DNA of 64,000 nt, from NCBI GenBank assembly GCA_018613055.1, contig JAGGQZ010000009.1, forward strand, positions 248,001-312,000. The letters are read 5' to 3'. The stretch comes from Chryseobacterium sp. ISL-80. GTDB lineage: Bacteria > Bacillota > Bacilli > Bacillales > Cytobacillaceae. Within the stretch, counting starts at the first letter, position 1; each line of letters starts with the position of its first letter. Of this stretch, positions 1 through 64,000 are shown one piece after another. The notes beneath the pieces were generated by a model that made no database searches, had not been told where the DNA came from, and worked only from the letters and a program-made list of their open reading frames with translations. The position numbers and the translations under genes were made by a program.

Positions 1-55
1 GCATCCCAAGAGGAAAGTCACAGCAATTCAACAAAACCATGAATCAGGGGGAGAA

Positions 56-87
56 ATAAGAAAGAGAGACCAACAAGGGGTCTCTCT
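56..87 (-). terminator. Hairpin terminator of the DUF4395-like gene
   Basis: Arms AGAGAGACC (63-71) and GGTCTCTCT (79-87) pair perfectly around a 7-nt loop. Read on the minus strand the stem is followed by a T-rich but interrupted tail. The stem begins at the stop codon of the gene at 87-515, so it probably ends that transcript. Confidence 0.6.
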
Positions 88-515
88 CAAGAGGTGGATG
101 CGTGCTTTGCTTTGTATTTGCTCCATTGGAAACGAATGAAACAGCCGATGCAGAATCCAAGAATGGCTATAAATGCTGCCATTGCAACCATGATGGTGAA
201 GAAGTAACCAAGCCCTGTATATCCACTCGCGAAAGAAACAAGGCCTCCTGCTAAACAAATGACAGCAATTTTTTGGTTGAACTGTTGCTGTTCCCAATCT
301 TCAGGAATATATTTGGAAGAATCTTTTTTCAAAAAATGCCTGGCAGCCCTCATGACTGGGTTGTATCCAAATAATAATCCTGATAATCCTGCCGCTAATG
401 GTAAACTCAATATCCATTCAAAACCTGTTAACCAGGCAGCAACCACACTAATGACGATGAACCATTGATTTGTCCTTACTAAAGGCTGAGGAACCGATTG
501 TATTTTATCAGTCAA
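87..515 (-). CDS. DUF4395-like small integral membrane protein
   Basis: A 142-residue protein with about four hydrophobic segments (residues 18-30, 33-50, 83-100 and 103-128) and a short basic C-terminus. The N-terminal PRPLVRTNQW-like stretch (here PQPLVRTNQW, 9-18), GLLFGYNPVM and the central FNQ motif (79-81) match my memory of DUF4395 proteins of Bacillaceae, whose function is unknown. The start is a TTG at 515 with only a weak, distant AAAGG upstream, so the exact start is uncertain. It is transcribed alone, divergently from the VanW-domain gene. Confidence 0.75.
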   Translation of the reverse strand: MTDKIQSVPQPLVRTNQWFIVISVVAAWLTGFEWILSLPLAAGLSGLLFGYNPVMRAARHFLKKDSSKYIPEDWEQQQFNQKIAVICLAGGLVSFASGYTGLGYFFTIMVAMAAFIAILGFCIGCFIRFQWSKYKAKHASTS

Positions 516-685
516 AACAAATCCGACCTTTCTTATTGGTTTATAAGTATTTTACCTTTTTTTATATGAAATGTTAAGCATAAGAAAAAAAATAATAAAA
601 CATCGCTGACCTTGAAATATGGAAAAGTATTCCTGAATATAATGGAATGCTGCATAAATTATATATAGGAATGATGGGGGAAGGT

Positions 686-1699
686 ATGGGGCGATTTATT
701 AAGGGTGTATGGATTTTAATTCTGGCAGCATGCATTGGAGTGTCTGGCTGTGCTCAACAGACTTCGACGAAGGATGAAACGGAACAGAAAGTTGTCGAGC
801 CATCTGATGATCAAATAGCCGAAGAAGAAGAAGAAGAGGTACAAGAAGAACAGGAACCAGAAGTCGTTGAGCCAATTGTAGTGAATGTCATTGAACCCAC
901 AACACAAGAAGTTATCAAGTCGCTGACGCCAATTGAGTTGGGTTTTGGTACAGATGATGAAAAATATAGGTCCGAGCTGGAAAAGTGGGCGCGTGAACTG
1001 GCCCGAGGTACAGAAACGGATCCTGGTTTTGACAGACGAATGATTCCCGATAAGCTGGGGCCAGACGGCCAGGTAATCAAGGGGAGCCCACTCATTATTT
1101 TGGAAGAGGCGGAACTGGTAGAGAGCATCATTGAGGTTTCTGAAAAAGGAGGGACTGTCGAACTGCCGCTCTATGTGACGGCAAGCAGCTACGAATTGAA
1201 TGATGCAGCCAGGCTCGATGAGGTCGTTGTCGGTAAATATACAACATTTTTTAATGCGGGTGTTGCCGGAAGGACAAAGAACATCGAGTTGTCAGCCAAG
1301 GCGATTAACAATGTCATTTTGGGAGTAGGGGATGTCTTTTCATTCAACACAACGGTCGGTCCGAGTGATGAAGCACATGGTTACCAGCCTGCAGAGGAAA
1401 TAGTGAACAAAAAACTGGTAATGGGCATTGGGGGAGGAATCTGCCAGACTTCTTCAACCTTATTCAATGCGGTCGATGTTCTTGGGGTTGGATATGTAGA
1501 AAAACATCATCATTCGCTTTCAGTCGGTTATGTGCCAAAGGGAAGGGACGCCACTGTTTCATACGGAGGCAAGGATTTCAGGTTTGAAAACACAACTGGT
1601 GTGCCATTATTGTTAAAAGCAATTGTCAGCAAGGGCAGCCTCACTGTTGAAGTGAGAACTTCAAAAGACTATCAGCCCCAAATGAAAAAGGGAATCTAA
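686..1699 (+). CDS. VanW-domain lipoprotein
   Basis: A 337-residue exported protein. The chosen ATG (686) follows GGGGAAGG and leads directly into a lipoprotein signal: basic MGRFIKG, a hydrophobic run, then lipobox VSGC. A longer frame from 647 exists but would put an odd extension before the signal. After the lipid-anchor Cys comes a Glu-rich linker (around 815-875) and then a VanW domain, recognisable by TFFNAG, GDVFSFN, GGGICQTSSTL and the His-rich VEKHHHS stretch. VanW-domain proteins are cell-envelope proteins of unclear biochemical role, some next to G5 or peptidoglycan-binding domains. No such partner domain is seen here. Confidence 0.85.
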   Translation: MGRFIKGVWILILAACIGVSGCAQQTSTKDETEQKVVEPSDDQIAEEEEEEVQEEQEPEVVEPIVVNVIEPTTQEVIKSLTPIELGFGTDDEKYRSELEKWARELARGTETDPGFDRRMIPDKLGPDGQVIKGSPLIILEEAELVESIIEVSEKGGTVELPLYVTASSYELNDAARLDEVVVGKYTTFFNAGVAGRTKNIELSAKAINNVILGVGDVFSFNTTVGPSDEAHGYQPAEEIVNKKLVMGIGGGICQTSSTLFNAVDVLGVGYVEKHHHSLSVGYVPKGRDATVSYGGKDFRFENTTGVPLLLKAIVSKGSLTVEVRTSKDYQPQMKKGI

Positions 1700-1764
1700 G
1701 GGCTTAAAAATAATCCGTCATAAGACGTAGAAAGAATCAATCCAATGGTGAATGTTTCCATTTT

Positions 1765-1801
1765 CGCCTTCCTGTATTCTTGAATTAAGAATAGGGAGGC
1801 G
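1765..1801 (+). promoter_or_regulatory. Hairpin sequestering the ribosome binding site of the 49-aa ORF
   Basis: CGCCTTCC (1765-1772) pairs with GGGAGGCG (1794-1801, one T.G pair), and TATTCTT (1775-1781) pairs with AAGAATA (1787-1793). There is a 2-nt bulge and a GAATT loop. The 3' arm contains the only Shine-Dalgarno (GGGAGG, 1794-1799) of the ATG at 1808. No T-run follows, so this is not a standard terminator. Inference: translation of the small ORF is controlled by melting of this stem, by temperature, a protein or an RNA. Confidence 0.55.
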
Positions 1802-1807
1802 GTTTAA

Positions 1808-1957
1808 ATGGAAATGAATTATCTTGCATTAGAATATATTTGGAATTCAAAACAGGAAGAATTAAAGCGGAAAGCTAGCTTTAGAGAAACTTACCAGCTT
1901 TATTCAAAATCTAACCAGTTCGACTGTATCCGTGCAATAAGGAGGGAGAATAAATAA
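1808..1957 (+). CDS. Small hypothetical protein, 49 aa
   Basis: ATG at 1808 lies 8 nt after GGGAGG and opens a 49-codon frame ending TAA at 1955-1957. The peptide starts MEMNYLALEYIWNSKQEEL, is charged, and has no membrane segment or recognised motif. Its Shine-Dalgarno lies in the 3' arm of the hairpin at 1765-1801. Its stop overlaps the likely ancestral start of the following membrane-protein gene, so the two were probably translationally coupled. Function unknown. Confidence 0.6.
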   Translation: MEMNYLALEYIWNSKQEELKRKASFRETYQLYSKSNQFDCIRAIRRENK

Positions 1958-2317
1958 AAATAATTAAATACCTAATGTTTACGTCAGGTTTTGTGATTTT
2001 GCAGATCGTGATTGGGAAGTTCCAGCAATTTTTTGAGACTGTCGGAATGGAGACATTTAGACTCTATCCCTGGAGCTTCCTTTCTGTATTATTGTATTTT
2101 CCATTAGGTGTTTATCTTGGAATTCCGGGACTGCTTAAGGAAACCCAGCGTAACGGTAATTGGAAAGTAAATTGGCTGAAAATTCTCTTTCTGGTTCATT
2201 CCTTTCTCTTATCCAATCCCGGATTTTTTGGTAGATACCCATTTAACATTTAAGTTGGCAATGATTGGGGCAGGCTTCATCTTCATGAATAGTATTGAAA
2301 AAGAAAACAGCGGATGA
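1954..2317 (+). pseudogene. Decayed small membrane protein gene (start and frame lesions)
   Basis: An ideally spaced GGAGGG (1941-1946) precedes ATA at 1954, which opens I-K-I-I-K-Y-L-M and overlaps the upstream stop. An ATG here would give the usual ATGA overlap, so the start codon looks mutated. The frame runs through two hydrophobic segments, then hits TAA at 2251-2253 just after a T6 run (2224-2229). The +1 frame carries on from that run with another hydrophobic stretch (LAMIGAGFIFMNS) to TGA at 2315-2317, right at the terminator. Restored length would be about 120 residues. The alternative is a functional 92-aa protein from ATG 1975, or a sequencing error in T6. Confidence 0.6.
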
Positions 2318-2336
2318 GAAGACATCCGCTGTTTTT
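2308..2336. terminator. Bidirectional intrinsic terminator
   Basis: CAGCGGATG (2308-2316) and CATCCGCTG (2323-2331) form a perfect 9-bp stem with a 6-nt loop, followed by TTTTT on the plus strand and preceded by an A-rich stretch. It ends the 1808-2317 unit and the converging minus-strand gene at 2360. Confidence 0.85.
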
Positions 2337-2359
2337 CCTTATTCATTCATTTGGAGATT

Positions 2360-2578
2360 TTATGAGGAACGTTTCTTTTCGTTTACATTCACCAACAGTC
2401 CACGCTTAATCCAATAATCCAGATGGTCAACAGGAAAGACACTTCGATTTTCAGCATTGTTCATTTGGATGATCACACTGCTTTCTGAAACCTCTAAAAC
2501 CTTTAACCGGTCAGAGTTATACATATTCGGCATAAACCCATGCCTGATTTCAAACTCCATATTATGTTTATATTCCAT
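2360..2578 (-). CDS. Small hypothetical protein, 72 aa
   Basis: Starts ATG at 2578 behind a good GGAGGG Shine-Dalgarno. The 72-residue product contains a segment of alternating hydrophobic residues (LKVLEVSESSVIIQM) suggesting a small beta-rich soluble domain, then DHLDYWIKRGLLV. No family recognised. It lies 64 nt downstream of the anti-sigma gene on the same strand and shares the terminator at 2308-2336, so it may be the last gene of the sigma operon. Confidence 0.65.
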   Translation of the reverse strand: MEYKHNMEFEIRHGFMPNMYNSDRLKVLEVSESSVIIQMNNAENRSVFPVDHLDYWIKRGLLVNVNEKKRSS

Positions 2579-2642
2579 TAAAAACCCTCCAGGATTTCTT
2601 TATGGATATAATATTTGCCAGAAACAGATGAATTATCCATTT

Positions 2643-3476
2643 TTAAAAACCATTATAATCATCTATGAATTTTTGCAGCTCAGCTGTTTTATTGCCATCT
2701 GCTTGATAGGAGTATCCAAATAATTTCCCTTTTCCGTCGTGATTAATGATCAAATCTAGATCATTGAGCAAATTTTGCAGATATACAAGTGATTGCTCCA
2801 TTTCATCAGTAGGTTCTTTCCAATATTTATGGGCATCAAACTTGCTAACACCTTCTATATTGACTCCATCTAACCGTTTTCCTTGTTCTTCCTGGATGAT
2901 TTGGGACAGGATATAGAGATTATTAAAATCTTTTTCAAGATCAGTGCCTTCTACCTTTATTATATTTAATCCATTCTGTAAAGCCATTGCCTCCAAATAA
3001 TAATAGTACATTTCATCAAATCCACGCTCAATAAGTTTGGAGTCAGGAGCAGGACTTGTATGGATGGATCTATTTGCACTGGCGATATAATCCCTGGCAT
3101 TCGTCGGCATGTCATATTTTGCACCTGGTTCCAGGACAGTAACATCCCTCCAGGCTTTTTCACTTGATTTTTGCGTGGATTGCTCATTTTCATTCACTAT
3201 TTTTTCTGTTTCTCTTATTGTTTCTGTTGCAGATGAATCGGAAGAAGAAGTTTTGTCAGGCAGAAGATTATAATATGTAAAAGAACCAATAGAGAAAAAG
3301 AAAATCATTGTAGCCGCCACAGAAAGAAAAGGCCCCATTAAATTCCTGTTTTTCTTGTGAGAATCGTTATTCAATGCATGTTCTATTATCCTTTGTTTTT
3401 CTGTACTGCTCATCCGGCCATCCTTTAAGACAGTCTGATCCATGCTTGAACGCAAGTTTTTTAATTTATTCTCCAT
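2643..3476 (-). CDS. Putative membrane anti-sigma factor partner of the ECF sigma
   Basis: A 277-residue protein. The ATG at 3476 sits behind AAGGAG and overlaps the 3' end of the sigma gene by 11 bp, implying translational coupling. Residues 1-46 are a charged cytoplasmic region, about 47-69 a single membrane segment (FLSVAATMIFFFSIG), followed by a Ser/Thr/Glu-rich linker and a large extracellular domain without recognised motifs. This topology and position are typical of anti-sigma factors that hold an ECF sigma at the membrane until an envelope signal arrives. No clear zinc-binding HxxxCxxC motif is seen, so it is not of the ZAS class. Role inferred mainly from context. Confidence 0.7.
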   Translation of the reverse strand: MENKLKNLRSSMDQTVLKDGRMSSTEKQRIIEHALNNDSHKKNRNLMGPFLSVAATMIFFFSIGSFTYYNLLPDKTSSSDSSATETIRETEKIVNENEQSTQKSSEKAWRDVTVLEPGAKYDMPTNARDYIASANRSIHTSPAPDSKLIERGFDEMYYYYLEAMALQNGLNIIKVEGTDLEKDFNNLYILSQIIQEEQGKRLDGVNIEGVSKFDAHKYWKEPTDEMEQSLVYLQNLLNDLDLIINHDGKGKLFGYSYQADGNKTAELQKFIDDYNGF

Positions 3477-4005
3477 CCTGTTCAACTCCTTCGTACAATT
3501 TACGAAGCAATGATTTTGCACGCCTTAATCTTGTCTTCACCGTATCAATTTTTATATTGGTCATCTTGCTTATTTCTGTAATATTTAAATCCTCGTAATA
3601 GTATAAAATGATAACCTCACGATATTTTGCAGGTAAATTAAGCACATGAGTTGATAGTGTGTAGTCACCATTTTTTTCAATCACTTCATCCTCAGGTGAC
3701 GCTTTAATTCCAGGAAGCAATGACCTTCCAAAATCAAAGGGAACAATTGATCGGTACCATCTGCTTTTTAAGTAATCCTTGCTTTTATTAACAGTAATTT
3801 TAAAAATCCAGGTTTTATATGAACTCTCACCACGGAATGAGTCAAGATTGTTATAACAGGAAATGAACACTTCCTGGGTAATATCTTCAGCAGCTTGCCA
3901 GCTTTTCACGTATGTATAAGCCAATCGTTTCACGCGTTCAGCATAGTCATTGACTAACGTCTCCAGTAACTCCTCGTAATGTATCATTCTATTGCCGGGC
4001 TCCAA
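3466..4005 (-). CDS. ECF-type RNA polymerase sigma factor
   Basis: A 179-residue sigma-70 family protein with region 2 (RLAYTYVKSWQAAEDITQEV, then YKTWIFKI) and region 4 (LPAKYREVIILYYYEDLNI, then the helix-turn-helix through TVKTRLRRAK). Regions 1 and 3 are missing, as in ECF (group 4) factors. The start is TTG at 4005 behind GAGGTGGG; an internal ATG six codons later is the alternative. The anti-sigma gene overlaps its end, and an ECF-like promoter sits just upstream, so it is probably autoregulated. Which signal it answers to cannot be read from the sequence. Confidence 0.9.
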   Translation of the reverse strand: MEPGNRMIHYEELLETLVNDYAERVKRLAYTYVKSWQAAEDITQEVFISCYNNLDSFRGESSYKTWIFKITVNKSKDYLKSRWYRSIVPFDFGRSLLPGIKASPEDEVIEKNGDYTLSTHVLNLPAKYREVIILYYYEDLNITEISKMTNIKIDTVKTRLRRAKSLLRKLYEGVEQDGE

Positions 4006-4036
4006 TATCCCACCTCAATTCAAGTTTGCTTATGTT

Positions 4037-4065
4037 TAGACGATTCAAGAGACGTTGAAGGTTCA
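4037..4065 (-). promoter_or_regulatory. Candidate autoregulatory ECF promoter
   Basis: On the minus strand TGAACC (4060-4065) is followed after exactly 17 nt by CGTCTA (4037-4042), about 31 nt before the sigma gene start. This matches the general Bacillus ECF pattern of an AAC-containing -35 and a CGTC -10. The site is a prediction from sequence and position only. Confidence 0.55.
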
Positions 4066-4167
4066 TTTTCCAGAAATAATACAAGATACAGATCGTATCA
4101 GGCAAATAAATAGTTTAAACGAGAGTTTCCTTTTTCGAGATTTTCTTTTAGCCCTTATTCCTAACAT

Positions 4168-4197
4168 AAAAAAGCAAGAGGGAGGAACCCCTCTTGC
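4168..4197 (-). terminator. Terminator of the methionine operon
   Basis: GCAAGAGGG (4174-4182) pairs perfectly with CCCTCTTGC (4189-4197) around a 6-nt loop. On the minus strand it is followed by six Ts (A6 at 4168-4173). It lies 9 nt after the metH stop. Confidence 0.9.
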
Positions 4198-4205
4198 AAC
4201 TTCTG

Positions 4206-7200
4206 TTAATTCTTCAATACATTGAAATACCTTGCTTCTGGATGTGAAAATACAATCGCTGTGACAGATGCTTCGGGTTCCATCATGAATCCTTCGGTCA
4301 ATTGAATGCCGATTTCCTCTGGTTTAAGCAGGTTGAACAGTTTCTTCTGGTCTTCTAGATCAGGACAGGCAGGATAGCCGAAGGAAAAACGCTGACCCTG
4401 ATATTTGGCGGCAAATCGGTCTTTCATCGTCATATCCGGTGTATCGGGGAATCCCCAACGGTCGCGGATTTGTCGGTGAAGCAGCTCTGCAAAGCCTTCG
4501 GCGGTCTCAAGAGCCAGGGCTTGAAGGGCATGGCTTTCAAGGAAGTTACCTTTATGTTTCAACTCTTCTGCTGCCTGTCGAATTCCAGCACCTGCCGTTA
4601 CCGCAAACATTCCGACATAATCTTTTTCACCATCTGTTACAGGCCGGACGAAATCCGCCAGGCAAAGTCCTGGAGAAACTTCTTGACGCGGGAACTCAAA
4701 TGTTTCAATAATTTGGTCCTGCTGCTGAGGGTCGAAAATATAGAGTTTATCCCCTTCGGACTGAGCAGGGAAGAATTGATAAACAGCTGCTGGTTTGATC
4801 CATCCATTTGTTTTTGCCTCTTTTAACAACGATTGGACAACCTCTTGCAGCTTGACTGCCTTTTCATTTGATTCAGCGAGCAATTTTTCCACTTTCCCTT
4901 TCAAACCAAGGTGATGTCCCAACAGCATTTGTTGATTGATATAGGGCTCGATATGGGAAAGGGAGTAGGATTTAACGAGATGCCTATTCAAATCCTGTGG
5001 GATAAATACCGGTGCCTTTTCGATCACTTTTGGACGTTCAAGGACAGCGGTAGCAGATTTCCTGCCAGGTATGATAATTTCTTGCTTGTTTAATGCAGCT
5101 TCCTGCTTTTCTTTTTGTTCTTGCAACAAACCTTCATAGCCGTCTGGTTCCCTTAGTCGATTGGCGAGAGACAGACCGTTCATTGCATCTTTTGCATATA
5201 ACACAAGTCCGTCATATTGCTGCGCGATTTTTGTATCAGTAAACTTCCTTGAAAGGGCTGCGCCTCCAACCATTATCGGAAGGTTGATACCTGCTTGCTT
5301 CATATCCTGTGCGGTGAGCACCATCTGCTGCGCAGATTTTACAAGCAGACCCGAAAGACCGACAATGTCTGGCTTTTCTTTTTTGATCGCCTCAATGAGC
5401 GCAGTCGGGGCAACCTTGATTCCAAGATCGACGACATCATAGCCATTGTTGCTGAGAATGATATCGACAAGGTTTTTTCCAATATCATGGACATCGCCTT
5501 TTACAGTAGCAAGAAGCACTTTACCCTTAGCAGCGGTTGTTTCATTTTTTTCCATATGCGGCTCCAGGTGAGAGACAGCCGCTTTCATGACCTCGGCGCT
5601 TTGAAGAACTTCCGCCACGATCAATTGATTATCATTGAACAGTCGGCCGACTTCTTTCATCCCGTCCATCAATGGACCGTTAATGATATCCAGCGGGGCA
5701 GGGTATGTTTCAAGTGCAATATCCAGATCAGGCAGAAGGCCTTCTTTCGTACCTTCGACCACATAGTAGGCCAGCCTTTCTTCAAGTGTCATATCAGGAA
5801 GGGTGCTTTTTGCTTCCTTCTTTTTATCCCGGTAAAAATCAGTAAAGTCAGCAAGTGTTTGATCTGTAGTATGGAACAATAAATCTTCAGCCATTTTTAC
5901 TTCTTCTGGACTAATTGAAGCAAAACGCTCGAGCTTTTCCGTATTCACAATTGCATAGTCCAGGCCAGCCTGGGTGCAGTGATAAAGAAAGACAGAGTTC
6001 AATACTTCACGGCCCACAGGAGGAAGACCAAATGAAACATTGCTGATTCCAAGAATAGTTTGGGTCTCCGGAAACGTTTCCTTAATCATCCTGATGCCGT
6101 CGACAGTCGCTTTGGCTGAACCGATATATTGTTCATCCCCGGTACCGACCGGGAAGACAAGCGGATCAAATATCAAATCCTGCGGTGGAACCTTATATTT
6201 ATTGACAAGCAGGTCATATGAACGTTTGGCAATCGCCAATTTTCTCTCAGCGGATACACCCATACCTTCTTCTTCAATCGTGCCGACCACCACTGCTGCA
6301 CCATATTTGTGGATCAGTTCAGCAACTGCTTCAAAGCGATCCTCGCCATCTTCCAGATTGATGGAATTGATGATTGCCTTCCCCTGAGAATAGCTTAGCG
6401 CCTTTTCAATGACTGCATCATCAGTCGAATCGATTACCAGCGGAACCTTCACCTTTTTGACAACTTCCTTAATGAACTTTTCCATATCTTCTAGTTCATC
6501 CCTGTCAGGGTCCGCCAGGCAAATATCGATGACATGGGCTCCATTTTTAACCTGAGCTCTTGCAATTTCAGCTGCTTCTTCTATTTTCCCCTCGGAAATC
6601 AAGCGTTTGAATTTCCGCGAACCGATAACATTCGTCCGTTCACCAACCATGATCGGTCTTAAGGTTGGATCATCATAGATGAAAGGTTCGATTCCAGATA
6701 CCATATGAAGCGGGTTTACTTCTGTCTGCCTTGGCGCCCGTTCTTTCATTTTTTCCGAAATCGCCTTTATATGGGCCGGAGTGGTACCGCAGCAGCCACC
6801 GACGATATTCAGCCAGCCTTGTGTGGCAAAATCGGAAAGTTTCTGTGCAAGAGTATCTGGAGTTTCATGATATTGACCTTCTTCATCCGGCAGTCCAGCG
6901 TTAGGATAACAGCTGACTGCGGACTGGGAGAGGGAAGACAAAGAGCGAAGGTGCTCTTGCATGAATTCAGGGCCTGTTGCACAGTTCAGCCCTATGGCAA
7001 TGGGATTCATATGCTGAACCGAAATATAAAATGCTTCAATCGATTGGCCGGCTAGTGTAGTACCCATGGGTTCGATTGTGGCAGAAATCATGATCGGAAG
7101 TTCTTTGCCGCTTTGTTCGAAAGCGCGCTTGATACCGCTATATGCTGCTTTGACGTTTAGCAGATCCTGGCTGGTCTCAAGAAGCAGCATGTCCACCTTG

Positions 7201-7658
7201 CCATCGATCAAGCCGAGGGCCTGTTCTTCGTATGCTTTCGACATTTCCTCGAAAGTGGAACCCCCGGTAACACTCAATGTTTTCGTTGTGGGTCCCATCG
7301 AGCCAGCCACAAATCGGGGCTGGGAAGGAGAAGATCCCTCGTCTGCAACTGCCCTGGCGATCAATGCGGCTTTCTTGTTGATTTCATAAGCTTTATGGCC
7401 TAAACCGTATTCGTCAAGGACCAGGCTCGTGGCACCGAATGTATTGGTTTCTACGATATCTGCGCCAGCAGCGAAATATTCTCGATGTATATGTTCAATC
7501 ACTTCGGGTGCAGTAAGATTCAGGATTTCATTACAGCCTTCGAATTCTTCACCGCCAAAGTCATCTGCGGAAAGATTAGCCTGCTGGAGCATTGTTCCCA
7601 TTGCACCATCCATGATGAGGATTTTTTGCTTCATCTGCTCAATTAACAAAGTTGACAT
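4206..7658 (-). CDS. metH: Cobalamin-dependent methionine synthase
   Basis: A full-length 1150-residue MetH, which transfers a methyl group from methyl-tetrahydrofolate to homocysteine through B12. Domains in order: homocysteine-binding (DGAMGT at 17-22; zinc cysteines in GLNCATG and GGCCGTT near residue 288), pterin-binding (GERTNVIGSRKF), B12-binding (GDVHDIGKN near residue 723, with the axial His), and the C-terminal AdoMet reactivation domain (RFSFGYPACPDLED near 1090). ATG at 7658 has an AGAGGAGG site. Last gene of the four-gene met operon, overlapping the yitJ-like gene by 20 bp, and under the SAM riboswitch at 11948-12056. Confidence 0.97.
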   Translation of the reverse strand: MSTLLIEQMKQKILIMDGAMGTMLQQANLSADDFGGEEFEGCNEILNLTAPEVIEHIHREYFAAGADIVETNTFGATSLVLDEYGLGHKAYEINKKAALIARAVADEGSSPSQPRFVAGSMGPTTKTLSVTGGSTFEEMSKAYEEQALGLIDGKVDMLLLETSQDLLNVKAAYSGIKRAFEQSGKELPIMISATIEPMGTTLAGQSIEAFYISVQHMNPIAIGLNCATGPEFMQEHLRSLSSLSQSAVSCYPNAGLPDEEGQYHETPDTLAQKLSDFATQGWLNIVGGCCGTTPAHIKAISEKMKERAPRQTEVNPLHMVSGIEPFIYDDPTLRPIMVGERTNVIGSRKFKRLISEGKIEEAAEIARAQVKNGAHVIDICLADPDRDELEDMEKFIKEVVKKVKVPLVIDSTDDAVIEKALSYSQGKAIINSINLEDGEDRFEAVAELIHKYGAAVVVGTIEEEGMGVSAERKLAIAKRSYDLLVNKYKVPPQDLIFDPLVFPVGTGDEQYIGSAKATVDGIRMIKETFPETQTILGISNVSFGLPPVGREVLNSVFLYHCTQAGLDYAIVNTEKLERFASISPEEVKMAEDLLFHTTDQTLADFTDFYRDKKKEAKSTLPDMTLEERLAYYVVEGTKEGLLPDLDIALETYPAPLDIINGPLMDGMKEVGRLFNDNQLIVAEVLQSAEVMKAAVSHLEPHMEKNETTAAKGKVLLATVKGDVHDIGKNLVDIILSNNGYDVVDLGIKVAPTALIEAIKKEKPDIVGLSGLLVKSAQQMVLTAQDMKQAGINLPIMVGGAALSRKFTDTKIAQQYDGLVLYAKDAMNGLSLANRLREPDGYEGLLQEQKEKQEAALNKQEIIIPGRKSATAVLERPKVIEKAPVFIPQDLNRHLVKSYSLSHIEPYINQQMLLGHHLGLKGKVEKLLAESNEKAVKLQEVVQSLLKEAKTNGWIKPAAVYQFFPAQSEGDKLYIFDPQQQDQIIETFEFPRQEVSPGLCLADFVRPVTDGEKDYVGMFAVTAGAGIRQAAEELKHKGNFLESHALQALALETAEGFAELLHRQIRDRWGFPDTPDMTMKDRFAAKYQGQRFSFGYPACPDLEDQKKLFNLLKPEEIGIQLTEGFMMEPEASVTAIVFSHPEARYFNVLKN

Positions 7659-9501
7659 TTTGTTTCCTCCTCTTTAGAAGGCTGCTGTATTCATTGGCAT
7701 ATCCAGATAATTCGACACTCATTTCATAGTTCATGAAAGGGGTGATTAAATAGATCCCGTTAAATAGTTCTGCGGCAGCCTCGATCAAACCCTTCGTGAT
7801 GGCAATGCCTTCTTTCTTGGATTGAAGGGGTTCATTATTGAATTTCGCCATCGTTTCGAGTATTTCCTGTGAAATCTTGATGCCAGGAACTTCATTATGG
7901 AGAAATTCTGCATTCCTGCTGCTCGTAAGCGGCATCAGTCCAATATAGACTGGTGTATCCAGATGCTTTGTGGCTTCATGGACTGCCAGAAGCATTTTTT
8001 CTGAGTAGACCGGCTGGGTAATGAAATAATCTGCACCAGCCTTGATTTTCTTTTCCATCCTCATGACAGCTTTATCAATGGAGCGCACATTTGGATTGAA
8101 GGCCGCTCCGATGGAAAAGGCGCCTTTTTGGCCTAAATCTTTGCCAGAGTAGGAGAGTCCTGAATTGAACTGTTTGATCATCTCGATCAATTCAAAGGAA
8201 GAAACATCAAAAACAGAAGAGGCTCCTGGAAAATCACCCACACGGGCGGGGTCTCCGGTAACTGCCAAGACATCATGAAGGCCAAGTGTGTGCAGCCCCA
8301 TTAAATGTGACTGCAGCCCTATAATGTTCCGGTCCCTGCAAGTCAGGTGGACAAGCGGCCGCATTCCGATCTTTTCTTTTACCAAATGGCCGATGGCGGA
8401 ATTTGAAATTCTTGGTGACGCAAGAGAATTATCCGCCAGTGTCAGGGCATCGATTCCAGTTTCTTTTAAAGCCTTCGCTCCTTCAAAAAAGCGGGTAGTA
8501 TCAAGTTTCCGCGGAGAGTCCAGCTCGACGATCACCGAAGGGCGTTCTTTTACTAATTCATGCAGGGGAGCTTCTGGCCGTTTAACATCTACTGGAGCGA
8601 CCACAACCCTGGCTTTTTTTGCCGAAATTTTCTTATCAATGACTGGCTGCAAACCCTTTAGCTCATCAGCTAATGCTTCAATATGTTCAGGGGTGGTTCC
8701 GCAACAGCCGCCGATTAGCCTGACGCCCTGGTCACGGAAGCTGCGGGCGGCTTTCCTGAAATATTCCGGGTCTCCCTCATAGTGGAACTTTCCATCCGTG
8801 TAGGATGGCAAACCAGCATTGGGATACGCTGATAGGAACGCTTTTGTCGGAAGCTCAATTTGTTCAAGGCTTGAAATCATATGGTGGGGACCTAATCTGC
8901 AATTAAGCCCGACAATATCAGCACCAAGCTCCTCCAGTCTATTGAAAACTTCCTGGAGAGGGGTCTGGTCCTGCATGATGCCTATTTCCTGAAGCGATAC
9001 CTGGGCAATAATCGGCAAATCTGTTTCCTTTCTGGCAATTTCAAGTACTGTCTCTATTTCTTCCATATCGTAAAAGGTTTCAAGCAACAGTCCGTCCACG
9101 CCTTCAAGAAGCAGGCAATAGAGCTGTTCCCGGAAGCTCCTCCTGATCTCTTCGATGGGAATGGCTGACGGCCTGATTCCGCGATTGCCGCCCATAGTGC
9201 CGAGCACATAAGCTTCGCTGCCTGCAGCTCGACGGGCAAGCCGGACTGCTGCACTGTTTATTTCCTTCACCTGGTCTTCAAGTCCATATCTTTCAAGTTT
9301 TATATAATTGGCAGCATATGTATTCGTCTGGATCAGGTCGGCTCCGGCGTTCATATAGGCCTTATGGATTTTTACAATCGCTTCTGGCTGAGAGAGATTC
9401 AACTCTTCGAAACAGGTACCAGCTCCATAGGAATGGAGGAGGGTACCAATCGCACCATCAGCTATTAAAATTTCATTTTCCATACGTTTCAGGAAATTCA
9501 T
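7639..9501 (-). CDS. yitJ: Bifunctional homocysteine S-methyltransferase / methylenetetrahydrofolate reductase
   Basis: A 620-residue two-domain enzyme. The N-terminal half (about 1-290) is a homocysteine methyltransferase domain (DGAIGTLL, GLNCRLG, GGCCGTTPEH with the zinc cysteines). The C-terminal half (about 320-620) is a MetF-type reductase (HLTCRDRNIIGLQS, VTGDPAR, FITQPVY), making methyl-THF for the next enzyme. This architecture matches B. subtilis YitJ. Start ATG 9501 has a GGGAGGG site and shares one base with the upstream stop. Together with MetH the operon encodes two homocysteine-methylating domains: one can use B12 and one cannot be tied to B12 by any motif. Confidence 0.95.
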   Translation of the reverse strand: MNFLKRMENEILIADGAIGTLLHSYGAGTCFEELNLSQPEAIVKIHKAYMNAGADLIQTNTYAANYIKLERYGLEDQVKEINSAAVRLARRAAGSEAYVLGTMGGNRGIRPSAIPIEEIRRSFREQLYCLLLEGVDGLLLETFYDMEEIETVLEIARKETDLPIIAQVSLQEIGIMQDQTPLQEVFNRLEELGADIVGLNCRLGPHHMISSLEQIELPTKAFLSAYPNAGLPSYTDGKFHYEGDPEYFRKAARSFRDQGVRLIGGCCGTTPEHIEALADELKGLQPVIDKKISAKKARVVVAPVDVKRPEAPLHELVKERPSVIVELDSPRKLDTTRFFEGAKALKETGIDALTLADNSLASPRISNSAIGHLVKEKIGMRPLVHLTCRDRNIIGLQSHLMGLHTLGLHDVLAVTGDPARVGDFPGASSVFDVSSFELIEMIKQFNSGLSYSGKDLGQKGAFSIGAAFNPNVRSIDKAVMRMEKKIKAGADYFITQPVYSEKMLLAVHEATKHLDTPVYIGLMPLTSSRNAEFLHNEVPGIKISQEILETMAKFNNEPLQSKKEGIAITKGLIEAAAELFNGIYLITPFMNYEMSVELSGYANEYSSLLKRRKQNVNFVN

Positions 9502-10682
9502 TATAATCCCTCCCTGTTAGCAGGTACCGCTTCAATCGCATATAAGGCCTGCTGAAAGTCCGAAATCAAGTCTTCGGCGTTTTCAAGTCCCACTGAAAGC
9601 CGGAGGAGACCATCACTGATTCCTCTTAGCTTGCGTTCTTCAAGAGGCATTGCTGCATGTGACATCTTTGCGGGATAGGAGAGGATGGACTCTACCGCCC
9701 CGAGGCTGACTGCAAAAACCGGTAACTTAACAGAATTAATAAATCCAGGAAGGAGGCCTTCGTTTGCAAACTCAAAAGAAAGGACAGCCCCAGGACCACC
9801 CGCCTGCTGAGCTTGAAGGTCCGACTGAGCATGACTTGCCAGGCCTGGGTAAAATACATTCTTGATTAAAGGCTGGCCTTTTAGAAATTGTGCAATCTTC
9901 CTTGCACTTTCCTGGGATTGGTCCATCCTTACAGATAATGTCTTCATTCCTCTCATCACCAGCCAGGCATCCTGGACACCGAGGACTGCGCCGAAGGAGT
10001 TCTGAAGGGAATATAGCTTGTTTGCCAATTTTTCATCCTTTACAACCGCCAGGCCAGCAACTGTGTCACTGTGGCCGGACAGAAACTTTGTGGCGCTATG
10101 AAGCACGATATCAGCTCCCAGATCCAGTGGCCGCTGGAGGTAGGGGGTCATGAAGGTATTGTCCACAAAAGTATAGGCTCCATGCTTTTTGGCAATTGAG
10201 CTAAGTGCACGGATATCCGTTATTTTTAATAAAGGGTTCGAAGGTGTTTCTGCATAGAGCAATGCGGTGTGAGGGCGGATCGCCTGTTCCACGGCATTTA
10301 GGTCTGTCATGTCCACAAATGTGTGTTCAATTCCAAAACGGTTCAGAACCTGAGTTACCATCCTGTATGTACCACCGTAAACATCCTCGGTAATCACTAC
10401 ATGGTCTCCCTGCGAAAGCAGCATAAAGGCAGTAGAAATCGCAGCCATACCCGATGAAAAAGCAAATCCCCTGACACCGCCCTCCAATTCTGCGATTATA
10501 TCCTCTAGAGCTTCTCTGGTAGGGTTGAGGCTGCGGCTGTAATCATATTTTCCAAAGTGATCGATAGAAGACTGATGGAAGGTAGAAGCGTGCTGGATTG
10601 GAACACTTACTCCGCCAGTTGCAGGATCCACCTTATATTTATTATGGAGCAGCTGGGTTTCGAAGGTATATGGATGGCTCAT
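9501..10682 (-). CDS. metC: Cystathionine beta-lyase (PLP-dependent)
   Basis: A 393-residue Cys/Met-metabolism PLP enzyme. Diagnostic features are FAFSSGMAAI (phosphate-binding loop near 76-82), AETPSNPL, VDNTFMTPYLQRP, and the PLP lysine in SATKFLSGH at K199. It should cleave cystathionine to homocysteine. Position after metI and before the methylating enzymes, as in B. subtilis metI-metC, decides between beta-lyase and gamma-synthase, which motifs alone cannot separate. Its ATG overlaps the metI stop (ATGA). Confidence 0.9.
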   Translation of the reverse strand: MSHPYTFETQLLHNKYKVDPATGGVSVPIQHASTFHQSSIDHFGKYDYSRSLNPTREALEDIIAELEGGVRGFAFSSGMAAISTAFMLLSQGDHVVITEDVYGGTYRMVTQVLNRFGIEHTFVDMTDLNAVEQAIRPHTALLYAETPSNPLLKITDIRALSSIAKKHGAYTFVDNTFMTPYLQRPLDLGADIVLHSATKFLSGHSDTVAGLAVVKDEKLANKLYSLQNSFGAVLGVQDAWLVMRGMKTLSVRMDQSQESARKIAQFLKGQPLIKNVFYPGLASHAQSDLQAQQAGGPGAVLSFEFANEGLLPGFINSVKLPVFAVSLGAVESILSYPAKMSHAAMPLEERKLRGISDGLLRLSVGLENAEDLISDFQQALYAIEAVPANREGL

Positions 10683-11794
10683 TTAACTCCAGCCTCCTCA
10701 ATCGCTTTCTTAAGTGCCGCTTGCAAATCATCAATCAAATCATCACAGTCCTCAATTCCGACAGAGAATCGCAACAGCCGGTCACAAACGCCGGTTTGTT
10801 CACGGACTTCAGCCGGAATATCAGCATGTGTCTGTGTAGCTGGGTAGGTAATGAAACTTTCAACGCCTCCAAGACTTTCTGCAAAAGTGATCGTGGAAAG
10901 ACTTTTTAAAAACGGATTGACCATGGCAGGAGACTGGACGCGGAACGAAATCATTCCGCCTCTGCCGGGATAAAGGACATCCTTTACGGCTTCATGATTC
11001 TCCAAGAATTCAACCAGTGCCGTGGCATTCCGCTCATGCCGCTCCATCCTTAATGACAATGTCTTCATGCCGCGAAGGAGAAGCCAAGAATCGAACGGGC
11101 TTAACACCGCTCCGCCCCCATTATGATGGAGGAAAAGGGAATCACAGATTTTTTCGCCCCTGGCAACGATCAATCCTGCCAGCACATCATTATGGCCGCC
11201 AAGGTATTTCGTCGCACTGTGGATCACAATATCCGCACCTAGAGTCAATGGTTTTTGCAGAAGGGGAGTGTAGAAGGTATTATCCACGATCAGCAATATC
11301 TCGTTCTCTTTCGCTATTTGCGCGATCGCCTGGATATCAGCCTGTTCCATCAAAGGATTTGTCGGTGTTTCCACAAACAGCGCCTTCGTATTAGGATTGA
11401 TGGCTGCTTTGATTTCATTTAAATTAGACATGTCTGCGTATGTACTAAGTAATCCCCATTTTTTGAAACCTTGCTCAAGAAGCCTGTAAGTACCTCCGTA
11501 TAAATCTTTTGAGACAATCCATTCATCGCCAGACTGGAATAACGAGAGAACGGTCCAAATTGCCGCCATTCCGGAACTGCATGCATATCCCCGTGTGCCT
11601 TCTTCAAGATCGGCAATCGCCTTTTCCAAAATTTCGCGAGTTGGGTTGCCGGTACGGACATAATCGTAACCGCTGGACTGTCCAATCCCTTCATGACGAT
11701 ACGCTGTCGTTAAATAAATGGGAGGATTCACCGCACCAGTTGCAGATTCACTCCTATTGCCTAGCTGTGCTAACTTGGTATCAATTTTCACCAA
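10679..11794 (-). CDS. metI: Cystathionine gamma-synthase / O-acetylhomoserine thiolyase
   Basis: A PLP enzyme of the same family as the next gene, about 371 residues, which joins an O-acylhomoserine with cysteine (or sulfide). Motifs: YACSSGMAAI, FVETPTNPLM, VDNTFYTPLLQKP, and the PLP lysine in SATKYLGGHND (about K196). The frame is open to 11830, but TAGGAGTGAG is best spaced to TTG at 11794 (GTG at 11791 is the alternative), giving L/M-V-K-I-D-T. First gene of the met operon, about 110 nt downstream of the riboswitch terminator. Confidence 0.9.
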   Translation of the reverse strand: MVKIDTKLAQLGNRSESATGAVNPPIYLTTAYRHEGIGQSSGYDYVRTGNPTREILEKAIADLEEGTRGYACSSGMAAIWTVLSLFQSGDEWIVSKDLYGGTYRLLEQGFKKWGLLSTYADMSNLNEIKAAINPNTKALFVETPTNPLMEQADIQAIAQIAKENEILLIVDNTFYTPLLQKPLTLGADIVIHSATKYLGGHNDVLAGLIVARGEKICDSLFLHHNGGGAVLSPFDSWLLLRGMKTLSLRMERHERNATALVEFLENHEAVKDVLYPGRGGMISFRVQSPAMVNPFLKSLSTITFAESLGGVESFITYPATQTHADIPAEVREQTGVCDRLLRFSVGIEDCDDLIDDLQAALKKAIEEAGVK

Positions 11795-11902
11795 TATACT
11801 CACTCCTAATGATTGATTGGCAGGAGGCAATGTTTGTTTTAAAAATGATCGCTTTTAAACTAGTAACTCACAGAATAATTGCGAAAAATGAAAACTAAAA
11901 AC

Positions 11903-11927
11903 AAAAAAGCCTTCTCAAGAAGAAGAC
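11903..11927 (-). terminator. Riboswitch-controlled attenuator terminator
   Basis: In RNA sense GUCUUCU pairs with AGAAGGC (11909-11915 with 11921-11927, one G.U) around a 5-nt loop, followed by six Us. It lies about 20 nt after the SAM aptamer, as expected for an S-box transcription-off switch. Confidence 0.9.
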
Positions 11928-11947
11928 TTTTAAAATATCAGCCAACT

Positions 11948-12056
11948 TCTTATCTGCCAAGTTTTTAAAAAACTTGCTGGAATTAGCACCTTTTCAACAA
12001 AGTTGATGGTTGCTGAAGCTTCATTGGGCCAGGACCCTCAGCTTCTCTCGATAAGA
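11948..12056 (-). promoter_or_regulatory. SAM-I (S-box) riboswitch aptamer
   Basis: Read on the minus strand, P1 is closed by TCTTATC (12050-12056) and GATAAGA (11948-11954). Between them lie the conserved S-box blocks: GAGGGTCCTGGCCC, ATGAAGC, CAGCAACC and AAGGTGCTAATTCCAGCA. The terminator at 11903-11927 follows. When SAM is abundant the aptamer should form and transcription of metI-metC-yitJ-metH should stop. Confidence 0.97.
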
Positions 12057-12087
12057 TTACATAAATTGAATTATTAAATTTCTCTAA

Positions 12088-12116
12088 ATATTAACGCTGT
12101 TATAGAAGATTGTCAA
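12088..12116 (-). promoter_or_regulatory. SigA promoter of the met operon
   Basis: Minus-strand TTGACA (12111-12116) and TAATAT (12088-12093) are separated by exactly 17 nt. The predicted start near 12080 places the riboswitch in the 5' leader. Confidence 0.85.
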
Positions 12117-12264
12117 TCATTTAATTAAAGCGGTGAAGTATTGGTGATTGAACTTACTGCAGAAGATAGCCGGACAAAGGCGTTTATCGATAATGGCGTG
12201 TGTCACAAAATAGGATTTTGATTTTGTACGAGAATCATGAGGGACAACAGGCCTCAAAAGGAGG

Positions 12265-12362
12265 GATTGCAGACCAAAAATTTAGGAATCCATAAAAGAG
12301 GGCACCAATAAAGGAGATTGGGGACCAAAAATCTAGGGATATTATAAAAAAGGTCACCAATG
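12265..12362. repeat. Two diverged ~51-bp tandem units with a CCAAT/ATTGG hairpin
   Basis: Two copies of GACCAAAAAT-(T/C)-TAGG...(A/G)GG(G/T)CACCAAT lie in tandem: GACCAAAAAT starts at 12272 and 12323, and CACCAA at 12303 and 12355, so the period is 51-52 bp. CCAATAAAGGAGATTGG (12305-12321) between them is an inverted repeat CCAAT-N7-ATTGG. No ORF or promoter is apparent. The 12117-12264 stretch before it holds nothing I can support, so the 11795-12464 gap is explained by the riboswitch leader, this array and a terminator. Confidence 0.55.
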
Positions 12363-12412
12363 CAGCATTTGACCTTAATCGGAAAACAACGGTTTTTCAA
12401 AAGGGACCACAT

Positions 12413-12446
12413 AAAAAGACTGGCTCTCCTCGAACAAGAGCCAGTC
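12413..12446 (-). terminator. Terminator of the neutral protease gene
   Basis: GACTGGCTCT (12418-12427) pairs perfectly with AGAGCCAGTC (12437-12446), loop of 9 nt, followed on the minus strand by TTTTT (12413-12417). It lies 19 nt past the protease stop. Confidence 0.92.
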
Positions 12447-12464
12447 TGAATGAATATGAAGCTA

Positions 12465-14120
<1,656 letters not shown>

Positions 14121-14381
14121 CTAGCTAATAAAAATTAGTAGATTATCATAGTTATACTTTAGTTGTCTGAACATTTCAACAATGAAGTCTAAAAATGTCG
14201 AATCACCATGTTGGGAAAATTTTTTGGGGGGATAATTGGAATTTTTATTAAGCAACCTTACATTCATTAAATAATCATTTATCCTTTTTTTAAAAAGAAG
14301 TCAGAATTTATTGACTAATCAACTAATATATTTTTATTATTAAGTTGTAGTACCAACTCATAAAAAGGGAGGGTTAATTAA

Positions 14382-16124
14382 ATGAATTCTTTATGGTTAG
14401 CTGTAATCGGAATGATTGTATTTGCGATTGGCTACCGCTTCTATTCTAAGTGGGTAGCTGAAAAGATTTACCGTCTTGATCCGAACTATGTGACACCGGC
14501 ACACCAGTATTCAGATGGCGTGGACTTTGTTCCAACAAAGAAAATGATCCTTTGGGGACACCATTTTACGTCTGTAGCCGGGGCTGCACCAATTGTTGGG
14601 CCGGCAATCGCTGTGTACTGGGGCTGGCTTCCTGCATTCCTGTGGGTTACTTTAGGTACGGTCTTTGCAGCAGGTGTGCACGACTTTGGAACTCTGGTTC
14701 TTTCCGTCAGGAATAAGGGGCAATCAGTAGGTACAATCACAAACAAGCTGATTGGCAAACGTGCAAAAATCATGTTCTTATTCATTATTTTAATACTTGT
14801 TTTGATGGTCAACGCCGTTTTTGCATGGGTAATAGCGAACTTGTTTGTCAGCTTCCCAGCAAGCGTCCTGTCAATATTCCTGCAAATTCCGCTTGCAATC
14901 TGGATTGGCTACGCTGTTTATAAAAAGAAAAAAGGGATGCTTCTGCCTTCCTTGGTAGCGCTTGTCGTCATGTATGGAGCAGCCGTTCTTGCCAGTCGTG
15001 TACCAGTATTGCAAATCGATTTAGTGAAATACTTCGGCGGTGCCGATAATACCGTCATGTTCGGTTTAAGCGGCGTATCAATGGCATTCTTTGTATGGAT
15101 CCTTGTACTGATGGTTTATGTATATATCGCTTCAACTCTGCCGGTTTGGAAGCTTCTCCAGCCTCGCGATTATATCAATTCACACCAGTTGGTTGTGGGC
15201 TTATTCATCCTATATGCAGGCCTTGTTTTCTTACAGCCTGATGTTACTGCTCCGGCAATGAATGCAGCGGCAACCGATGTTTCCTGGTTCCCGTTATTGT
15301 TCATTACCATTGCTTGCGGAGCCATTTCCGGATTCCATGGACTTGTTTCTTCAGGGACATCATCCAAGCAACTGGAAAAAGAAACTGACGCCCGCTTTGT
15401 TGGCTATGCAGGTGCAGTAGGTGAAGGTATTCTCGCTTTGATCGCCATTATTTCAGTTGTCACCGTCTTTGCAACTAAAGCTGACTTTAGTGCTGCATAT
15501 TCAAGTTTTGCAGCTGCAAGCTCTGGAGGTCTTGGCAACTTCATCAATGGTGCTGCCCAGCTTGCGACTGGAATTTGGATTCCTGCAGACATCGCAAGGA
15601 CTATCGTATCGATCATTGTGGTCAGCTTTGCTGCTACCACTCTTGATACTTCGGTAAGATTGATGCGTTACATCATTGCTGAAATTGGAAGTGAATATAA
15701 TGTCCAGTCTTTGACTAATCCTCATGTAGCTACAACAGTTGCAGTTGTTTCCAGTGCGGCGCTAGTATTACTGCCAAAAGGTCCAAACGGGTTTGGTTCT
15801 GGTGGATATTTATTGTGGCCACTGTTCGGAACTAGTAATCAGCTTCTGGCGGGTGTCAGCCTGCTGCTTATTTCCATCTGGCTGAAGCGGCAGGGAAGAA
15901 ACTATCTTGTCACCTTCATTCCTATGGTGTTCGTCTTCTTCATGACACTTTGGGCCATGATTCAGCAGGTAGTATTTCAGTGGTCTGGATATGGAAGCAG
16001 CGAGTTGAATATGCTGCTCTTTGGAATCGGCGGACTCATCCTGATCTTTGTATTCTGGATCATCCTCGAGGCAATTGCAGCCTTCAGCAGGAATAATCCT
16101 CCGCCATTAAGCAAGGAAATGTAA
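14382..16124 (+). CDS. cstA: CstA-family carbon starvation protein / pyruvate-peptide transporter
   Basis: A 580-residue, highly hydrophobic protein with about 15 membrane segments. CstA hallmarks include GHHFTSVAGAAPIVGPAIAV (residues ~46-65), FAAGVHDFGTL, GFHGLVSSGTSSKQL and FGTSNQLLAG. E. coli CstA and BtsT import pyruvate; CstA has also been linked to peptide use. Start ATG 14382 has AAAGGGAGGG. Two small genes follow closely: an 87-aa protein ending RCC and an ArsA-like ATPase. No clear cre box or -35/-10 pair was found in 14100-14381. Confidence 0.93.
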   Translation: MNSLWLAVIGMIVFAIGYRFYSKWVAEKIYRLDPNYVTPAHQYSDGVDFVPTKKMILWGHHFTSVAGAAPIVGPAIAVYWGWLPAFLWVTLGTVFAAGVHDFGTLVLSVRNKGQSVGTITNKLIGKRAKIMFLFIILILVLMVNAVFAWVIANLFVSFPASVLSIFLQIPLAIWIGYAVYKKKKGMLLPSLVALVVMYGAAVLASRVPVLQIDLVKYFGGADNTVMFGLSGVSMAFFVWILVLMVYVYIASTLPVWKLLQPRDYINSHQLVVGLFILYAGLVFLQPDVTAPAMNAAATDVSWFPLLFITIACGAISGFHGLVSSGTSSKQLEKETDARFVGYAGAVGEGILALIAIISVVTVFATKADFSAAYSSFAAASSGGLGNFINGAAQLATGIWIPADIARTIVSIIVVSFAATTLDTSVRLMRYIIAEIGSEYNVQSLTNPHVATTVAVVSSAALVLLPKGPNGFGSGGYLLWPLFGTSNQLLAGVSLLLISIWLKRQGRNYLVTFIPMVFVFFMTLWAMIQQVVFQWSGYGSSELNMLLFGIGGLILIFVFWIILEAIAAFSRNNPPPLSKEM

Positions 16125-16131
16125 TACACTG

Positions 16132-16165
16132 GAGGCCGGGCGACCGGTCTCTATTGTTATTTTTG
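16132..16165 (+). terminator. Attenuator-like hairpin between cstA and the RCC-tail gene
   Basis: GAGGCCGG (16132-16139) pairs with CCGGTCTC (16144-16151, one G.U) with a 4-nt loop, then a U-rich but interrupted tail TATTGTTATTTTT. It should lower, rather than abolish, transcription into the downstream genes. Confidence 0.5.
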
Positions 16166-16180
16166 CAAGGAGGTAATAGT

Positions 16181-16444
16181 ATGGGGTTTTACGAACAATT
16201 CAAACGTGCCATCGCAGTGTATGATGAAATTCTCAAACTGCCGCACAGAACAGAGATTGCCAGGGAATTAAGAGACGAAGAGGATTTGTTTATGCTGCTT
16301 TGCTTTTCAGAAATGTTGGGACTGCCTAACCCGGCTTTTTACTATTCACTTGAACTTTATCCGGTCATCATTGAAAGATTCCATGATTGGCATCTGAGGG
16401 CAGGGATGGAGAAGTCCCCGTTTGATGGGATACGCTGCTGTTAG
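16181..16444 (+). CDS. CstA-linked small protein ending Arg-Cys-Cys
   Basis: An 87-residue soluble, helical protein. ATG 16181 sits behind GCAAGGAGGT. Its last residues are F-D-G-I-R-C-C followed directly by the stop, with one more Cys at 41. Short proteins ending in Cys-Cys have been named cory-CC-star proteins; I recall this only by name. E. coli YbdD/YjiX, the small partners needed by CstA/BtsT for pyruvate uptake, also end in Arg-Cys-Cys as I remember them, though the rest does not look alike. Located 56 nt after cstA and 11 nt before the ArsA-like gene. I infer it is a CstA accessory protein; its biochemistry is unknown. Confidence 0.75.
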   Translation: MGFYEQFKRAIAVYDEILKLPHRTEIARELRDEEDLFMLLCFSEMLGLPNPAFYYSLELYPVIIERFHDWHLRAGMEKSPFDGIRCC

Positions 16445-16455
16445 GAGGAGATTTT

Positions 16456-17421
16456 ATGGATATGCTTGAGAAGAGAATTTATTTTATCGGCGGAAAAGGC
16501 GGGGTTGGCAAAAGCACAACGTCAGCGGCAATGGCGCTTTTTCTCGGTCAAAAAGGAAAAAAGGTCCTGCTTGTTTCAACGGATCCCGCCCATAATACCG
16601 GGGATTTATTCCACAAAAATTTTAGCGGCGGTAAAATTGAAAAAGCAACAAAGAATCTTGATGTACTGGAGATTGACTCGGAACAGGAATCAAGAAATTA
16701 TATAAATGGGGTAAAAGGGAATCTAAAAGGACTTGTCAAAGCGACCATGCTGGACGAAGTGAACAGACAGATTGATATGGCTGCCGCTTCCCCTGGAGCA
16801 GAGGAAGCAGCATTGTTTGATAAAATCACCTCGCTGATTCTTGAGGAAATTGCAAACTATGATGCAATCGTATTCGATACAGCGCCAACAGGGCATACAA
16901 TCAGGCTATTGACTCTCCCAGAATTGATGGGTGTTTGGATGGACGGGCTGTTGGAACGGCGGAAAAAAGTGAATGAGAATTATGCGCAGTGGATGAATGA
17001 TGGTGAAATCAGCGAGGATCCATTATATGACAAGTTGAATGAACGGAAAAATCGCTTCAAGCGAGTCAGGGAACTCCTTCTTGATGAAACACAAACGGAA
17101 TATATTTTTGTTTTGAACGCTGAACGGCTGCCAATTCTTGAAACTGGAAAGGCAATCGAAACCTTGCATCAGCATGGAATCCATGTGAATTCAATCGTTG
17201 TCAATAAAGTTATTCCTGAGGAAGCAGATGGCAGATTCATGGAACAAAGAAGAACAAACGAAAGATTGTATCTGGATGAAATCAAAGAGAAATTCGAACA
17301 TAAGAAACAAATATTTCTTCCTCTCCTTGAACACGATATTTCATCCTTAGCCATTCTCGAACATATTTCTGCTCTTTTAGAGAAGCAAATTGAAACTTTA
17401 TATATCCATCATAACCATTAA
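16456..17421 (+). CDS. ArsA/Get3-family ATPase lacking cysteines
   Basis: A 321-residue P-loop ATPase with the deviant Walker A GGKGGVGKST (12-21), the STDPAHNTGD switch (41-50) and the switch II FDTAPTGHT (140-148) followed by RLLTLP, all diagnostic for the ArsA/Get3 (MinD-like) group. There is no cysteine anywhere, so the arsenite-binding triad of ArsA and the zinc CxxC of eukaryotic Get3 are both absent. A role in arsenic export is therefore unlikely. Strong TAGGAGGAG site; it immediately follows the RCC-tail gene and cstA. Probably a chaperone-like ATPase acting on the membrane protein or its small partner (inference). Confidence 0.85.
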   Translation: MDMLEKRIYFIGGKGGVGKSTTSAAMALFLGQKGKKVLLVSTDPAHNTGDLFHKNFSGGKIEKATKNLDVLEIDSEQESRNYINGVKGNLKGLVKATMLDEVNRQIDMAAASPGAEEAALFDKITSLILEEIANYDAIVFDTAPTGHTIRLLTLPELMGVWMDGLLERRKKVNENYAQWMNDGEISEDPLYDKLNERKNRFKRVRELLLDETQTEYIFVLNAERLPILETGKAIETLHQHGIHVNSIVVNKVIPEEADGRFMEQRRTNERLYLDEIKEKFEHKKQIFLPLLEHDISSLAILEHISALLEKQIETLYIHHNH

Positions 17422-17490
17422 CGTTTTCCCTTCCATTATTAGGGTTATATAACTACATGGATAATTATTGAAGTAAAAGGAGCAGAACAA

Positions 17491-17520
17491 ATGCTGAAGA
17501 GAAAGGGGCGCGAAGTATGA
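17491..17520 (+). CDS. Possible 9-codon leader peptide
   Basis: ATG 17491 follows AAAAGGAGCAGAACAA and reads M-L-K-R-K-G-R-E-V, ending TGA at 17518-17520. That stop overlaps the ATG (17517) of the zinc-ribbon gene as ATGA. The layout is that of a translationally coupling leader. The peptide is unlikely to have a function of its own. Confidence 0.35.
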   Translation: MLKRKGREV

Positions 17521-18194
17521 GACGGATTTTTCCTGGGTCGATTGCATCATATAGCCAGTTCGGACATTTGAAAGTCCCGAAAAGCATTAAAAACGTTTGC
17601 CCTGTTTGTAAAGAGAAAGTGGAATTTGTCCTCAAATCGACTTATCAGAGCAGCAAACATGGTTTGATGACCGAAAGTGCCTGCCCTTCGTGTAAAAATA
17701 GTGTTCCGTTTATTATTATTACGAAAGAAAATGACACGCATCTTGATGTGTACATATATGATCCGCAGCGTGCGACAGACGCTTTAAGCCAAATCGAACA
17801 TATCCCGGGCATGCCGGAAGAGTTAATCCGGGCTTATAAATCTGCCGTGAGCGTCTACCTGTCGAAAGAAAATTCGGCGACTGCTGTATTGGCAAAGAGA
17901 GTGCTGGAAAATGTATTAAAAAACTTTTTGGCAGACAAAGCGAATGCCCAGCCCCTTGACAAGCAGTTCGAAATACTGCCAGAACATATCAATTTAGTAA
18001 ATTCTGTTACATCTTTAAGCCCTTTGATGGCATCAGACAAAGGGCTCCACCGGATGCTCGAGCTTGAAGCAGAGATGGATGATGAAATGGCAGAATTAGT
18101 TATGGATCTGCTGGAAAATTTAATTCAATACCTGTTTGTCTTACCAGGAAAAATAGAGATGACAAGAGAACAAATTCAAAAAAAATTGACTTGA
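17517..18194 (+). CDS. Zinc-ribbon protein, DUF4145-like
   Basis: A 225-residue soluble protein. The N-terminus has two CPxC knuckles (CPVCKEK near 29 and CPSCKNS near 57) forming a probable zinc ribbon. The C-terminal half is helical and contains AVLAKRVLENVLKNFL, which resembles DUF4145, a domain often attached to restriction or defence enzymes but also found alone. No catalytic motif is visible. It lies 95 nt downstream of the ArsA-like gene without a terminator between, so it may be co-transcribed. Function unknown. Confidence 0.65.
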   Translation: MRRIFPGSIASYSQFGHLKVPKSIKNVCPVCKEKVEFVLKSTYQSSKHGLMTESACPSCKNSVPFIIITKENDTHLDVYIYDPQRATDALSQIEHIPGMPEELIRAYKSAVSVYLSKENSATAVLAKRVLENVLKNFLADKANAQPLDKQFEILPEHINLVNSVTSLSPLMASDKGLHRMLELEAEMDDEMAELVMDLLENLIQYLFVLPGKIEMTREQIQKKLT

Positions 18195-18200
18195 CTTGAG

Positions 18201-18227
18201 ACAGCTTCCGGGTGAGGCTGTTTTTTT
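18201..18227 (+). terminator. Intrinsic terminator
   Basis: ACAGCTTC (18201-18208) pairs with GAGGCTGT (18214-18221, one U.G) around CGGGT, followed by seven Ts. It ends the zinc-ribbon gene and probably the cstA unit. Confidence 0.88.
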
Positions 18228-18284
18228 ATATTCAACATCAGGACTATTTTGGTATATTAGGAGGGGTTAAAGGGAGGTGCAGCA

Positions 18285-19346
18285 GTGAACCACAACAAAA
18301 CGATAAAAATGTTACTCGCCATCCTTATGGCATATTTTATTTTGCCAAATCTAGTTTCAGCCCATAATGGTTCTCGAGATGAACTTGGAGGTCATTTCCG
18401 TAATGCGGATTGCACGTATTTTCTTCATGAACCGACTTCACTGGCGAAAAGTGCTGCCAATATAGATGAACTGATCCGGCTGATCCAGGTCTATAGCAGT
18501 AATTCTGATTGTGCCGATGGATTGAGTGAAGGTAAAATCGAATTGGAGGGATATACTTTTCAGGGGGAAGGAAGTACAGCATCAAAACCACCTGAAGATT
18601 CGGTTCCTAAAGCACCGCTCGCAACTGGCAAATTGCAGCTTGGGAAAACGTATGAAGCAGAATTAAAAGAGTGTACAGATGGTGATACAGCAGTCTTTAC
18701 TATCAACGGGAAAGACTATAAAACTCGTTTTCTTTACATAGACACACCTGAAAGCACAAGAACAAAGGAGCCATTTGGTCCTGAGGCCGCTCAGTATACC
18801 TGTTCCTTTTTAAAAAAGGGGGGAATTACACTAGAAACAGATGGCTCCAGCCTGTTCGATAAATACGATCGACTCCTTGCCTGGGTTTGGGTAGGTGACA
18901 CGCTCCATCAGGAAGCAATCACAAAGGCAGGTCTCGTTGAAGACTTTTACGACTACGGCAACTATAAATACGAAAGCCGGATCTTGTCAGCAATGGAATT
19001 TGCAAAAGAAAACAGAAAAGGAATGTATGATGGACGAGGTAACACAACCCGTCCGAAAGATTCTGCAGACGATTCTCCAAAAGAAGACGAAGGGTCAAAA
19101 GATGCTGACGAGCTCGAATGTGGATTTTTAAGCGGCCTTTTGTTCGCGCTGTTCTTTTATCTGACAGTCCCATTGAATAAAGCCCTTGGAAAACGAACAC
19201 TGATCGCCCACCGAATGTGGAGTGAAAAATGGTGGCTTAACCTATCGCTTGGAATTCTCTACGCATTTTTGTGCTACGTAACATTGTTTTTATTACTTGT
19301 AGAATTACTTCATCTTTTAAAGAGTAACAAGCGCAGACGGTCATGA
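18285..19346 (+). CDS. Membrane-anchored thermonuclease (SNase-like) with N-terminal YHYH-less extracellular domain
   Basis: A 353-residue exported nuclease. Residues 1-26 form a signal peptide (cleavage near VSA-HNG). Residues 27-92 are a small Cys-containing domain (C43, C76). Residues 118-252 are a staphylococcal nuclease fold with TDGDTAVF, and the catalytic set R148, E156 and R196. An acidic linker (255-278) follows, then two membrane segments (279-296 and 319-342) with a basic cytosolic end. It should degrade nucleic acids at the cell surface. The C-terminal double membrane anchor is unusual for this family. GTG start at 18285 has a good GGGAGGTG site. Confidence 0.88.
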   Translation: MNHNKTIKMLLAILMAYFILPNLVSAHNGSRDELGGHFRNADCTYFLHEPTSLAKSAANIDELIRLIQVYSSNSDCADGLSEGKIELEGYTFQGEGSTASKPPEDSVPKAPLATGKLQLGKTYEAELKECTDGDTAVFTINGKDYKTRFLYIDTPESTRTKEPFGPEAAQYTCSFLKKGGITLETDGSSLFDKYDRLLAWVWVGDTLHQEAITKAGLVEDFYDYGNYKYESRILSAMEFAKENRKGMYDGRGNTTRPKDSADDSPKEDEGSKDADELECGFLSGLLFALFFYLTVPLNKALGKRTLIAHRMWSEKWWLNLSLGILYAFLCYVTLFLLLVELLHLLKSNKRRRS

Positions 19347-19358
19347 TGATAAAGAACT

Positions 19359-19432
19359 CAGGATTCCGAAAAAACTGTCCCTCATCGAGAGCATGATGGA
19401 CAAAAATCTCCGGAATACTCGCAAAAATGTCC
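19359..19432. repeat. Degenerate ~52-bp intergenic repeat
   Basis: GGATTCCG...AAAAAACTGTCC (19361-19380) recurs as GGAATACTCGCAAAAATGTCC (19412-19432), with the GTCC elements exactly 52 bp apart (19377 and 19429). Between the copies TGTCC (19376-19380) and GGACA (19398-19402) are inverted. The period matches the arrays at 12.3 kb and 41.2 kb, though the sequence differs. Confidence 0.4.
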
Positions 19433-19460
19433 GTCAACGATAATGTTGACGGACATTTTA
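19427..19460. terminator. Strong bidirectional terminator
   Basis: ATGTCCGTCAAC (19427-19438) and GTTGACGGACAT (19445-19456) form a perfect 12-bp stem with a 6-nt loop. A TTTTA tail follows on plus and AAAA precedes it. It serves the nuclease gene (+) and the small membrane-protein gene (-). Confidence 0.85.
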
Positions 19461-19488
19461 ATAAACAAATCTTAAGCTCGAAAACTCA

Positions 19489-19650
19489 TTATTTGATCTT
19501 ATGATTCTGTGAAATTAGCATGTTCTCAATTTCCTCATTGGTTGGCGGTGTCTCTGGTTTCAAAAATTGGGTGAGTTTATCTATTTTTCTATGTAATCTT
19601 ACGACATCGATCAAAATCAGCAACAGTAATACAAGTAATATCCAAGACAT
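19489..19650 (-). CDS. Single-pass small membrane protein, 53 aa
   Basis: ATG at 19650 follows AAGGGGGATGTATCG on the minus strand and opens a 53-codon frame. The N-terminus M-S-W-I-L-L-V-L-L-L-L-I-L-I-D-V-V is a clear membrane helix. It is followed by a basic turn (RLHRKIDKL) and a charged tail with PETPPTNEEIENML. This layout resembles many uncharacterised DUF-type stress or regulatory membrane peptides of Bacillaceae. No family assigned. It converges with the nuclease gene on the terminator at 19427. Confidence 0.65.
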   Translation of the reverse strand: MSWILLVLLLLILIDVVRLHRKIDKLTQFLKPETPPTNEEIENMLISQNHKIK

Positions 19651-19780
19651 CGATACATCCCCCTTCTATAATTTCTAATATAAGGTAAAAATTGTGGAAT
19701 GGATAGGCTAACATGGATAAAGTTTGCGCTGGACCCTGGTTTATAATACTATTTTAATGACTCTTTATGGTGGTGTTGCA

Positions 19781-21034
19781 GTGGAAATTACCAAGCATTT
19801 ATTAATGAATCTTTCGCTTCTTCTTGTCCTGCTTTTTTTTACGCAGTTGATCATGGAGAGGCAAGTGAAAGAAGAAAGTCGTCAGAGGCTTCAATTAGTC
19901 TATTTCATAATTGCCATTTTTACATGTTATATTTTTTCGGTGCAGGTCCAGGATGGTATCCACTTTGACCTTCGCCAGGTGCCCATGATCCTGGGAAGTC
20001 TTTATGCTGGCCATAGCTTTTTGTTTGCGGGTTTAACCATATTGATGAGAGGACTTTTAGGCATTAATGACGGGTTTTGGATATCTGTCGCAGTATTTAC
20101 CACTCTTGCTTTCATATTAAAATGGATGCATCCCTGGTTTAACAGGCTTACCATCAATCAGCGGGTCGGTGTATCAATTATTCTGACTGTCATGTCCTCG
20201 TTCGTTTTGATGCAAATGGTGACGGTGGTCAATCAACCAATCGGGCATCCTGAGGCCTGGCTCAGCTTTATTTTAATCCCGGCCCTTACAACTGGCCTGA
20301 TCAGTTACTCAATTGAAACCATCAAACAAACATTGATTATTCGCCAGCGGCTTGCAAAGGCTGATAAAATTGAAGCTGTCAGCCATTTGAGTGCCGCAAT
20401 TTCCCATGAAATCCGCAATCCTCTTACCACAGTAAAGGGATTCTTGCAGCTGCTCGGCGAACAGGATTATCCTGATGAAAAGAAAAAGGAATTTATCCAT
20501 ATTGCAGTCGAGGAACTGAATCGCGCAGAAGAAGTCATCAATGATTATCTTACTTTTGCCAGGCCTGCGTTTGAAAAGGTCGAAGAAATCGATATAGAAA
20601 AAGAATTGAATCAAGTACTTAATGTCTTAAATCCACTCGCTAATCTTAATGGAGTGGAAGTCAAGAAAAAATATACTTCAGGGCTGATCATTTCGGGGGA
20701 CCGGTCAAAGTTTCAACAAGCATTCATCAATCTGGTGAAAAATGCCCTTGAGGCGATGCCGGATGGTGGAGAATTGACGTTGCAGACCTTCCGTACAGGG
20801 ACTGTTGTCCATATTCTCGTCAGGGATACCGGGATCGGAATGACCAACGAACAGATTACCCGTCTTGGTGAGCCGTACTACACAACAAAAGGACAGCAAG
20901 GAACAGGTCTGGGAATGATGGTGACATTCAGCATCATTCGGGCAATGAAGGGGAAAGTCGAAATAAAAAGCCAGGTCGGCAAAGGGGCGACTTTTCATAT
21001 CCGTTTTAATCATTTTGAGAATATGCCTGATTAG
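19781..21034 (+). CDS. KinB-like membrane sensor histidine kinase
   Basis: A 417-residue kinase from GTG 19781 (GGTGGTG upstream); the frame is open to 19724, but that extension is unlike a membrane-protein N-terminus and contains a TATAAT. About six membrane segments fill residues 1-175 with almost no extracellular domain (5TM-LYT-like, as in B. subtilis KinB). Then come the phosphoacceptor box SHEIRNPL (His about 209), N box NLVKNALEAM, G1 DTGIGM and G2 GTGLGM. KinB feeds the sporulation phosphorelay in B. subtilis; no response regulator is adjacent here, which fits a phosphorelay orphan kinase. Assignment to KinB is by architecture only. Confidence 0.82.
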   Translation: MEITKHLLMNLSLLLVLLFFTQLIMERQVKEESRQRLQLVYFIIAIFTCYIFSVQVQDGIHFDLRQVPMILGSLYAGHSFLFAGLTILMRGLLGINDGFWISVAVFTTLAFILKWMHPWFNRLTINQRVGVSIILTVMSSFVLMQMVTVVNQPIGHPEAWLSFILIPALTTGLISYSIETIKQTLIIRQRLAKADKIEAVSHLSAAISHEIRNPLTTVKGFLQLLGEQDYPDEKKKEFIHIAVEELNRAEEVINDYLTFARPAFEKVEEIDIEKELNQVLNVLNPLANLNGVEVKKKYTSGLIISGDRSKFQQAFINLVKNALEAMPDGGELTLQTFRTGTVVHILVRDTGIGMTNEQITRLGEPYYTTKGQQGTGLGMMVTFSIIRAMKGKVEIKSQVGKGATFHIRFNHFENMPD

Positions 21035-21142
21035 AGTAAACCAGCCGATTACGACAAGAACCAAGCAGATTTTCAACCAAGAATTATTCAGTCCCCAATG
21101 AAGTCTTCAAGCTTTACCCTTTCAAACTAAATCAACTCGAAT

Positions 21143-21175
21143 GAAAAGCTCAGTCTTAAAGTCTGAGCTTTTCAC
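21143..21175 (+). terminator. Intrinsic terminator after the kinase gene
   Basis: GAAAAGCTCAG (21143-21153) pairs with CTGAGCTTTTC (21163-21173), with a 9-nt loop. The 3' arm provides the T-run. It lies about 110 nt after the kinase stop. Confidence 0.75.
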
Positions 21176-21263
21176 ATACAAAATTTACCTGATAATTTGA
21201 AACCTTTTCAATATGGCAATCGTATTATCGATAAAGCTAATTTGGAAGGTGAGGTGCTTTTGA

Positions 21264-22241
21264 ATGGGAATTTTCCTTACAATTGTCGTCGGAGCAGGGA
21301 TCCTAATGGCAATAGCGTTCTTCTCCACCGATAAAAGAAAAAAGAAAACTTTACTGAAAGAGAATATACCAGAGGATTTCGGTTTGCTAGAAGGGGTACC
21401 TGCAGAAAAACTTCTCCGTAAAATGGAAGCAGCACTGCCTTATGAGTATGTCAATCAAGTGAAAATCCGTTATTTAAGCGACCACCCGGAAATCACAGAA
21501 GATGAATTTGAGTGGCGGCTATTTGAATTAAAGAGGTATTTTATCCTCAATTCTGTTATGCATAACACACCGATGTTCAGCAGCAAAGTTGATGAGATCT
21601 GGCATGAAATGCTGATGTTCACGAAACAATATGAGTCATTCTCTGAGAAATATCTAGGCAAAATGCTACACCATACACCAAATCTTGAGCCTGAGCCAGC
21701 TCCACAGCAACGCGCTTTTTTTGACTGGGTGTTCTCCCAGTTATTCGAGATCACAGAGTACACCTGGCAGGCCTGGGGGGACTTTTTCCATTATCCATTG
21801 GATGCGGAAATGTTAAAAACCATAAATTCGCTAAGTGATGAACAACTGAAACAGCGATATTTCAAGGTAAATCCCGAAAATCAGGAGCTTGTCGATTATT
21901 TGGTCTCACAATTACGGACACAGATTGAAGAAGTCCATAAAATCTTCACATCCGATAAAAAAGGCAATTTTGAAAAGCCGGCTTTATATGGCGATATGTC
22001 AGGATTGAGTTTGATGATGGTTTTTTATTCTTATTTTTACTTTGAGGAATACTGGGACCATGCAGAGGAATATGCCTATATGAATCAATCACATGGAACT
22101 TCGGGTTGCAGTGCGGTATTTTGCGGATCAGGCGGTGTTCATGATTCACATGATAACGGAGGAGGAAACAACTGCTCAAGCAGCTGTTCCAGCAGTTGTT
22201 CCAGCAGTTGTTCCAGCTGCGGTGGAGGCTGCTCTTCCTGA
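21264..22241 (+). CDS. Membrane-tethered protein with WHE motif and Cys-Ser repeat tail
   Basis: A 325-residue protein. Residues 1-20 are a membrane helix followed by KRKKK, suggesting an N-terminal anchor with the bulk in the cytoplasm. The central VDEIWHEMLMFTKQYESF (around 110) recalls the DxxWHxHM...Y motif of glycine-rich-domain (DUF1399-like) proteins. The C-terminus has C in SGCSAVFCGSGG, then five Cys residues at C-S-S-S or C-S-S spacing and GGGCSS. The last part is encoded by 12-bp tandem repeats (about 22178-22215). Such Cys-rich tails can bind metal or form disulfides; nothing is proven. Ends in a strong terminator. Family not firmly recognised. Confidence 0.6.
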   Translation: MGIFLTIVVGAGILMAIAFFSTDKRKKKTLLKENIPEDFGLLEGVPAEKLLRKMEAALPYEYVNQVKIRYLSDHPEITEDEFEWRLFELKRYFILNSVMHNTPMFSSKVDEIWHEMLMFTKQYESFSEKYLGKMLHHTPNLEPEPAPQQRAFFDWVFSQLFEITEYTWQAWGDFFHYPLDAEMLKTINSLSDEQLKQRYFKVNPENQELVDYLVSQLRTQIEEVHKIFTSDKKGNFEKPALYGDMSGLSLMMVFYSYFYFEEYWDHAEEYAYMNQSHGTSGCSAVFCGSGGVHDSHDNGGGNNCSSSCSSSCSSSCSSCGGGCSS

Positions 22242-22245
22242 AGGA

Positions 22246-22276
22246 AAAAGCCTGCCAGAAAAACTGGCAGGCTTTT
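22246..22276. terminator. Bidirectional terminator overlapping a stop codon
   Basis: AAAAGCCTGCCAG (22246-22258) and CTGGCAGGCTTTT (22264-22276) form a perfect 13-bp stem with AAAAA loop. The stop codon of the minus-strand RsbR-like gene (22275-22277) lies in the stem foot, so one element ends both convergent genes. Confidence 0.9.
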
Positions 22277-23117
22277 AACGTTGAATGATTTTCCTGATGA
22301 CATTCTGAAGATTTCCTTCGGTTGTAATATCCGAAAAGTTAATTCCGAGCTGCACCGCCGTTTGTGCCACTTCGGGCCGAATGCCTGTTACAATTGTTCG
22401 CACCCCAATCAGTTTCAAGGCGTCCATTAATTTAAAAATCTCATGGGCGACCATCGTATCGACCATGACAACTCCTGAAAGGTCGAGGATCAGTGATTTA
22501 ATTTTGGCATCGATACTCTGAGAAAGCGTGGACTCCATTAATCCTTTTGCTCTGGTTGTGTCAATTTCTCCGATTAACGGAAGAAGGCCAACTTCTTTTG
22601 TAAGGGTTATGACAGGTGCACTTAACTCCTTGATCAAAGTTGCCTGGGAGGCAAGTCTGTTCATGAGAATTTCCATGAAAACGATAATAAAGGTTTCAAA
22701 TACATAATCAAGTGTATAATTCAGCTTTTTTTCCCAGGTAAAGACATCATCCAATGTAATTTCCAGATCCGTTTCACTGACAAACTTTTGCACATACTCC
22801 CAATAGACGCGCCGGAATACACCTGAATTCCAGGCTACTTCCGTCAAGTCTGTTTTGGACTTAATCCGGTCTGAAGCAGTCTGGCTTGTCCAAGCCGAAA
22901 TGGTCTCCTTCATCTCTTCCTCAGTCTGGTAAAGCGACTTAGCCACCAGGCGTACATAATTCGAGTTTTGTTCCTTTACCCTGTTCATGATTTCAGGCGG
23001 AGCATCTGCTGAGTAATCTGATCCTGTTATAATCCGCTGGCGTTTGAGCCAATCCTGGGTGAAGTCTGTCGCATGATCCACCAAAAACTGGTATAACGCT
23101 TCTGTTTTTTGATCCAT
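22275..23117 (-). CDS. RsbR-like stressosome protein with C-terminal STAS domain
   Basis: About 280 residues. The N-terminal ~150 residues are helical, like the non-haem globin sensor of RsbR paralogues. The C-terminal STAS domain starts near SAPVITLTKEVGLLPLIGEID and contains LILDLSGVVMVDT, both with the conserved Thr/Ser used for RsbT phosphorylation in B. subtilis. Such proteins form the stressosome that controls SigB, but no rsbS, rsbT or sigB is nearby. Two in-frame ATGs, 23123 and 23117, are possible; spacing from CAGGGATGG favours 23117. Confidence 0.85.
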   Translation of the reverse strand: MDQKTEALYQFLVDHATDFTQDWLKRQRIITGSDYSADAPPEIMNRVKEQNSNYVRLVAKSLYQTEEEMKETISAWTSQTASDRIKSKTDLTEVAWNSGVFRRVYWEYVQKFVSETDLEITLDDVFTWEKKLNYTLDYVFETFIIVFMEILMNRLASQATLIKELSAPVITLTKEVGLLPLIGEIDTTRAKGLMESTLSQSIDAKIKSLILDLSGVVMVDTMVAHEIFKLMDALKLIGVRTIVTGIRPEVAQTAVQLGINFSDITTEGNLQNVIRKIIQR

Positions 23118-23291
23118 TTCCATCCCTGCTTTATTGGTTATTGGATAACTCTATTCTTCAAGACTGCTTCCTAAAAGTCAAATTTCAATGTTTTTTACGG
23201 TGGAAGACGGTTTGATCATCTGATAAAATTAAATGAGAACACTAGTTCGCTATTGTTTCCTTAATTTGAGTGCGCATTAAATTTATGTGTT

Positions 23292-23300
23292 TGATATAAT
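23292..23300 (+). promoter_or_regulatory. Extended -10 element upstream of sbcD
   Basis: TGATATAAT is an extended -10 (TG-N-TATAAT) about 70 nt before the sbcD start. No -35 at standard spacing is convincing. Confidence 0.45.
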
Positions 23301-23372
23301 AATAACATTCAAAATTACGCAGTACAAAACAAGAGATATAGATAAGGAAATTTTATTAGGGGGAGGATGAAC

Positions 23373-24518
23373 ATGAAATTTATCCATACAGGTGACTGGC
23401 ATCTTGGGAAGCTTGTCCATGGCATCTACATGACAGAAGACCAGCGGGAGGTATTGAATCAATTTGTTGATCTTGTTGCTGAGGAACAGCCTGACGCAGT
23501 TGTGATTGCCGGGGATTTATATGACAGATCGGTACCGCCGACTGATGCAGTGGAGCTTCTCGATGAAATTCTGTTCAGGATCAATGTTGAGTTGAACACG
23601 CCGGTCGTAGCGATAGCCGGGAACCACGACAGTGCAGAAAGGCTGTCATTCGGGAGCTCATGGTACCGCCATAATCATTTTTACCTTACCGGCAAATTGA
23701 CGAATGATTTTAACCCTGTACATATCAACGGGGTCAATTTCCATCTGATTCCGTACGCTGAACCTGGTGTAGTCCGACACCTGCTTGGCGATTCTTCGAT
23801 CCATTCTCATCAGGATGCGATGAAAGCAGTCATCGGTAAAATAGAAGAAAATATGAATCCGAACGAACCGAATGTTTTTGTCGGACATGCTTTCGTTCTT
23901 GGAGGGGATTCTTGTGATTCTGAACGGGCACTTTCAGTGGGCGGTTCTGGCTGTGTGACACAGGATTTATTTGATCCATTCTCTTTTACCGCGCTGGGTC
24001 ACCTTCACAGTCCTGATGCGATAAAACATGACAAGGTCAAATATTCTGGATCACTCTTAAAATATTCATTTTCAGAGGCAAAACAGCGAAAGTCCGTCTC
24101 GATTGTCGAAATGAATGATAATGGCAGCTTCGAAATGAAGTATAAGAGTCTTAAACCGAAGCAGGATATGCGTGAGCTGGAAGGACATCTTGACCAGCTT
24201 TTGGATCCTTCTTTCTATGAAAAAGAAAACACCATGGATTATTTGAAAGTAACTTTGCTAGATGACGGTGCGATGATTGACCCAATGGGCAAGCTGCGTC
24301 AGGTCTTTCCTAATGTCCTGCATCTTGAACGGAAAATAGAATCCATCGACCAGAAGCATAGGCAGCACTTCACCTCCTTAAGGGAAGAAAAAAAATCTGA
24401 GCTTGAACTTTTTGAACAGTTTTACAAGGAAATGACGACAAGCGAATTCACTGAGGAAAAACAGAGTGTCATGACTGACGTGATTGGCAAAGTGTTAAAA
24501 GAGGAGGGGCAAAAATGA
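23373..24518 (+). CDS. sbcD: Exonuclease SbcD (Mre11-type nuclease subunit)
   Basis: A 381-residue metallophosphoesterase with the full motif series GDWHLGK (residues 7-13), GDLYDRS, GNHDS, GHAF and GHLHSP. It cleaves DNA ends and hairpins together with SbcC. GGGGGAGG is 6 nt from ATG 23373; an in-frame ATG at 23367 abuts the Shine-Dalgarno and is less likely. The end overlaps sbcC by ATGA. Confidence 0.95.
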   Translation: MKFIHTGDWHLGKLVHGIYMTEDQREVLNQFVDLVAEEQPDAVVIAGDLYDRSVPPTDAVELLDEILFRINVELNTPVVAIAGNHDSAERLSFGSSWYRHNHFYLTGKLTNDFNPVHINGVNFHLIPYAEPGVVRHLLGDSSIHSHQDAMKAVIGKIEENMNPNEPNVFVGHAFVLGGDSCDSERALSVGGSGCVTQDLFDPFSFTALGHLHSPDAIKHDKVKYSGSLLKYSFSEAKQRKSVSIVEMNDNGSFEMKYKSLKPKQDMRELEGHLDQLLDPSFYEKENTMDYLKVTLLDDGAMIDPMGKLRQVFPNVLHLERKIESIDQKHRQHFTSLREEKKSELELFEQFYKEMTTSEFTEEKQSVMTDVIGKVLKEEGQK

Positions 24519-27500
24519 AACCTCTTAAACTGACGATGCAGGCTTTCGGTCCTTATGCCGGTTCGGAAACGATTGATTTTAAAGAGCTGGAAAATAGGAC
24601 AATGTTTGTCATTTCGGGTAAAACTGGTGCAGGAAAGACAACAATATTCGATGGGATCAGTTATGCGATTTATGGAAAGGCAAGCGGGGAGGACAGGAAT
24701 GGTCCTGACCTGCGCAGCCAATTCGCTGAAGATGATGTACTGACTGAGGTCTCCCTAGATTTTTCCCTGCGTCAAAAGACATACCGGATCACCAGGTCCC
24801 CGCAACAAGAAAGGAAAAAGAAGTCGGGGGAAGGAACAACCACAGTCGGAGCAAAGGCTGAGCTTTATCTGATCGACGGAAATGGGGAAATGCAGCTGCT
24901 GGCTTCAAATGTTCGTGAAGCAGATGAAAAAATAAAGGAAATCATGATCATTGACAGCAATCAATTCCGCCAGATCCTGATGATTCCGCAGGGAGAATTC
25001 CGGAAGCTCCTGACTTCTGACAGCAAAGAAAAGGAAGTCATCCTGCAAAGATTATTCCATACTGAAATTTATAAAAGGGTGGAAGAAAAATTAAAAGAAG
25101 AAGCAACACTCTTAAAAAAGACGGTAGAGGACCAGGTAGAAAAAAGGAACGCCCAGCTGCGGAGCATTAAAGCAGTTGAAAACGATGAACTCAAGGAACT
25201 GGTTGATGCAGGAAGTGTAAATGACACCCTTATTCTTCCGCTTTTGAAAAACGAGATCGACGCAATGGAGAGTAAGCTTCAGGAACTTGTGAAAGACCGT
25301 GAAAAGCTTCAAATAGACCGTGATCAAATGCAGCAGCGCTTATTCGAGGCCGAAGCTACTTTGAAACAGATCCAATCCCTTGAGACCTTGAAAACAGCAA
25401 AGGAAAAACTTGAATCCCAACAAGCCTTGTTTGCAGAAAAAGAAACGCAGGCTGTACTTGCCAAAAAAGCTGCCCTGCTAGATGCCCAGGAACAGCTTTG
25501 CCACAGCTTGAAGGCAGATTTCGATAGAATGACCTTCCAGGTCTCACAGATTACAGAGCGAATTGAACAGTTATCAGGGAAATTGAAAGAGGCTGAACAT
25601 GAGCACCAAAGACAAATAGAACGGGAACCTGAAAGGAAAGCCGCAGCAGAACAAGTGAACCGGCTTGAGAATATAAGGGAAGAAGTCATGGCATTTGACA
25701 GTATTGATACCCAGGTAAAGGAAATGAAAGCATCCCTTGATTCCAAAAAACAGGACCGTGAAAAGGGCGAACATGCCCTGAAGACAGCAGAGGAGCGTCT
25801 AAAGGTTCTGCAGATGGAGAAGGAAGAGACGGAAAAGGCACAACTCACTTATCTTGAGAATGACCGGCAATTAGAAAAGCTGATTCGCGAGTTGGACAAG
25901 CTAATTAAATTTAAAAACCACACACAAAAAACGCATTTAGCACAAGCAAAATATGAAACAACCAAAGGGCGGCTTAACCAGGCTGTTTCCCATCATAATG
26001 ATGGTAAAGCCGCAGCAGAAGAGCTGGAGGAAAGATGGCTGCATTCCCAGGCTGCCGTTTTGGCCGGGAAGCTGCAGGAAGGCAGTGCCTGCCCGGTGTG
26101 CGGTTCTGAACATCATCCTGCACCAGCACAAGCAAGTGATGGCTTCATCCCCACCGAAGAGGATTTAAAGGCTGCACGTGAGCAGGTTTCCCTTCTGGAG
26201 AAAGAAAAGAGCACTGTTGAAAAAGCTTTTATTGAAGCAGAAACAACTTTACGATCTTTAAACGCTAATGGCGATGAATTAATGACTGAAATCATCGGTT
26301 TCCATCCAGGCTTTGAAGCTGAACAGACTCCGGATGTCATCCTGATGACAGAGGGTGATATTGAAAAGCTGAAAAAGGAGCAGAGTCAACTTGCTATAAA
26401 GCAAAAAGGGCTTGAAAAAATCAAAGCAGAAATCAAGAGGTATGATGAAGGCAGAGGAAAACTGCAACAGCAATTGAAAGAGCTTGAAGACGGATTCCAA
26501 AAACTGATCATCGAGTATACCGAAAAGAAGACCACGCTGGAGAGAATGACAGAGAAAATCCCGGAACAAATTCGATCACTGCAAGCATTCGAAGCAAAGC
26601 TTCAATCTGCAGAACTGCAGCAGAAACAGCTTGACATGGAAATGGAGCAGGCCCGAAAGAACTTCCAGGATGCCAGGGAATTGCTAGGAACAGAGAAAGC
26701 CCGTCTTGAAGAAGCGGAAAAAAGATTGAAAGAAATCGATGCAAAGTTGGCCGAAGAACGGGTAACGTTTAAAAACAACATGGCAGCCCAGGGATTCGAA
26801 AATTACCAGGCATATCACCAGGCGAAGGTCCCTGAACAGGCAATCCTGCGCCTTGAAACGGAAGTAAGAAATTACCGTGAAGAAGTGAGATCTGTCAGGG
26901 ACCGTTTTACAGAACTCTCGGAAATGTTGAAGGATGTTAAAAAGCCTGCTATGGAAACACTTCAAACCGGTTTCGCAGAACTGAATCTAAAGATTAAAGA
27001 AGCTGATGAGACATATCAGGATTTGAATCTCAAAAAACGCGATAACCAGTCTATTTTTAAACAGGTTGTCTCATTAAATGAACAAATGAAGCAGCTTGAG
27101 GAAAAATACAAACTGGTCGGCCATCTATATGAAATCTCCAAAGGACAGAACACATACAGAGTTACATTTGAACGCTTCGTCCTCGCTGCGTTCCTCGATG
27201 ACATTCTTCGGGAGGCAAATGTCAGGCTGCATAAGATGACAAGCGGCCGATACAGATTATTGAGGAAAACGGACCGCTCAAAAGGTAATGTCCAGAGTGG
27301 CCTGGAACTGCTGGTGCTTGATGCTTACACTGGGCAGGAAAGGCATGTCAAGACCCTGTCTGGCGGTGAAAGCTTCAAAGCGGCACTCTCACTGGCACTT
27401 GGGCTTGCGGATGTGGTACAGAATTACGCTGGCGGAGTATCGCTTGAGACCATGTTCATTGATGAAGGGTTCGGAACGCTTGATCCAGAATCGCTCGATC

Positions 27501-27652
27501 AGGCGATCGAAGCCTTGATTGATATCCAGAGCAGCGGACGCCTTGTCGGTATCATATCTCACGTTCCGGAACTAAAAGAACGAATTGATGCACGACTGGA
27601 GGTTATCTCCACACAAACAGGAAGCAAAACTCAATTTGTGTTAATGAATTAA
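24515..27652 (+). CDS. sbcC: Exonuclease SbcC (Rad50-type SMC ATPase subunit)
   Basis: A 1045-residue SMC-like ATPase. Walker A GKTGAGKTT lies near residue 35. Two long coiled-coil arms flank the zinc hook CPVCGSEHHP (C526 and C529). The C-terminal half carries the ABC signature LSGGESFKAAL and Walker B MFIDEGFGTLD. It acts with SbcD in double-strand break repair and palindrome cleavage. Start overlaps the sbcD stop by 4 nt and has GAGGAGG. Confidence 0.97.
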   Translation: MKPLKLTMQAFGPYAGSETIDFKELENRTMFVISGKTGAGKTTIFDGISYAIYGKASGEDRNGPDLRSQFAEDDVLTEVSLDFSLRQKTYRITRSPQQERKKKSGEGTTTVGAKAELYLIDGNGEMQLLASNVREADEKIKEIMIIDSNQFRQILMIPQGEFRKLLTSDSKEKEVILQRLFHTEIYKRVEEKLKEEATLLKKTVEDQVEKRNAQLRSIKAVENDELKELVDAGSVNDTLILPLLKNEIDAMESKLQELVKDREKLQIDRDQMQQRLFEAEATLKQIQSLETLKTAKEKLESQQALFAEKETQAVLAKKAALLDAQEQLCHSLKADFDRMTFQVSQITERIEQLSGKLKEAEHEHQRQIEREPERKAAAEQVNRLENIREEVMAFDSIDTQVKEMKASLDSKKQDREKGEHALKTAEERLKVLQMEKEETEKAQLTYLENDRQLEKLIRELDKLIKFKNHTQKTHLAQAKYETTKGRLNQAVSHHNDGKAAAEELEERWLHSQAAVLAGKLQEGSACPVCGSEHHPAPAQASDGFIPTEEDLKAAREQVSLLEKEKSTVEKAFIEAETTLRSLNANGDELMTEIIGFHPGFEAEQTPDVILMTEGDIEKLKKEQSQLAIKQKGLEKIKAEIKRYDEGRGKLQQQLKELEDGFQKLIIEYTEKKTTLERMTEKIPEQIRSLQAFEAKLQSAELQQKQLDMEMEQARKNFQDARELLGTEKARLEEAEKRLKEIDAKLAEERVTFKNNMAAQGFENYQAYHQAKVPEQAILRLETEVRNYREEVRSVRDRFTELSEMLKDVKKPAMETLQTGFAELNLKIKEADETYQDLNLKKRDNQSIFKQVVSLNEQMKQLEEKYKLVGHLYEISKGQNTYRVTFERFVLAAFLDDILREANVRLHKMTSGRYRLLRKTDRSKGNVQSGLELLVLDAYTGQERHVKTLSGGESFKAALSLALGLADVVQNYAGGVSLETMFIDEGFGTLDPESLDQAIEALIDIQSSGRLVGIISHVPELKERIDARLEVISTQTGSKTQFVLMN

Positions 27653-27657
27653 CGGAG

Positions 27658-27689
27658 AATACAGCATCCTGAAATAGGTGCTGTATTTT
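27658..27689 (+). terminator. Terminator of sbcDC
   Basis: AATACAGCA (27658-27666) pairs with TGCTGTATT (27679-27687), followed by TT; A-tract and T-tract are partly inside the stem. It starts 5 nt after the sbcC stop. Confidence 0.75.
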
Positions 27690-27778
27690 CACGCTTAAAG
27701 GGAAATCTATAAAACTTAACAAAGTTAAAACATCTTTTGATAGAGAAATATCAAATATAGTCAGCAGGGAGATAGATC

Positions 27779-28840
27779 ATGGAATTTGAAGTTCAATACC
27801 TTTCATTCTACGTTGTACAGGTAGAAGGCAAAGGCGATCAGGCAGATAAAAGGTATAAGCATTTCCAGACATTGAACGAGGAAGAGTATGAAAATAGTCC
27901 TTTAAAAGATTTCCTGGATGGTGAATTCTCAAAAATCGTCAAACGAAAGGTCGAAAGGCACCCCAAAACAGATGAAGTTCCGACAAAGATCGGCTACTTC
28001 ATTGTTGAGGAAGGTCATGACCTGACCTCAAACCCAAACTATAATCTTTTTCACCGGGCCCGCTTTGCAGAATCAAAGGAGGATTTCCAGCAGGAGAGTG
28101 AGAAGTTCGCAATTGCCTATGTGGATACAAGTGCTGTCCGCGGAGGTGCATTCATTGTAGCCAGGGCAAAGCTTCGTAAATATTTTGATGACGCTTTTGT
28201 GTTCATCCTGAAATGTGATTTCGAACCGAAAGTAGCTTCTATTTCTGATGAATCTACCTTGATCCGTCAGGTTGAAATGGCCATTACGACGAAGAATATG
28301 AAGTCAATCCAGTATCCTTTTATGCCTGAGGAAGGCATGATCCAGGATAATGAATTGAAAATCAACCAGTCTTCTCATGCACGGTATTTTGAGGATTTCC
28401 TGAAATATGTAGAATATGGCCAGTCGATGCCCGAAATTGTGAAAACGCAAGTCATCGAGATGGTTCGCGGCCACATGGAGGAAACCTTCGAGCCGGAAAG
28501 TGAAGAGCGCGAACAGCTTGAAAACGCCATGGAAATCTGGGCTGCCAGCGAAAAAAGGGAGCTTCAGGAGCGATTTGAACCTGAACAAGTCATCGAGGCT
28601 GCCGCACAGCTAATCGAGCATACTCCTGAGCTCGAATTGAAAATGAAGCTTGATCATGTTTCGGTAAAAGGATTGCTTGCAGACTATGGTGACAGCATCC
28701 ACCTGGCAAAACTAAATGGAAAATATGTCTTAATGATCGAAGCAGATACGGTTACATTTGAAAAAGGCTTTTCTCCAGTCGAATTTGCAAAACCGGATGA
28801 AATCGGTACAGTAGTGGAAAGAATCAGGCAAAAAGGCTAA
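27779..28840 (+). CDS. Conserved hypothetical protein, DUF3900-like
   Basis: A 353-residue soluble acidic protein beginning MEFEVQYLSFYVVQVEGKG. I recall this opening in DUF3900 proteins of Bacillus, but the assignment is tentative. The middle (VDTSAVRGGAFIVARAKLRKYF, then FVFILKCDFE) has the beta-alpha pattern of nucleoid-associated NdpA-like proteins, which may be coincidental. No membrane segment or catalytic motif. It stands alone between two terminators. Confidence 0.6.
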   Translation: MEFEVQYLSFYVVQVEGKGDQADKRYKHFQTLNEEEYENSPLKDFLDGEFSKIVKRKVERHPKTDEVPTKIGYFIVEEGHDLTSNPNYNLFHRARFAESKEDFQQESEKFAIAYVDTSAVRGGAFIVARAKLRKYFDDAFVFILKCDFEPKVASISDESTLIRQVEMAITTKNMKSIQYPFMPEEGMIQDNELKINQSSHARYFEDFLKYVEYGQSMPEIVKTQVIEMVRGHMEETFEPESEEREQLENAMEIWAASEKRELQERFEPEQVIEAAAQLIEHTPELELKMKLDHVSVKGLLADYGDSIHLAKLNGKYVLMIEADTVTFEKGFSPVEFAKPDEIGTVVERIRQKG

Positions 28841-28866
28841 ATAAAAGTTCATAATTCAAGATTCAT

Positions 28867-28899
28867 AGGGCATCGATAGATTTGATGCTCTTTATTTTA
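28867..28899 (+). terminator. Intrinsic terminator
   Basis: AGGGCATC (28867-28874) pairs with GATGCTCT (28884-28891, one G.U), with a T-rich tail TTATTTT. It lies 27 nt after the DUF3900-like gene. Confidence 0.75.
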
Positions 28900-28977
28900 T
28901 ATTGTCAACCATTCCATTATATGGGTATACTTGGTAAGTAGGTTGATAGTATAAAAGTTAGTAAGAGGTGGCATAGA

Positions 28978-29478
28978 TTGGTCTCTACATATGTGAATTG
29001 GGGAGAGTCGAAAGTAAAATTGACATGGAAAGAATCTGACGAGCTTCCACCGGTGAATCTCATCACCAGTGTCCACGGTTTTTGCTTTCTTGACAATAAG
29101 CTGCTGTTGGTAAAGCTTAAACACCGCGGCTGGGATATGACCGGCGGACATATAGAACCAGACGAGTCTCCCGAAGAGTGTTTCAAGCGTGAGACGCTGG
29201 AAGAGGCCTATGTGGCAGGAGACTGCAGCCTGCTGGGACATATGATTGTAGATCATAGTGAAAATCCTCAATGGAACGAAAAAAGTCCATATCCAAAGAT
29301 TGGTTTCCAGGTTTTTTACTCAATGGACATTACCGAAGTCCATGATTTTGAAGCAGGATTTGAATCTACTGAAAGGATTTTTATCGATCACAATAGGGTC
29401 CAGGATTATTATCACGACTGGCATGAGCTATATGCACATATTTTAGGCTGTGCCAGAAAAAATACGAGATTAAGATAG
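28978..29478 (+). CDS. Nudix hydrolase
   Basis: A 166-residue enzyme. The Nudix box is complete: G-x5-E-x7-RE-x2-EEA, running from GGHIEPDES to RETLEEAY near residues 58-81. Nudix proteins hydrolyse nucleoside diphosphates linked to another group; the substrate cannot be told. The TTG start at 28978 has GAGGTGG at 6 nt. The next gene begins 14 nt downstream and is likely co-transcribed. Confidence 0.88.
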   Translation: MVSTYVNWGESKVKLTWKESDELPPVNLITSVHGFCFLDNKLLLVKLKHRGWDMTGGHIEPDESPEECFKRETLEEAYVAGDCSLLGHMIVDHSENPQWNEKSPYPKIGFQVFYSMDITEVHDFEAGFESTERIFIDHNRVQDYYHDWHELYAHILGCARKNTRLR

Positions 29479-29492
29479 TTAGGGTGAAATGT

Positions 29493-30272
29493 ATGGATGC
29501 AATTAAACAAAACAGCCGTGCCTGGGATAAGAAGGTTGAAGAAGGAGCTGTTTATACCAAGGCAGTATCAAAAGAGGTGATTGAAAAGAGCCGGGCAGGC
29601 GATTGGCAGATCACAGTAACTACCGGTGAGCCCGTTCCGCGAGACTGGTTTCCAGATTCTCTGGCAGGATTAAAGATACTTTGTCTTGCTTCAGGCGGCG
29701 GACAGCAGGGGCCAGTTTTGGCAGCAGCTGGAGCTAATGTAACAGTTGTCGACATTTCTGCAAAGCAGCTGGAACAGGATGAATTCGTTGCAAAAAGAGA
29801 TGGACTTAACCTGAAGACACTGCAATGCAGTATGACCGATCTTTCAGCCTTCAGTGATGAGGAGTTTGACCTCATCGTCCATCCTGTGGCCAATGTATTT
29901 GTAGAAGATGTAAGACAAGTCTGGAACGAAGCTTCAAGAGTGTTGAAAAACAAAGGGACGTTAATTTCTGGATTCACAAATCCGCTGTTATTCATCTTTG
30001 ATGATGATGAAGACAGAAAAGGAAACCTGGTGGTTAAAAACAAAATACCAGGATCGACACTTGATCATTTGACCAATCAACAAAAAGAAGAATATATCAG
30101 ATTAAATGAAACAGTAGAATTCTGGCATACATTAGAGGACCAAATACAAGGCCAGATTGATGCCGGCCTGGTGATAACCGGATTATACGAGGATGATTTC
30201 GGGGGCAGAAGGCCGCTGGATGAATTTATTAAGTGTTTTGTCGCTACCAAAGCAGTTAAACTAAATGTATAA
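29493..30272 (+). CDS. Class I SAM-dependent methyltransferase
   Basis: A 259-residue enzyme. Motif I is LCLASGGGQQGPVLAAAG followed by VTVVDIS (the acidic end of strand 2), then DLIVHPVANVFVED and VLKNKGTLISGF. Substrate unknown; the family includes small-molecule methyltransferases. AGGGTG precedes both an ATG at 29484 and the better-spaced ATG at 29493. Confidence 0.85.
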   Translation: MDAIKQNSRAWDKKVEEGAVYTKAVSKEVIEKSRAGDWQITVTTGEPVPRDWFPDSLAGLKILCLASGGGQQGPVLAAAGANVTVVDISAKQLEQDEFVAKRDGLNLKTLQCSMTDLSAFSDEEFDLIVHPVANVFVEDVRQVWNEASRVLKNKGTLISGFTNPLLFIFDDDEDRKGNLVVKNKIPGSTLDHLTNQQKEEYIRLNETVEFWHTLEDQIQGQIDAGLVITGLYEDDFGGRRPLDEFIKCFVATKAVKLNV

Positions 30273-30282
30273 TTTCATTACT

Positions 30283-30320
30283 GCCGCCTTAGATCTTTTC
30301 TTAGGCGGTATTTATTTTTA
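30283..30320 (+). terminator. Intrinsic terminator
   Basis: CCGCCT (30284-30289) pairs with AGGCGG (30303-30308), with further partial pairing inside, followed by TATTTATTTTT. It separates the Nudix/methyltransferase pair from the acyl-CoA island. Confidence 0.75.
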
Positions 30321-30338
30321 GAATATTTAGACTAATAG

Positions 30339-30366
30339 TTGAATATTTCAATATAAACGTTATAAT
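30339..30366 (+). promoter_or_regulatory. SigA promoter of the first acyl-CoA operon
   Basis: TTGAAT (30339-30344) and TATAAT (30361-30366), spacer 16 nt, about 55 nt before the SDR start. A TetR-type operator (30379-30400) begins just past the expected start site. Confidence 0.7.
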
Positions 30367-30378
30367 AAAGTTGAAAAT

Positions 30379-30400
30379 ACATACCGACCGGTTAGTAGAT
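30379..30400 (+). promoter_or_regulatory. TetR-type operator, copy A
   Basis: ACATACCGACCGGTTAGTAG followed by AT: the left half matches the island operator exactly except one base, with the centre ACCGGT. Located directly downstream of the promoter at 30339-30366, a roadblock position. Compare copies at 33509, 48294 and 52644. Confidence 0.7.
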
Positions 30401-30419
30401 TGATATAAGGGGGAAGTTA

Positions 30420-31172
30420 ATGAGATTAGCCAACAAAACAGCCATCATAACTGGTGGTGCCAGCGGAATTGGCCGAGCAGCCGCCATGGTCTTTGCAAGA
30501 GAAGGTGCGAAGGTTGCCATCGCAGACTTAAATGTAGAAGGTGGAAGGGAAACAGTAAAGCTGATTGAGCAGCAGGGTGGGAGAGCTTTTTTTTACGAAA
30601 CCAATGTAAGCGATTCCAACCAGATGAAAAATCTTGTTTCTGCCACTGTGGATTATTTCGGACAACTGGATATCCTCTTTAATAATGCTGGCATCGGGCA
30701 TCCTAATGTTAAAAGTGTCGATCTCGATGAAGAAGAATGGGATCGAATCATCGGTGTAAATCTTAAGGGTGTATTTCTTGGAATAAAACATGCTGTTCCT
30801 CATCTGAAAAAGGCTGGCGGCGGTGCAATCATCAATACATCAAGCTTGCTTGGGCTCAAAGGTCAGAAATATCTCGCTGCCTATAACGCATCGAAAGCAG
30901 GGGTGGTTCTGCTGACCAAAAATGCAGCACTGGAATACGGCCGTGACAACATTCGTGTAAATGCCATTGCACCAGGGGTCATCGATACTCAAATCATCCA
31001 AGGATGGAAGAATGATGAAAGAAAGTGGCCGATCATCTCGAGGGCAAATGCGCTGGGAAGAATCGGTACACCCGAAGAGGTTGCGAACGCGGTCCTGTTC
31101 CTTGCCTCTGATGAAGCATCTTTTATTACTGGTGCGACGTTGTCAGTCGACGGCGGTGGGCTGACATTTTAG
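30420..31172 (+). CDS. Short-chain dehydrogenase/reductase
   Basis: A 250-residue classical SDR: TGGASGIG (11-18), NNAG (89-92), Ser142/143, and the catalytic Y156-x3-K160. Probably oxidises a hydroxyl of an acyl-CoA or hydroxy-acid intermediate. First gene of the operon behind operator copy A; an acyl-CoA synthetase follows 28 nt downstream. Substrate not predictable from sequence. Confidence 0.88.
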   Translation: MRLANKTAIITGGASGIGRAAAMVFAREGAKVAIADLNVEGGRETVKLIEQQGGRAFFYETNVSDSNQMKNLVSATVDYFGQLDILFNNAGIGHPNVKSVDLDEEEWDRIIGVNLKGVFLGIKHAVPHLKKAGGGAIINTSSLLGLKGQKYLAAYNASKAGVVLLTKNAALEYGRDNIRVNAIAPGVIDTQIIQGWKNDERKWPIISRANALGRIGTPEEVANAVLFLASDEASFITGATLSVDGGGLTF

Positions 31173-31200
31173 CATATAATTTATGAATGGAGGAATAGAA

Positions 31201-32814
31201 ATGAGCGAGAAAAACGTCTGGCTTTCCAAGTACCCTGACTCCATTGCAACCACTATCACTCTGCCTGAAAAATCTTTGCCGCAAATGCTTCGTGAATCTG
31301 CAGAAAAACACCCTCAAAACAATGCACTTTCGTTTTATGGCAGGAAGATCAGCTATCAACAATTATTACAAAATGCAACCCATTTTGCATCAGCTCTGCA
31401 GAACAGAGGTGTGGAACCTGGCGACAGGGTAGCGATCATGTTGCCAAACTGTCCTCAATATGTTATTTCCTACTATGGCATATTGACGGCCGGGGCAGTT
31501 GTTACTCAGGTTAACCCAATGTCTGTGGAACGTGAGCTGGAATACATCTTAAATGATTCCGGCGCAGAAACGATTGTTGTTTTTGATGCACTTTATCAAA
31601 AAGTAAAGAGTGTTCAGGCAACTACCAAATTAAAGAATATTATAGTCGCCAGCCTCCAGCCATCAGAGCATAATTTTGATCCTGACACAAGGTTTGAAGC
31701 TTTTCTATCAGAAAGCAGCGGCAGGACCTCAGTCGTGGATGTGAACCCTGCAGAGGATGTGGCTGTATTGCAATATACAGGCGGGACAACGGGTAGATCC
31801 ATAGGTGCCATGCTGACCCACCAGAATCTGTTTGCCAATGTACTACAGTCACATGAATTTTTCAAGCATGATATTGAATTTGGAAAAGAACGTTCTTTGA
31901 CTGTCATTCCATTATTCCATGTTTTTGGCATGACCGCTTGTATGAATCTGTCAATCTATACGGGAGCCGAGATTATTTTGCTGCCTCGGTTTGATCTGGA
32001 AGAGGTTCTTAATACGATTAAAAATGAGCAGCCGACGATGTTCCCAGGCGTGCCGACCATGTATGTTGCCATCACAAACCATCCAAAAGCCGAGGAGTAT
32101 GGAATCGGCAGCATTGAAATATGCAACAGCGGCAGCGCACCCATGCCGGTTGAGCTCCTGCGGGAATTCGAAAGGAAAACGGGTTCGAAGATTCTTGAGG
32201 GCTACGGCCTTTCCGAGGCATCGCCGACAACACACTGCAATCCTAGCTTTGCCGAGAGGAAGCCAGGTAGTGTCGGAATCGGAATGCCATCGACAGAATA
32301 CAAGGTCGTGGACCTGGCTTCAGGTACAGAAGAAGTACCTGTCGGGGAACTTGGGGAAGTCCTTATTAAAGGTCCACAGATTATGAAGGGTTATTGGAAT
32401 ATGCCCGAGGAAACAGCAAACACCTTGCGAGATGGCTGGTTATATACAGGAGATATCGCAAGAGTAGATGAAGATGGCTATCTGTATATCGTCGACCGGA
32501 AAAAAGACATGATTATTGCCAGCGGCTATAATATTTATCCTCGCGATATAGAGGAGGTACTCTATGAACATCCTGCGGTACAGGAGGCAGTAGTCATCGG
32601 GATTCCTGATGAGTATCGGGGTGAAGCGGTGAAGGCTGTCATCGTCCTGAAGGAAGGTAAGGAAGCGGATGATCGTGGGATCAAGGAGTTTTGCCGCAAG
32701 AACATGGTGGCCTATAAGGTGCCTAACGTGGTTGAATTCCGTGAACAGCTGCCAAAAACAAGTGTCGGCAAGATATTGCGCAGGGCTCTGAGAGAGGAAA
32801 TGTTAAAAAGCTAA
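31201..32814 (+). CDS. Long-chain acyl-CoA synthetase with altered P-loop lysine
   Basis: A 537-residue ANL-superfamily ligase activating a carboxylic acid to its CoA ester through an acyl-AMP. Present motifs: EGYGLSEASP, YTGDIARVDEDG, DRKKDMIIASGYNIYPRDIE, and the C-terminal catalytic Lys in TSVGKILRR. The ATP-binding motif reads YTGGTTGRSIGAML, with Ile where nearly all relatives have Lys (consensus TGxxKG). GGAGGA is 6 nt from ATG 31201, so the frame upstream to 31183 is not used. Confidence 0.92.
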   Translation: MSEKNVWLSKYPDSIATTITLPEKSLPQMLRESAEKHPQNNALSFYGRKISYQQLLQNATHFASALQNRGVEPGDRVAIMLPNCPQYVISYYGILTAGAVVTQVNPMSVERELEYILNDSGAETIVVFDALYQKVKSVQATTKLKNIIVASLQPSEHNFDPDTRFEAFLSESSGRTSVVDVNPAEDVAVLQYTGGTTGRSIGAMLTHQNLFANVLQSHEFFKHDIEFGKERSLTVIPLFHVFGMTACMNLSIYTGAEIILLPRFDLEEVLNTIKNEQPTMFPGVPTMYVAITNHPKAEEYGIGSIEICNSGSAPMPVELLREFERKTGSKILEGYGLSEASPTTHCNPSFAERKPGSVGIGMPSTEYKVVDLASGTEEVPVGELGEVLIKGPQIMKGYWNMPEETANTLRDGWLYTGDIARVDEDGYLYIVDRKKDMIIASGYNIYPRDIEEVLYEHPAVQEAVVIGIPDEYRGEAVKAVIVLKEGKEADDRGIKEFCRKNMVAYKVPNVVEFREQLPKTSVGKILRRALREEMLKS

Positions 32815-32851
32815 TAACTCCATTGATCTAGAAGGAACAGGGGGTAAAATA

Positions 32852-32860
32852 TGGTATAAT
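32852..32860 (+). promoter_or_regulatory. Extended -10 of the tetR gene
   Basis: TGGTATAAT is an extended -10 about 37 nt before the GTG start. A degenerate version of the island operator (centre ACTAGT, around 32866-32886) lies just downstream, which would allow weak autoregulation. Confidence 0.5.
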
Positions 32861-32896
32861 TTTTGTGCAGACTAGTAGGAATGCGAGGACAGCAAA

Positions 32897-33460
32897 GTGA
32901 AAGAAAAAATAACCGAGTACAGCATAAAATTATTCGAAAAAAAGGGCTTCAGTGAAACATCCATCCAGGATATCGTGGATTCAATTGGAGTGACAAAAGG
33001 GTCTTTCTATTATTACTTTTCCAGCAAAGAAGAGCTTCTGATGGATATCCACCTGAGATATATAGACGAATTGCTCGGCCGTCAGGAACAGATATTGGCT
33101 GATCAATCGACAGGCAAACAAAAATTGTTCGATATCGTCTATATGCTGATCAGCAGCATTAAAACAAAAGGGGCATCAGCAAAAATCTTCTTCAGGGAGA
33201 TGCGGCATTTAAGCGATGCCAGACTGGCGCAGATTATCGCCAAACGAGATGAATTCAGGCTGAACGCGGAACGGCTGATCCGTGAAGGAATCGAAAATGG
33301 TGAGTTCCGCAAGGATTTAAACCCGGTCATTGTTACGTTTGGGATTCTCGGTGCTGCTAACTGGAGTTATCAGTGGTTTAATCCTGATGGTAAGGTATCT
33401 GACAGGGAAGTAGCGGAGATATTTGTCGAAATGATCTTAAAGGGAATCGAGATCAACTGA
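32897..33460 (+). CDS. TetR-family transcriptional repressor of the acyl-CoA island
   Basis: A 187-residue regulator. The N-terminal helix-turn-helix runs through ETSIQDIVDSIGVTKGSFYY with YYFSSKEELL, typical of TetR/FadR-like repressors. The C-terminal ligand domain is variable. GTG start at 32897 behind GAGGA. It sits inside the island and is the natural candidate to bind the 22-bp operators at 30379, 33509, 48294 and 52644, probably with an acyl-CoA as inducer (inference). It differs from B. subtilis FadR in sequence and in operator. Confidence 0.88.
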   Translation: MKEKITEYSIKLFEKKGFSETSIQDIVDSIGVTKGSFYYYFSSKEELLMDIHLRYIDELLGRQEQILADQSTGKQKLFDIVYMLISSIKTKGASAKIFFREMRHLSDARLAQIIAKRDEFRLNAERLIREGIENGEFRKDLNPVIVTFGILGAANWSYQWFNPDGKVSDREVAEIFVEMILKGIEIN

Positions 33461-33468
33461 AGAATAAA

Positions 33469-33507
33469 GTATGAAGGGGCTTGAAAAAAGCCTCTTCCCA
33501 TACCTTT
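33469..33507 (+). terminator. Hairpin downstream of tetR
   Basis: GTATG...GGGCTT (33469-33482) pairs imperfectly with AAGCC...CATAC (33487-33503), followed by CTTTTA. Possible terminator before the operator at 33509. Confidence 0.45.
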
Positions 33508-33508
33508 T

Positions 33509-33530
33509 ACATACCAACCGGTCAGTAGGG
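33509..33530 (+). promoter_or_regulatory. TetR-type operator, copy C
   Basis: ACATACCAACCGGTCAGTAG followed by GG, 20 nt before the thioesterase start. The left half is identical to copy D at 48294. No convincing -35/-10 pair was found beside it. Confidence 0.7.
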
Positions 33531-33549
33531 AGAAAGTGAGGAGAAAAGG

Positions 33550-33951
33550 ATGCAGGAAATTCAGGTCCAGGCTCGTTTTGGCGAGACGGATGCCTTAGGA
33601 CATATCAACAATACGAGTTATTTTGTCTATCTTGAAGAGGCAAGAATCCGCTTTTTCGAATCATTGGGCTACACCATGGAATTGGATGAGTGGAAATTTA
33701 TACTCGCATCAACCAAATGCGATTTTGTCAGCCAGGGATACTTTGACCAGCTTTTGACTGTGAAAACATATGTGTCAAGAATCGGGTCGAAAAGCTTCCA
33801 GCTTGAGCATGACATCGTCTGCTCGCAGACGAATGAGCTAATCGCAAAGGGAAATGCCATCATTGTGTATTACGATTTTAAAAATCAAAAGAGTGAAGTG
33901 TTGCCTGAATTGCTGAAAGAAGGATTAAAGAGCTATTTTTTACCCACTTAA
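33550..33951 (+). CDS. Acyl-CoA thioesterase (4HBT hotdog family)
   Basis: A 133-residue single hotdog domain. RFGETDALGHINNTSYFVYLEE contains the D-x-x-x-H-x-N-N active-site signature of the 4-hydroxybenzoyl-CoA thioesterase type (residues about 10-30). It hydrolyses acyl-CoA and may relieve CoA shortage during catabolism. It follows operator copy C. Confidence 0.9.
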   Translation: MQEIQVQARFGETDALGHINNTSYFVYLEEARIRFFESLGYTMELDEWKFILASTKCDFVSQGYFDQLLTVKTYVSRIGSKSFQLEHDIVCSQTNELIAKGNAIIVYYDFKNQKSEVLPELLKEGLKSYFLPT

Positions 33952-33995
33952 AAAACTGAATATTTTGTATTTAATTCAAATCAGGAGGTGTCAGC

Positions 33996-34775
33996 TTGAG
34001 GTTTACAGAAACGGTAGCGCTTATTACAGGAGCCGGAAGCGGGATAGGAAAGGCAGCTGCTTCTAGACTCGCAGCAGAAGGTGCAAAAGTGATTTTGGTA
34101 GGAAGAACAAAATCAAAGCTAGAAGCAGCAGCTAAAGAAATAAACATTGCCCATAAACTCCCGAGAGCAGAAATTTTCCCTGCAGATGTGACCAATGAGG
34201 AAGACATCAGCGAATTAGCCGACTATGTCCAAGAACAATTTGGAGACTTGCACGTCCTCGTTAACAATGCGGGCGGCTCGGTCCATTCGAAAATCATGGA
34301 CACATCGTCAAGCGACTGGGATTTTGTCCAAAATACGAATCTTAGAAGTGTATTTCTTGTATCAAAACTACTAGGCGGTTTCATGGCAGACAAGGCCAAT
34401 CTGGAAGAAGGGAAGTTTCAAAGCCGGTCCATTGTAAATGTCGCCTCGTTATCGGGACACCAAGCCGGCGCTCATATTCCTCATTATAGTGCTGCAAAAG
34501 CCGGTGTCATCAATTTTACTAGAGCATTGGCTCTGGAATTATCTCCGTTCGGAATCAGGGTCAATTCTGTATCCCCTGGTTTTGTGGAAACACCTTTAAC
34601 GGAGGAAGGCATGAAGAATGAACAATTTGTGAAGGCGATCAGGAAAAATACCGCGATGAAACGAGCTGGCAGGCCTGAAGAAATCGCAAGTGTCATCACT
34701 TTTCTTGCATCACAGGAAGCGTCCTATATGACGGGGTCAGATGTCCTGGTCGATGGCGGATGGTTAATTAAATAG
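33996..34775 (+). CDS. Short-chain dehydrogenase/reductase
   Basis: A 259-residue SDR: TGAGSGIG (11-18), NNAG, and YSAAKAG catalytic Tyr/Lys. The family includes 3-oxoacyl reductases and 2,4-dienoyl-CoA-type reductases. TTG start at 33996 has an excellent AGGAGG site. Part of the run 33550-38570 with gaps under 50 nt. Confidence 0.87.
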   Translation: MRFTETVALITGAGSGIGKAAASRLAAEGAKVILVGRTKSKLEAAAKEINIAHKLPRAEIFPADVTNEEDISELADYVQEQFGDLHVLVNNAGGSVHSKIMDTSSSDWDFVQNTNLRSVFLVSKLLGGFMADKANLEEGKFQSRSIVNVASLSGHQAGAHIPHYSAAKAGVINFTRALALELSPFGIRVNSVSPGFVETPLTEEGMKNEQFVKAIRKNTAMKRAGRPEEIASVITFLASQEASYMTGSDVLVDGGWLIK

Positions 34776-34797
34776 ATAATTCGAAAGGGTGAACGAT

Positions 34798-35589
34798 ATG
34801 ACAGAAGTTAAAACAAGTGATCATTTAATTGTAAACAGTAGCGGCCCGGTCCTTTCATTGACGCTTAACAGGCCAGAGAGCCTGAATGCTTTCAGTCCGG
34901 AAATGATCCTCGGACTGACAGATGAAATCCGTAAGGCCCAAGAGGACCCCAATGTCAAAGTAATCGTGCTGTCTGGCTCTGGCCGATCCTTCAGTGCCGG
35001 GGGCGATGTGAAGACGATGGGACAGGCAAATGCCGTCGGCGTTTATGACCATATCGGCAAATTGAATGAATGTATTCTCACCATTAAGAATACTGAGAAG
35101 CCAATCATCGCTGCAGTACATGGTTTTGCTGCCGGCGCTGGCTTTAACCTCGCATTGGCATGTGATTTGATCATCGCTGCGGACGACAGCAAATTTGCCC
35201 TGAGCTTTTCCCAGGTAGGCCTGGTCTCCGATGGCGGCGGTTCCTATTTTGTCCCGAGACTGGTAGGGCCGCATCTGGCTAAACAATTTATGTTCACCGC
35301 AGAACCTATTCCAGCAGAACGCTTGTATCAGCTCGGAGTCATCAACTACCTGGTGCCATTGGAAAACCTTCAAGAGGAAACGTTAAAACTGGCCGGCAAG
35401 CTAGCCAATGGGCCAACACGGACGTATGGCATGATCAAGAAGCTGGTGGACCATTCAATGACCGCAACTTTAGAGGAAATCCTTGAGCAAGAGCGGATTA
35501 CCCAGACGATGATGGTTTCAACAGAGGACCATCAAGAAGGAATCGCAGCATTTAAGGAAAAAAGGAAACCTAAATTTACAGGCAACTGA
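34798..35589 (+). CDS. Enoyl-CoA hydratase/isomerase family protein
   Basis: A 263-residue crotonase. GRSFSAGGDVKTM and AAVHGFAAGAGFNLALACDLIIA form the CoA oxyanion hole. FSQVGLVSDGGGSYF has Asp/Gly in the catalytic strip: of the two catalytic Glu of classic hydratases neither is clearly present, so it may act as an isomerase, as in PaaG-like enzymes. ATG 34798 is chosen because the upstream GTG (34789) is part of the Shine-Dalgarno. Confidence 0.88.
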   Translation: MTEVKTSDHLIVNSSGPVLSLTLNRPESLNAFSPEMILGLTDEIRKAQEDPNVKVIVLSGSGRSFSAGGDVKTMGQANAVGVYDHIGKLNECILTIKNTEKPIIAAVHGFAAGAGFNLALACDLIIAADDSKFALSFSQVGLVSDGGGSYFVPRLVGPHLAKQFMFTAEPIPAERLYQLGVINYLVPLENLQEETLKLAGKLANGPTRTYGMIKKLVDHSMTATLEEILEQERITQTMMVSTEDHQEGIAAFKEKRKPKFTGN

Positions 35590-35600
35590 GGAGGATCATG

Positions 35601-36575
35601 ATGAAAGCAATTCAATTCACAGAATACGGCGGACCAGAAGTACTGCAGACAGTCGAACTGGAACGGCCAATACCAAAAGGGCAACAAGTATTGATTGAAA
35701 TCCATGCGATTGGCGTTAATTATGCTGACACTGCGAGAAGAGAAGGCCAGTATGTCGTACCTACTAAACTGCCATTTATTCCTGGAGCAGAAATTGCCGG
35801 TGTAGTAGTTGAAGCTGGGGAAACAGTAACGAATGTAAAGCCTGGTGACCGCGTTGTGACGCTGATTGAATCCGGAGGCTATGCAGAGTATGCCCTGGCC
35901 GACAGCCGCGGCCTGATCCCCATGCCGGACAATATGGAATTTGAGCAGGCAGCCGCACTGCCGCTGCAGGGATTGAGCGCCTATCACATTCTCAAAACGA
36001 TGGGGCGCCTGGAAAAAGGTGAAACAGTTTTAGTCCATGCTGCAGCCGGAGGTGTTGGCACTCTTGCTGTCCAACTTGCCAAGCTATTAGGCGCTGGCAA
36101 AGTAATAGCAACCGCTAGCAATCAGGAGAAACTGGCGCTCGCAGCTGATATGGGAGCGGATGTTTTAATAAATTATACGGAACCGGGATGGGAAGAAAAG
36201 GTGCTGGAAGCGACCGGCGGCAAAGGGGTGGATGTCGCCCTGGAAATGGCTGGCGGCGAGATTTTCAATAAGACGCTGAAATGCCTTGCTACATTTGGCC
36301 GTCTTGTCATTTACGGCGTTGCAAGCGGAGAGCAGAGCAGGTTTTATCCATCATCTTTGATGGCCAGGAACCAATCTGTCATTGGTTTTTTCCTGCCGCA
36401 AATCATGAGAAAGCCGGCATTGATTCAATCAAGCATGGCAGAAATGCTCAGGTTTATATCTGAGGGGCATCTAAAGCTGACAATCGGTGGTGTTTACCCG
36501 CTCGGTCAGGCAGCAGAAGTCCACCGCCTTTTACAGTCCCGGAAAACGAAAGGAAAGCTGATTTTAAAACCTTAA
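35601..36575 (+). CDS. NADPH:quinone oxidoreductase-like MDR enzyme
   Basis: A 324-residue zinc-free medium-chain dehydrogenase. It shows IGVNYADTARREG, the Rossmann motif AAAGGVGTLAVQLAKL and no structural zinc Cys cluster. The family reduces quinones or the double bond of enoyl-CoA and enones. GAGGAGG favours the second of two adjacent ATGs (35601). Confidence 0.88.
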   Translation: MKAIQFTEYGGPEVLQTVELERPIPKGQQVLIEIHAIGVNYADTARREGQYVVPTKLPFIPGAEIAGVVVEAGETVTNVKPGDRVVTLIESGGYAEYALADSRGLIPMPDNMEFEQAAALPLQGLSAYHILKTMGRLEKGETVLVHAAAGGVGTLAVQLAKLLGAGKVIATASNQEKLALAADMGADVLINYTEPGWEEKVLEATGGKGVDVALEMAGGEIFNKTLKCLATFGRLVIYGVASGEQSRFYPSSLMARNQSVIGFFLPQIMRKPALIQSSMAEMLRFISEGHLKLTIGGVYPLGQAAEVHRLLQSRKTKGKLILKP

Positions 36576-36591
36576 AAAGGGGTGCAGCAGT

Positions 36592-37590
36592 ATGGCAATG
36601 ATCAATACGGTAACCGGTCCAATTCAAGCAGAACAATTGGGAAAAACTTTGATTCATGAACACTTTATCTTTGGCTATCCAGGCTTCCAGGGCGATGTGA
36701 CGCTAGGTGCTTTCAATGAGGAGGCAGCTTTGGAAGAGGCAATCAACATTGCCAGGCATATACAGAGCTTCGGTGTCCAGACTGTCGTCGATCCGACACC
36801 AAATGAATGTGGCAGAAACCCGGAATTTTTAAAGAAAATATCTGAGGCGACCGGACTTAAGATCATCTGTGCAACAGGCTATTATTATGAAGGCGAAGGA
36901 GCAACACCCTATTTCAAATTCAGGCAGGCATTGGGTACAGCTGAAGAAGAAATCTACGAAATGTTCAAGAAAGAGCTTACCGAGGGCATTGCCGGTACTG
37001 GAATCAAGCCAGGAGTCATCAAATTGGCTTCAAGCAAAGACGAAATCACAGAATACGAAAAAATGTTCTTCCGTGCGGGTGCGCGTATCCAGCAGGAAAC
37101 AGGAGCTGTGATCTTGACCCATACACAGGAAGGTACAATGGGTCCCGAACAGGTTCGACTATTGATGGAAAATGGAGCGGATCCAGGAAAAATCATCATT
37201 GGCCATATGTGCGGGAATACCGACCCTGAATACCACAAACAAGTGCTTGACAAGGGTGTCAGGATCGGCTTTGACCGCTTTGGAATCCAGGGGATGGTGG
37301 GAGCACCATTCGATCAGCAGCGTGTACAAACTCTTCTTGCTTTGCTTACTGCAGGTTATGAGAACCAGATCTTACTGGCCCATGATACTGTGAATATCTG
37401 GCTCGGCCGTCCTCCTGTTATGCCTGAACAGGCAGCAAAAATCATGGAGAACTGGCAGCCAGGCCACATTTTCACCAATATCCTGCCGCAGCTGAGGGAA
37501 AACGGTGTGTCCGAGACACAAATCGATAAGATGCTTGGCGGAAATGCAATTGGGTTATTCAAGGGATCTTCCGTAAAAGTAATTTCCTAG
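36592..37590 (+). CDS. Phosphotriesterase-family hydrolase, lactonase candidate
   Basis: A 332-residue amidohydrolase-fold enzyme of the PTE group. The binuclear metal set is visible: H22 and H24 (IHEH), carboxylated Lys K144 (GVIKLA), H177 (THTQEG), H205 (IGHMCGN) and D265 (LAHDT). Phosphotriesterase-like lactonases open N-acyl-homoserine or gamma/delta-lactones. In this acyl-CoA context opening of a lactone to a hydroxy acid is a reasonable role, but it is an inference. GGGGTGCAGCAGT precedes ATG. Confidence 0.85.
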   Translation: MAMINTVTGPIQAEQLGKTLIHEHFIFGYPGFQGDVTLGAFNEEAALEEAINIARHIQSFGVQTVVDPTPNECGRNPEFLKKISEATGLKIICATGYYYEGEGATPYFKFRQALGTAEEEIYEMFKKELTEGIAGTGIKPGVIKLASSKDEITEYEKMFFRAGARIQQETGAVILTHTQEGTMGPEQVRLLMENGADPGKIIIGHMCGNTDPEYHKQVLDKGVRIGFDRFGIQGMVGAPFDQQRVQTLLALLTAGYENQILLAHDTVNIWLGRPPVMPEQAAKIMENWQPGHIFTNILPQLRENGVSETQIDKMLGGNAIGLFKGSSVKVIS

Positions 37591-37625
37591 AATACTTTGA
37601 TTCTATAAGAAAGGGGCGATGACCT

Positions 37626-38570
37626 ATCCATAAAATCATACCACTTACTCTGGATTCGCCTTTTTCTGAAGGAATCGTTGTCGTATACGCGGTTCTGGGC
37701 GAAACAGCAACACTCATCGATACAGGCAATCCGGGTGAGAAATCCTTTTACCAGCTCAAATCACTTTTAAAAGAACATAAACTGGCATTTAGTGATTTTG
37801 ATCATATGATTGTTACACATATGCACACGGACCATTCTGGCGGTGTCAGTCTGATTCAAGAGGAAGCCGGACTCCCGGTTTATGTACATGAGCTAGCCGA
37901 ACCGGTGATCACCGGAGGCGAAACAGAGTTTAATAGACTAAACGATTTTTTTAATGATTTCATCAGACAGTGTGGAGCGGATCCTTCCGTTCATCAGCAT
38001 GCCCGTAAATACAAAGAAGAAATCTGGCGTGATGTCCATTATATTAGCGAAGGGGAAGAAGTCTACATAGGAGGAAAACCTTACAAGGTCCTGCATGTTC
38101 CCGGCCATAGCCAGACGGATATCCTGCTGGTAAATGAACAAAAAGGAATTACCTTTGTTGGTGACCATATTATCCCAGAGCTTGCCGTTAATGCTTTTAT
38201 TGAGCCTCCTCCGTCTGGAAAGAAAGAACGGCCTGCTCCATTGATCCAGTATAGGGATTCACTGCGTCGGTCCAGAGATCTCCAACTCGGAAAGTGTTAC
38301 TCCGGACATGGAAAACCTTTTACGGGACATATTGAACTGATTGATAAAAGATTAGACCAACACGATACTCGCTGCCAGCAGATCCATCGACAGTTGAAGG
38401 AGCGGGATAAGAATGTTTATGAGATTTGCCAGGAAGTCTACCCGCATCTTAAAGGGGCGATTGTTTTTCTCGGACTCTCGCAAATCCAGGGGCATCTAGA
38501 TTTGATGGAATCACGAAATGAGGTGATGAAAGAGAAACGAAACTCCATTTTTTATTATCGATTGCTGTAA
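37626..38570 (+). CDS. Metallo-beta-lactamase-fold hydrolase, start codon abnormal
   Basis: The MBL fold is complete in sequence: strand IIPLTLDSPFSEGIVVVYAV, then LIDTGNP, metal motif THMHTDHSGG, and VPGHSQTDI with later GDH and GHG. Reading from the first ATG (37806) would cut off the first ~60 residues of the fold, which are clearly coding upstream. The only start in frame near the AAAGGGG (37611-37616) is ATC at 37626. Alternatively a one-base shift after ATG 37619 (M-T-Y...) would give a normal start. Length 314 residues if ATC is used. Related enzymes include lactonases and thioesterases. Confidence 0.75.
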   Translation: MHKIIPLTLDSPFSEGIVVVYAVLGETATLIDTGNPGEKSFYQLKSLLKEHKLAFSDFDHMIVTHMHTDHSGGVSLIQEEAGLPVYVHELAEPVITGGETEFNRLNDFFNDFIRQCGADPSVHQHARKYKEEIWRDVHYISEGEEVYIGGKPYKVLHVPGHSQTDILLVNEQKGITFVGDHIIPELAVNAFIEPPPSGKKERPAPLIQYRDSLRRSRDLQLGKCYSGHGKPFTGHIELIDKRLDQHDTRCQQIHRQLKERDKNVYEICQEVYPHLKGAIVFLGLSQIQGHLDLMESRNEVMKEKRNSIFYYRLL

Positions 38571-38612
38571 AGTCGCTAGGCCTATCTTTCTTTTTGAAAA
38601 GGAGAGGGTTAT

Positions 38613-40130
38613 ATGAAGCTTGCAGAACTACTTGAAAACAATATCAGCGAATATGGTGAATACCCATTTATTTTTTATCAGGATCAGCAGTTTACCAATG
38701 TGGAAACAAAAAAATATGCTGACCAGATCGCAAATGGTCTTAGGAAGCTCGGCGTCGAAAATGGTGACAGGGTTGTCGTCTGTATGCCGAACAATCCAGA
38801 AGTGATTTTCTCCTATCAGGGAATTACAAGAAGCGGTGCCGTGATCGTCCCAATCATGTTCACCCTTCACCCAAAGGAAATCCAGTATATTATAAAAAAT
38901 TGCCAGGCTAAAGTTGTGATTGCCTCTGCTTATACGGCAGAAAACATGAAGAAGGCCATCGCGGAGCTCGAAGTGAAACCGCTCCTTGTTGTAACTGATC
39001 TTCCAGGCAGCGATGAGATGGTCAATCTATATGATCTTATGTCGGTGAATTCAACTAACAACGAAGACAATGTCCATGAAAATGATACCGCTGTCATTTT
39101 ATACACCTCGGGAACGACCGGAAATCCAAAAGGCGTTCTGTTGACCCACAAAAATCTCTACACCAATGCCGTTAACTCTGCAGCCCATAATGAAACCGAC
39201 AGAGGCGTCACGATCGGCGTCCTCCCGTTAGCGCACGTATACGGCCTGACCATCTCGAATACGTGCTACATAACGGGAAGCTCTGTTGTCGTCTTCTCAA
39301 GATTTGATCCACAGGAAATTTTTAAAGCCATAGAGACATACAAAGTTCGATCCTTCTCAGCAGTGCCTGCCATGATTCATGCTTTGGTAGGAAGTCCACA
39401 GGCTGATCTATATGATACTTCCTCTCTGGAATGGATCGGTTCCGGCTCGGCACCATTGCCAATAGCACTGTTGAATGGCTTTCGGCAAAGATTTGGTGCG
39501 AAGGTATTGGAGGGCTATGGATTATCGGAAGCTGCCCCTATCGTGACCGCACATAATAAAAAAATCGCCATAAAGCCTGGCTCTGTTGGAATCCCGATTC
39601 CAGGGGTCCAGATAAAAATCATTAATGACGAGGGCAGCGAGGTGCCGACCGGAGAAGTTGGTGAACTGCTCGTTTCCGGTGACAACGTAACGCCCGGATA
39701 TTATCAGAACAAAGAAGAAACAAACCGTGTCATTAAGGGGGGATGGCTGCATACTGGCGACATGGCGAGAGTTGATGAAGATGGATATCTTTTTATCGTC
39801 GACCGGAAAAAAGATCTGGTCATCAGGGGCGGTTTCAATATCTATCCCCGTGATATTGAGGAGCTTCTTAATGCACATGAATCTGTCTCGGAAGCGGCTG
39901 TCGTAGGCGTTCCTGATGAAAGGATGGGTGAGGAAATTGTTGCGTGTGTAGTGAAAAAACCGGAAGCCAATCCATCAGAGGAGGAACTGATTCAATACTG
40001 CCAGGATCACCTAGCCAGGAATAAGACACCAAAGAGGATTATTTTCATGGAATCCTTGCCACGCAATGGTGTCGGTAAAATTCTTAAAATTAGACTAAGA
40101 GAAGCTGCTGCAAATATCCATACACATTAA
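38613..40130 (+). CDS. Acyl-CoA synthetase (fatty-acid--CoA ligase family)
   Basis: A 505-residue ANL enzyme. YTSGTTGNPKGVLLTH is canonical, with EGYGLSEAAP, HTGDMARVDEDG, DRKKDLVIRGGFNIYPRDIE and the catalytic Lys in NGVGKILK. It is shorter than the two other synthetases here and may prefer shorter or branched acids. Starts 42 nt after the MBL gene with GGAGAGGG. Confidence 0.92.
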   Translation: MKLAELLENNISEYGEYPFIFYQDQQFTNVETKKYADQIANGLRKLGVENGDRVVVCMPNNPEVIFSYQGITRSGAVIVPIMFTLHPKEIQYIIKNCQAKVVIASAYTAENMKKAIAELEVKPLLVVTDLPGSDEMVNLYDLMSVNSTNNEDNVHENDTAVILYTSGTTGNPKGVLLTHKNLYTNAVNSAAHNETDRGVTIGVLPLAHVYGLTISNTCYITGSSVVVFSRFDPQEIFKAIETYKVRSFSAVPAMIHALVGSPQADLYDTSSLEWIGSGSAPLPIALLNGFRQRFGAKVLEGYGLSEAAPIVTAHNKKIAIKPGSVGIPIPGVQIKIINDEGSEVPTGEVGELLVSGDNVTPGYYQNKEETNRVIKGGWLHTGDMARVDEDGYLFIVDRKKDLVIRGGFNIYPRDIEELLNAHESVSEAAVVGVPDERMGEEIVACVVKKPEANPSEEELIQYCQDHLARNKTPKRIIFMESLPRNGVGKILKIRLREAAANIHTH

Positions 40131-40155
40131 AACTGGTAATCAAGGAGGAATACAA

Positions 40156-41049
40156 ATGGAGCAGAGAACGATTTTAACGACAAGCAAGCGGGGGCTGCAA
40201 GTGGATTCATTCCCGTTCCGCCTCTATCAAAAAGCGAAGAAGTTTGGAATCTGGAATCCTGCAGATATTGATTTTACCCAGGATCAAAAAGATTGGAAGC
40301 AGCTGAACACCGAACAGCAAAATGATATTCTACGGCTTATTTCGCAATTCCAGGCCGGTGAGGAAGCTGTCACACTCGACCTGCTGCCGCTGATCATGGC
40401 TATCGCCAAGGAAGGCAGGCTGGAGGAAGAGATGTTCCTAACAACCTTCCTGTTTGAAGAAGCCAAGCACACCGAGTTTTTCAGGCTTGTTCTGAACGCT
40501 TTGGGAGCAACAGACGACCTTTCAGGACACCATACTGAGACTTACAAAACGATATTTTATGAAATTTTGCCAACGACGATGGATCGCCTGCTGACTGACC
40601 AATCACCCGAAGCCATCGCCGAAGCAGCCACCGTCTATAACATGTTTGTTGAAGGAGTACTTGCCGAAACCGGCTATTATTCCTTCTATCAAAATCTCGA
40701 AACACTCGGCCTGATGCCAGGACTTCTTAAGGGAATCGGTAATTTGAAAAGGGACGAGTCAAGACATATCGGTTATGGAACCTTCCTGCTGCAAAGATTG
40801 ATCTGTGAGCACCCGCATCTGTACGAATATGTTGAAGGAAAAATGCAAGAGCTGACTCCGCTCGCGATCCGCTTGAACCAGGAGGGCTTCCGTGACAAGG
40901 ATGTGAGCACATTTGGAAACCAGATTGAAGATACAATGAACTTTACATTAAAACAGCTTTCAGTCCGGATGGAAATACTCTCGAGAGCAAGAGGGAAGCG
41001 GATCGAAGAGATTTATAGAGTATCTGAGACTGAAATGGGGGTTTTGTAA
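40156..41049 (+). CDS. R2-like ligand-binding oxidase (R2lox)
   Basis: A 297-residue ferritin-like di-metal protein of the ribonucleotide reductase R2 superfamily, without an R1 partner nearby. Expected ligands are E69, E102, H105, E166, E201 and H204. V72 and Y161 match the positions that form the Val-Tyr ether cross-link in the Geobacillus and Mycobacterium R2lox proteins with a Mn/Fe cofactor (remembered numbering 72/162). Characterised R2lox proteins hold a long-chain fatty acid at the metal site, and their physiological reaction is unknown. Placement in an acyl-CoA operon fits a C-H oxidation of an acyl substrate (inference). AAGGAGG before ATG. Confidence 0.85.
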   Translation: MEQRTILTTSKRGLQVDSFPFRLYQKAKKFGIWNPADIDFTQDQKDWKQLNTEQQNDILRLISQFQAGEEAVTLDLLPLIMAIAKEGRLEEEMFLTTFLFEEAKHTEFFRLVLNALGATDDLSGHHTETYKTIFYEILPTTMDRLLTDQSPEAIAEAATVYNMFVEGVLAETGYYSFYQNLETLGLMPGLLKGIGNLKRDESRHIGYGTFLLQRLICEHPHLYEYVEGKMQELTPLAIRLNQEGFRDKDVSTFGNQIEDTMNFTLKQLSVRMEILSRARGKRIEEIYRVSETEMGVL

Positions 41050-41166
41050 GGAAAACTTACTATGTTTTTTTAGGGATAAGCCATCAAATGACACAGTGGT
41101 GTCAGGTATTTCCGTAACTAATGAAACAAGCCATCTAAAAAACCTATAGGTGTCCTTAAAAACCGG

Positions 41167-41400
41167 TTACTGGTAAACCAAGTTTCCAATAATCCCTATT
41201 GGTGACGCGATAATCCAGTTACTGGTAAACAGAGGTTCCAATAAGCTCTATTGGTAACCCGATAATCCAGTTACTGGTAAACCGAGGTTCCAATAAGCCC
41301 AATTGATGACCCGATAATCCAATTACTGGTAAACCGAGGTTCCAATACGCCCTATTGGTGACGCTATAATCAAGATTATGTTAAATAAGGACTCCAATAG
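41167..41400. repeat. 52-bp tandem repeat array with paired inverted repeats
   Basis: TTACTGGTAAAC recurs at 41167, 41219, 41271 and 41323, an exact 52-bp period, with decayed units on both sides (through about 41400). Every unit carries two inverted repeats: CCAATA-N5-TATTGG (weakened in one copy) and CCAGT-T-ACTGG across the unit boundary (CCAAT in the last). No ORF spans it. It fills most of the 420-nt gap between the R2lox and aldehyde dehydrogenase genes; no terminator was seen there. Confidence 0.85.
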
Positions 41401-41469
41401 GATCTTCTTCAATGATTTAGTAACTAGTTTTTTAATAAATTTATATAAACCCAATAAGGAGGGCGCAAA

Positions 41470-42999
41470 ATGACTGTCAATGTCGATGTAAAAACATTTT
41501 CTTTATTCATTAATGGAAAGTGGGAGGCTGCGAGCAGCCAGGAAACATTTGATGTCTTTAATCCAGCTACCGGGGAATTAGTGGCACGAGTGGCAAAAGG
41601 AAATGCAACGGATGTGGACAGAGCAGTAGATGCGGCTAGGAAGGCTTTCGATGAAACCGACTGGAAGGATATGAAGCCGAAGGACAGATCGAAGGTGTTA
41701 TACGCTATTTCTTATCAAATTGCTGCACATGCTGAAGAACTTGCTTACCTCGAAGCCATCAGCTCGGGCGGTACCATAAGGAGGATTGGGGCAAACGACA
41801 TCCTGCAAATGGTTGATTTGTTCCAGACATTGGCCAAGTTTGTGGAAGAGTACCCATTTTCGGAAACGCTTCCAATTCCGCCGTTCCCTGGACCGGCTCA
41901 CAATTTTATCTGGCGCGAGCCAATAGGCGTTTGCGCAGCAATCACACCATGGAATCTACCGATGATGATTGCGACTTGGAAAATCGCACCAGCCTTGGCG
42001 ATGGGCAACACGATTGTGGTCAAGCCTGCGAGCTATACACCGTTATCGACGATGAAGCTAGCTGAAATCATTTCCCAGGTCGTGCCTCCAGGAGTCATAA
42101 ACGTCGTCACTGGACCAGGTGCCGAAGTTGGTGAAACGCTGGCAAGCCATCCAAAGGTCGATAAGGTTGCTTTTACAGGGTCGACTGAAGTCGGACGCAA
42201 GGTAATGCAGCTAACTGCAGGGACGGTTAAAAATACAACACTCGAGCTAGGCGGGAAATCTCCAAACATCATCCTCGAGGATGCCGACTTAAGCATCGCA
42301 CTGCCTGGAAGTTTATTTGGAGTGTTTTTGCATTCCGGGCAGCTTTGTGAATCAGGGACGAGGTTATTTGTGCCTGACCATTTACATGATGTGATTGTGG
42401 AAAACCTCGTAAAGCTGGCTGGCAAAATCAAGCTTGGCAATCCGCTTGATCCAGCTACTGATGTTGGTCCGATCATTTCACAGAAGCAAAAAGAAACCAT
42501 CTTATCCTATATCGAAGCGGGCAAAGCAGAAGGTGCAACACTCGTATGCGGCGGACACGAACGAAAGGTGGCCGGCTGCGAAAATGGCCACTTCATCGAA
42601 CCGACGATTTTCACGAATGTCACAAATGATATGAAAATCGCCCGTGAGGAAATCTTCGGACCGGTGCTGTCTGTTATTCGATACACCGATTTGGATGATG
42701 CAATCAGGATGGCGAATGATTCAATCTATGGGCTTGCTGCCGGAGTATGGACACAGGATGTCAATAAAGCATATGACGTCGCACGCAAGCTGCAGGCAGG
42801 AGTTGTCTGGATCAACGACTGGCATATGCTGCGCAATGATGCTCCGTTTGGCGGCTACAAACAAAGCGGAATCGGCCGCGAGATGGGTAAGCATTCACTT
42901 GATGCTTACACGCAGGTCAAGCATGTACACACTTCCATGGTACCAGAAGTTCATAAGCGTTCATGGTATGGCTTGCTGCTTTCCGACAGTGCTGAATAA
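41470..42999 (+). CDS. NAD(P)-dependent aldehyde dehydrogenase
   Basis: A 509-residue ALDH. TPWNLPMM with the Asn of the oxyanion hole, KPASYTP cofactor site, E259 (LELGGKSPN) and catalytic C293 (SGQLCESGT) are all present. Oxidises an aldehyde to the acid that an acyl-CoA synthetase can then activate. An iron alcohol dehydrogenase follows 29 nt later, together giving alcohol to aldehyde to acid. AAGGAGGGCG before ATG. Confidence 0.93.
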   Translation: MTVNVDVKTFSLFINGKWEAASSQETFDVFNPATGELVARVAKGNATDVDRAVDAARKAFDETDWKDMKPKDRSKVLYAISYQIAAHAEELAYLEAISSGGTIRRIGANDILQMVDLFQTLAKFVEEYPFSETLPIPPFPGPAHNFIWREPIGVCAAITPWNLPMMIATWKIAPALAMGNTIVVKPASYTPLSTMKLAEIISQVVPPGVINVVTGPGAEVGETLASHPKVDKVAFTGSTEVGRKVMQLTAGTVKNTTLELGGKSPNIILEDADLSIALPGSLFGVFLHSGQLCESGTRLFVPDHLHDVIVENLVKLAGKIKLGNPLDPATDVGPIISQKQKETILSYIEAGKAEGATLVCGGHERKVAGCENGHFIEPTIFTNVTNDMKIAREEIFGPVLSVIRYTDLDDAIRMANDSIYGLAAGVWTQDVNKAYDVARKLQAGVVWINDWHMLRNDAPFGGYKQSGIGREMGKHSLDAYTQVKHVHTSMVPEVHKRSWYGLLLSDSAE

Positions 43000-43028
43000 A
43001 AAACTAAAATAATAATGAGGTGAAAAGG

Positions 43029-44243
43029 ATGCAAAGTACAACATTATCGCAATTCTCGCTCCGCTCAGCGATCTACAGCGGTTCTAATTCAAGGGCAATG
43101 GTGCCCGATTTATTCAAGGGATTGGGCTCTAAAAGGGTGGTTCTTTTTAGCGACAGGGGCTTAGAAAAAGCAGGAGTAGTCGGAAAGGTTGCACAGATTT
43201 TTGAATTGACGACCAAAGGCACGGGTCCAGAATTAGCTGGTATCTATGTGGATATTGCTCAGGACGCAGAAAGCAGTTCAGTGAATGAGGCACTCCGATA
43301 TGCAAGGGAAGTTGGTGCGGATGGCTTGCTGGCTGTCGGCGGAGGAAGCGTACTTGACACGGTCAAAGGCGTAAAATACGCCATGCATAAAGGCTTGACC
43401 GACATAAAGGAAGCCATACCTGGAGGCTTTTTATTTGAGCAGTTCCCGAAGGCAACCCATATTCCAATCCCGCACATCGCAGTGCCAACTACAGCGGGTA
43501 CCGGTTCAGAAGTGTCGCCGATCGCGGTCATATACAATGAAGATATCCAAATGAAAGGAAATATTATCAATCCTTTCCTCAGCGCGGACATTGCCGTGCT
43601 GGATCCGGACCTTACTGTGGGGCTGCCACCGGCAATCACCGCGTTCACAGGATTCGACGCATTGACACACGCAATTGAAGCCTTCGCATCGCCAAACGCA
43701 ACTGCACTGACAGATGCCCATGCATTGCACGCAATCAGGCTGATCGAAAAGAATCTGCCTGTAGCTGTATCTGAAGGTTCCAATGTTCATGCAAGAATGG
43801 AAATGCTGCAGGCGAGCTTAATGGGAATCACCGCGTTCAGCTTTGCGTTGAACGCGATTCCAGTCCATAACTTTGCACATGCCTATGGCGCACTCTTCAG
43901 GATTCCGCATGGCTTGGCGAATGCTGTTTTCCTTCCTGTAGTCATGGAATATGTACCAAGCCTGTACCTTCCGAAGGTAAAAGAACTGGCATCTGCTTTG
44001 CGTGTTACATTCAATGAACACGAGGACAATGAGACCGTGCTGGCAAAGGTCGTTGAAAAGATCCGGGTCCTTCAGCATAAAACAGGGTTGCCTTCAGATT
44101 TTGCACAGTACAGCCTAACAGAGGAAGACCTGGAGAGGGTTGCCGGAGCTGTAGCGAAAGACCCTGCGGCGGTTTCATTCCCGATGCCGAAGGAACTGAT
44201 TCAGGCTGTCGGCCAGCAGGTTGTGCCGATCGGCGTAAAGTAA
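43029..44243 (+). CDS. Iron-containing alcohol dehydrogenase
   Basis: A 404-residue group III ADH. GGGSVLDTVKG (NAD binding), PTTAGTGSEVSP, GFDALTHAIEAF and PVHNFAHAYGALFRIPHG with the metal-binding histidines are seen. GAGGTGAAAAGG spacing selects ATG 43029 over GTG 43020. Likely works with the preceding ALDH. Confidence 0.92.
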   Translation: MQSTTLSQFSLRSAIYSGSNSRAMVPDLFKGLGSKRVVLFSDRGLEKAGVVGKVAQIFELTTKGTGPELAGIYVDIAQDAESSSVNEALRYAREVGADGLLAVGGGSVLDTVKGVKYAMHKGLTDIKEAIPGGFLFEQFPKATHIPIPHIAVPTTAGTGSEVSPIAVIYNEDIQMKGNIINPFLSADIAVLDPDLTVGLPPAITAFTGFDALTHAIEAFASPNATALTDAHALHAIRLIEKNLPVAVSEGSNVHARMEMLQASLMGITAFSFALNAIPVHNFAHAYGALFRIPHGLANAVFLPVVMEYVPSLYLPKVKELASALRVTFNEHEDNETVLAKVVEKIRVLQHKTGLPSDFAQYSLTEEDLERVAGAVAKDPAAVSFPMPKELIQAVGQQVVPIGVK

Positions 44244-44251
44244 AGATACTA

Positions 44252-44286
44252 AAAAAAGGGGAATCCATCATTGGTTTCCCCTTTTT
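44252..44286 (+). terminator. Intrinsic terminator of the ALDH/ADH pair
   Basis: AAAAAGGGGAA-T-CCA and TGG-T-TTCCCCTTTTT pair with one mismatch around TCAT, giving a T5 tail within the 3' arm. Confidence 0.85.
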
Positions 44287-44308
44287 ACAGAGGAAAGTAT
44301 AATAAAAA

Positions 44309-44430
44309 CGTCTAGCTTCAGCGCCCCTAGCCCCTCGAGTCGTTCAGTCCGACCAATAAAGCAAAGAACAACTTCACCGGTCGGCCCTCCAACTCTTGTC
44401 TTGGCTGAGCAAGGCGCTTACGCTTTTCTT
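44309..44430. repeat. Bacillaceae intergenic palindromic repeat element
   Basis: Begins CGTCTAGCTTCAGCGCC (44309-44325) with CCTAGCCCCTCGAG and ends AAGGCGCTTACGCTTTTCTT (44411-44430). AGC-TTC-AGCGCC (44314-44325) pairs with GGCGCT-TAC-GCT (44413-44424), so the ~120-bp element folds as one long stem. I recall elements with these ends scattered between genes in many Bacillaceae. No coding capacity. It lies between the ADH terminator and the next acyl-CoA dehydrogenase and ends 15 nt before its ATG. Confidence 0.75.
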
Positions 44431-44445
44431 AAGGAGTGATCATCA

Positions 44446-45663
44446 ATGATGAATTTTGATTTTACAGATGAACAAGAGCTGTTAAAGAAAACGGTCAGGA
44501 ATTTTGTTGACAGGGAAATCATGCCTTATATAAAAGAATGGGATGAAAAGCAGCATTTTGAGAGCAGTATTTTGACAAGGCTTGCGGATCTTGGCCTTAT
44601 GGGAGTCTGCATACCGGAACAATATGGCGGCAGCGGGATGGATTATAATTCTTTGGCCATTGTTTGTGAGGAACTTGAGCGCGGGGATACTGCCTTCAGG
44701 ACTGCAGTCTCCGTTCACACTGGCCTCAACAGTATGACTCTCCTGCAATGGGGAACTGAAGAGCAAAAACAAAAGTATTTAGTTCCTCAGTCAAAAGGGG
44801 AAAAGGTAGGGGCGTTCGGATTGACCGAGCCGAATGCAGGATCGGATGTAGCGGCTATGCAGACAAAAGCCACAAACGAGGGGGATTATTATATTTTGAA
44901 TGGGTCGAAAACATGGATTTCATTATGTGATGTTGCTGACCATTTCCTCGTATTTGCGTATACCGATAAAAGTAAAAAACACCATGGCATTTCGGCCTTT
45001 ATCGTTGAGAGGAACTGGGATGGCTTCTCCTCCAAGGCGATAAAAGGGAAGCTTGGGATCAGGGCGGGGAATACCGGTGAAATCTTTTTTGATCATGTAA
45101 AGGTTCCAAAACAAAACCTGCTTGGCAAGGAAGGTGACGGCTTTAAGATCGCAATGTCCGCCCTGGATAATGGCCGTTTCACGGTGGCCGCAGGTGCGTG
45201 CGGAACGATTATGGCAAGTCTTGAAGCAAGCTTGAAGTATTGTCATGAAAGAAGTACTTTCGGCAAGGAAATCGGCAGGCACCAGCTCGTCCAGCAGATG
45301 ATCGCGAAGATGGAAGCTGGGCTCGTACAATCGCGCCTGCTTGTTTACCGGGCAGGCTGGCTAAAAAATCATGGCAAGCGGAATACCCGTGAAACCTCAC
45401 TGGCCAAATGGCAGGCCTGCGATTATGCCTACGAAGCAGCAAATGATGCTGTGCAAATCCATGGTGCCTACGGTTTCTCAAACGAATATCCTGTCGAACG
45501 ATATTTGCGGAACGCAAAAGCGCCAGTGATATATGAAGGAACGCGAGAAATCCATACGGTTATGCAAGCGGAATATGCGCTAGGCTATCGAGTTGATAAA
45601 CCACTCTCGAATATGCTCCCGGAATGGCCTTTCGAGTCAGTATCGGAAGAAATCATGAAATGA
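44446..45663 (+). CDS. Acyl-CoA dehydrogenase, glutaryl/branched-type
   Basis: A 405-residue flavoenzyme. GLTEPNAGSDV and TWISLCDVADHF (FAD region), then DGRFTVAAGA-like and RSTFGKEIG motifs, and IYEGTREIHTVM at the C-terminus, where the catalytic Glu of the glutaryl-CoA dehydrogenase class lies. Substrate uncertain. AAGGAGTG precedes ATG (44446 or 44449). It has its own terminator. Confidence 0.9.
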   Translation: MMNFDFTDEQELLKKTVRNFVDREIMPYIKEWDEKQHFESSILTRLADLGLMGVCIPEQYGGSGMDYNSLAIVCEELERGDTAFRTAVSVHTGLNSMTLLQWGTEEQKQKYLVPQSKGEKVGAFGLTEPNAGSDVAAMQTKATNEGDYYILNGSKTWISLCDVADHFLVFAYTDKSKKHHGISAFIVERNWDGFSSKAIKGKLGIRAGNTGEIFFDHVKVPKQNLLGKEGDGFKIAMSALDNGRFTVAAGACGTIMASLEASLKYCHERSTFGKEIGRHQLVQQMIAKMEAGLVQSRLLVYRAGWLKNHGKRNTRETSLAKWQACDYAYEAANDAVQIHGAYGFSNEYPVERYLRNAKAPVIYEGTREIHTVMQAEYALGYRVDKPLSNMLPEWPFESVSEEIMK

Positions 45664-45680
45664 GACACGTCATAACGATG

Positions 45681-45722
45681 AAAAAGGAGATGCGCTTCAA
45701 TACCGAAGCGCATCTCCTTTTT
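45681..45722. terminator. Very strong bidirectional terminator
   Basis: AAAAAGGAGATGCGCTTC (45681-45698) and GAAGCGCATCTCCTTTTT (45705-45722) form a perfect 18-bp stem with a 6-nt loop. It stops both the acyl-CoA dehydrogenase (+) and the M42 peptidase (-). Confidence 0.95.
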
Positions 45723-45726
45723 ACCA

Positions 45727-46776
45727 TTATAAAACCATGTCAGATTGTACGTAGTGATAAAGCAGCTTAGCTGTATTTTCAATAGAATCCTTATGTGTTC
45801 GTTCAAATGCGTGTGATGAATCGATTCCGGGCCCAATCAGACCGTGGATGATATCATGTCCTGAACGGATTGCAGCTGAAGCGTCTGATCCGTAAAATGG
45901 ATAAATATCGAGTTTGTAGCCGATACCATTGTCGATCGCCAGTTGTGTCAGCCTTTTACGAAGTTCATAATGATATGGGCCGCTCGCATCCTTTACACAA
46001 ATGGAAACCGTGTATTCATCGGTAGATTGGCCATCGCCCATCGCACCCATATCCACCGCCAGGTACTCAACGGTTTCCGGCGTGATATTCGAATTGCCTC
46101 CATAACCGATTTCTTCATTATTGGAAATCAGGAAATGTGTCGTATATGGCAATTCAATGTTTTCGCTTTTGATTTGTTTGATTAGCTGAAGCAGGATCGC
46201 TACGCTTGCTTTATCATCCAGGTGACGTGATTTAATATATCCGGATGGTGGAAGCTGTACACGCGGATCAAATGAAACAAAGTCTCCAACCTCGATGCCA
46301 AGTGCTCTCACATCTTCAGCGTTATGGACTTTTTCATCGACGCGAACTTCCATGTTATCCTGGTTGCGCTCTGCTTTCCCGGCATCCTTATAGACATGTA
46401 CGGAAGTCTGGTGCATCAAAATCGTTCCTGAGAACTTTTTGCCGCTGGACGTCTCAATCTCGCAATACTCACCTTCAATGGAGTTATACTTAAAACCGCC
46501 GATCAAATCAAGCTTTAGGCGTCCGCTTGGTTTGATTTCTTTTACAATGGCGCCAAGAGTATCGACGTGGGCAGTCAGCATTCTGTGGTTTTGCTGATCT
46601 TTACCAGGCAAGGTAGCAATCAAACCGCCCTTGCGATTCCTTTTTGTTTCTACCTGCAATTCCTTTAAATAATTTTCTACATATGTAATGACTTCGTTTG
46701 TATTACCTGAAGGACTCGGAATACTGACCAGTTCCTTTAACAGGTTCACTGTCTCATCCGTATTTGGATATGCCAT
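45727..46776 (-). CDS. M42-family metallopeptidase (glutamyl aminopeptidase type)
   Basis: A 349-residue dinuclear zinc aminopeptidase. Ligand motifs: TAHVDTLG (His), HLDDKAS (bridging Asp), NNEEIGYGG (catalytic and ligand Glu), VDMGAMGD (Asp) and DSSHAFERTH (His). Cytosolic peptide trimming. It is the only minus-strand gene within the island and is probably unrelated to acyl-CoA metabolism. Confidence 0.92.
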   Translation of the reverse strand: MAYPNTDETVNLLKELVSIPSPSGNTNEVITYVENYLKELQVETKRNRKGGLIATLPGKDQQNHRMLTAHVDTLGAIVKEIKPSGRLKLDLIGGFKYNSIEGEYCEIETSSGKKFSGTILMHQTSVHVYKDAGKAERNQDNMEVRVDEKVHNAEDVRALGIEVGDFVSFDPRVQLPPSGYIKSRHLDDKASVAILLQLIKQIKSENIELPYTTHFLISNNEEIGYGGNSNITPETVEYLAVDMGAMGDGQSTDEYTVSICVKDASGPYHYELRKRLTQLAIDNGIGYKLDIYPFYGSDASAAIRSGHDIIHGLIGPGIDSSHAFERTHKDSIENTAKLLYHYVQSDMVL

Positions 46777-46926
46777 AATGAAATTCCTCCCTAAAATAAA
46801 TTCTCACATAATTCATATTATAAGCTTTTTTTCCGAAGCAAAGTACCATTTATCTTTAATTCCTGTAATCCCTAAACCAGTCTGGACATATTTTGATTAT
46901 GGATGTAGTTTTGGGGAGGCGGTTAA

Positions 46927-47820
46927 ATGAACGGGTATTGGTTTAGATATTCATTGCAGGAATGGTGCAGGGAAATGGAAGAGAAATGGGACTCCGTGAA
47001 AGCTCTGCTTAGAGAATCGGAAGATCAAGACTCGTTAATGCAATGGGAAGAAAACTTGTTCACCTTGAAAAAGAAAGCAGAAAGTAACGTGGATGAGGAA
47101 GATTTATATGCACAAGCGAGAAAATTATTTGACGAACTAACAAATTATGTGAATGGTCCTGAAATTGACCGCCAGCAAGCGCAACGACTGCAGCCGGTGC
47201 CAATAGGAGGCCACAAATTGCCGCCTTTGCCATATGGCTATAATGCGCTCGAGCCTGTAATCGATAGAGAAATCATGAGACTTCATCACTTAAAGCATCA
47301 CCAAAGCTATGTAGATGGCTTGAACAAAGCAGAAAAAGAAATGCAGAAAGCCAGGCAAACCGGTGATTTTTCTTTGATCAAACATTTGGAAAGGGAAGCA
47401 GCTTTCCACGGATCAGGACACTATCTCCACACAATTTTCTGGAACATTATGATCCCGAATGGAGGAGGATCTCCAAAAGGACAGCTTGGCAAAGCAATCA
47501 ATGATGCTTTCGGCAGCTTTGAGGGATTTAAAAGACATTTTACAGAAGCCGCTAAAAATGTCGAAGCTGTAGGCTGGGCCATTCTTGTCTGGTCCCCGCG
47601 TTCCCACCGCCTCGAAATCCTCCAGGCTGAAAAGCATCAAAACCTGACACAGTGGGATGTTGTTCCACTCCTCGTTTTGGATGTTTGGGAGCACGCCTAC
47701 TATCTTCAATATAAAAACGAAAGAGCTAAATATGTTGAAAACTGGTGGAATGTCGTCAACTGGAAGGAAGTCGAGCAGCGTTTCAACAAGGCCAGAACAT
47801 TAGCGTGGCAGCCATTTTAG
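46927..47820 (+). CDS. sodF: Fe/Mn superoxide dismutase with N-terminal extension
   Basis: A 297-residue protein. Residues 1-95 are a helical, charged extension. The SOD domain begins at LPPLPYGYNALEP (98). Metal ligands: H120 (RLHHLKHH), H168 (GHYLHTIFW), then Asp and His in DVWEHAYYLQY. The extension resembles that of B. subtilis SodF, so the symbol is given by architecture. GGAGGCGGTTAA precedes ATG. Detoxifies superoxide, possibly useful beside four electron-leaking acyl-CoA dehydrogenases. Confidence 0.88.
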   Translation: MNGYWFRYSLQEWCREMEEKWDSVKALLRESEDQDSLMQWEENLFTLKKKAESNVDEEDLYAQARKLFDELTNYVNGPEIDRQQAQRLQPVPIGGHKLPPLPYGYNALEPVIDREIMRLHHLKHHQSYVDGLNKAEKEMQKARQTGDFSLIKHLEREAAFHGSGHYLHTIFWNIMIPNGGGSPKGQLGKAINDAFGSFEGFKRHFTEAAKNVEAVGWAILVWSPRSHRLEILQAEKHQNLTQWDVVPLLVLDVWEHAYYLQYKNERAKYVENWWNVVNWKEVEQRFNKARTLAWQPF

Positions 47821-47823
47821 AGG

Positions 47824-47849
47824 AGTGACTTAGTGTCACTTCTTTTTTT
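47824..47849 (+). terminator. Terminator of the sod gene
   Basis: AGTGAC (47824-47829) pairs with GTCACT (47835-47840), 5-nt loop, then TCTTTTTTT. Confidence 0.8.
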
Positions 47850-47902
47850 GTATAAATGCTTCCTTTTGGCAAAAACTAAACATATGTTCGGGAGGTGGTA
47901 TT

Positions 47903-48214
47903 TTGGATAATAAAGATTTTAACCAAATCTACAATGAATACAAGGAGCAAAGCAAAGCACAGGCAGAAATCGAAGCAAACACTGGCCAGCCCGGGAAAGA
48001 GCAAATCGTGGCTGTCCGGAAAAATGATGACGGAGACCTGATCGCGTTCAAGACAGACAACGGCAGGGAACTGGATTATGTCACTGCCCTCAGTGAGGCT
48101 AAGGCTGGCAGGCTGGCCCATGTGGATGTATTCCATAAATACGGACGGGATATTCTTAGGAGTGAGCCAGACGGAATTAAAGAAAACAATCTCGATTATC
48201 TGCCCGATTTTTAG
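47903..48214 (+). CDS. DUF3892-domain protein
   Basis: A 103-residue protein. The C-terminal half (EQIVAVRKNDDGDLIAFKTDNGRELDY..., then SEAKAGRLAHVDVFHKYGRDILRSEPDG) matches DUF3892 as I know it; the N-terminal 35 residues are charged and helical. Function unknown. TTG start at 47903 behind GGGAGGTGG. Confidence 0.8.
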   Translation: MDNKDFNQIYNEYKEQSKAQAEIEANTGQPGKEQIVAVRKNDDGDLIAFKTDNGRELDYVTALSEAKAGRLAHVDVFHKYGRDILRSEPDGIKENNLDYLPDF

Positions 48215-48239
48215 CAGGGAATTTTCCCTGCTATTTTTG
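48213..48239 (+). terminator. Terminator overlapping the DUF3892 gene stop
   Basis: AGCAGGGAA (48213-48221) pairs with TTCCCTGCT (48224-48232), then ATTTTTG. The stop codon TAG (48212-48214) merges with the stem foot. Confidence 0.85.
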
Positions 48240-48256
48240 TTTCATGCATAAAAAAC

Positions 48257-48285
48257 TTGATTTTTCTGAAATTTCAATCTAAAAT
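48257..48285 (+). promoter_or_regulatory. SigA promoter of the second acyl-CoA operon
   Basis: TTGATT (48257-48262) and TAAAAT (48280-48285) with a 17-nt spacer. Operator copy D begins 9 nt after the -10, the same geometry as at 30339-30400. Confidence 0.7.
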
Positions 48286-48293
48286 TAACATTA

Positions 48294-48315
48294 ACATACC
48301 AACCGGTAGGTATGT
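48294..48315 (+). promoter_or_regulatory. TetR-type operator, copy D (best palindrome)
   Basis: Core ATACCAACCGGTAGGTAT flanked by AC and GT: 22 bp, symmetric except one base pair. It overlaps the expected transcription start of the 48387 operon. Confidence 0.78.
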
Positions 48316-48386
48316 GAAAAAGGGTAGTAACATACAATTTTAATAGAGATGCAGTTTAATAAGAAAAAGTTAGGGGAGTGACTTGA

Positions 48387-49562
48387 ATGCATTTACGCCT
48401 TACAGAAGAACAAAAAATGGTACAGAAGACCATCCGCAGGTTCGTGGAAAAAGAACTGATCCCTCTGGAAAATGAGGTACTAAGGAATGAAAGAGAAGGT
48501 CGTCCAAGCCTTCCGCCTGGAAAATTAAAAGAGCTGCAATTAAAGGCAAAGGAAGCAGGCTTCTGGGGAATCAACACGCCGGAACAATATGGAGGTGCCG
48601 ACCTAGGGCAGATGATGATGGCCATCGTTTTGATGGAAATTTCCAAAACCTTTGTTCCTTTCCAATTCGGTGGGTCAGCTGACAATATTCTTTACTACGG
48701 AAACGAAGAGCAGAAGCAAAAATATTTAATCCCAACCATCAATGGGGAGAAAAAGTCCTGCTTCGCCATGACAGAGCCAGGCGCAGGATCGGATACAAGA
48801 AATATTAAAATGACCGCAGTCAAGGATGGTAATGAATGGGTTTTGAATGGTGAAAAGACATTTATAACAGGCGGAAATGAAGCAGACTTTGTGATGGTCA
48901 TTGCCATTACTGATAAAGAGAAGCACCGAGCAACCGGCCGTGATGGAGTGACCTGCTTTATCGTTGACCGGGATATGGGCTGGAAGTCAGAGTATATACA
49001 TACGATGGGCGAGTGGGGTCCAGCCGGGCTTGTGTTTGATAATGTCCGCGTACCAGAAGAAAACATTCTTGGTGAAGTCGATGGCGGTTACAAATTGGGA
49101 CTTGAATGGATTGGCTTTGCAAGATGGGTTGTTGGCGCAAGGGCAATCGGATCTGCCGAACGCCTGCTGCAAATGGCGATTGACTATTCAAAAGAACGCA
49201 TCACCTTTGGCAAGCCGATTGCTGAAAGACAAGCCATCCAGTGGATGATTGCTGATTCGGCGGTAGAAATCGAAGCAGCAAGGTGGCTCGTACTGAACGC
49301 CGCCTATACGCTCGATGCAGGTGAAGATAACAGACATATGGCCTCGATGGCTAAATTGTACGGCTCCAATATGGGGAACAGGGTAGTTGACCGCGTCATG
49401 CAAATACATGGCGGTATGGGATACACAAGGGAATTGCCAATCGAGCGCTGGTACCGTGAAGCAAGGCTTTGGAGAATTTACGATGGAACAGATGAAATCC
49501 AGCGGATGATCATCGCGAGGGACCTGTTAAAAGGCCATGTGAAAATTGGCCAGTTTGTTTAA
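48387..49562 (+). CDS. Acyl-CoA dehydrogenase
   Basis: A 391-residue flavoenzyme. MTEPGAGSDTRNI and WVLNGEKTFITGG (FAD/substrate), ERITFGKPIAERQAIQWM, QIHGGMGYTRELPIERWYRE and IYDGTDEIQRMIIAR are typical. The family member is close to medium/long-chain dehydrogenases. First gene of the operon under operator D. Confidence 0.92.
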   Translation: MHLRLTEEQKMVQKTIRRFVEKELIPLENEVLRNEREGRPSLPPGKLKELQLKAKEAGFWGINTPEQYGGADLGQMMMAIVLMEISKTFVPFQFGGSADNILYYGNEEQKQKYLIPTINGEKKSCFAMTEPGAGSDTRNIKMTAVKDGNEWVLNGEKTFITGGNEADFVMVIAITDKEKHRATGRDGVTCFIVDRDMGWKSEYIHTMGEWGPAGLVFDNVRVPEENILGEVDGGYKLGLEWIGFARWVVGARAIGSAERLLQMAIDYSKERITFGKPIAERQAIQWMIADSAVEIEAARWLVLNAAYTLDAGEDNRHMASMAKLYGSNMGNRVVDRVMQIHGGMGYTRELPIERWYREARLWRIYDGTDEIQRMIIARDLLKGHVKIGQFV

Positions 49563-49572
49563 TAAGTGAATT

Positions 49573-49586
49573 TGTAAGCGTTAACA
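49573..49586 (+). promoter_or_regulatory. CcpA cre box
   Basis: TGTAAGCGTTAACA matches the cre consensus TGWAANCGNTNWCA at every position. It lies 11 nt after the acyl-CoA dehydrogenase stop and 26 nt before the SDR start, so CcpA would act there as a roadblock on the downstream genes when sugar is plentiful. Confidence 0.65.
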
Positions 49587-49611
49587 GTTTACTAGATAGG
49601 GAGGAATCATG

Positions 49612-50373
49612 ATGGGAAGATTTGATGGCCGAGTGGCTTTTGTAACAGGAGGAAGCCGGGGAATTGGAAAAGGGATTGTCCAGCTATTCGCGCAAGAAGG
49701 AGCTAAAGTAGCTTTTATTGATTTGAACGAGGAAGCTCTGGCTGAGACAACGAATGAACTACGTGAAAAGGGATATGAAGTCTACTCAAAGGTAGCGAAT
49801 GTTACTGACGCAGAGCAAGTTGAACAGGCATTCAAAGAGGTGAAGGATCACTTCGGTTCTGTTGATATTCTAGTGAATAATGCTGGCGTCATTCGTGACA
49901 ACCTTCTTTTCAAGATGACCGACTCTGACTGGCAAACGGTCATGGATGTCCACTTGAAGGGATCATTCAATGCAGCCAGGGCTGCCCAGAAGTACATGGT
50001 TGAACAGAAATATGGCCGAATCATCAATATTTCTTCGACTTCCGCACTTGGAAACCGAGGACAGGCAAACTATGCTGCAGCCAAGGCAGGGCTTCAGGGG
50101 TTCACCAAAACCCTGGCCATTGAGCTGGGGCGTTACGGCATAACCGCAAACTCCGTAGCTCCAGGGTTTATCGAAACGGAAATGACAAGAGAAACTGCAG
50201 CTCGAATTGGCATCCCTTTTGAGGATTTGATTAAACACAGTGTAGCGGGAATTCCTGTTGGTAGAAGCGGAAAACCGGAGGATATTGCCAATGCGGTCGC
50301 TTTCTTTGCGGATGAAAAATCATCCTTTGTAAATGGCCAGGTCATTTATGTCGCAGGCGGTCCCAAAAATTAA
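49612..50373 (+). CDS. FabG-like 3-oxoacyl reductase / hydroxyacyl dehydrogenase (SDR)
   Basis: A 253-residue SDR with TGGSRGIG, NNAGV, ISSTSALG and YAAAKAG. The strong FabG-like pattern suggests 3-hydroxyacyl/3-oxoacyl interconversion, fitting the adjacent MaoC hydratases. GGGAGG spacing favours the second of two ATGs (49612). Confidence 0.9.
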   Translation: MGRFDGRVAFVTGGSRGIGKGIVQLFAQEGAKVAFIDLNEEALAETTNELREKGYEVYSKVANVTDAEQVEQAFKEVKDHFGSVDILVNNAGVIRDNLLFKMTDSDWQTVMDVHLKGSFNAARAAQKYMVEQKYGRIINISSTSALGNRGQANYAAAKAGLQGFTKTLAIELGRYGITANSVAPGFIETEMTRETAARIGIPFEDLIKHSVAGIPVGRSGKPEDIANAVAFFADEKSSFVNGQVIYVAGGPKN

Positions 50374-50390
50374 CGCGAGGTGAAGGATCC

Positions 50391-50840
50391 ATGTTCAAAG
50401 AGCATATTGGCAAGCAATCGAATAAAGTGAAAAATATAGTCGAACGCGGCGCAGTCAAAAAGTTCGCGGAAGCCATCGGGGATCTTCATCCCATTTTCGT
50501 GGACGAGGAAACGGGCAAAAACTCCAGATACAGCAGAAACATCGCGCCGCCAACGTTTCCGAGAGTATTTGACTATGGAACAATCGACGGATTGAACCTT
50601 CCAAATAAAGGCCTGATCCATGGTGAACAAACCTACCATTATGAGCGTCCCTTATTGGTAGGTGAAGAAATCACCTGCTACTCGGTAGTGAAAAATTACT
50701 TTGAAAAGAAAGGCACCCAGGGAGAAATGGGCTTCCTTGTATTAGAAAGCTTTGGTGAGGACGAGATGGGGCAGGTTGTTTTCACCTCTACACAAACAGT
50801 CATTATTACTGAAGCAGTAAGGAAGGTGCTGATTGGATGA
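50391..50840 (+). CDS. MaoC-type dehydratase, N-terminal (FAS1-like) subunit
   Basis: A 149-residue hotdog protein. FAEAIGDLHPIFVDEETG resembles the hydratase motif, but has Phe where the catalytic His stands, and APPTFPRVF follows. This fits the structural half of an (R)-specific enoyl hydratase heterodimer. The next gene, overlapping by ATGA, carries the catalytic half. Confidence 0.85.
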   Translation: MFKEHIGKQSNKVKNIVERGAVKKFAEAIGDLHPIFVDEETGKNSRYSRNIAPPTFPRVFDYGTIDGLNLPNKGLIHGEQTYHYERPLLVGEEITCYSVVKNYFEKKGTQGEMGFLVLESFGEDEMGQVVFTSTQTVIITEAVRKVLIG

Positions 50841-51244
50841 GTAGATTAGCAGAATTGAAGATTGGTGAATCTCTTAAGGAAATCCAGCTGGATCCAGTGG
50901 ATCGAATCACTTTGATTAAATATGCTGGCGCGTCCGGGGATTATAATCCGATTCATACAATAGACGAAGAAGCAAAGAAGGCGGGACTGCCGGGGATTAT
51001 CGCACACGGAATGTGGACTATGGGCAACCTGGCGAAACTGTTCACTGATTTTTACGAGGAAGGTTTCATTCAAGACTACACAATCCGTTTCAAAGGAATG
51101 GTGTTCCTGAATGACGTTGTCACTCTTCAGGCAGAACTGGCAGAGGAAAATGAAAACAATCTCCGATTCCTCGTCCGAGCAGTCAACCAAAATGGTAATG
51201 AGGTCATTAAGGGAGATGTTTTGTACCAGCTGTATGCTTCTTGA
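50837..51244 (+). CDS. MaoC-type enoyl-CoA hydratase, catalytic subunit
   Basis: A 135-residue hotdog protein with the complete hydratase-2 motif YAGASGDYNPIHTIDEEA and GIIAHGMWTMG (catalytic Asp and His). Should hydrate a trans-2-enoyl-CoA as a pair with the preceding protein, like HadAB-type pairs. Start overlaps the upstream stop by 4 nt. Confidence 0.9.
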   Translation: MSRLAELKIGESLKEIQLDPVDRITLIKYAGASGDYNPIHTIDEEAKKAGLPGIIAHGMWTMGNLAKLFTDFYEEGFIQDYTIRFKGMVFLNDVVTLQAELAEENENNLRFLVRAVNQNGNEVIKGDVLYQLYAS

Positions 51245-51252
51245 TACTAATT

Positions 51253-51278
51253 AAACCCGGCATAGAGTTGCTGGGTTT
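51253..51278 (+). terminator. Hairpin after the MaoC pair
   Basis: AAACCCGGC (51253-51261) pairs with GCTGGGTTT (51270-51278, one G.U). Only a short T-run lies in the arm, so termination is probably weak. Confidence 0.5.
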
Positions 51279-51301
51279 ATTGCTATAGGTGGTGCAGCAT
51301 A

Positions 51302-51412
51302 TAGGAATATAAATCGATTTTAAGGAAAATAAGTTCATTTTTAAGGAATAAAAAGAAAAAGTCAGGAATAAATGATCAATTTTAAGGAATAAAATCAAAA
51401 ATTCAGGAATAT
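51302..51412. repeat. AGGAAT repeats phased at ~20.5 bp
   Basis: AGGAA(T/A) starts at 51303, 51323, 51344, 51364, 51385 and 51405: spacings 20, 21, 20, 21, 20. The linkers are A/T-rich and alternate between a TTTTA- and a TC-type lead, so the full unit is about 41 bp. Two helical turns separate each copy. No ORF. Confidence 0.75.
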
Positions 51413-51490
51413 CAGCTGCCAATTGATTCAGCAAGATCTACTTTTGATGAAAAATTTATGTTTTTACCAGAAACGAGGTGACAAACACAG

Positions 51491-52636
51491 GTGAATTTCG
51501 ACTTTGATGAGGATTTATTAGCATTAAAAAGCAATGTCCGTGATTTCATCCAGGGTGAAGTCGACCCTGTTGCGATGCAAATTGAAGAAGAAGATAGAAT
51601 CCCTGAGCGGATCATCCAGCTTTCAAAGGAAATGGGGCTGTTTGGACTTAGCATCCCAGAAGAATACGAGGGACTCGGCATCGGCATGGTTGAAAAATGT
51701 GCCCTGTATGAGGAAATTGGCCAGACACACAACGGGTACACCACTTTAATAGGCGCTCATACCGGAATCGGCACGGTTGGCATTGTCGAAATGGGCGATG
51801 AGCAGCAAAAACGCAAATACTTGCCGGCGATGGCAAAGGGTGAAAAGATTGGCGCTTTCGCCCTCACTGAGCCTGATGCCGGTTCTAATGCGGCGAACCT
51901 TAAGACGACTGCGATCAGAAAAGGTGATAAATACGTCCTGAACGGTTTGAAGCATTATATTACAAATGCTGTCGAAGCAAGTGTTTTTACCGTAATGGCG
52001 GTAACGGACCCTGAAAAAGGTGCGAAAGGCATCACTTCCTTCATTGTTGAAAAGGACTTCCCGGGATTCAAGCTTGGCAAAGTCGAAAAAAAGATGGGAC
52101 TTAAAGGTTCTCATTCAGCTGAATTGGTTTTCGAGGATTGCGAGGTCCCTGTTGAAAATGTGCTCGGAGAAGAAGGACAGGGTTATGTGAACGCCTTGAA
52201 AATACTTGCCAATGGAAGGGCGGGCCTTGCATCCCGCAATCTTGGGTCCTGCCAGAAGCTTCTCGATATGTCTGTTGCCTATGCAAAGGAAAGAATCCAG
52301 TTCGGTACACCAATAATCAAGCACCAGGCGGTCAGCCATATGCTTGCGGAAATGGCGGTTGAAATCGAAGCGCTCCGGTCACTTACATACCGAGTCGCCT
52401 GGATGGTGGATTCGGGCAAAAAGGTCATCAAGGAAGCGGCCATGCTGAAGCTTTATGGTTCTGAAGTGTATAACCGGGTTGCTGATAAAGCCGTTCAAAT
52501 CCACGGCGGGCTCGGCTATATTTCTGATTATCCTGTGGAAAGATTTTTCCGGGATGCCAGGATTACAAGGATCTACGAAGGTACTTCCGAAATTCAGAAA
52601 AACATCATAGCAGCACAGCTGGAAAAAGAATATTAA
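51491..52636 (+). CDS. Acyl-CoA dehydrogenase, short/branched-chain type
   Basis: A 381-residue flavoenzyme with ALTEPDAGSNAANL, YVLNGLKHYITNA, ERIQFGTPIIKHQAV, QIHGGLGYISDYPVERFFRDARI and IYEGTSEIQKNII, where the Glu in YEGTSE is the general base of short-chain enzymes. Starts at GTG 51491 with GAGGTG 10 nt upstream. Confidence 0.92.
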   Translation: MNFDFDEDLLALKSNVRDFIQGEVDPVAMQIEEEDRIPERIIQLSKEMGLFGLSIPEEYEGLGIGMVEKCALYEEIGQTHNGYTTLIGAHTGIGTVGIVEMGDEQQKRKYLPAMAKGEKIGAFALTEPDAGSNAANLKTTAIRKGDKYVLNGLKHYITNAVEASVFTVMAVTDPEKGAKGITSFIVEKDFPGFKLGKVEKKMGLKGSHSAELVFEDCEVPVENVLGEEGQGYVNALKILANGRAGLASRNLGSCQKLLDMSVAYAKERIQFGTPIIKHQAVSHMLAEMAVEIEALRSLTYRVAWMVDSGKKVIKEAAMLKLYGSEVYNRVADKAVQIHGGLGYISDYPVERFFRDARITRIYEGTSEIQKNIIAAQLEKEY

Positions 52637-52643
52637 ATGCGGA

Positions 52644-52665
52644 ACATACCTACTGTTTAGTATGT
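52644..52665 (+). promoter_or_regulatory. TetR-type operator, copy E
   Basis: ACATACCTACTGTTTAGTAT followed by GT. Both ends match copy D; the centre is ACTGTT instead of ACCGGT. It lies in the 57-nt gap before the ACAD11-like gene; no clear promoter accompanies it. Confidence 0.62.
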
Positions 52666-52693
52666 AAGAAACAAATTGGAAGAGGTGGAAAAA

Positions 52694-53899
52694 ATGAATT
52701 TTGACCATACAGAGAAGGTCAAGGAATACCAGGCCAGGCTGACAGAGTTCATGGATGAATACATTTATCCGAATGAACAGGTGTATAAAGAACAAATTGA
52801 CAAGAAGGACCCTTTCTCAAAAGTTCCACCGATCATGGAAGAGCTAAAGGCAAAGGCAAAAGAAAAAGGTCTTTGGAATCTGTTTTTGCCAGAGAGCGAA
52901 TATGGTGAAGGACTGACCAACCTCGAATACGCTCCCCTTTGCGAAATCATGGGCAGGTCCAGCATCGCGCCAGAGGTGTTCAATTGCGCTGCACCAGATA
53001 CCGGAAATATGGAGGTACTTGTCCGCTACGGAACTGAAGAGCAAAAGGAACAATGGCTGAAACCGCTTTTGGATGGTGAGATCCGATCCTGCTTCTCGAT
53101 GACGGAGCCGGATGTAGCTTCATCTGATGCAACGAATATCCAGGCAAGCATCGTCCGAGATGGTGACGAGTATGTCATTAACGGGACAAAATGGTGGTCA
53201 TCAGGTGCTGGCGATCCGCGCTGCAAGATTGCGATCGTGATGGGTAAAAATGACCCGAACGCTCCAAAGCATGAGCAGCAATCAATGATTCTCGTTCCGC
53301 TGGATAGCCCAGGAGTAACAATTAAGAGAATACTGCCAGTCTTTGGCTATGATCATGCTCCGCATGGCCATGCCGAAATAGAATACAAGAATGTCAGAGT
53401 ACCTGCCTCCTATATGCTTTGGGATGAAGGGAAAGGCTTTGCGATTGCCCAGGGGCGTCTTGGCCCTGGCAGGATCCACCACTGCATGAGGACGATTGGA
53501 GCGGCTGAAAGGGCTCTTGAGGATATGTCAAAACGGGTCCTGGAAAGAACCTCTTTTGGCAAAAAACTTGCAGAGCAGGGTGTCATCCAGGAATGGATTG
53601 CGGAAGCACGAATCGATATTGAGCAGTCCAGACTGCTGACATTGAAAGCTGCCTACATGATGGATACGGTTGGAAACAAAGAAGCGAAGGCGGAAATTGC
53701 GATGATCAAGGTGGTCGCGCCAAATATGGCATTGAAAATCATTGACAGGGCAATCCAGGCTTTCGGCGCTGCCGGGGTAAGCGATGATACTACGCTCGCT
53801 GCTTCCTGGGCAAATATCCGAACACTAAGGTTGGCGGATGGACCGGATGAAGTGCACAAACGAGCAATCGCAAGGTATGAACTGAAAAAATATATGTAA
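52694..53899 (+). CDS. ACAD10/ACAD11-type acyl-CoA dehydrogenase
   Basis: A 401-residue flavoenzyme carrying the signature stretches of the mammalian ACAD10/11 dehydrogenase domain: [56 protein letters not shown] and [16 protein letters not shown]. In ACAD10/11 this domain is fused to an APH-like kinase and turns 4-phospho-acyl-CoA (from 4-hydroxyacyl-CoA) into enoyl-CoA; LvaC of the Pseudomonas levulinate pathway is similar. The kinase is encoded here separately at 55897. GAGGTGG spacing selects ATG 52694. Confidence 0.9.
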
Positions 53900-53911
53900 G
53901 GGGGAGCAGCA

Positions 53912-54685
53912 ATGCATGTATCAGAACTATTTTCACTAAAAGGAAAAGTAGCCATTGTCACCGGGGGCGGCCGCGGTCTCGGAGAACAGATCGCTGTAGG
54001 TTTTGCTGAAGCAGGAGCCAATGTTGTCGTCTGTTCGCGACGAGTCGAAGCATGTGAGGAAGTCAGCCATAAATTGAAGGAAATTGGTGTTGAATCTCTT
54101 GCTTTGAAATGTGACATCACGAACCCTGAGGACGTTAAAAATGTCGTCGATCAAACTGTTGAGAAATTCGGCCGGATCGATATCCTTGTCAATAACAGCG
54201 GCGCATCATGGGGGGCCCCGGCGGAAGAGATGCCGCTTGAGGCCTGGCAAAAGGTCATGAATGTCAATGTGACTGGAACATTCCTGATGTCCCAGACAGC
54301 CGGAAAAGTCATGCTTGAGCAAGGTGGAGGAAAAATCATCAATATTGCATCGGTGGCTGGATTGAAAGGGTCCAATCCAAAGGTGATGGATGCAATCGGC
54401 TATAACGCCAGCAAGGGAGCCGTGATCACTTTTACGAAAGACCTGGCAGTTAAATGGGGACCGCGCGGCATCTACGTCAATGCAATAGCGCCTGGATTCT
54501 TCCCGACCAAAATGTCAAAAGGGCTGCTGGAAAAAGGCGGTCAGGCAATCCTCGAAGGAACGCCACTAAGGAAATTCGGTTCTGATACTGACCTAAAGGG
54601 GGTCGCTGTATTCCTGGCGGCACCGGCTTCAGACTACATCACCGGAGACGTAGTCGTAGTGGATGGCGGGACACATGTACTTTAA
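53912..54685 (+). CDS. Short-chain dehydrogenase/reductase
   Basis: A 257-residue SDR with TGGGRGLG, NNSG, IASVAGL and GYNASKGAV. It resembles gluconate-5-dehydrogenase-like SDRs. Lying between the ACAD11-like gene and a thiolase, a role as 3-hydroxyacyl-CoA or hydroxy-acid dehydrogenase is likely. AAGGGGGAG before ATG. Confidence 0.88.
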   Translation: MHVSELFSLKGKVAIVTGGGRGLGEQIAVGFAEAGANVVVCSRRVEACEEVSHKLKEIGVESLALKCDITNPEDVKNVVDQTVEKFGRIDILVNNSGASWGAPAEEMPLEAWQKVMNVNVTGTFLMSQTAGKVMLEQGGGKIINIASVAGLKGSNPKVMDAIGYNASKGAVITFTKDLAVKWGPRGIYVNAIAPGFFPTKMSKGLLEKGGQAILEGTPLRKFGSDTDLKGVAVFLAAPASDYITGDVVVVDGGTHVL

Positions 54686-54700
54686 AAGGGGGATACTGCT

Positions 54701-55870
54701 TTGAAAAGAGATGCTGTAATCGTTTCTGCTGTGAGGACGGCCATCGGCAGGCAGGGCGGAGCGCTCGCCTCGATCCCTGCCCATGTTTTTGGAGCTGAAG
54801 TCATAAAGGAAGCGATCAGGCGGGCGAATGTCCAGCCTGAAATGATCGCAGATGTGATCATGGGAAATGTCATCAGCGGCGGTGGGAATATTGCCCGGCT
54901 GACGGCCCTGCAAACAGGACTTTCACTCGAATTGCCCGGCCTGACGATCGACCGGCAGTGCGGATCGGGAGTCAACGCAGTCACTCTCGCTGCCCAGGCC
55001 ATCAAGGCAGGTGATGGTGATGTCTATGTTGCAGGCGGGATTGAAAGCATGAGCCGTGCACCATACTTGATGGATAAACCCGAGAAACCATACAGCCCTG
55101 TTCCACCAAGCTTCAGGAAGTCCCGGCTGTCACCGGAGGAAATCGGCAATCCGCCAATGGGCATCACAGCAGAAAACCTTGCAGAAAAGTACTCAATTTC
55201 AAGAGAAGAACAGGATGAATTCGCGCTGGCAAGTCAGCAAAGAATGGCTGCCGCGATGGCTGAAGGACATTTTGACGAGCAAATCGTTCCAATCACGATT
55301 CCGGTCCGAAAAGGGGAGCCCATCGTTTTTAAAAAGGATGAACACCCAAGGCCGCAAACGACAATTGAAGCACTATCCAAGTTGCCGGCAGCATTTTTAC
55401 AGGGAGGAACCGTTACAGCCGGCAGCAGTTCTGGCTTGAATGATGCTGCTGCTGCACTAGTCATAATGTCCAGAGAGAAAGCTCAGGAATTAGGTGTGAA
55501 ACCAATGGCAGTCATCAAGGATCAGGCAATTGCCGGGGTCGACCCGAACATCATGGGCATCGGTCCTGTACCTGCGGTTAGAAAAGTACTTGAGAGATCT
55601 GGCCTCCAACTTGACGACATGGATCTGATTGAAATTAACGAGGCTTTCGCCGCCCAGGTGATTGCATGCGACCGGGAGCTTCATATGGATATGGAGAAGG
55701 TCAACGTGAATGGCGGTGCGATTGCACATGGCCATCCGCTGGGTGCCACCGGAGCGATTCTGATGACAAAAGCTGTCTATGAACTTGAAAGAAGAGGCGG
55801 GCGTTACGCATTGATCACGGCCTGCATCGGCGGTGGCCAGGGAATCGCAGCTATTATCGAACGCGAGTGA
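54701..55870 (+). CDS. Acetyl-CoA acyltransferase (thiolase)
   Basis: A 389-residue thiolase. Acyl-binding Cys in [10 protein letters not shown] (near 88), [28 protein letters not shown] (His) and [10 protein letters not shown] (second Cys) are all present. Cleaves 3-oxoacyl-CoA, releasing acetyl-CoA or propionyl-CoA. TTG start at 54701 behind AAAAGGGGG. Confidence 0.94.
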
Positions 55871-55896
55871 AATTTTCAAAAGGAGGAATGGCACTT

Positions 55897-56955
55897 ATGG
55901 CTTCTGATACGATACCGATCAGGCAAGGAGAAGAACTGGATACGAGTGTTATCGAAAAGTACCTTAGGGAGCAATTGCCTGATCTTCCAGAGGGCCTTTT
56001 AACAATTGATCAATTCAGTTTCGGTAAATCAAATCTCACCTACCAGCTTAAAATCGGAGAATGGGAGGCGGTATTAAGGCGTCCGCCGCTCGGTCCTGTT
56101 GCGCCAAAAGCACATGATATGGAAAGGGAATACAAGATTCTTAAAGAAATCAGCCCACACTTTGCGGCTGCTCCGAAGCCCTATTTATTTGCTGATGAAA
56201 ATGTCATCGGAAGTCCGTTTTTTGTGATGGAAAGAAAGCGCGGCATAGTCCTTGATACAGATTTTCCTGAAGGCATCTCACCGACTGGAGAAATGTGCAG
56301 ATCCTTATCGGAAACGATGGTGGACCACCTTGTTGAGCTGCACAGTATCGATTATACGAAGACCAGGCTTACCGAAATGACGAAACCCGAAGGCTTCATG
56401 GAACGCCAGGTCATAGGCTGGATCCGCCGTTATGAGCGGGCGGAAACGGATATTGTCGATGGCGTGGAGCACTTGAAGCAATGGATGCTGAAGAATGTCT
56501 CGGAATCCAAAACGCCAGCGATCATTCATTACGATTATAAACTGAATAATTCCATGTTCAATGAGGCATTGACAGAGATGGTCGGCCTGTTTGACTGGGA
56601 GATGACGACTGTAGGTGACCCGCTGGCAGATCTGGGTGTGGCGATGAGCTACTGGATTCAACCGGACGATTCCGATCTGCTAAAAAGAGGGATGGGAAAG
56701 CCGCCAGTCACAGTGATACCAGGGTTTATGACCCGTGATGAATTCATGGAGCGGTATGCGAAGAAAAGCGGAAGGGACCTTGCGAACATGAATTTCTATC
56801 AAACATTCGCTTATTTCAAGCTTGCCGTTATTTGCCAGCAAATTTATTACAGGTGGAAAAAGGGCCAGACAAAGGATAGCCGGTTTGCGGATCTCGATGC
56901 ATTTGTCAGCAGCCTGATTCAATATGCGTTATATACCGCAGAAAAGAAAGGGTGA
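55897..56955 (+). CDS. APH-type kinase of the ACAD10/11 (LvaA) class
   Basis: A 352-residue protein-kinase-fold phosphotransferase. GKSNLTYQLKI and AVLRRPPLGPVAPKAHDMER (residues 43-77) are hallmarks of the kinase domain of ACAD10/11. Catalytic loop HYDYKLNN (H211, D213, N218) and metal motif LFDWEMTTVGDPLADLG (D233) follow. Known relatives phosphorylate the 4-hydroxyl of 4-hydroxyacyl-CoA. AAAGGAGG spacing favours ATG 55897 over the ORF start at 55867. Next to thiolase and three genes after the matching dehydrogenase. Confidence 0.87.
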   Translation: MASDTIPIRQGEELDTSVIEKYLREQLPDLPEGLLTIDQFSFGKSNLTYQLKIGEWEAVLRRPPLGPVAPKAHDMEREYKILKEISPHFAAAPKPYLFADENVIGSPFFVMERKRGIVLDTDFPEGISPTGEMCRSLSETMVDHLVELHSIDYTKTRLTEMTKPEGFMERQVIGWIRRYERAETDIVDGVEHLKQWMLKNVSESKTPAIIHYDYKLNNSMFNEALTEMVGLFDWEMTTVGDPLADLGVAMSYWIQPDDSDLLKRGMGKPPVTVIPGFMTRDEFMERYAKKSGRDLANMNFYQTFAYFKLAVICQQIYYRWKKGQTKDSRFADLDAFVSSLIQYALYTAEKKG

Positions 56956-56963
56956 AGGACATG

Positions 56964-58679
56964 ATGAAGATTCACCTTTTGCTAAAAAAAGAAGACATCG
57001 ACAAGCAAAAAATGGCCGACGACAAGATCGCTGTTGTCTTTGATGTTCTTCTGGCAACCTCCACCATCACGTCTGCCCTTGAATTCGGTGCCAAAGAAGT
57101 GATTCCGGTCCTTGATGGAAAGGATGCGGAAAAAGAAGCGGAAGGCAGGGAAAAAGATCGTTTCGTACTCGTCGGCGAGTATCAGGGGAAAACAATCGAT
57201 GGGTTTCTGTCACCAAATCCACTGGAATTGAAAGAAAAAATCGAGGGGAAGTCCGTCATCCTGTCGACAACGAACGGAACCGTCGCGCTTAAAAATTCGG
57301 CGGATGCAAAGGCGGTTTATGCAGCGTCACTGATGAACTGTAAGGCAGTTGCCAATCATATTTTAAAAGATTATCAGGGAGAGACAATTGTCGTCGTCTG
57401 CTCGGGCTCCTCGAACGAGTTTAATGTCGAGGATTTCCATGGGGCGGGATGCTTCATTGACTGCCTTATTAAGGAATATGACAAGGAGTTTTTCCTGACC
57501 GATTCTGCTTATGCTGCGCACAGTTTCTACCATGCGCACAATCAAAACAGTGATGATATTTTAAAAGACTCCAGAGTTGGACGGATGCTTAGTAAACATG
57601 GATTTGATCCGGAAATCGAATTTGTCTCACAGCAAAGTATTTTTAATACGGTTCCTATGCTGATGGACAAAAAGAGAATCATAGACGTTTTAAATGACAA
57701 CGCTTACAAAAAAGGAGAGGAACGTATGTCATTGAAGCCAGAAGTAAAAGCATTGCTTGAAGCATATGCCCAAAATCCAGTGCCGCCATTGGAGCAGCTC
57801 CCGCTTTCGGAAGCAAGGAAGGGTTTTGAACAGTCTGCAAAACTTATGAGTAAAGCTGAGCTGCTTTCAAACACAAAGGATCTTAAGATCCCAGGGTACA
57901 AGGATGAGATTAAGATAAGAATTTATACACCAGAGGGAGCAGCAGGAACCAAGCTTCCGGCAATGGTCTACTACCATGGAGGCGGCTGGGTGATCGGCAA
58001 TATCGAAACACATGATGCCCTTTGCCACACATTATCCAATGAAGCTGGATGTATCGTAGTTTCCGTGGATTATAGTCTCGCACCTGAAAGTAAATTCCCG
58101 GTTGCAGTCGAAGATTCATATCTAGCTGCCAAATGGGTGTTTGAAAACGCTGATGAGTTGAACATCGATGAAAACTTTATCGCTGTGGCAGGAGATAGCG
58201 CAGGAGGAAACCTTGCAGCAGTCGTAAGCTACCTTGCTGTCCAGAGACAGACACCATCGATTGCATATCAGATGCTATTTTACCCGTCTACAGGCTTCGA
58301 ATACACTCCATCCTATGAAAAGTACGGCGAAGGCTATTATTTGACTAAGTCAACCATGAATTGGTTCCGCGAACAATACTTAAACTCACCCGATGATACG
58401 CAAAATCCACTGGCCGCGCCAATGCTGATCCCAGATGACAAAACAGCTCTGTTGCCTCCTGCTTATATCCTGACAGCGGAGCTGGATCCATTATGTGATG
58501 GCGGAGAGCATTTTGCAGCGAAATTAAAGAATGCAGGTGTAGAGACCGAGTATATCTGCGCTCCCGGGATGCTCCATGGTTTCCTTGGGATGACCGAATA
58601 TTTGCCAGATGGTAAGGAAGCAATCAAGGCTGCTGCGGAAGCCTTTAAAAAAAGAAGCGCTCTTAAGCCGGTTGAATAA
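56964..58679 (+). CDS. Fused ComB-type phosphatase and HSL-family esterase
   Basis: One uninterrupted frame of 571 residues. Residues 1-254 are a 2-phosphosulfolactate phosphatase-like (ComB) domain (VVFDVLLATSTITSAL, STTNGT, VCSGSSNEFNVEDFHGAGC). Residues 255-571 are an alpha/beta hydrolase of the hormone-sensitive lipase family: HGGGW oxyanion hole, GDSAGG nucleophile, LDPLCDGG Asp and MLHGF His. The boundary contains AAAAAAGGAGAGG (57705-57717) 8 nt before an in-frame ATG (57726), a perfect ribosome binding site. So the esterase can also be started alone, and the ComB stop codon seems lost or shifted in the A6 run. ATG 56961 is an alternative start. Confidence 0.8.
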   Translation: MKIHLLLKKEDIDKQKMADDKIAVVFDVLLATSTITSALEFGAKEVIPVLDGKDAEKEAEGREKDRFVLVGEYQGKTIDGFLSPNPLELKEKIEGKSVILSTTNGTVALKNSADAKAVYAASLMNCKAVANHILKDYQGETIVVVCSGSSNEFNVEDFHGAGCFIDCLIKEYDKEFFLTDSAYAAHSFYHAHNQNSDDILKDSRVGRMLSKHGFDPEIEFVSQQSIFNTVPMLMDKKRIIDVLNDNAYKKGEERMSLKPEVKALLEAYAQNPVPPLEQLPLSEARKGFEQSAKLMSKAELLSNTKDLKIPGYKDEIKIRIYTPEGAAGTKLPAMVYYHGGGWVIGNIETHDALCHTLSNEAGCIVVSVDYSLAPESKFPVAVEDSYLAAKWVFENADELNIDENFIAVAGDSAGGNLAAVVSYLAVQRQTPSIAYQMLFYPSTGFEYTPSYEKYGEGYYLTKSTMNWFREQYLNSPDDTQNPLAAPMLIPDDKTALLPPAYILTAELDPLCDGGEHFAAKLKNAGVETEYICAPGMLHGFLGMTEYLPDGKEAIKAAAEAFKKRSALKPVE

Positions 58680-58702
58680 TAATCTTTAAGGAGGAATATA
58701 CG

Positions 58703-60379
58703 ATGCCTAATCGACACTTTGATCACTGGCCAAAAATCTCTAAATCTCTGACATTGCCGGAAACATCACTCTATGAAAATCTGAAAGTCAGTGCGGAGAG
58801 ATACCCGGACCAAAGCGCCATCTATTACTACGGAAATGCCATTTCTTACAGAGAGCTTGATGAAGAAGTAAATTCGCTTGCTGGATTCCTTCAGCAGAAA
58901 CTTGGGGTTTCAAAGGGTGACAGAGTGCTATTATTCATGCAAAATTCTCCTCAGTTCGTCATTGGATTCTATGCAATCTCACGTGCAGACGCAGTTGTCG
59001 TGCCAATCAATCCGATGCTGACGGCAGACGAATTGAGCTTTTACATCAAGGATTGTGAGATTACTTCGGCTTTGGTTGGACAGGAGCTTTATGACAAAGT
59101 GGAGCCGCTGATGGGTTCTACCCCATTACAGAATGTAGTGGTTGCCGCCTACTCTGATTACAAAGGGGAAAATTTTAACGGTGTCGTGCCTCCAGAGACA
59201 GAGGCAGCCAGGGCAGTTTACGAGCAGCCAGGACACTTCCATTGGAAAGAAGCTATTGCAGCACAATACGAGCCAAGGGCCCATATGTCAAAGGCAGATG
59301 ATATTGTAGTGCTTCCGTATACTTCCGGGACAACCGGACTTCCAAAAGGCTGCATGCATACCAATCGGACCGTTCAGGCTAATACAATCGGTGCCTATCA
59401 CTGGTCCAGCTCGACAACAAGTGCCGTTCACCTGACGACATTGCCATTATTCCATGTGACCGGGATGGTACACAGCATGCATATGCCGATTTTTTCCGGC
59501 AGCACGATGGTCCTTATGACGAGATGGAACCGCGAGGCAGCGGTCGAATTGATTAAATCCCAAGGGTGCACGCACTGGGTAGCTATCGCTACGATGATCG
59601 TCGATTTCCTGGCGAATCCAAAACTGGATCCAAAAGACATTGCCACTCTAACATCGATCTCCGGCGGTGGCGCAGCCCTTCCAGAGGCAGTGGGGGAAAA
59701 GCTGTTCAAATTGACCGGGCTGCGATTTGTAGAGGGATACGGACTTTCCGAAACAATTGCCCAGACCCATTTCAATCCGCCAGACCGCCCTAAAATGCAG
59801 TGCCTGGGCATTCCATCATTCGACGTCGATGCAAGAATTATTGAACCATCCACCGGAAAAGAACTTGGTCCTGGTGAAGCAGGAGAAATTGTCGTGAATG
59901 GCCCGCAGGTGATGGTCGGATATTACAATCGGGAGGATGAGAACAGAAGTTCCTTTATTGAAATTGATGGCAAGAAGTTTTTCCGGACAGGCGATATTGG
60001 CCGTTATGATGAAGAAGGCTACTATTTCATGGTCGACCGTGTTAAAAGGATGATCAATGCTTCTGGTTATAAGGTTTGGCCTACAGAGGTTGAATCTTAC
60101 CTTTACAAGCATCCAGCCATCCAGCAGGCAGTTGTAGTAGGTATACCTGACCCAAGAAGAGGCGAATCGGTAAAAGCATTTGTCATTTTAAATGATGGGT
60201 ATAAAGGCAAAATCAGCGAAGAAGAAATAATCGAATGGTCCAAACAGCATATGGCGGCATATAAGTACCCTCGCGAGGTAGAATTCAGGACACAATTCCC
60301 AATGACCAGCAGCGGCAAAATCCTGTGGCGGAAGCTTCAGGAGGAAGAGAGGGAAAAGGCTGAAAATCAGGTGAGGTAA
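58703..60379 (+). CDS. Long-chain acyl-CoA synthetase
   Basis: A 558-residue ANL ligase. YTSGTTGLPKGCMHTNR is canonical; EGYGLSETIAQTH, RTGDIGRYDEEG, DRVKRMINASGYKVWPTEVE and the catalytic Lys in TSSGKILWR follow. In the context of the kinase and ACAD11-like gene it could play the LvaE role of activating the hydroxy or keto acid. AAGGAGG before ATG. Confidence 0.93.
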   Translation: MPNRHFDHWPKISKSLTLPETSLYENLKVSAERYPDQSAIYYYGNAISYRELDEEVNSLAGFLQQKLGVSKGDRVLLFMQNSPQFVIGFYAISRADAVVVPINPMLTADELSFYIKDCEITSALVGQELYDKVEPLMGSTPLQNVVVAAYSDYKGENFNGVVPPETEAARAVYEQPGHFHWKEAIAAQYEPRAHMSKADDIVVLPYTSGTTGLPKGCMHTNRTVQANTIGAYHWSSSTTSAVHLTTLPLFHVTGMVHSMHMPIFSGSTMVLMTRWNREAAVELIKSQGCTHWVAIATMIVDFLANPKLDPKDIATLTSISGGGAALPEAVGEKLFKLTGLRFVEGYGLSETIAQTHFNPPDRPKMQCLGIPSFDVDARIIEPSTGKELGPGEAGEIVVNGPQVMVGYYNREDENRSSFIEIDGKKFFRTGDIGRYDEEGYYFMVDRVKRMINASGYKVWPTEVESYLYKHPAIQQAVVVGIPDPRRGESVKAFVILNDGYKGKISEEEIIEWSKQHMAAYKYPREVEFRTQFPMTSSGKILWRKLQEEEREKAENQVR

Positions 60380-60423
60380 AAAGACTCCGTCACGTCAGAT
60401 ATTAAATTTTAAGGAGGATCTTG

Positions 60424-61287
60424 ATGGAGATTTTGGTTCAGCAGCTGTTCAATGGGCTTACCATTGGCAGTGTTTATGCTCTTGTCGCTCTTGGACTCAC
60501 TCTTGTTTACGGTATCCTTCATATCCCGAATTTTGCCCATGGTGCTTTATACATGATGGGTGGATATATCACCTTGATGATGATGGTGCAATATGGCCTT
60601 CATTACTGGCTGGCCATTCTCGTTTCTGTCATCGCAGTCGGATTAATCGGCGTTCTTATGGAACGATTGGTCTTTCACCCATTAAGACATGCGCCGCCGA
60701 TCCATGACAAAATCGCAGCAATCGGAATTCTATTATTCTTGGAAGCCTTCGCGCAATTCATCTGGGGCGCAGACTACCAAATGATGCCGACACCTTACGG
60801 CCAGGTCGTCCAGGTGTTCGGACTGACCTTCACGATGCAAAGATTGCTGATCATCATAGCGGCTATTGGTGTGATGGTACTGCTTTACCTGTTCCTAAAA
60901 AAGACGTTCACGGGTGCCACGATCATCGCGATGTCCCAGGACCGCGATGGAGCCAATCTTGTAGGAATCAATACAAACCGAGTGGCAATGCTGACATTCC
61001 TGATTTCCGGAGGGCTTGCTGCAATAGCCAGCTCTTTGGCAGCCCCTATTAATCTTGTTTTTCCCGGAATGGGCCAGCTGGTCATTTTAAAGGCCTTTGT
61101 CATCATCATCCTGGGCGGCATGGGCAGCATTCCTGGAGCGATTATTGGCGGCTATATTTTAGGTTTCAGCGAAAGTCTGGGGGCCACGTATATTTCTAAC
61201 GATTACAAAGACATCATTGCATTCATCCTGCTGGTCATCATTTTAACAGTAAAACCAACCGGCCTGTTTGCCAAGGGGGGACACTGA
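60424..61287 (+). CDS. livH: Branched-chain amino-acid-type ABC transporter permease
   Basis: A 287-residue inner-membrane permease with about 8 membrane segments. NGLTIGSVYALVALGLTLVYG and NFAHGALYMMGGY are LivH signatures, as is ILGGMGSIPGAIIGGYILG near the C-terminus. GGAGG at 6 nt selects ATG 60424. Begins a tightly packed importer operon. In catabolic islands such importers often carry acids or aromatics rather than amino acids. Confidence 0.94.
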   Translation: MEILVQQLFNGLTIGSVYALVALGLTLVYGILHIPNFAHGALYMMGGYITLMMMVQYGLHYWLAILVSVIAVGLIGVLMERLVFHPLRHAPPIHDKIAAIGILLFLEAFAQFIWGADYQMMPTPYGQVVQVFGLTFTMQRLLIIIAAIGVMVLLYLFLKKTFTGATIIAMSQDRDGANLVGINTNRVAMLTFLISGGLAAIASSLAAPINLVFPGMGQLVILKAFVIIILGGMGSIPGAIIGGYILGFSESLGATYISNDYKDIIAFILLVIILTVKPTGLFAKGGH

Positions 61288-62312
61288 TGGCGAAGGTAAT
61301 CAATAAACGTACTATGATTCTTGCACTCTTGTTATTTGCGATTGCCTTTCCATTCGTTTCGCAAAATGACTATATCATCCATGTGATGACTCTGTCGTTC
61401 ATCTGGATGATCGGTGTCTATGGGCTTAACCTATTGGCGGGTTATACAGGTTATCTCTCGCTGGCGCATGCTGGATTCTTCGCGATCGGTGCGTATTCAT
61501 TGGGCCTCCTGACGGTAAAGGCACAGATGAATTTCTGGCTTGCTTTTGTCTTGTCGCTTCTCATTACCTCTATTATTGGATTTTTAGTCGGTGTCATTGC
61601 GCTAAGGACGAAAGAACATTTCTTCGCCATCTATACCCTTTGTGTCGGGTATATCATCTATCTGGTCATTGATAAATGGGACAGTTTGACAGAAGGCGTC
61701 CGCGGATTGATCGGAATCCCTGCACCGGCAAATATCGGACCAATCTCATTCGAGTCATCCCTGTCACAATATTATCTTGTTTTGGCCATCTTGCTTCTCG
61801 TTATTCTGATAGTTTATCGAATCGTGCATTCCCTGACCGGAAGGACGTATATTGCGATTCGCAATAGCGAAGACCTTGCCCAGACTATCGGAATCTCAAC
61901 AATGAAAAATAAATTGGAAGTTTTCGTACTTTCCACTTTTTTCGCCGGACTGTCAGGAGCGCTTTATGCATCATTCATCCGTTTCATCGGGCCTGATATT
62001 GGAAATATCGTCATTACGTTTGATTTGCTGACATACCTTCTGATCGGCGGAATAGGCACCTTATCCGGACCAATCGTTGGCACCTTTTTGGTGGTATGGA
62101 TATCCCAGCAGCTGCAGTTCCTTCAGGATTACCGGATGCTCATTTTCGGACCTGCGCTGACTCTCCTGGTCATCTTTTACCCGAGGGGCATCACCGGGGC
62201 AATCGGCGGCTGGAGCTTAAAGCGCGCTGAAAAAAACCTTCATAAAGCTAAAATAAAAGATGGATATTCACAAAAATCAATCAGTGCAGACAACCAGGTG
62301 AAGGAGGGGTAA
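61287..62312 (+). CDS. livM: Branched-chain amino-acid-type ABC transporter permease
   Basis: A 341-residue second permease: GLNLLAGYTGYLSLAHAGFFAIGAY, TKEHFFAIYTL and IGGIGTLSGPIVG are LivM motifs, with about 9-10 membrane segments. The 30-residue C-terminal tail is basic and hydrophilic. Its ATG overlaps the livH stop (TGATG). Confidence 0.94.
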   Translation: MAKVINKRTMILALLLFAIAFPFVSQNDYIIHVMTLSFIWMIGVYGLNLLAGYTGYLSLAHAGFFAIGAYSLGLLTVKAQMNFWLAFVLSLLITSIIGFLVGVIALRTKEHFFAIYTLCVGYIIYLVIDKWDSLTEGVRGLIGIPAPANIGPISFESSLSQYYLVLAILLLVILIVYRIVHSLTGRTYIAIRNSEDLAQTIGISTMKNKLEVFVLSTFFAGLSGALYASFIRFIGPDIGNIVITFDLLTYLLIGGIGTLSGPIVGTFLVVWISQQLQFLQDYRMLIFGPALTLLVIFYPRGITGAIGGWSLKRAEKNLHKAKIKDGYSQKSISADNQVKEG

Positions 62313-62314
62313 GG

Positions 62315-63079
62315 ATGTTCCTGGAAACGAAGAATTTAACGAAGAAATTTGGCGGTTTGACTGCTGTTAATGATGTGGATTTTTCGATCGAAAAAGGAAA
62401 AATCAATGCGATCATTGGGCCGAATGGAGCTGGCAAGTCCACTTTTTTCAATCTGATCAGCGGCTTTCACCCTCCTACATCAGGCCATATTATTTTTAAA
62501 GGCCAGGACATTACAAATCTGCCATCAAATAAAATTGCGGAACTGGGGGTAGCGCGCACCTTTCAAACAACTAATCTGTTTGAACAATCCACTGTCTTTG
62601 ACAATGTGATTGTCGGACATAGATTGAGGACAAAGTCCAATTTGCTCGATGCAGTGTTCAGGACGAAAAGATTAAAGAGGGAAGAAGAGAAATGCCGTGA
62701 AAAGGCTTTTGAAGTAATCGGATTCGCAGGATTGGAAAAAGTCGCAGACAAACTTGTTGGAAACCTCACGCAGGAAGAAAAGAAACGGACGGCATTTGCG
62801 CTGGCATTGGCAACAGATCCTGAAATCGTCTTCCTTGATGAGCCTGCAGCTGGAGTGAACCCTGATGAGACAGAAGGATTGGCTCAATTGATGAAAAAAA
62901 TAGCCGATAAAGGGATTACTGTCTGTTTGATCGAGCACAAAATGCAAATGATCATGAAGCTCGCGGATAAAATAATGGTCCTCAATTACGGAGAAAAAAT
63001 CGCTGAGGGCAATGCAGAAGAAATCAGGAATGATCCCACTGTAATCAAGGCCTACCTGGGAGGGAGCGCCAGTGCTTAA
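62315..63079 (+). CDS. livG: ABC transporter ATP-binding protein with altered signature
   Basis: A 254-residue ATPase. Walker A GPNGAGKSTFFN, Walker B IVFLDEPAAGVNPDET and the H-loop LIEHKMQMI are intact. The signature sequence, usually LS/PxGxQ, reads NLTQEEKKRTAFALAL, lacking the Gly-x-Gln core. Follows livM by 2 nt and overlaps livF by 8 nt. Confidence 0.92.
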   Translation: MFLETKNLTKKFGGLTAVNDVDFSIEKGKINAIIGPNGAGKSTFFNLISGFHPPTSGHIIFKGQDITNLPSNKIAELGVARTFQTTNLFEQSTVFDNVIVGHRLRTKSNLLDAVFRTKRLKREEEKCREKAFEVIGFAGLEKVADKLVGNLTQEEKKRTAFALALATDPEIVFLDEPAAGVNPDETEGLAQLMKKIADKGITVCLIEHKMQMIMKLADKIMVLNYGEKIAEGNAEEIRNDPTVIKAYLGGSASA

Positions 63080-63779
63080 ACTGCGAGATGTTAAAGTTAA
63101 ATACGGAAGCTACACAGCTGTAAACAATGTGAACCTTGAAGTCTCCAAGGGGGAAATCGTTGTCCTGCTCGGTGCCAATGGTGCCGGAAAAAGTACAATT
63201 TTCAAGACAATCAGCGGATTGAATAAAATTTCTTCAGGTGACATCCTGTTTGAGGGAAAATCCCTTAACAAAACCACTCCCGATAAAATTGTACAGTCGG
63301 GAATTGCCCAGTGCGCGGAAGGCCGTAAGCTGTTTCCATCAATGACCATTCAGGAGAATTTAAAGATGGGCGCTTATGTCCACAGAAAGCATAGGAAAGA
63401 AATAAAGGAATCTCTGGATCATGTGTTTGAACTGTTTCCGATCCTGGAAGAGAAACAGCATGATATGGCGGGGTCACTCAGCGGGGGCCAGCAGCAGATG
63501 CTTGCTATTGGAAGGGCGTTGATGGCAAAGCCAAAATTAATGCTTCTTGATGAGCCATCCATCGGACTTGCACCACTGATTGTTGAGCAAATGTTTGATG
63601 TGATCCAGACCATCAATCGGGAGGGAACGACCATACTTCTGGCCGAACAAAATGCGAATGCTGCCTTGAAAATTGCAGATAAAGGCTATGTATTCGAAAA
63701 CGGTTCTGTAGTCCTGGAAGGGACCTCTAATGAATTGTTTGCTAATGATGAAATAAAGAAGGCATATATCGGTGCCTAA
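63072..63779 (+). CDS. livF: ABC transporter ATP-binding protein
   Basis: A 235-residue ATPase with Walker A GANGAGKSTIFK, canonical signature LSGGQQQMLAIGRAL, Walker B LMLLDEPSIGLAP and LLAEQNANAAL, all LivF-like. GTG start at 63072 inside the end of livG. Pairs with LivG, so one of the two ATP sites keeps a normal signature. Confidence 0.94.
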   Translation: MLKLRDVKVKYGSYTAVNNVNLEVSKGEIVVLLGANGAGKSTIFKTISGLNKISSGDILFEGKSLNKTTPDKIVQSGIAQCAEGRKLFPSMTIQENLKMGAYVHRKHRKEIKESLDHVFELFPILEEKQHDMAGSLSGGQQQMLAIGRALMAKPKLMLLDEPSIGLAPLIVEQMFDVIQTINREGTTILLAEQNANAALKIADKGYVFENGSVVLEGTSNELFANDEIKKAYIGA

Positions 63780-63870
63780 AACTGCTTCTGTCTTTTGGGG
63801 AGGTGGTTGACGAGCGGTACAAACTTTAAAATCTGAATATTGAAAATTTACGATTCAAGGGGGAGAACGA

Positions 63871-64000
63871 ATGAAGAAGTCCAAATTGTTGTTGGTCTTA
63901 AGTGTGATGTTTGCCTTGATTTTCAGTCTAGCCGCTTGCAACAGCTCAGAAAAAACAAATACAGGAGGAAAGGATTCTGAAGCAGCGTCTGGTGAAGGGA
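63871..64000 (+). CDS. ABC transporter substrate-binding lipoprotein (partial)
   Basis: ATG 63871 behind AAGGGGGAG opens a frame that runs off the window. The 43 visible residues are a lipoprotein signal (MKKSKLLLVLSVMFALIFSL then lipobox LAAC) and a Ser/Gly/Glu linker. Position after livHMGF makes it the LivJ/K-type ligand receptor. Its binding domain, which would reveal the substrate class, is outside the window. Confidence 0.85.
   Translation, partial: MKKSKLLLVLSVMFALIFSLAACNSSEKTNTGGKDSEAASGEG

Follow-up and report, generated by a model that had tools for sequence, protein, structure and literature searches.

A 52-bp tandem array behind an R2-like oxidase gene belongs to a class of intergenic Bacillaceae satellites with a whole-turn period and dyad-symmetric units

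The window analyzed here is a stretch of 64,000 nucleotides from Chryseobacterium sp. ISL-80, placed by GTDB in the Cytobacillaceae (assembly GCA_018613055.1, contig JAGGQZ010000009.1, positions 248,001 to 312,000). Within it, two + strand genes, encoding an R2-like ligand-binding oxidase (R2lox) and an aldehyde dehydrogenase (ALDH; betaine-aldehyde-dehydrogenase-like, with a score under the TIGR01804 equivalog cut-off), are separated by a gap of 420 bp, inside which lies the tandem array considered in this report (Table 1). The array has a period of 52, 4.0 copies, 88% matches, and zero indels (TRF), and decayed half-units are found on both sides of it. It is non-coding: zero ORFs cross it, and the length of its unit is not a multiple of three. 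A scan of the R2lox-ALDH gap for promoter-like or terminator-like signals found neither.

Table 1. Positions of the array, its palindromes, and its neighbors in the window, and of the 21-nt arrays at the corresponding site in relatives
Feature	Location	Strand	Basis or remark
R2-like ligand-binding oxidase gene (R2lox), upstream	40156-41049	+	NCBIfam NF006202, E 6e-101, above cut-off
Decayed left flank unit	41114-41165	.	31/52 positions equal consensus
52-bp tandem array, four units	41166-41371 (unit starts 41166, 41218, 41270, 41322)	.	TRF and unit-by-unit differences
Main palindrome CCAAT-n7-ATTGG, unit 1	41186-41202	.	Sequence and unit comparison
Main palindrome, other units	41238-41254, 41290-41306 (broken: AATTGA), 41342-41358	.	
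Second palindrome CCAGTTACTGG	41215-41225; also 41267-41277	.	Sequence
Second palindrome, variant CCAATTACTGG	41319-41329	.	
Decayed right flank unit	41374-41425	.	21/52 positions equal consensus; CCAATA retained at 41394
Aldehyde dehydrogenase gene (ALDH), downstream	41470-42999	+	TIGR01804, E 2e-168
21-nt arrays behind R2lox	Loci L207-L212 and L215		Seven relatives

Each unit is composed of CCAATA-n5-TATTGG plus CCAG-TTA-CTGG, with centers exactly 26 bp apart. An initial annotation had recognized both the array and its two nested palindromes (CCAATA/TATTGG and CCAGT/ACTGG), and its unit starts (41167, 41219, 41271, and 41323) are right, the offset of one base from ours being a choice of rotation. 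Its statement that the array is not a CRISPR also holds, given that the units run head-to-tail, the variable part is homogeneous within an array, and there are no unique spacers. Its further claim, that point changes between units largely keep the stems complementary, is wrong for this array. The four units depart from consensus at 14 places, three of them in stems (TATTGG to AATTGA in unit 3 and CCAGT to CCAAT in unit 4), and all three break a pair; none is compensated. Within arrays more generally the claim is not supported, as a stem pair that is hit by a change is more often lost than retained (75 broken versus 39 kept in the arrays of contig C1, and 365 versus 202 in CCAAT arrays).

Other tandem repeats occur in the window. 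One at 51303-51411, between two + strand genes, is A/T-rich with a period of 20-21 (41) and an A/T peak near 10.2 bp, and appears to belong with the 20-21-nt satellites discussed below. Two short ones, at 824-863 (period 15) and 22179-22217 (period 12), have periods that are multiples of three and are probably inside coding sequence.

The array is more than a chance occurrence: two relatives (G020 and G011) share its unit at the orthologous gap, and its own genome is rich in arrays with this period. An unbiased survey of 800 kb from that genome (contigs C1 and C30) gave 24 non-coding arrays of period 51-53, which extrapolates to ~140 per genome, and hardly any non-coding tandem repeats besides. 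The CCAAT type accounts for only 3 of the 24, and several unrelated cores are represented. The genome-wide search for the unit that the initial annotation had proposed returned further arrays with the architecture of the window array on at least six contigs of its own genome. Of 21 genomes of the genus that were searched, its own included, 11 had sequence matches to the unit. The other cores of 52-nt arrays include CTGTCCGAA/TTCGGACAG, CTGTCAA/TTGACAG, and TGTCCGTCAT/ATGACGGACA, while TGTCCTTCAT/ATGAAGGACA is seen in other genera. When 85,000 species were scanned for pairs of neighboring CCAATn7ATTGG units at a spacing of 51-53 bp, at least 115 stretches matched; among the matches listed, nearly all are from Neobacillus, Mesobacillus, Cytobacillus, and unclassified Bacillus. 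Matches in Legionellaceae and Actinomycetota were set aside as single coincidences without tandem arrays, and the sole match in viral contigs is a coding, collagen-like repeat. In N. mesonae, an unbiased 400 kb held one array, too few for use as a replicate. Of 33 CCAAT arrays in the window's own genus, 19 have a second palindrome displaced by precisely half a period (0.8 expected), a feature that is rare outside the genus (3 of 74). Draft contigs of G012 and G005 end within 52-nt arrays (L055, L056, L060, and L077), which makes it probable that assemblies from short reads drop or truncate many such arrays.

With respect to context, which rests on gene calls from a simple in-house script, arrays in the unbiased set are enriched in gaps between convergent genes (8/23 versus 91/727 gaps; odds ratio, 3.7; p=0.006) and avoid promoters and genes. 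Since the window array shows each testable defining feature of the 52-nt satellites, it is a member of this intergenic satellite class of Bacillaceae.

What do arrays of unrelated sequence have in common? One answer is symmetry. In 16 of 20 unbiased own-genome arrays, the best hairpin of the unit exceeds that of all 30 shuffles, and divergence within arrays is lower in the arms than in the rest of the unit (0.052 versus 0.116; arms lower in 15 of 18 unbiased arrays). Stem covariance, a check suggested by the initial annotation, is seen between 75 nonredundant CCAAT arrays: at the lower-stem pair -5:+21, the combinations GC (38), TA (14), GT (6), and TG (6) give 88% paired versus 50% expected (p=2e-4). 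The pairs -4:+20, -6:+22, -7:+23, and -8:+24 are supported more weakly. Between this lower stem and the CCAAT/ATTGG part lie two positions prone to mismatch; the constancy of the CCAAT/ATTGG part itself is not assessable because it served as the search pattern. Units of unrelated sequence thus have one common dyad-symmetric architecture, conserved across the family, and to that extent the idea of selection for structure is partly supported; the strand-specific signature of RNA selection is absent, as described below.

A second answer is helical phasing. The distribution of A/T along the unit was subjected to Fourier analysis, in which the 5th harmonic corresponds to 10.4 bp and is expressed as fold over shuffles. 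This harmonic is raised 3.25-fold in 61 nonredundant CCAAT arrays, 2.53-fold in arrays with other cores, and 2.57-fold in 17 published consensi from other species (PMC8161180; p=5e-4 for each), versus 1.03-fold in a coding control and 1.07-fold in 952 intergenic segments of the same contig (duplicate arrays excluded). TTCAT arrays give 3.35-fold. Within the window's own genome, the values are 2.17-fold for the non-CCAAT arrays of C1, 3.01-fold for the independent contig C30 (p=0.002), and 2.75-fold for all unbiased arrays of the 800 kb pooled (p=5e-4). Shuffles that keep the palindromes leave the phasing in place, at 3.18-fold and 2.76-fold (p=0.001). In both the CCAAT and the other-core sets, the A/T maxima lie ~5, 16, and 26 bp away from the dyad, and those of G/C at 0, ~10-12, and ~21 bp; the signal is one of A/T versus G/C, as counts of A-tracts (AAA/TTT) do not single out the 5th harmonic. 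The shorter 21-nt arrays are phased as well, with a 2nd harmonic (10.5 bp) of 2.14-fold (p=0.001). Taken together, phasing at 10.4 and 10.5 bp means that helically phased DNA completes five whole turns in 52 nt and two in 21 nt. Class-wide, the period is fixed at 51-53 bp, or five turns of B-DNA, and the unit is dyad-symmetric. The window array taken by itself gives 1.49-fold (p=0.22), and the best hairpin of its unit scores close to chance (z 0.9); because its own phasing is not significant and its stem changes break pairs, it is a weak example of the class. Its counterparts at the orthologous gap reach 3.07-fold (G020, p=0.04), 2.86-fold (G011, p=0.05), and 4.88-fold (G017, p=0.007).

That orthologous gap is informative in its own right. 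Homologues of R2lox are present in 14 genus genomes, and the gap behind the gene holds the window's array type in three of them (G000, 4.0 copies; G020, 11.4; G011, 4.4), an 11-copy 52-nt array with a different unit in G017, and a 21-nt array (GGTCGAATAAATnnnAAATGT-like) in seven relatives (G005, G001, G016, G007, G006, G019, and G013). Three others (G014, G009, and G003) are without an array there, the empty gaps being ~30-40 bp in the two complete cases, and the array is thus dispensable at this site. At two other orthologous gaps, species differ in the core of their 52-nt array. Behind a gene similar to aminoglycoside/capreomycin phosphotransferases, three kinds of 52-nt array are seen across species (L264-L266 and L273). 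Sequence is otherwise free, then, both between arrays and between species at one site, and the 21-nt companion satellites, of two turns and equal phasing, are able to occupy the identical site. As a raw tally over a small number of sites (four), the exchange of satellites is suggestive and not proven. These observations suggest that, as judged from sequence, the constant feature would be the geometry of the double helix and not any particular sequence. The best explanation in our view, to which we give an even chance, is that the arrays are DNA-level architectural elements that bend or wrap the chromosome in the manner of BIMEs, with a putative binding protein. Against it stand the weak phasing and near-chance hairpin of the window array itself and the relatives that have no array at this gap.

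The alternative that survives best, though we consider it unlikely, is that the element acts in RNA, with the array co-transcribed in an R2lox-ALDH operon and its hairpins serving in 3'-end protection, in processing between cistrons, or as a sponge or small RNA. The short empty gaps are operon-like, published RNA-seq, as reported by Subirana and Messeguer, shows transcription of 52-nt repeats in B. coagulans (PMC8625621), and the covariation of the lower stem fits hairpins as well as dyads, which counts against a reading from DNA geometry. The purine-rich side of the core also lies on the strand of codirectional genes in 49 of 61 cases (49 versus 12 for all arrays; 12 versus 3 for nonredundant, clearly oriented ones). 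This apparent link to transcription is weakened, however, because the preference recurs between genes that converge or diverge, following GC skew there (38 versus 6); it thus goes with the leading strand or with purine skew in general. Moreover, sense-strand stems have no excess of G-U over A-C (88 versus 80, p=0.59), and a functional RNA hairpin is accordingly not supported. The 10.4-bp phasing of A/T has no rationale at the RNA level, 21-nt arrays lacking the hairpin occupy the identical site, and an Rfam search with five arrays and with the window gave zero matches to known covariance models. On balance, this evidence points to DNA geometry over an RNA hairpin.

Slightly less probable is a satellite without function, generated by slippage or recombination in intergenic space that tolerates it. 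Copy number is free, as the 4.0, 4.4, and 11.4 copies at a single gap illustrate, three relatives do without an array there, and arrays avoid promoters and genes. But slippage leaves unexplained a period of 51-53 bp over unrelated sequences, as well as conserved dyad arms and an A/T phasing that shuffled units lack; a mutational bias toward whole-turn lengths could give the period but not the phasing.

The preference for one strand raises a further possibility, which we regard as very unlikely, of an oriented replication or segregation signal, KOPS- or Chi-like, that is read with the direction of replication. With the leading strand judged by local GC skew, the oriented core lies on it in 43 of 50 codirectional and 38 of 44 convergent or divergent cases, and for clearly oriented CCAAT arrays (L001, L009-L015, and L044-L201), whatever the gene direction, the leading strand carries the purine-rich side of the unit in ~86%. 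Yet cores differ within one genome, leaving no common word to be read, and the bias may be in part a mutational purine skew (62% purine in the variable part of the unit versus 52% in other intergenic DNA). Pure double-stranded geometry does not predict that the loop and purine bias follow the leading strand, and this too stands against an architectural reading. There is very little room for a mobile palindromic element of the REP/RAYT or MITE type, since the arrays, although dispersed, intergenic, palindromic, and placed like REPs between unidirectional and convergent genes (PMC3733652), have units unrelated between arrays of one genome beyond the dyad pattern, differ in core at one site, and have zero matches in the phage and plasmid records searched. 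A type III toxin-antitoxin RNA (ToxI-like) was rejected, the neighbors being R2lox and an aldehyde dehydrogenase with no toxin gene.

Returning to an architectural element, how might it work? We infer that the arrays act as double-stranded DNA, in which a whole-turn period would align all dyads along a single helix face and let small bends sum into a segment that is bent or readily wrapped. Such a segment could be occupied by gyrase, HU, another nucleoid protein, or the tip of a plectoneme. Placement at the 3' ends of genes, especially between convergent genes, is where supercoils from transcription would be expected to accumulate, and would suit a topological or nucleoid element that may in turn affect the neighboring genes. 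Slippage or unequal recombination would expand, shrink, and homogenize the arrays, with selection retaining geometry and not letters. In its broadest form, which we put forward tentatively as possible but short of probable, the 52-nt and 21-nt satellites of Bacillaceae would be one functional class of sequence-free, whole-turn, phased, dyad-symmetric arrays that can replace one another at a site and serve, at the 3' ends of genes, as platforms on which gyrase or some nucleoid protein wraps DNA. The puzzle has been that thousands of bacterial satellites are exactly 52 (or 20-21) nt long while their sequence is free; phasing and the dyad offer a simple answer, namely, five or two whole turns with bends in phase. 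Such a rule would bring both satellite classes together and predict which changes of spacing or sequence matter, and, if it is true, chromosome-shaping DNA, and not junk or RNA genes, would make up ~1% of such genomes.

Tandem repeats of 52 nt in Bacillus were reportedly described earlier, by Subirana and Messeguer in 2020 (J Bacteriol 202:e00229-20) and 2021. In their account, 51-53-nt and 20-21-nt repeats are constant in size and variable in sequence, the carriers of the 52-nt class include B. subterraneus, B. selenatarsenatis, and B. mesonae, and the functional guesses are a nucleoid protein or a small RNA (PMC8161180). The arrays studied here resemble those satellites in period (51-53), in being non-coding, in their typical 4-10 copies and many arrays per genome, and in having a species-typical short signal together with its reverse in one unit, here CCAAT/ATTGG; the published carriers are close to, or overlap with, the loci found here. 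That account offers neither sequence conservation nor an explanation of the size, and reads 21 nt as two helical turns (PMC8161180); new here are the common dyad, the covariation, the 10.4-bp phasing, the 21-nt exchange at one site, and the convergent enrichment. The 20-21-nt repeats, found at the R2lox-ALDH gap in the seven relatives, are likewise non-coding, constant in size, and of whole turns, but they differ from the 52-nt arrays in having two turns, not five, and no long palindrome.

The enterobacterial BIME/REP clusters, which are thought to be topological or nucleoid elements, offer a second comparison. Like the arrays, they are intergenic clusters of palindromes 3' of genes, and REP elements favor unidirectional and convergent gaps (PMC3733652). 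They differ in having one sequence genome-wide and no 52-bp head-to-tail arrangement, whereas the units of the window's class are tandem and specific to each array; one palindrome family (with a GTAG/CGTC tag) occurring as single units or dimers is a BIME/REP feature absent here. Gyrase binding is a feature of E. coli BIMEs and a putative one of the 52-nt arrays. The gyrase motif of E. coli is a symmetric, 130-bp motif with G/C periodic at 10.75 bp, gyrase prefers BIMEs, and 35-52 bp are wrapped per GyrA C-terminal domain (Sutormin et al., PMC6379681). The 52-nt arrays are similarly dyad-symmetric, with G/C periodic with the helix, and differ in their 10.4-bp period. This motif and the preference for BIMEs are the nearest measured precedent for the mechanism proposed here.
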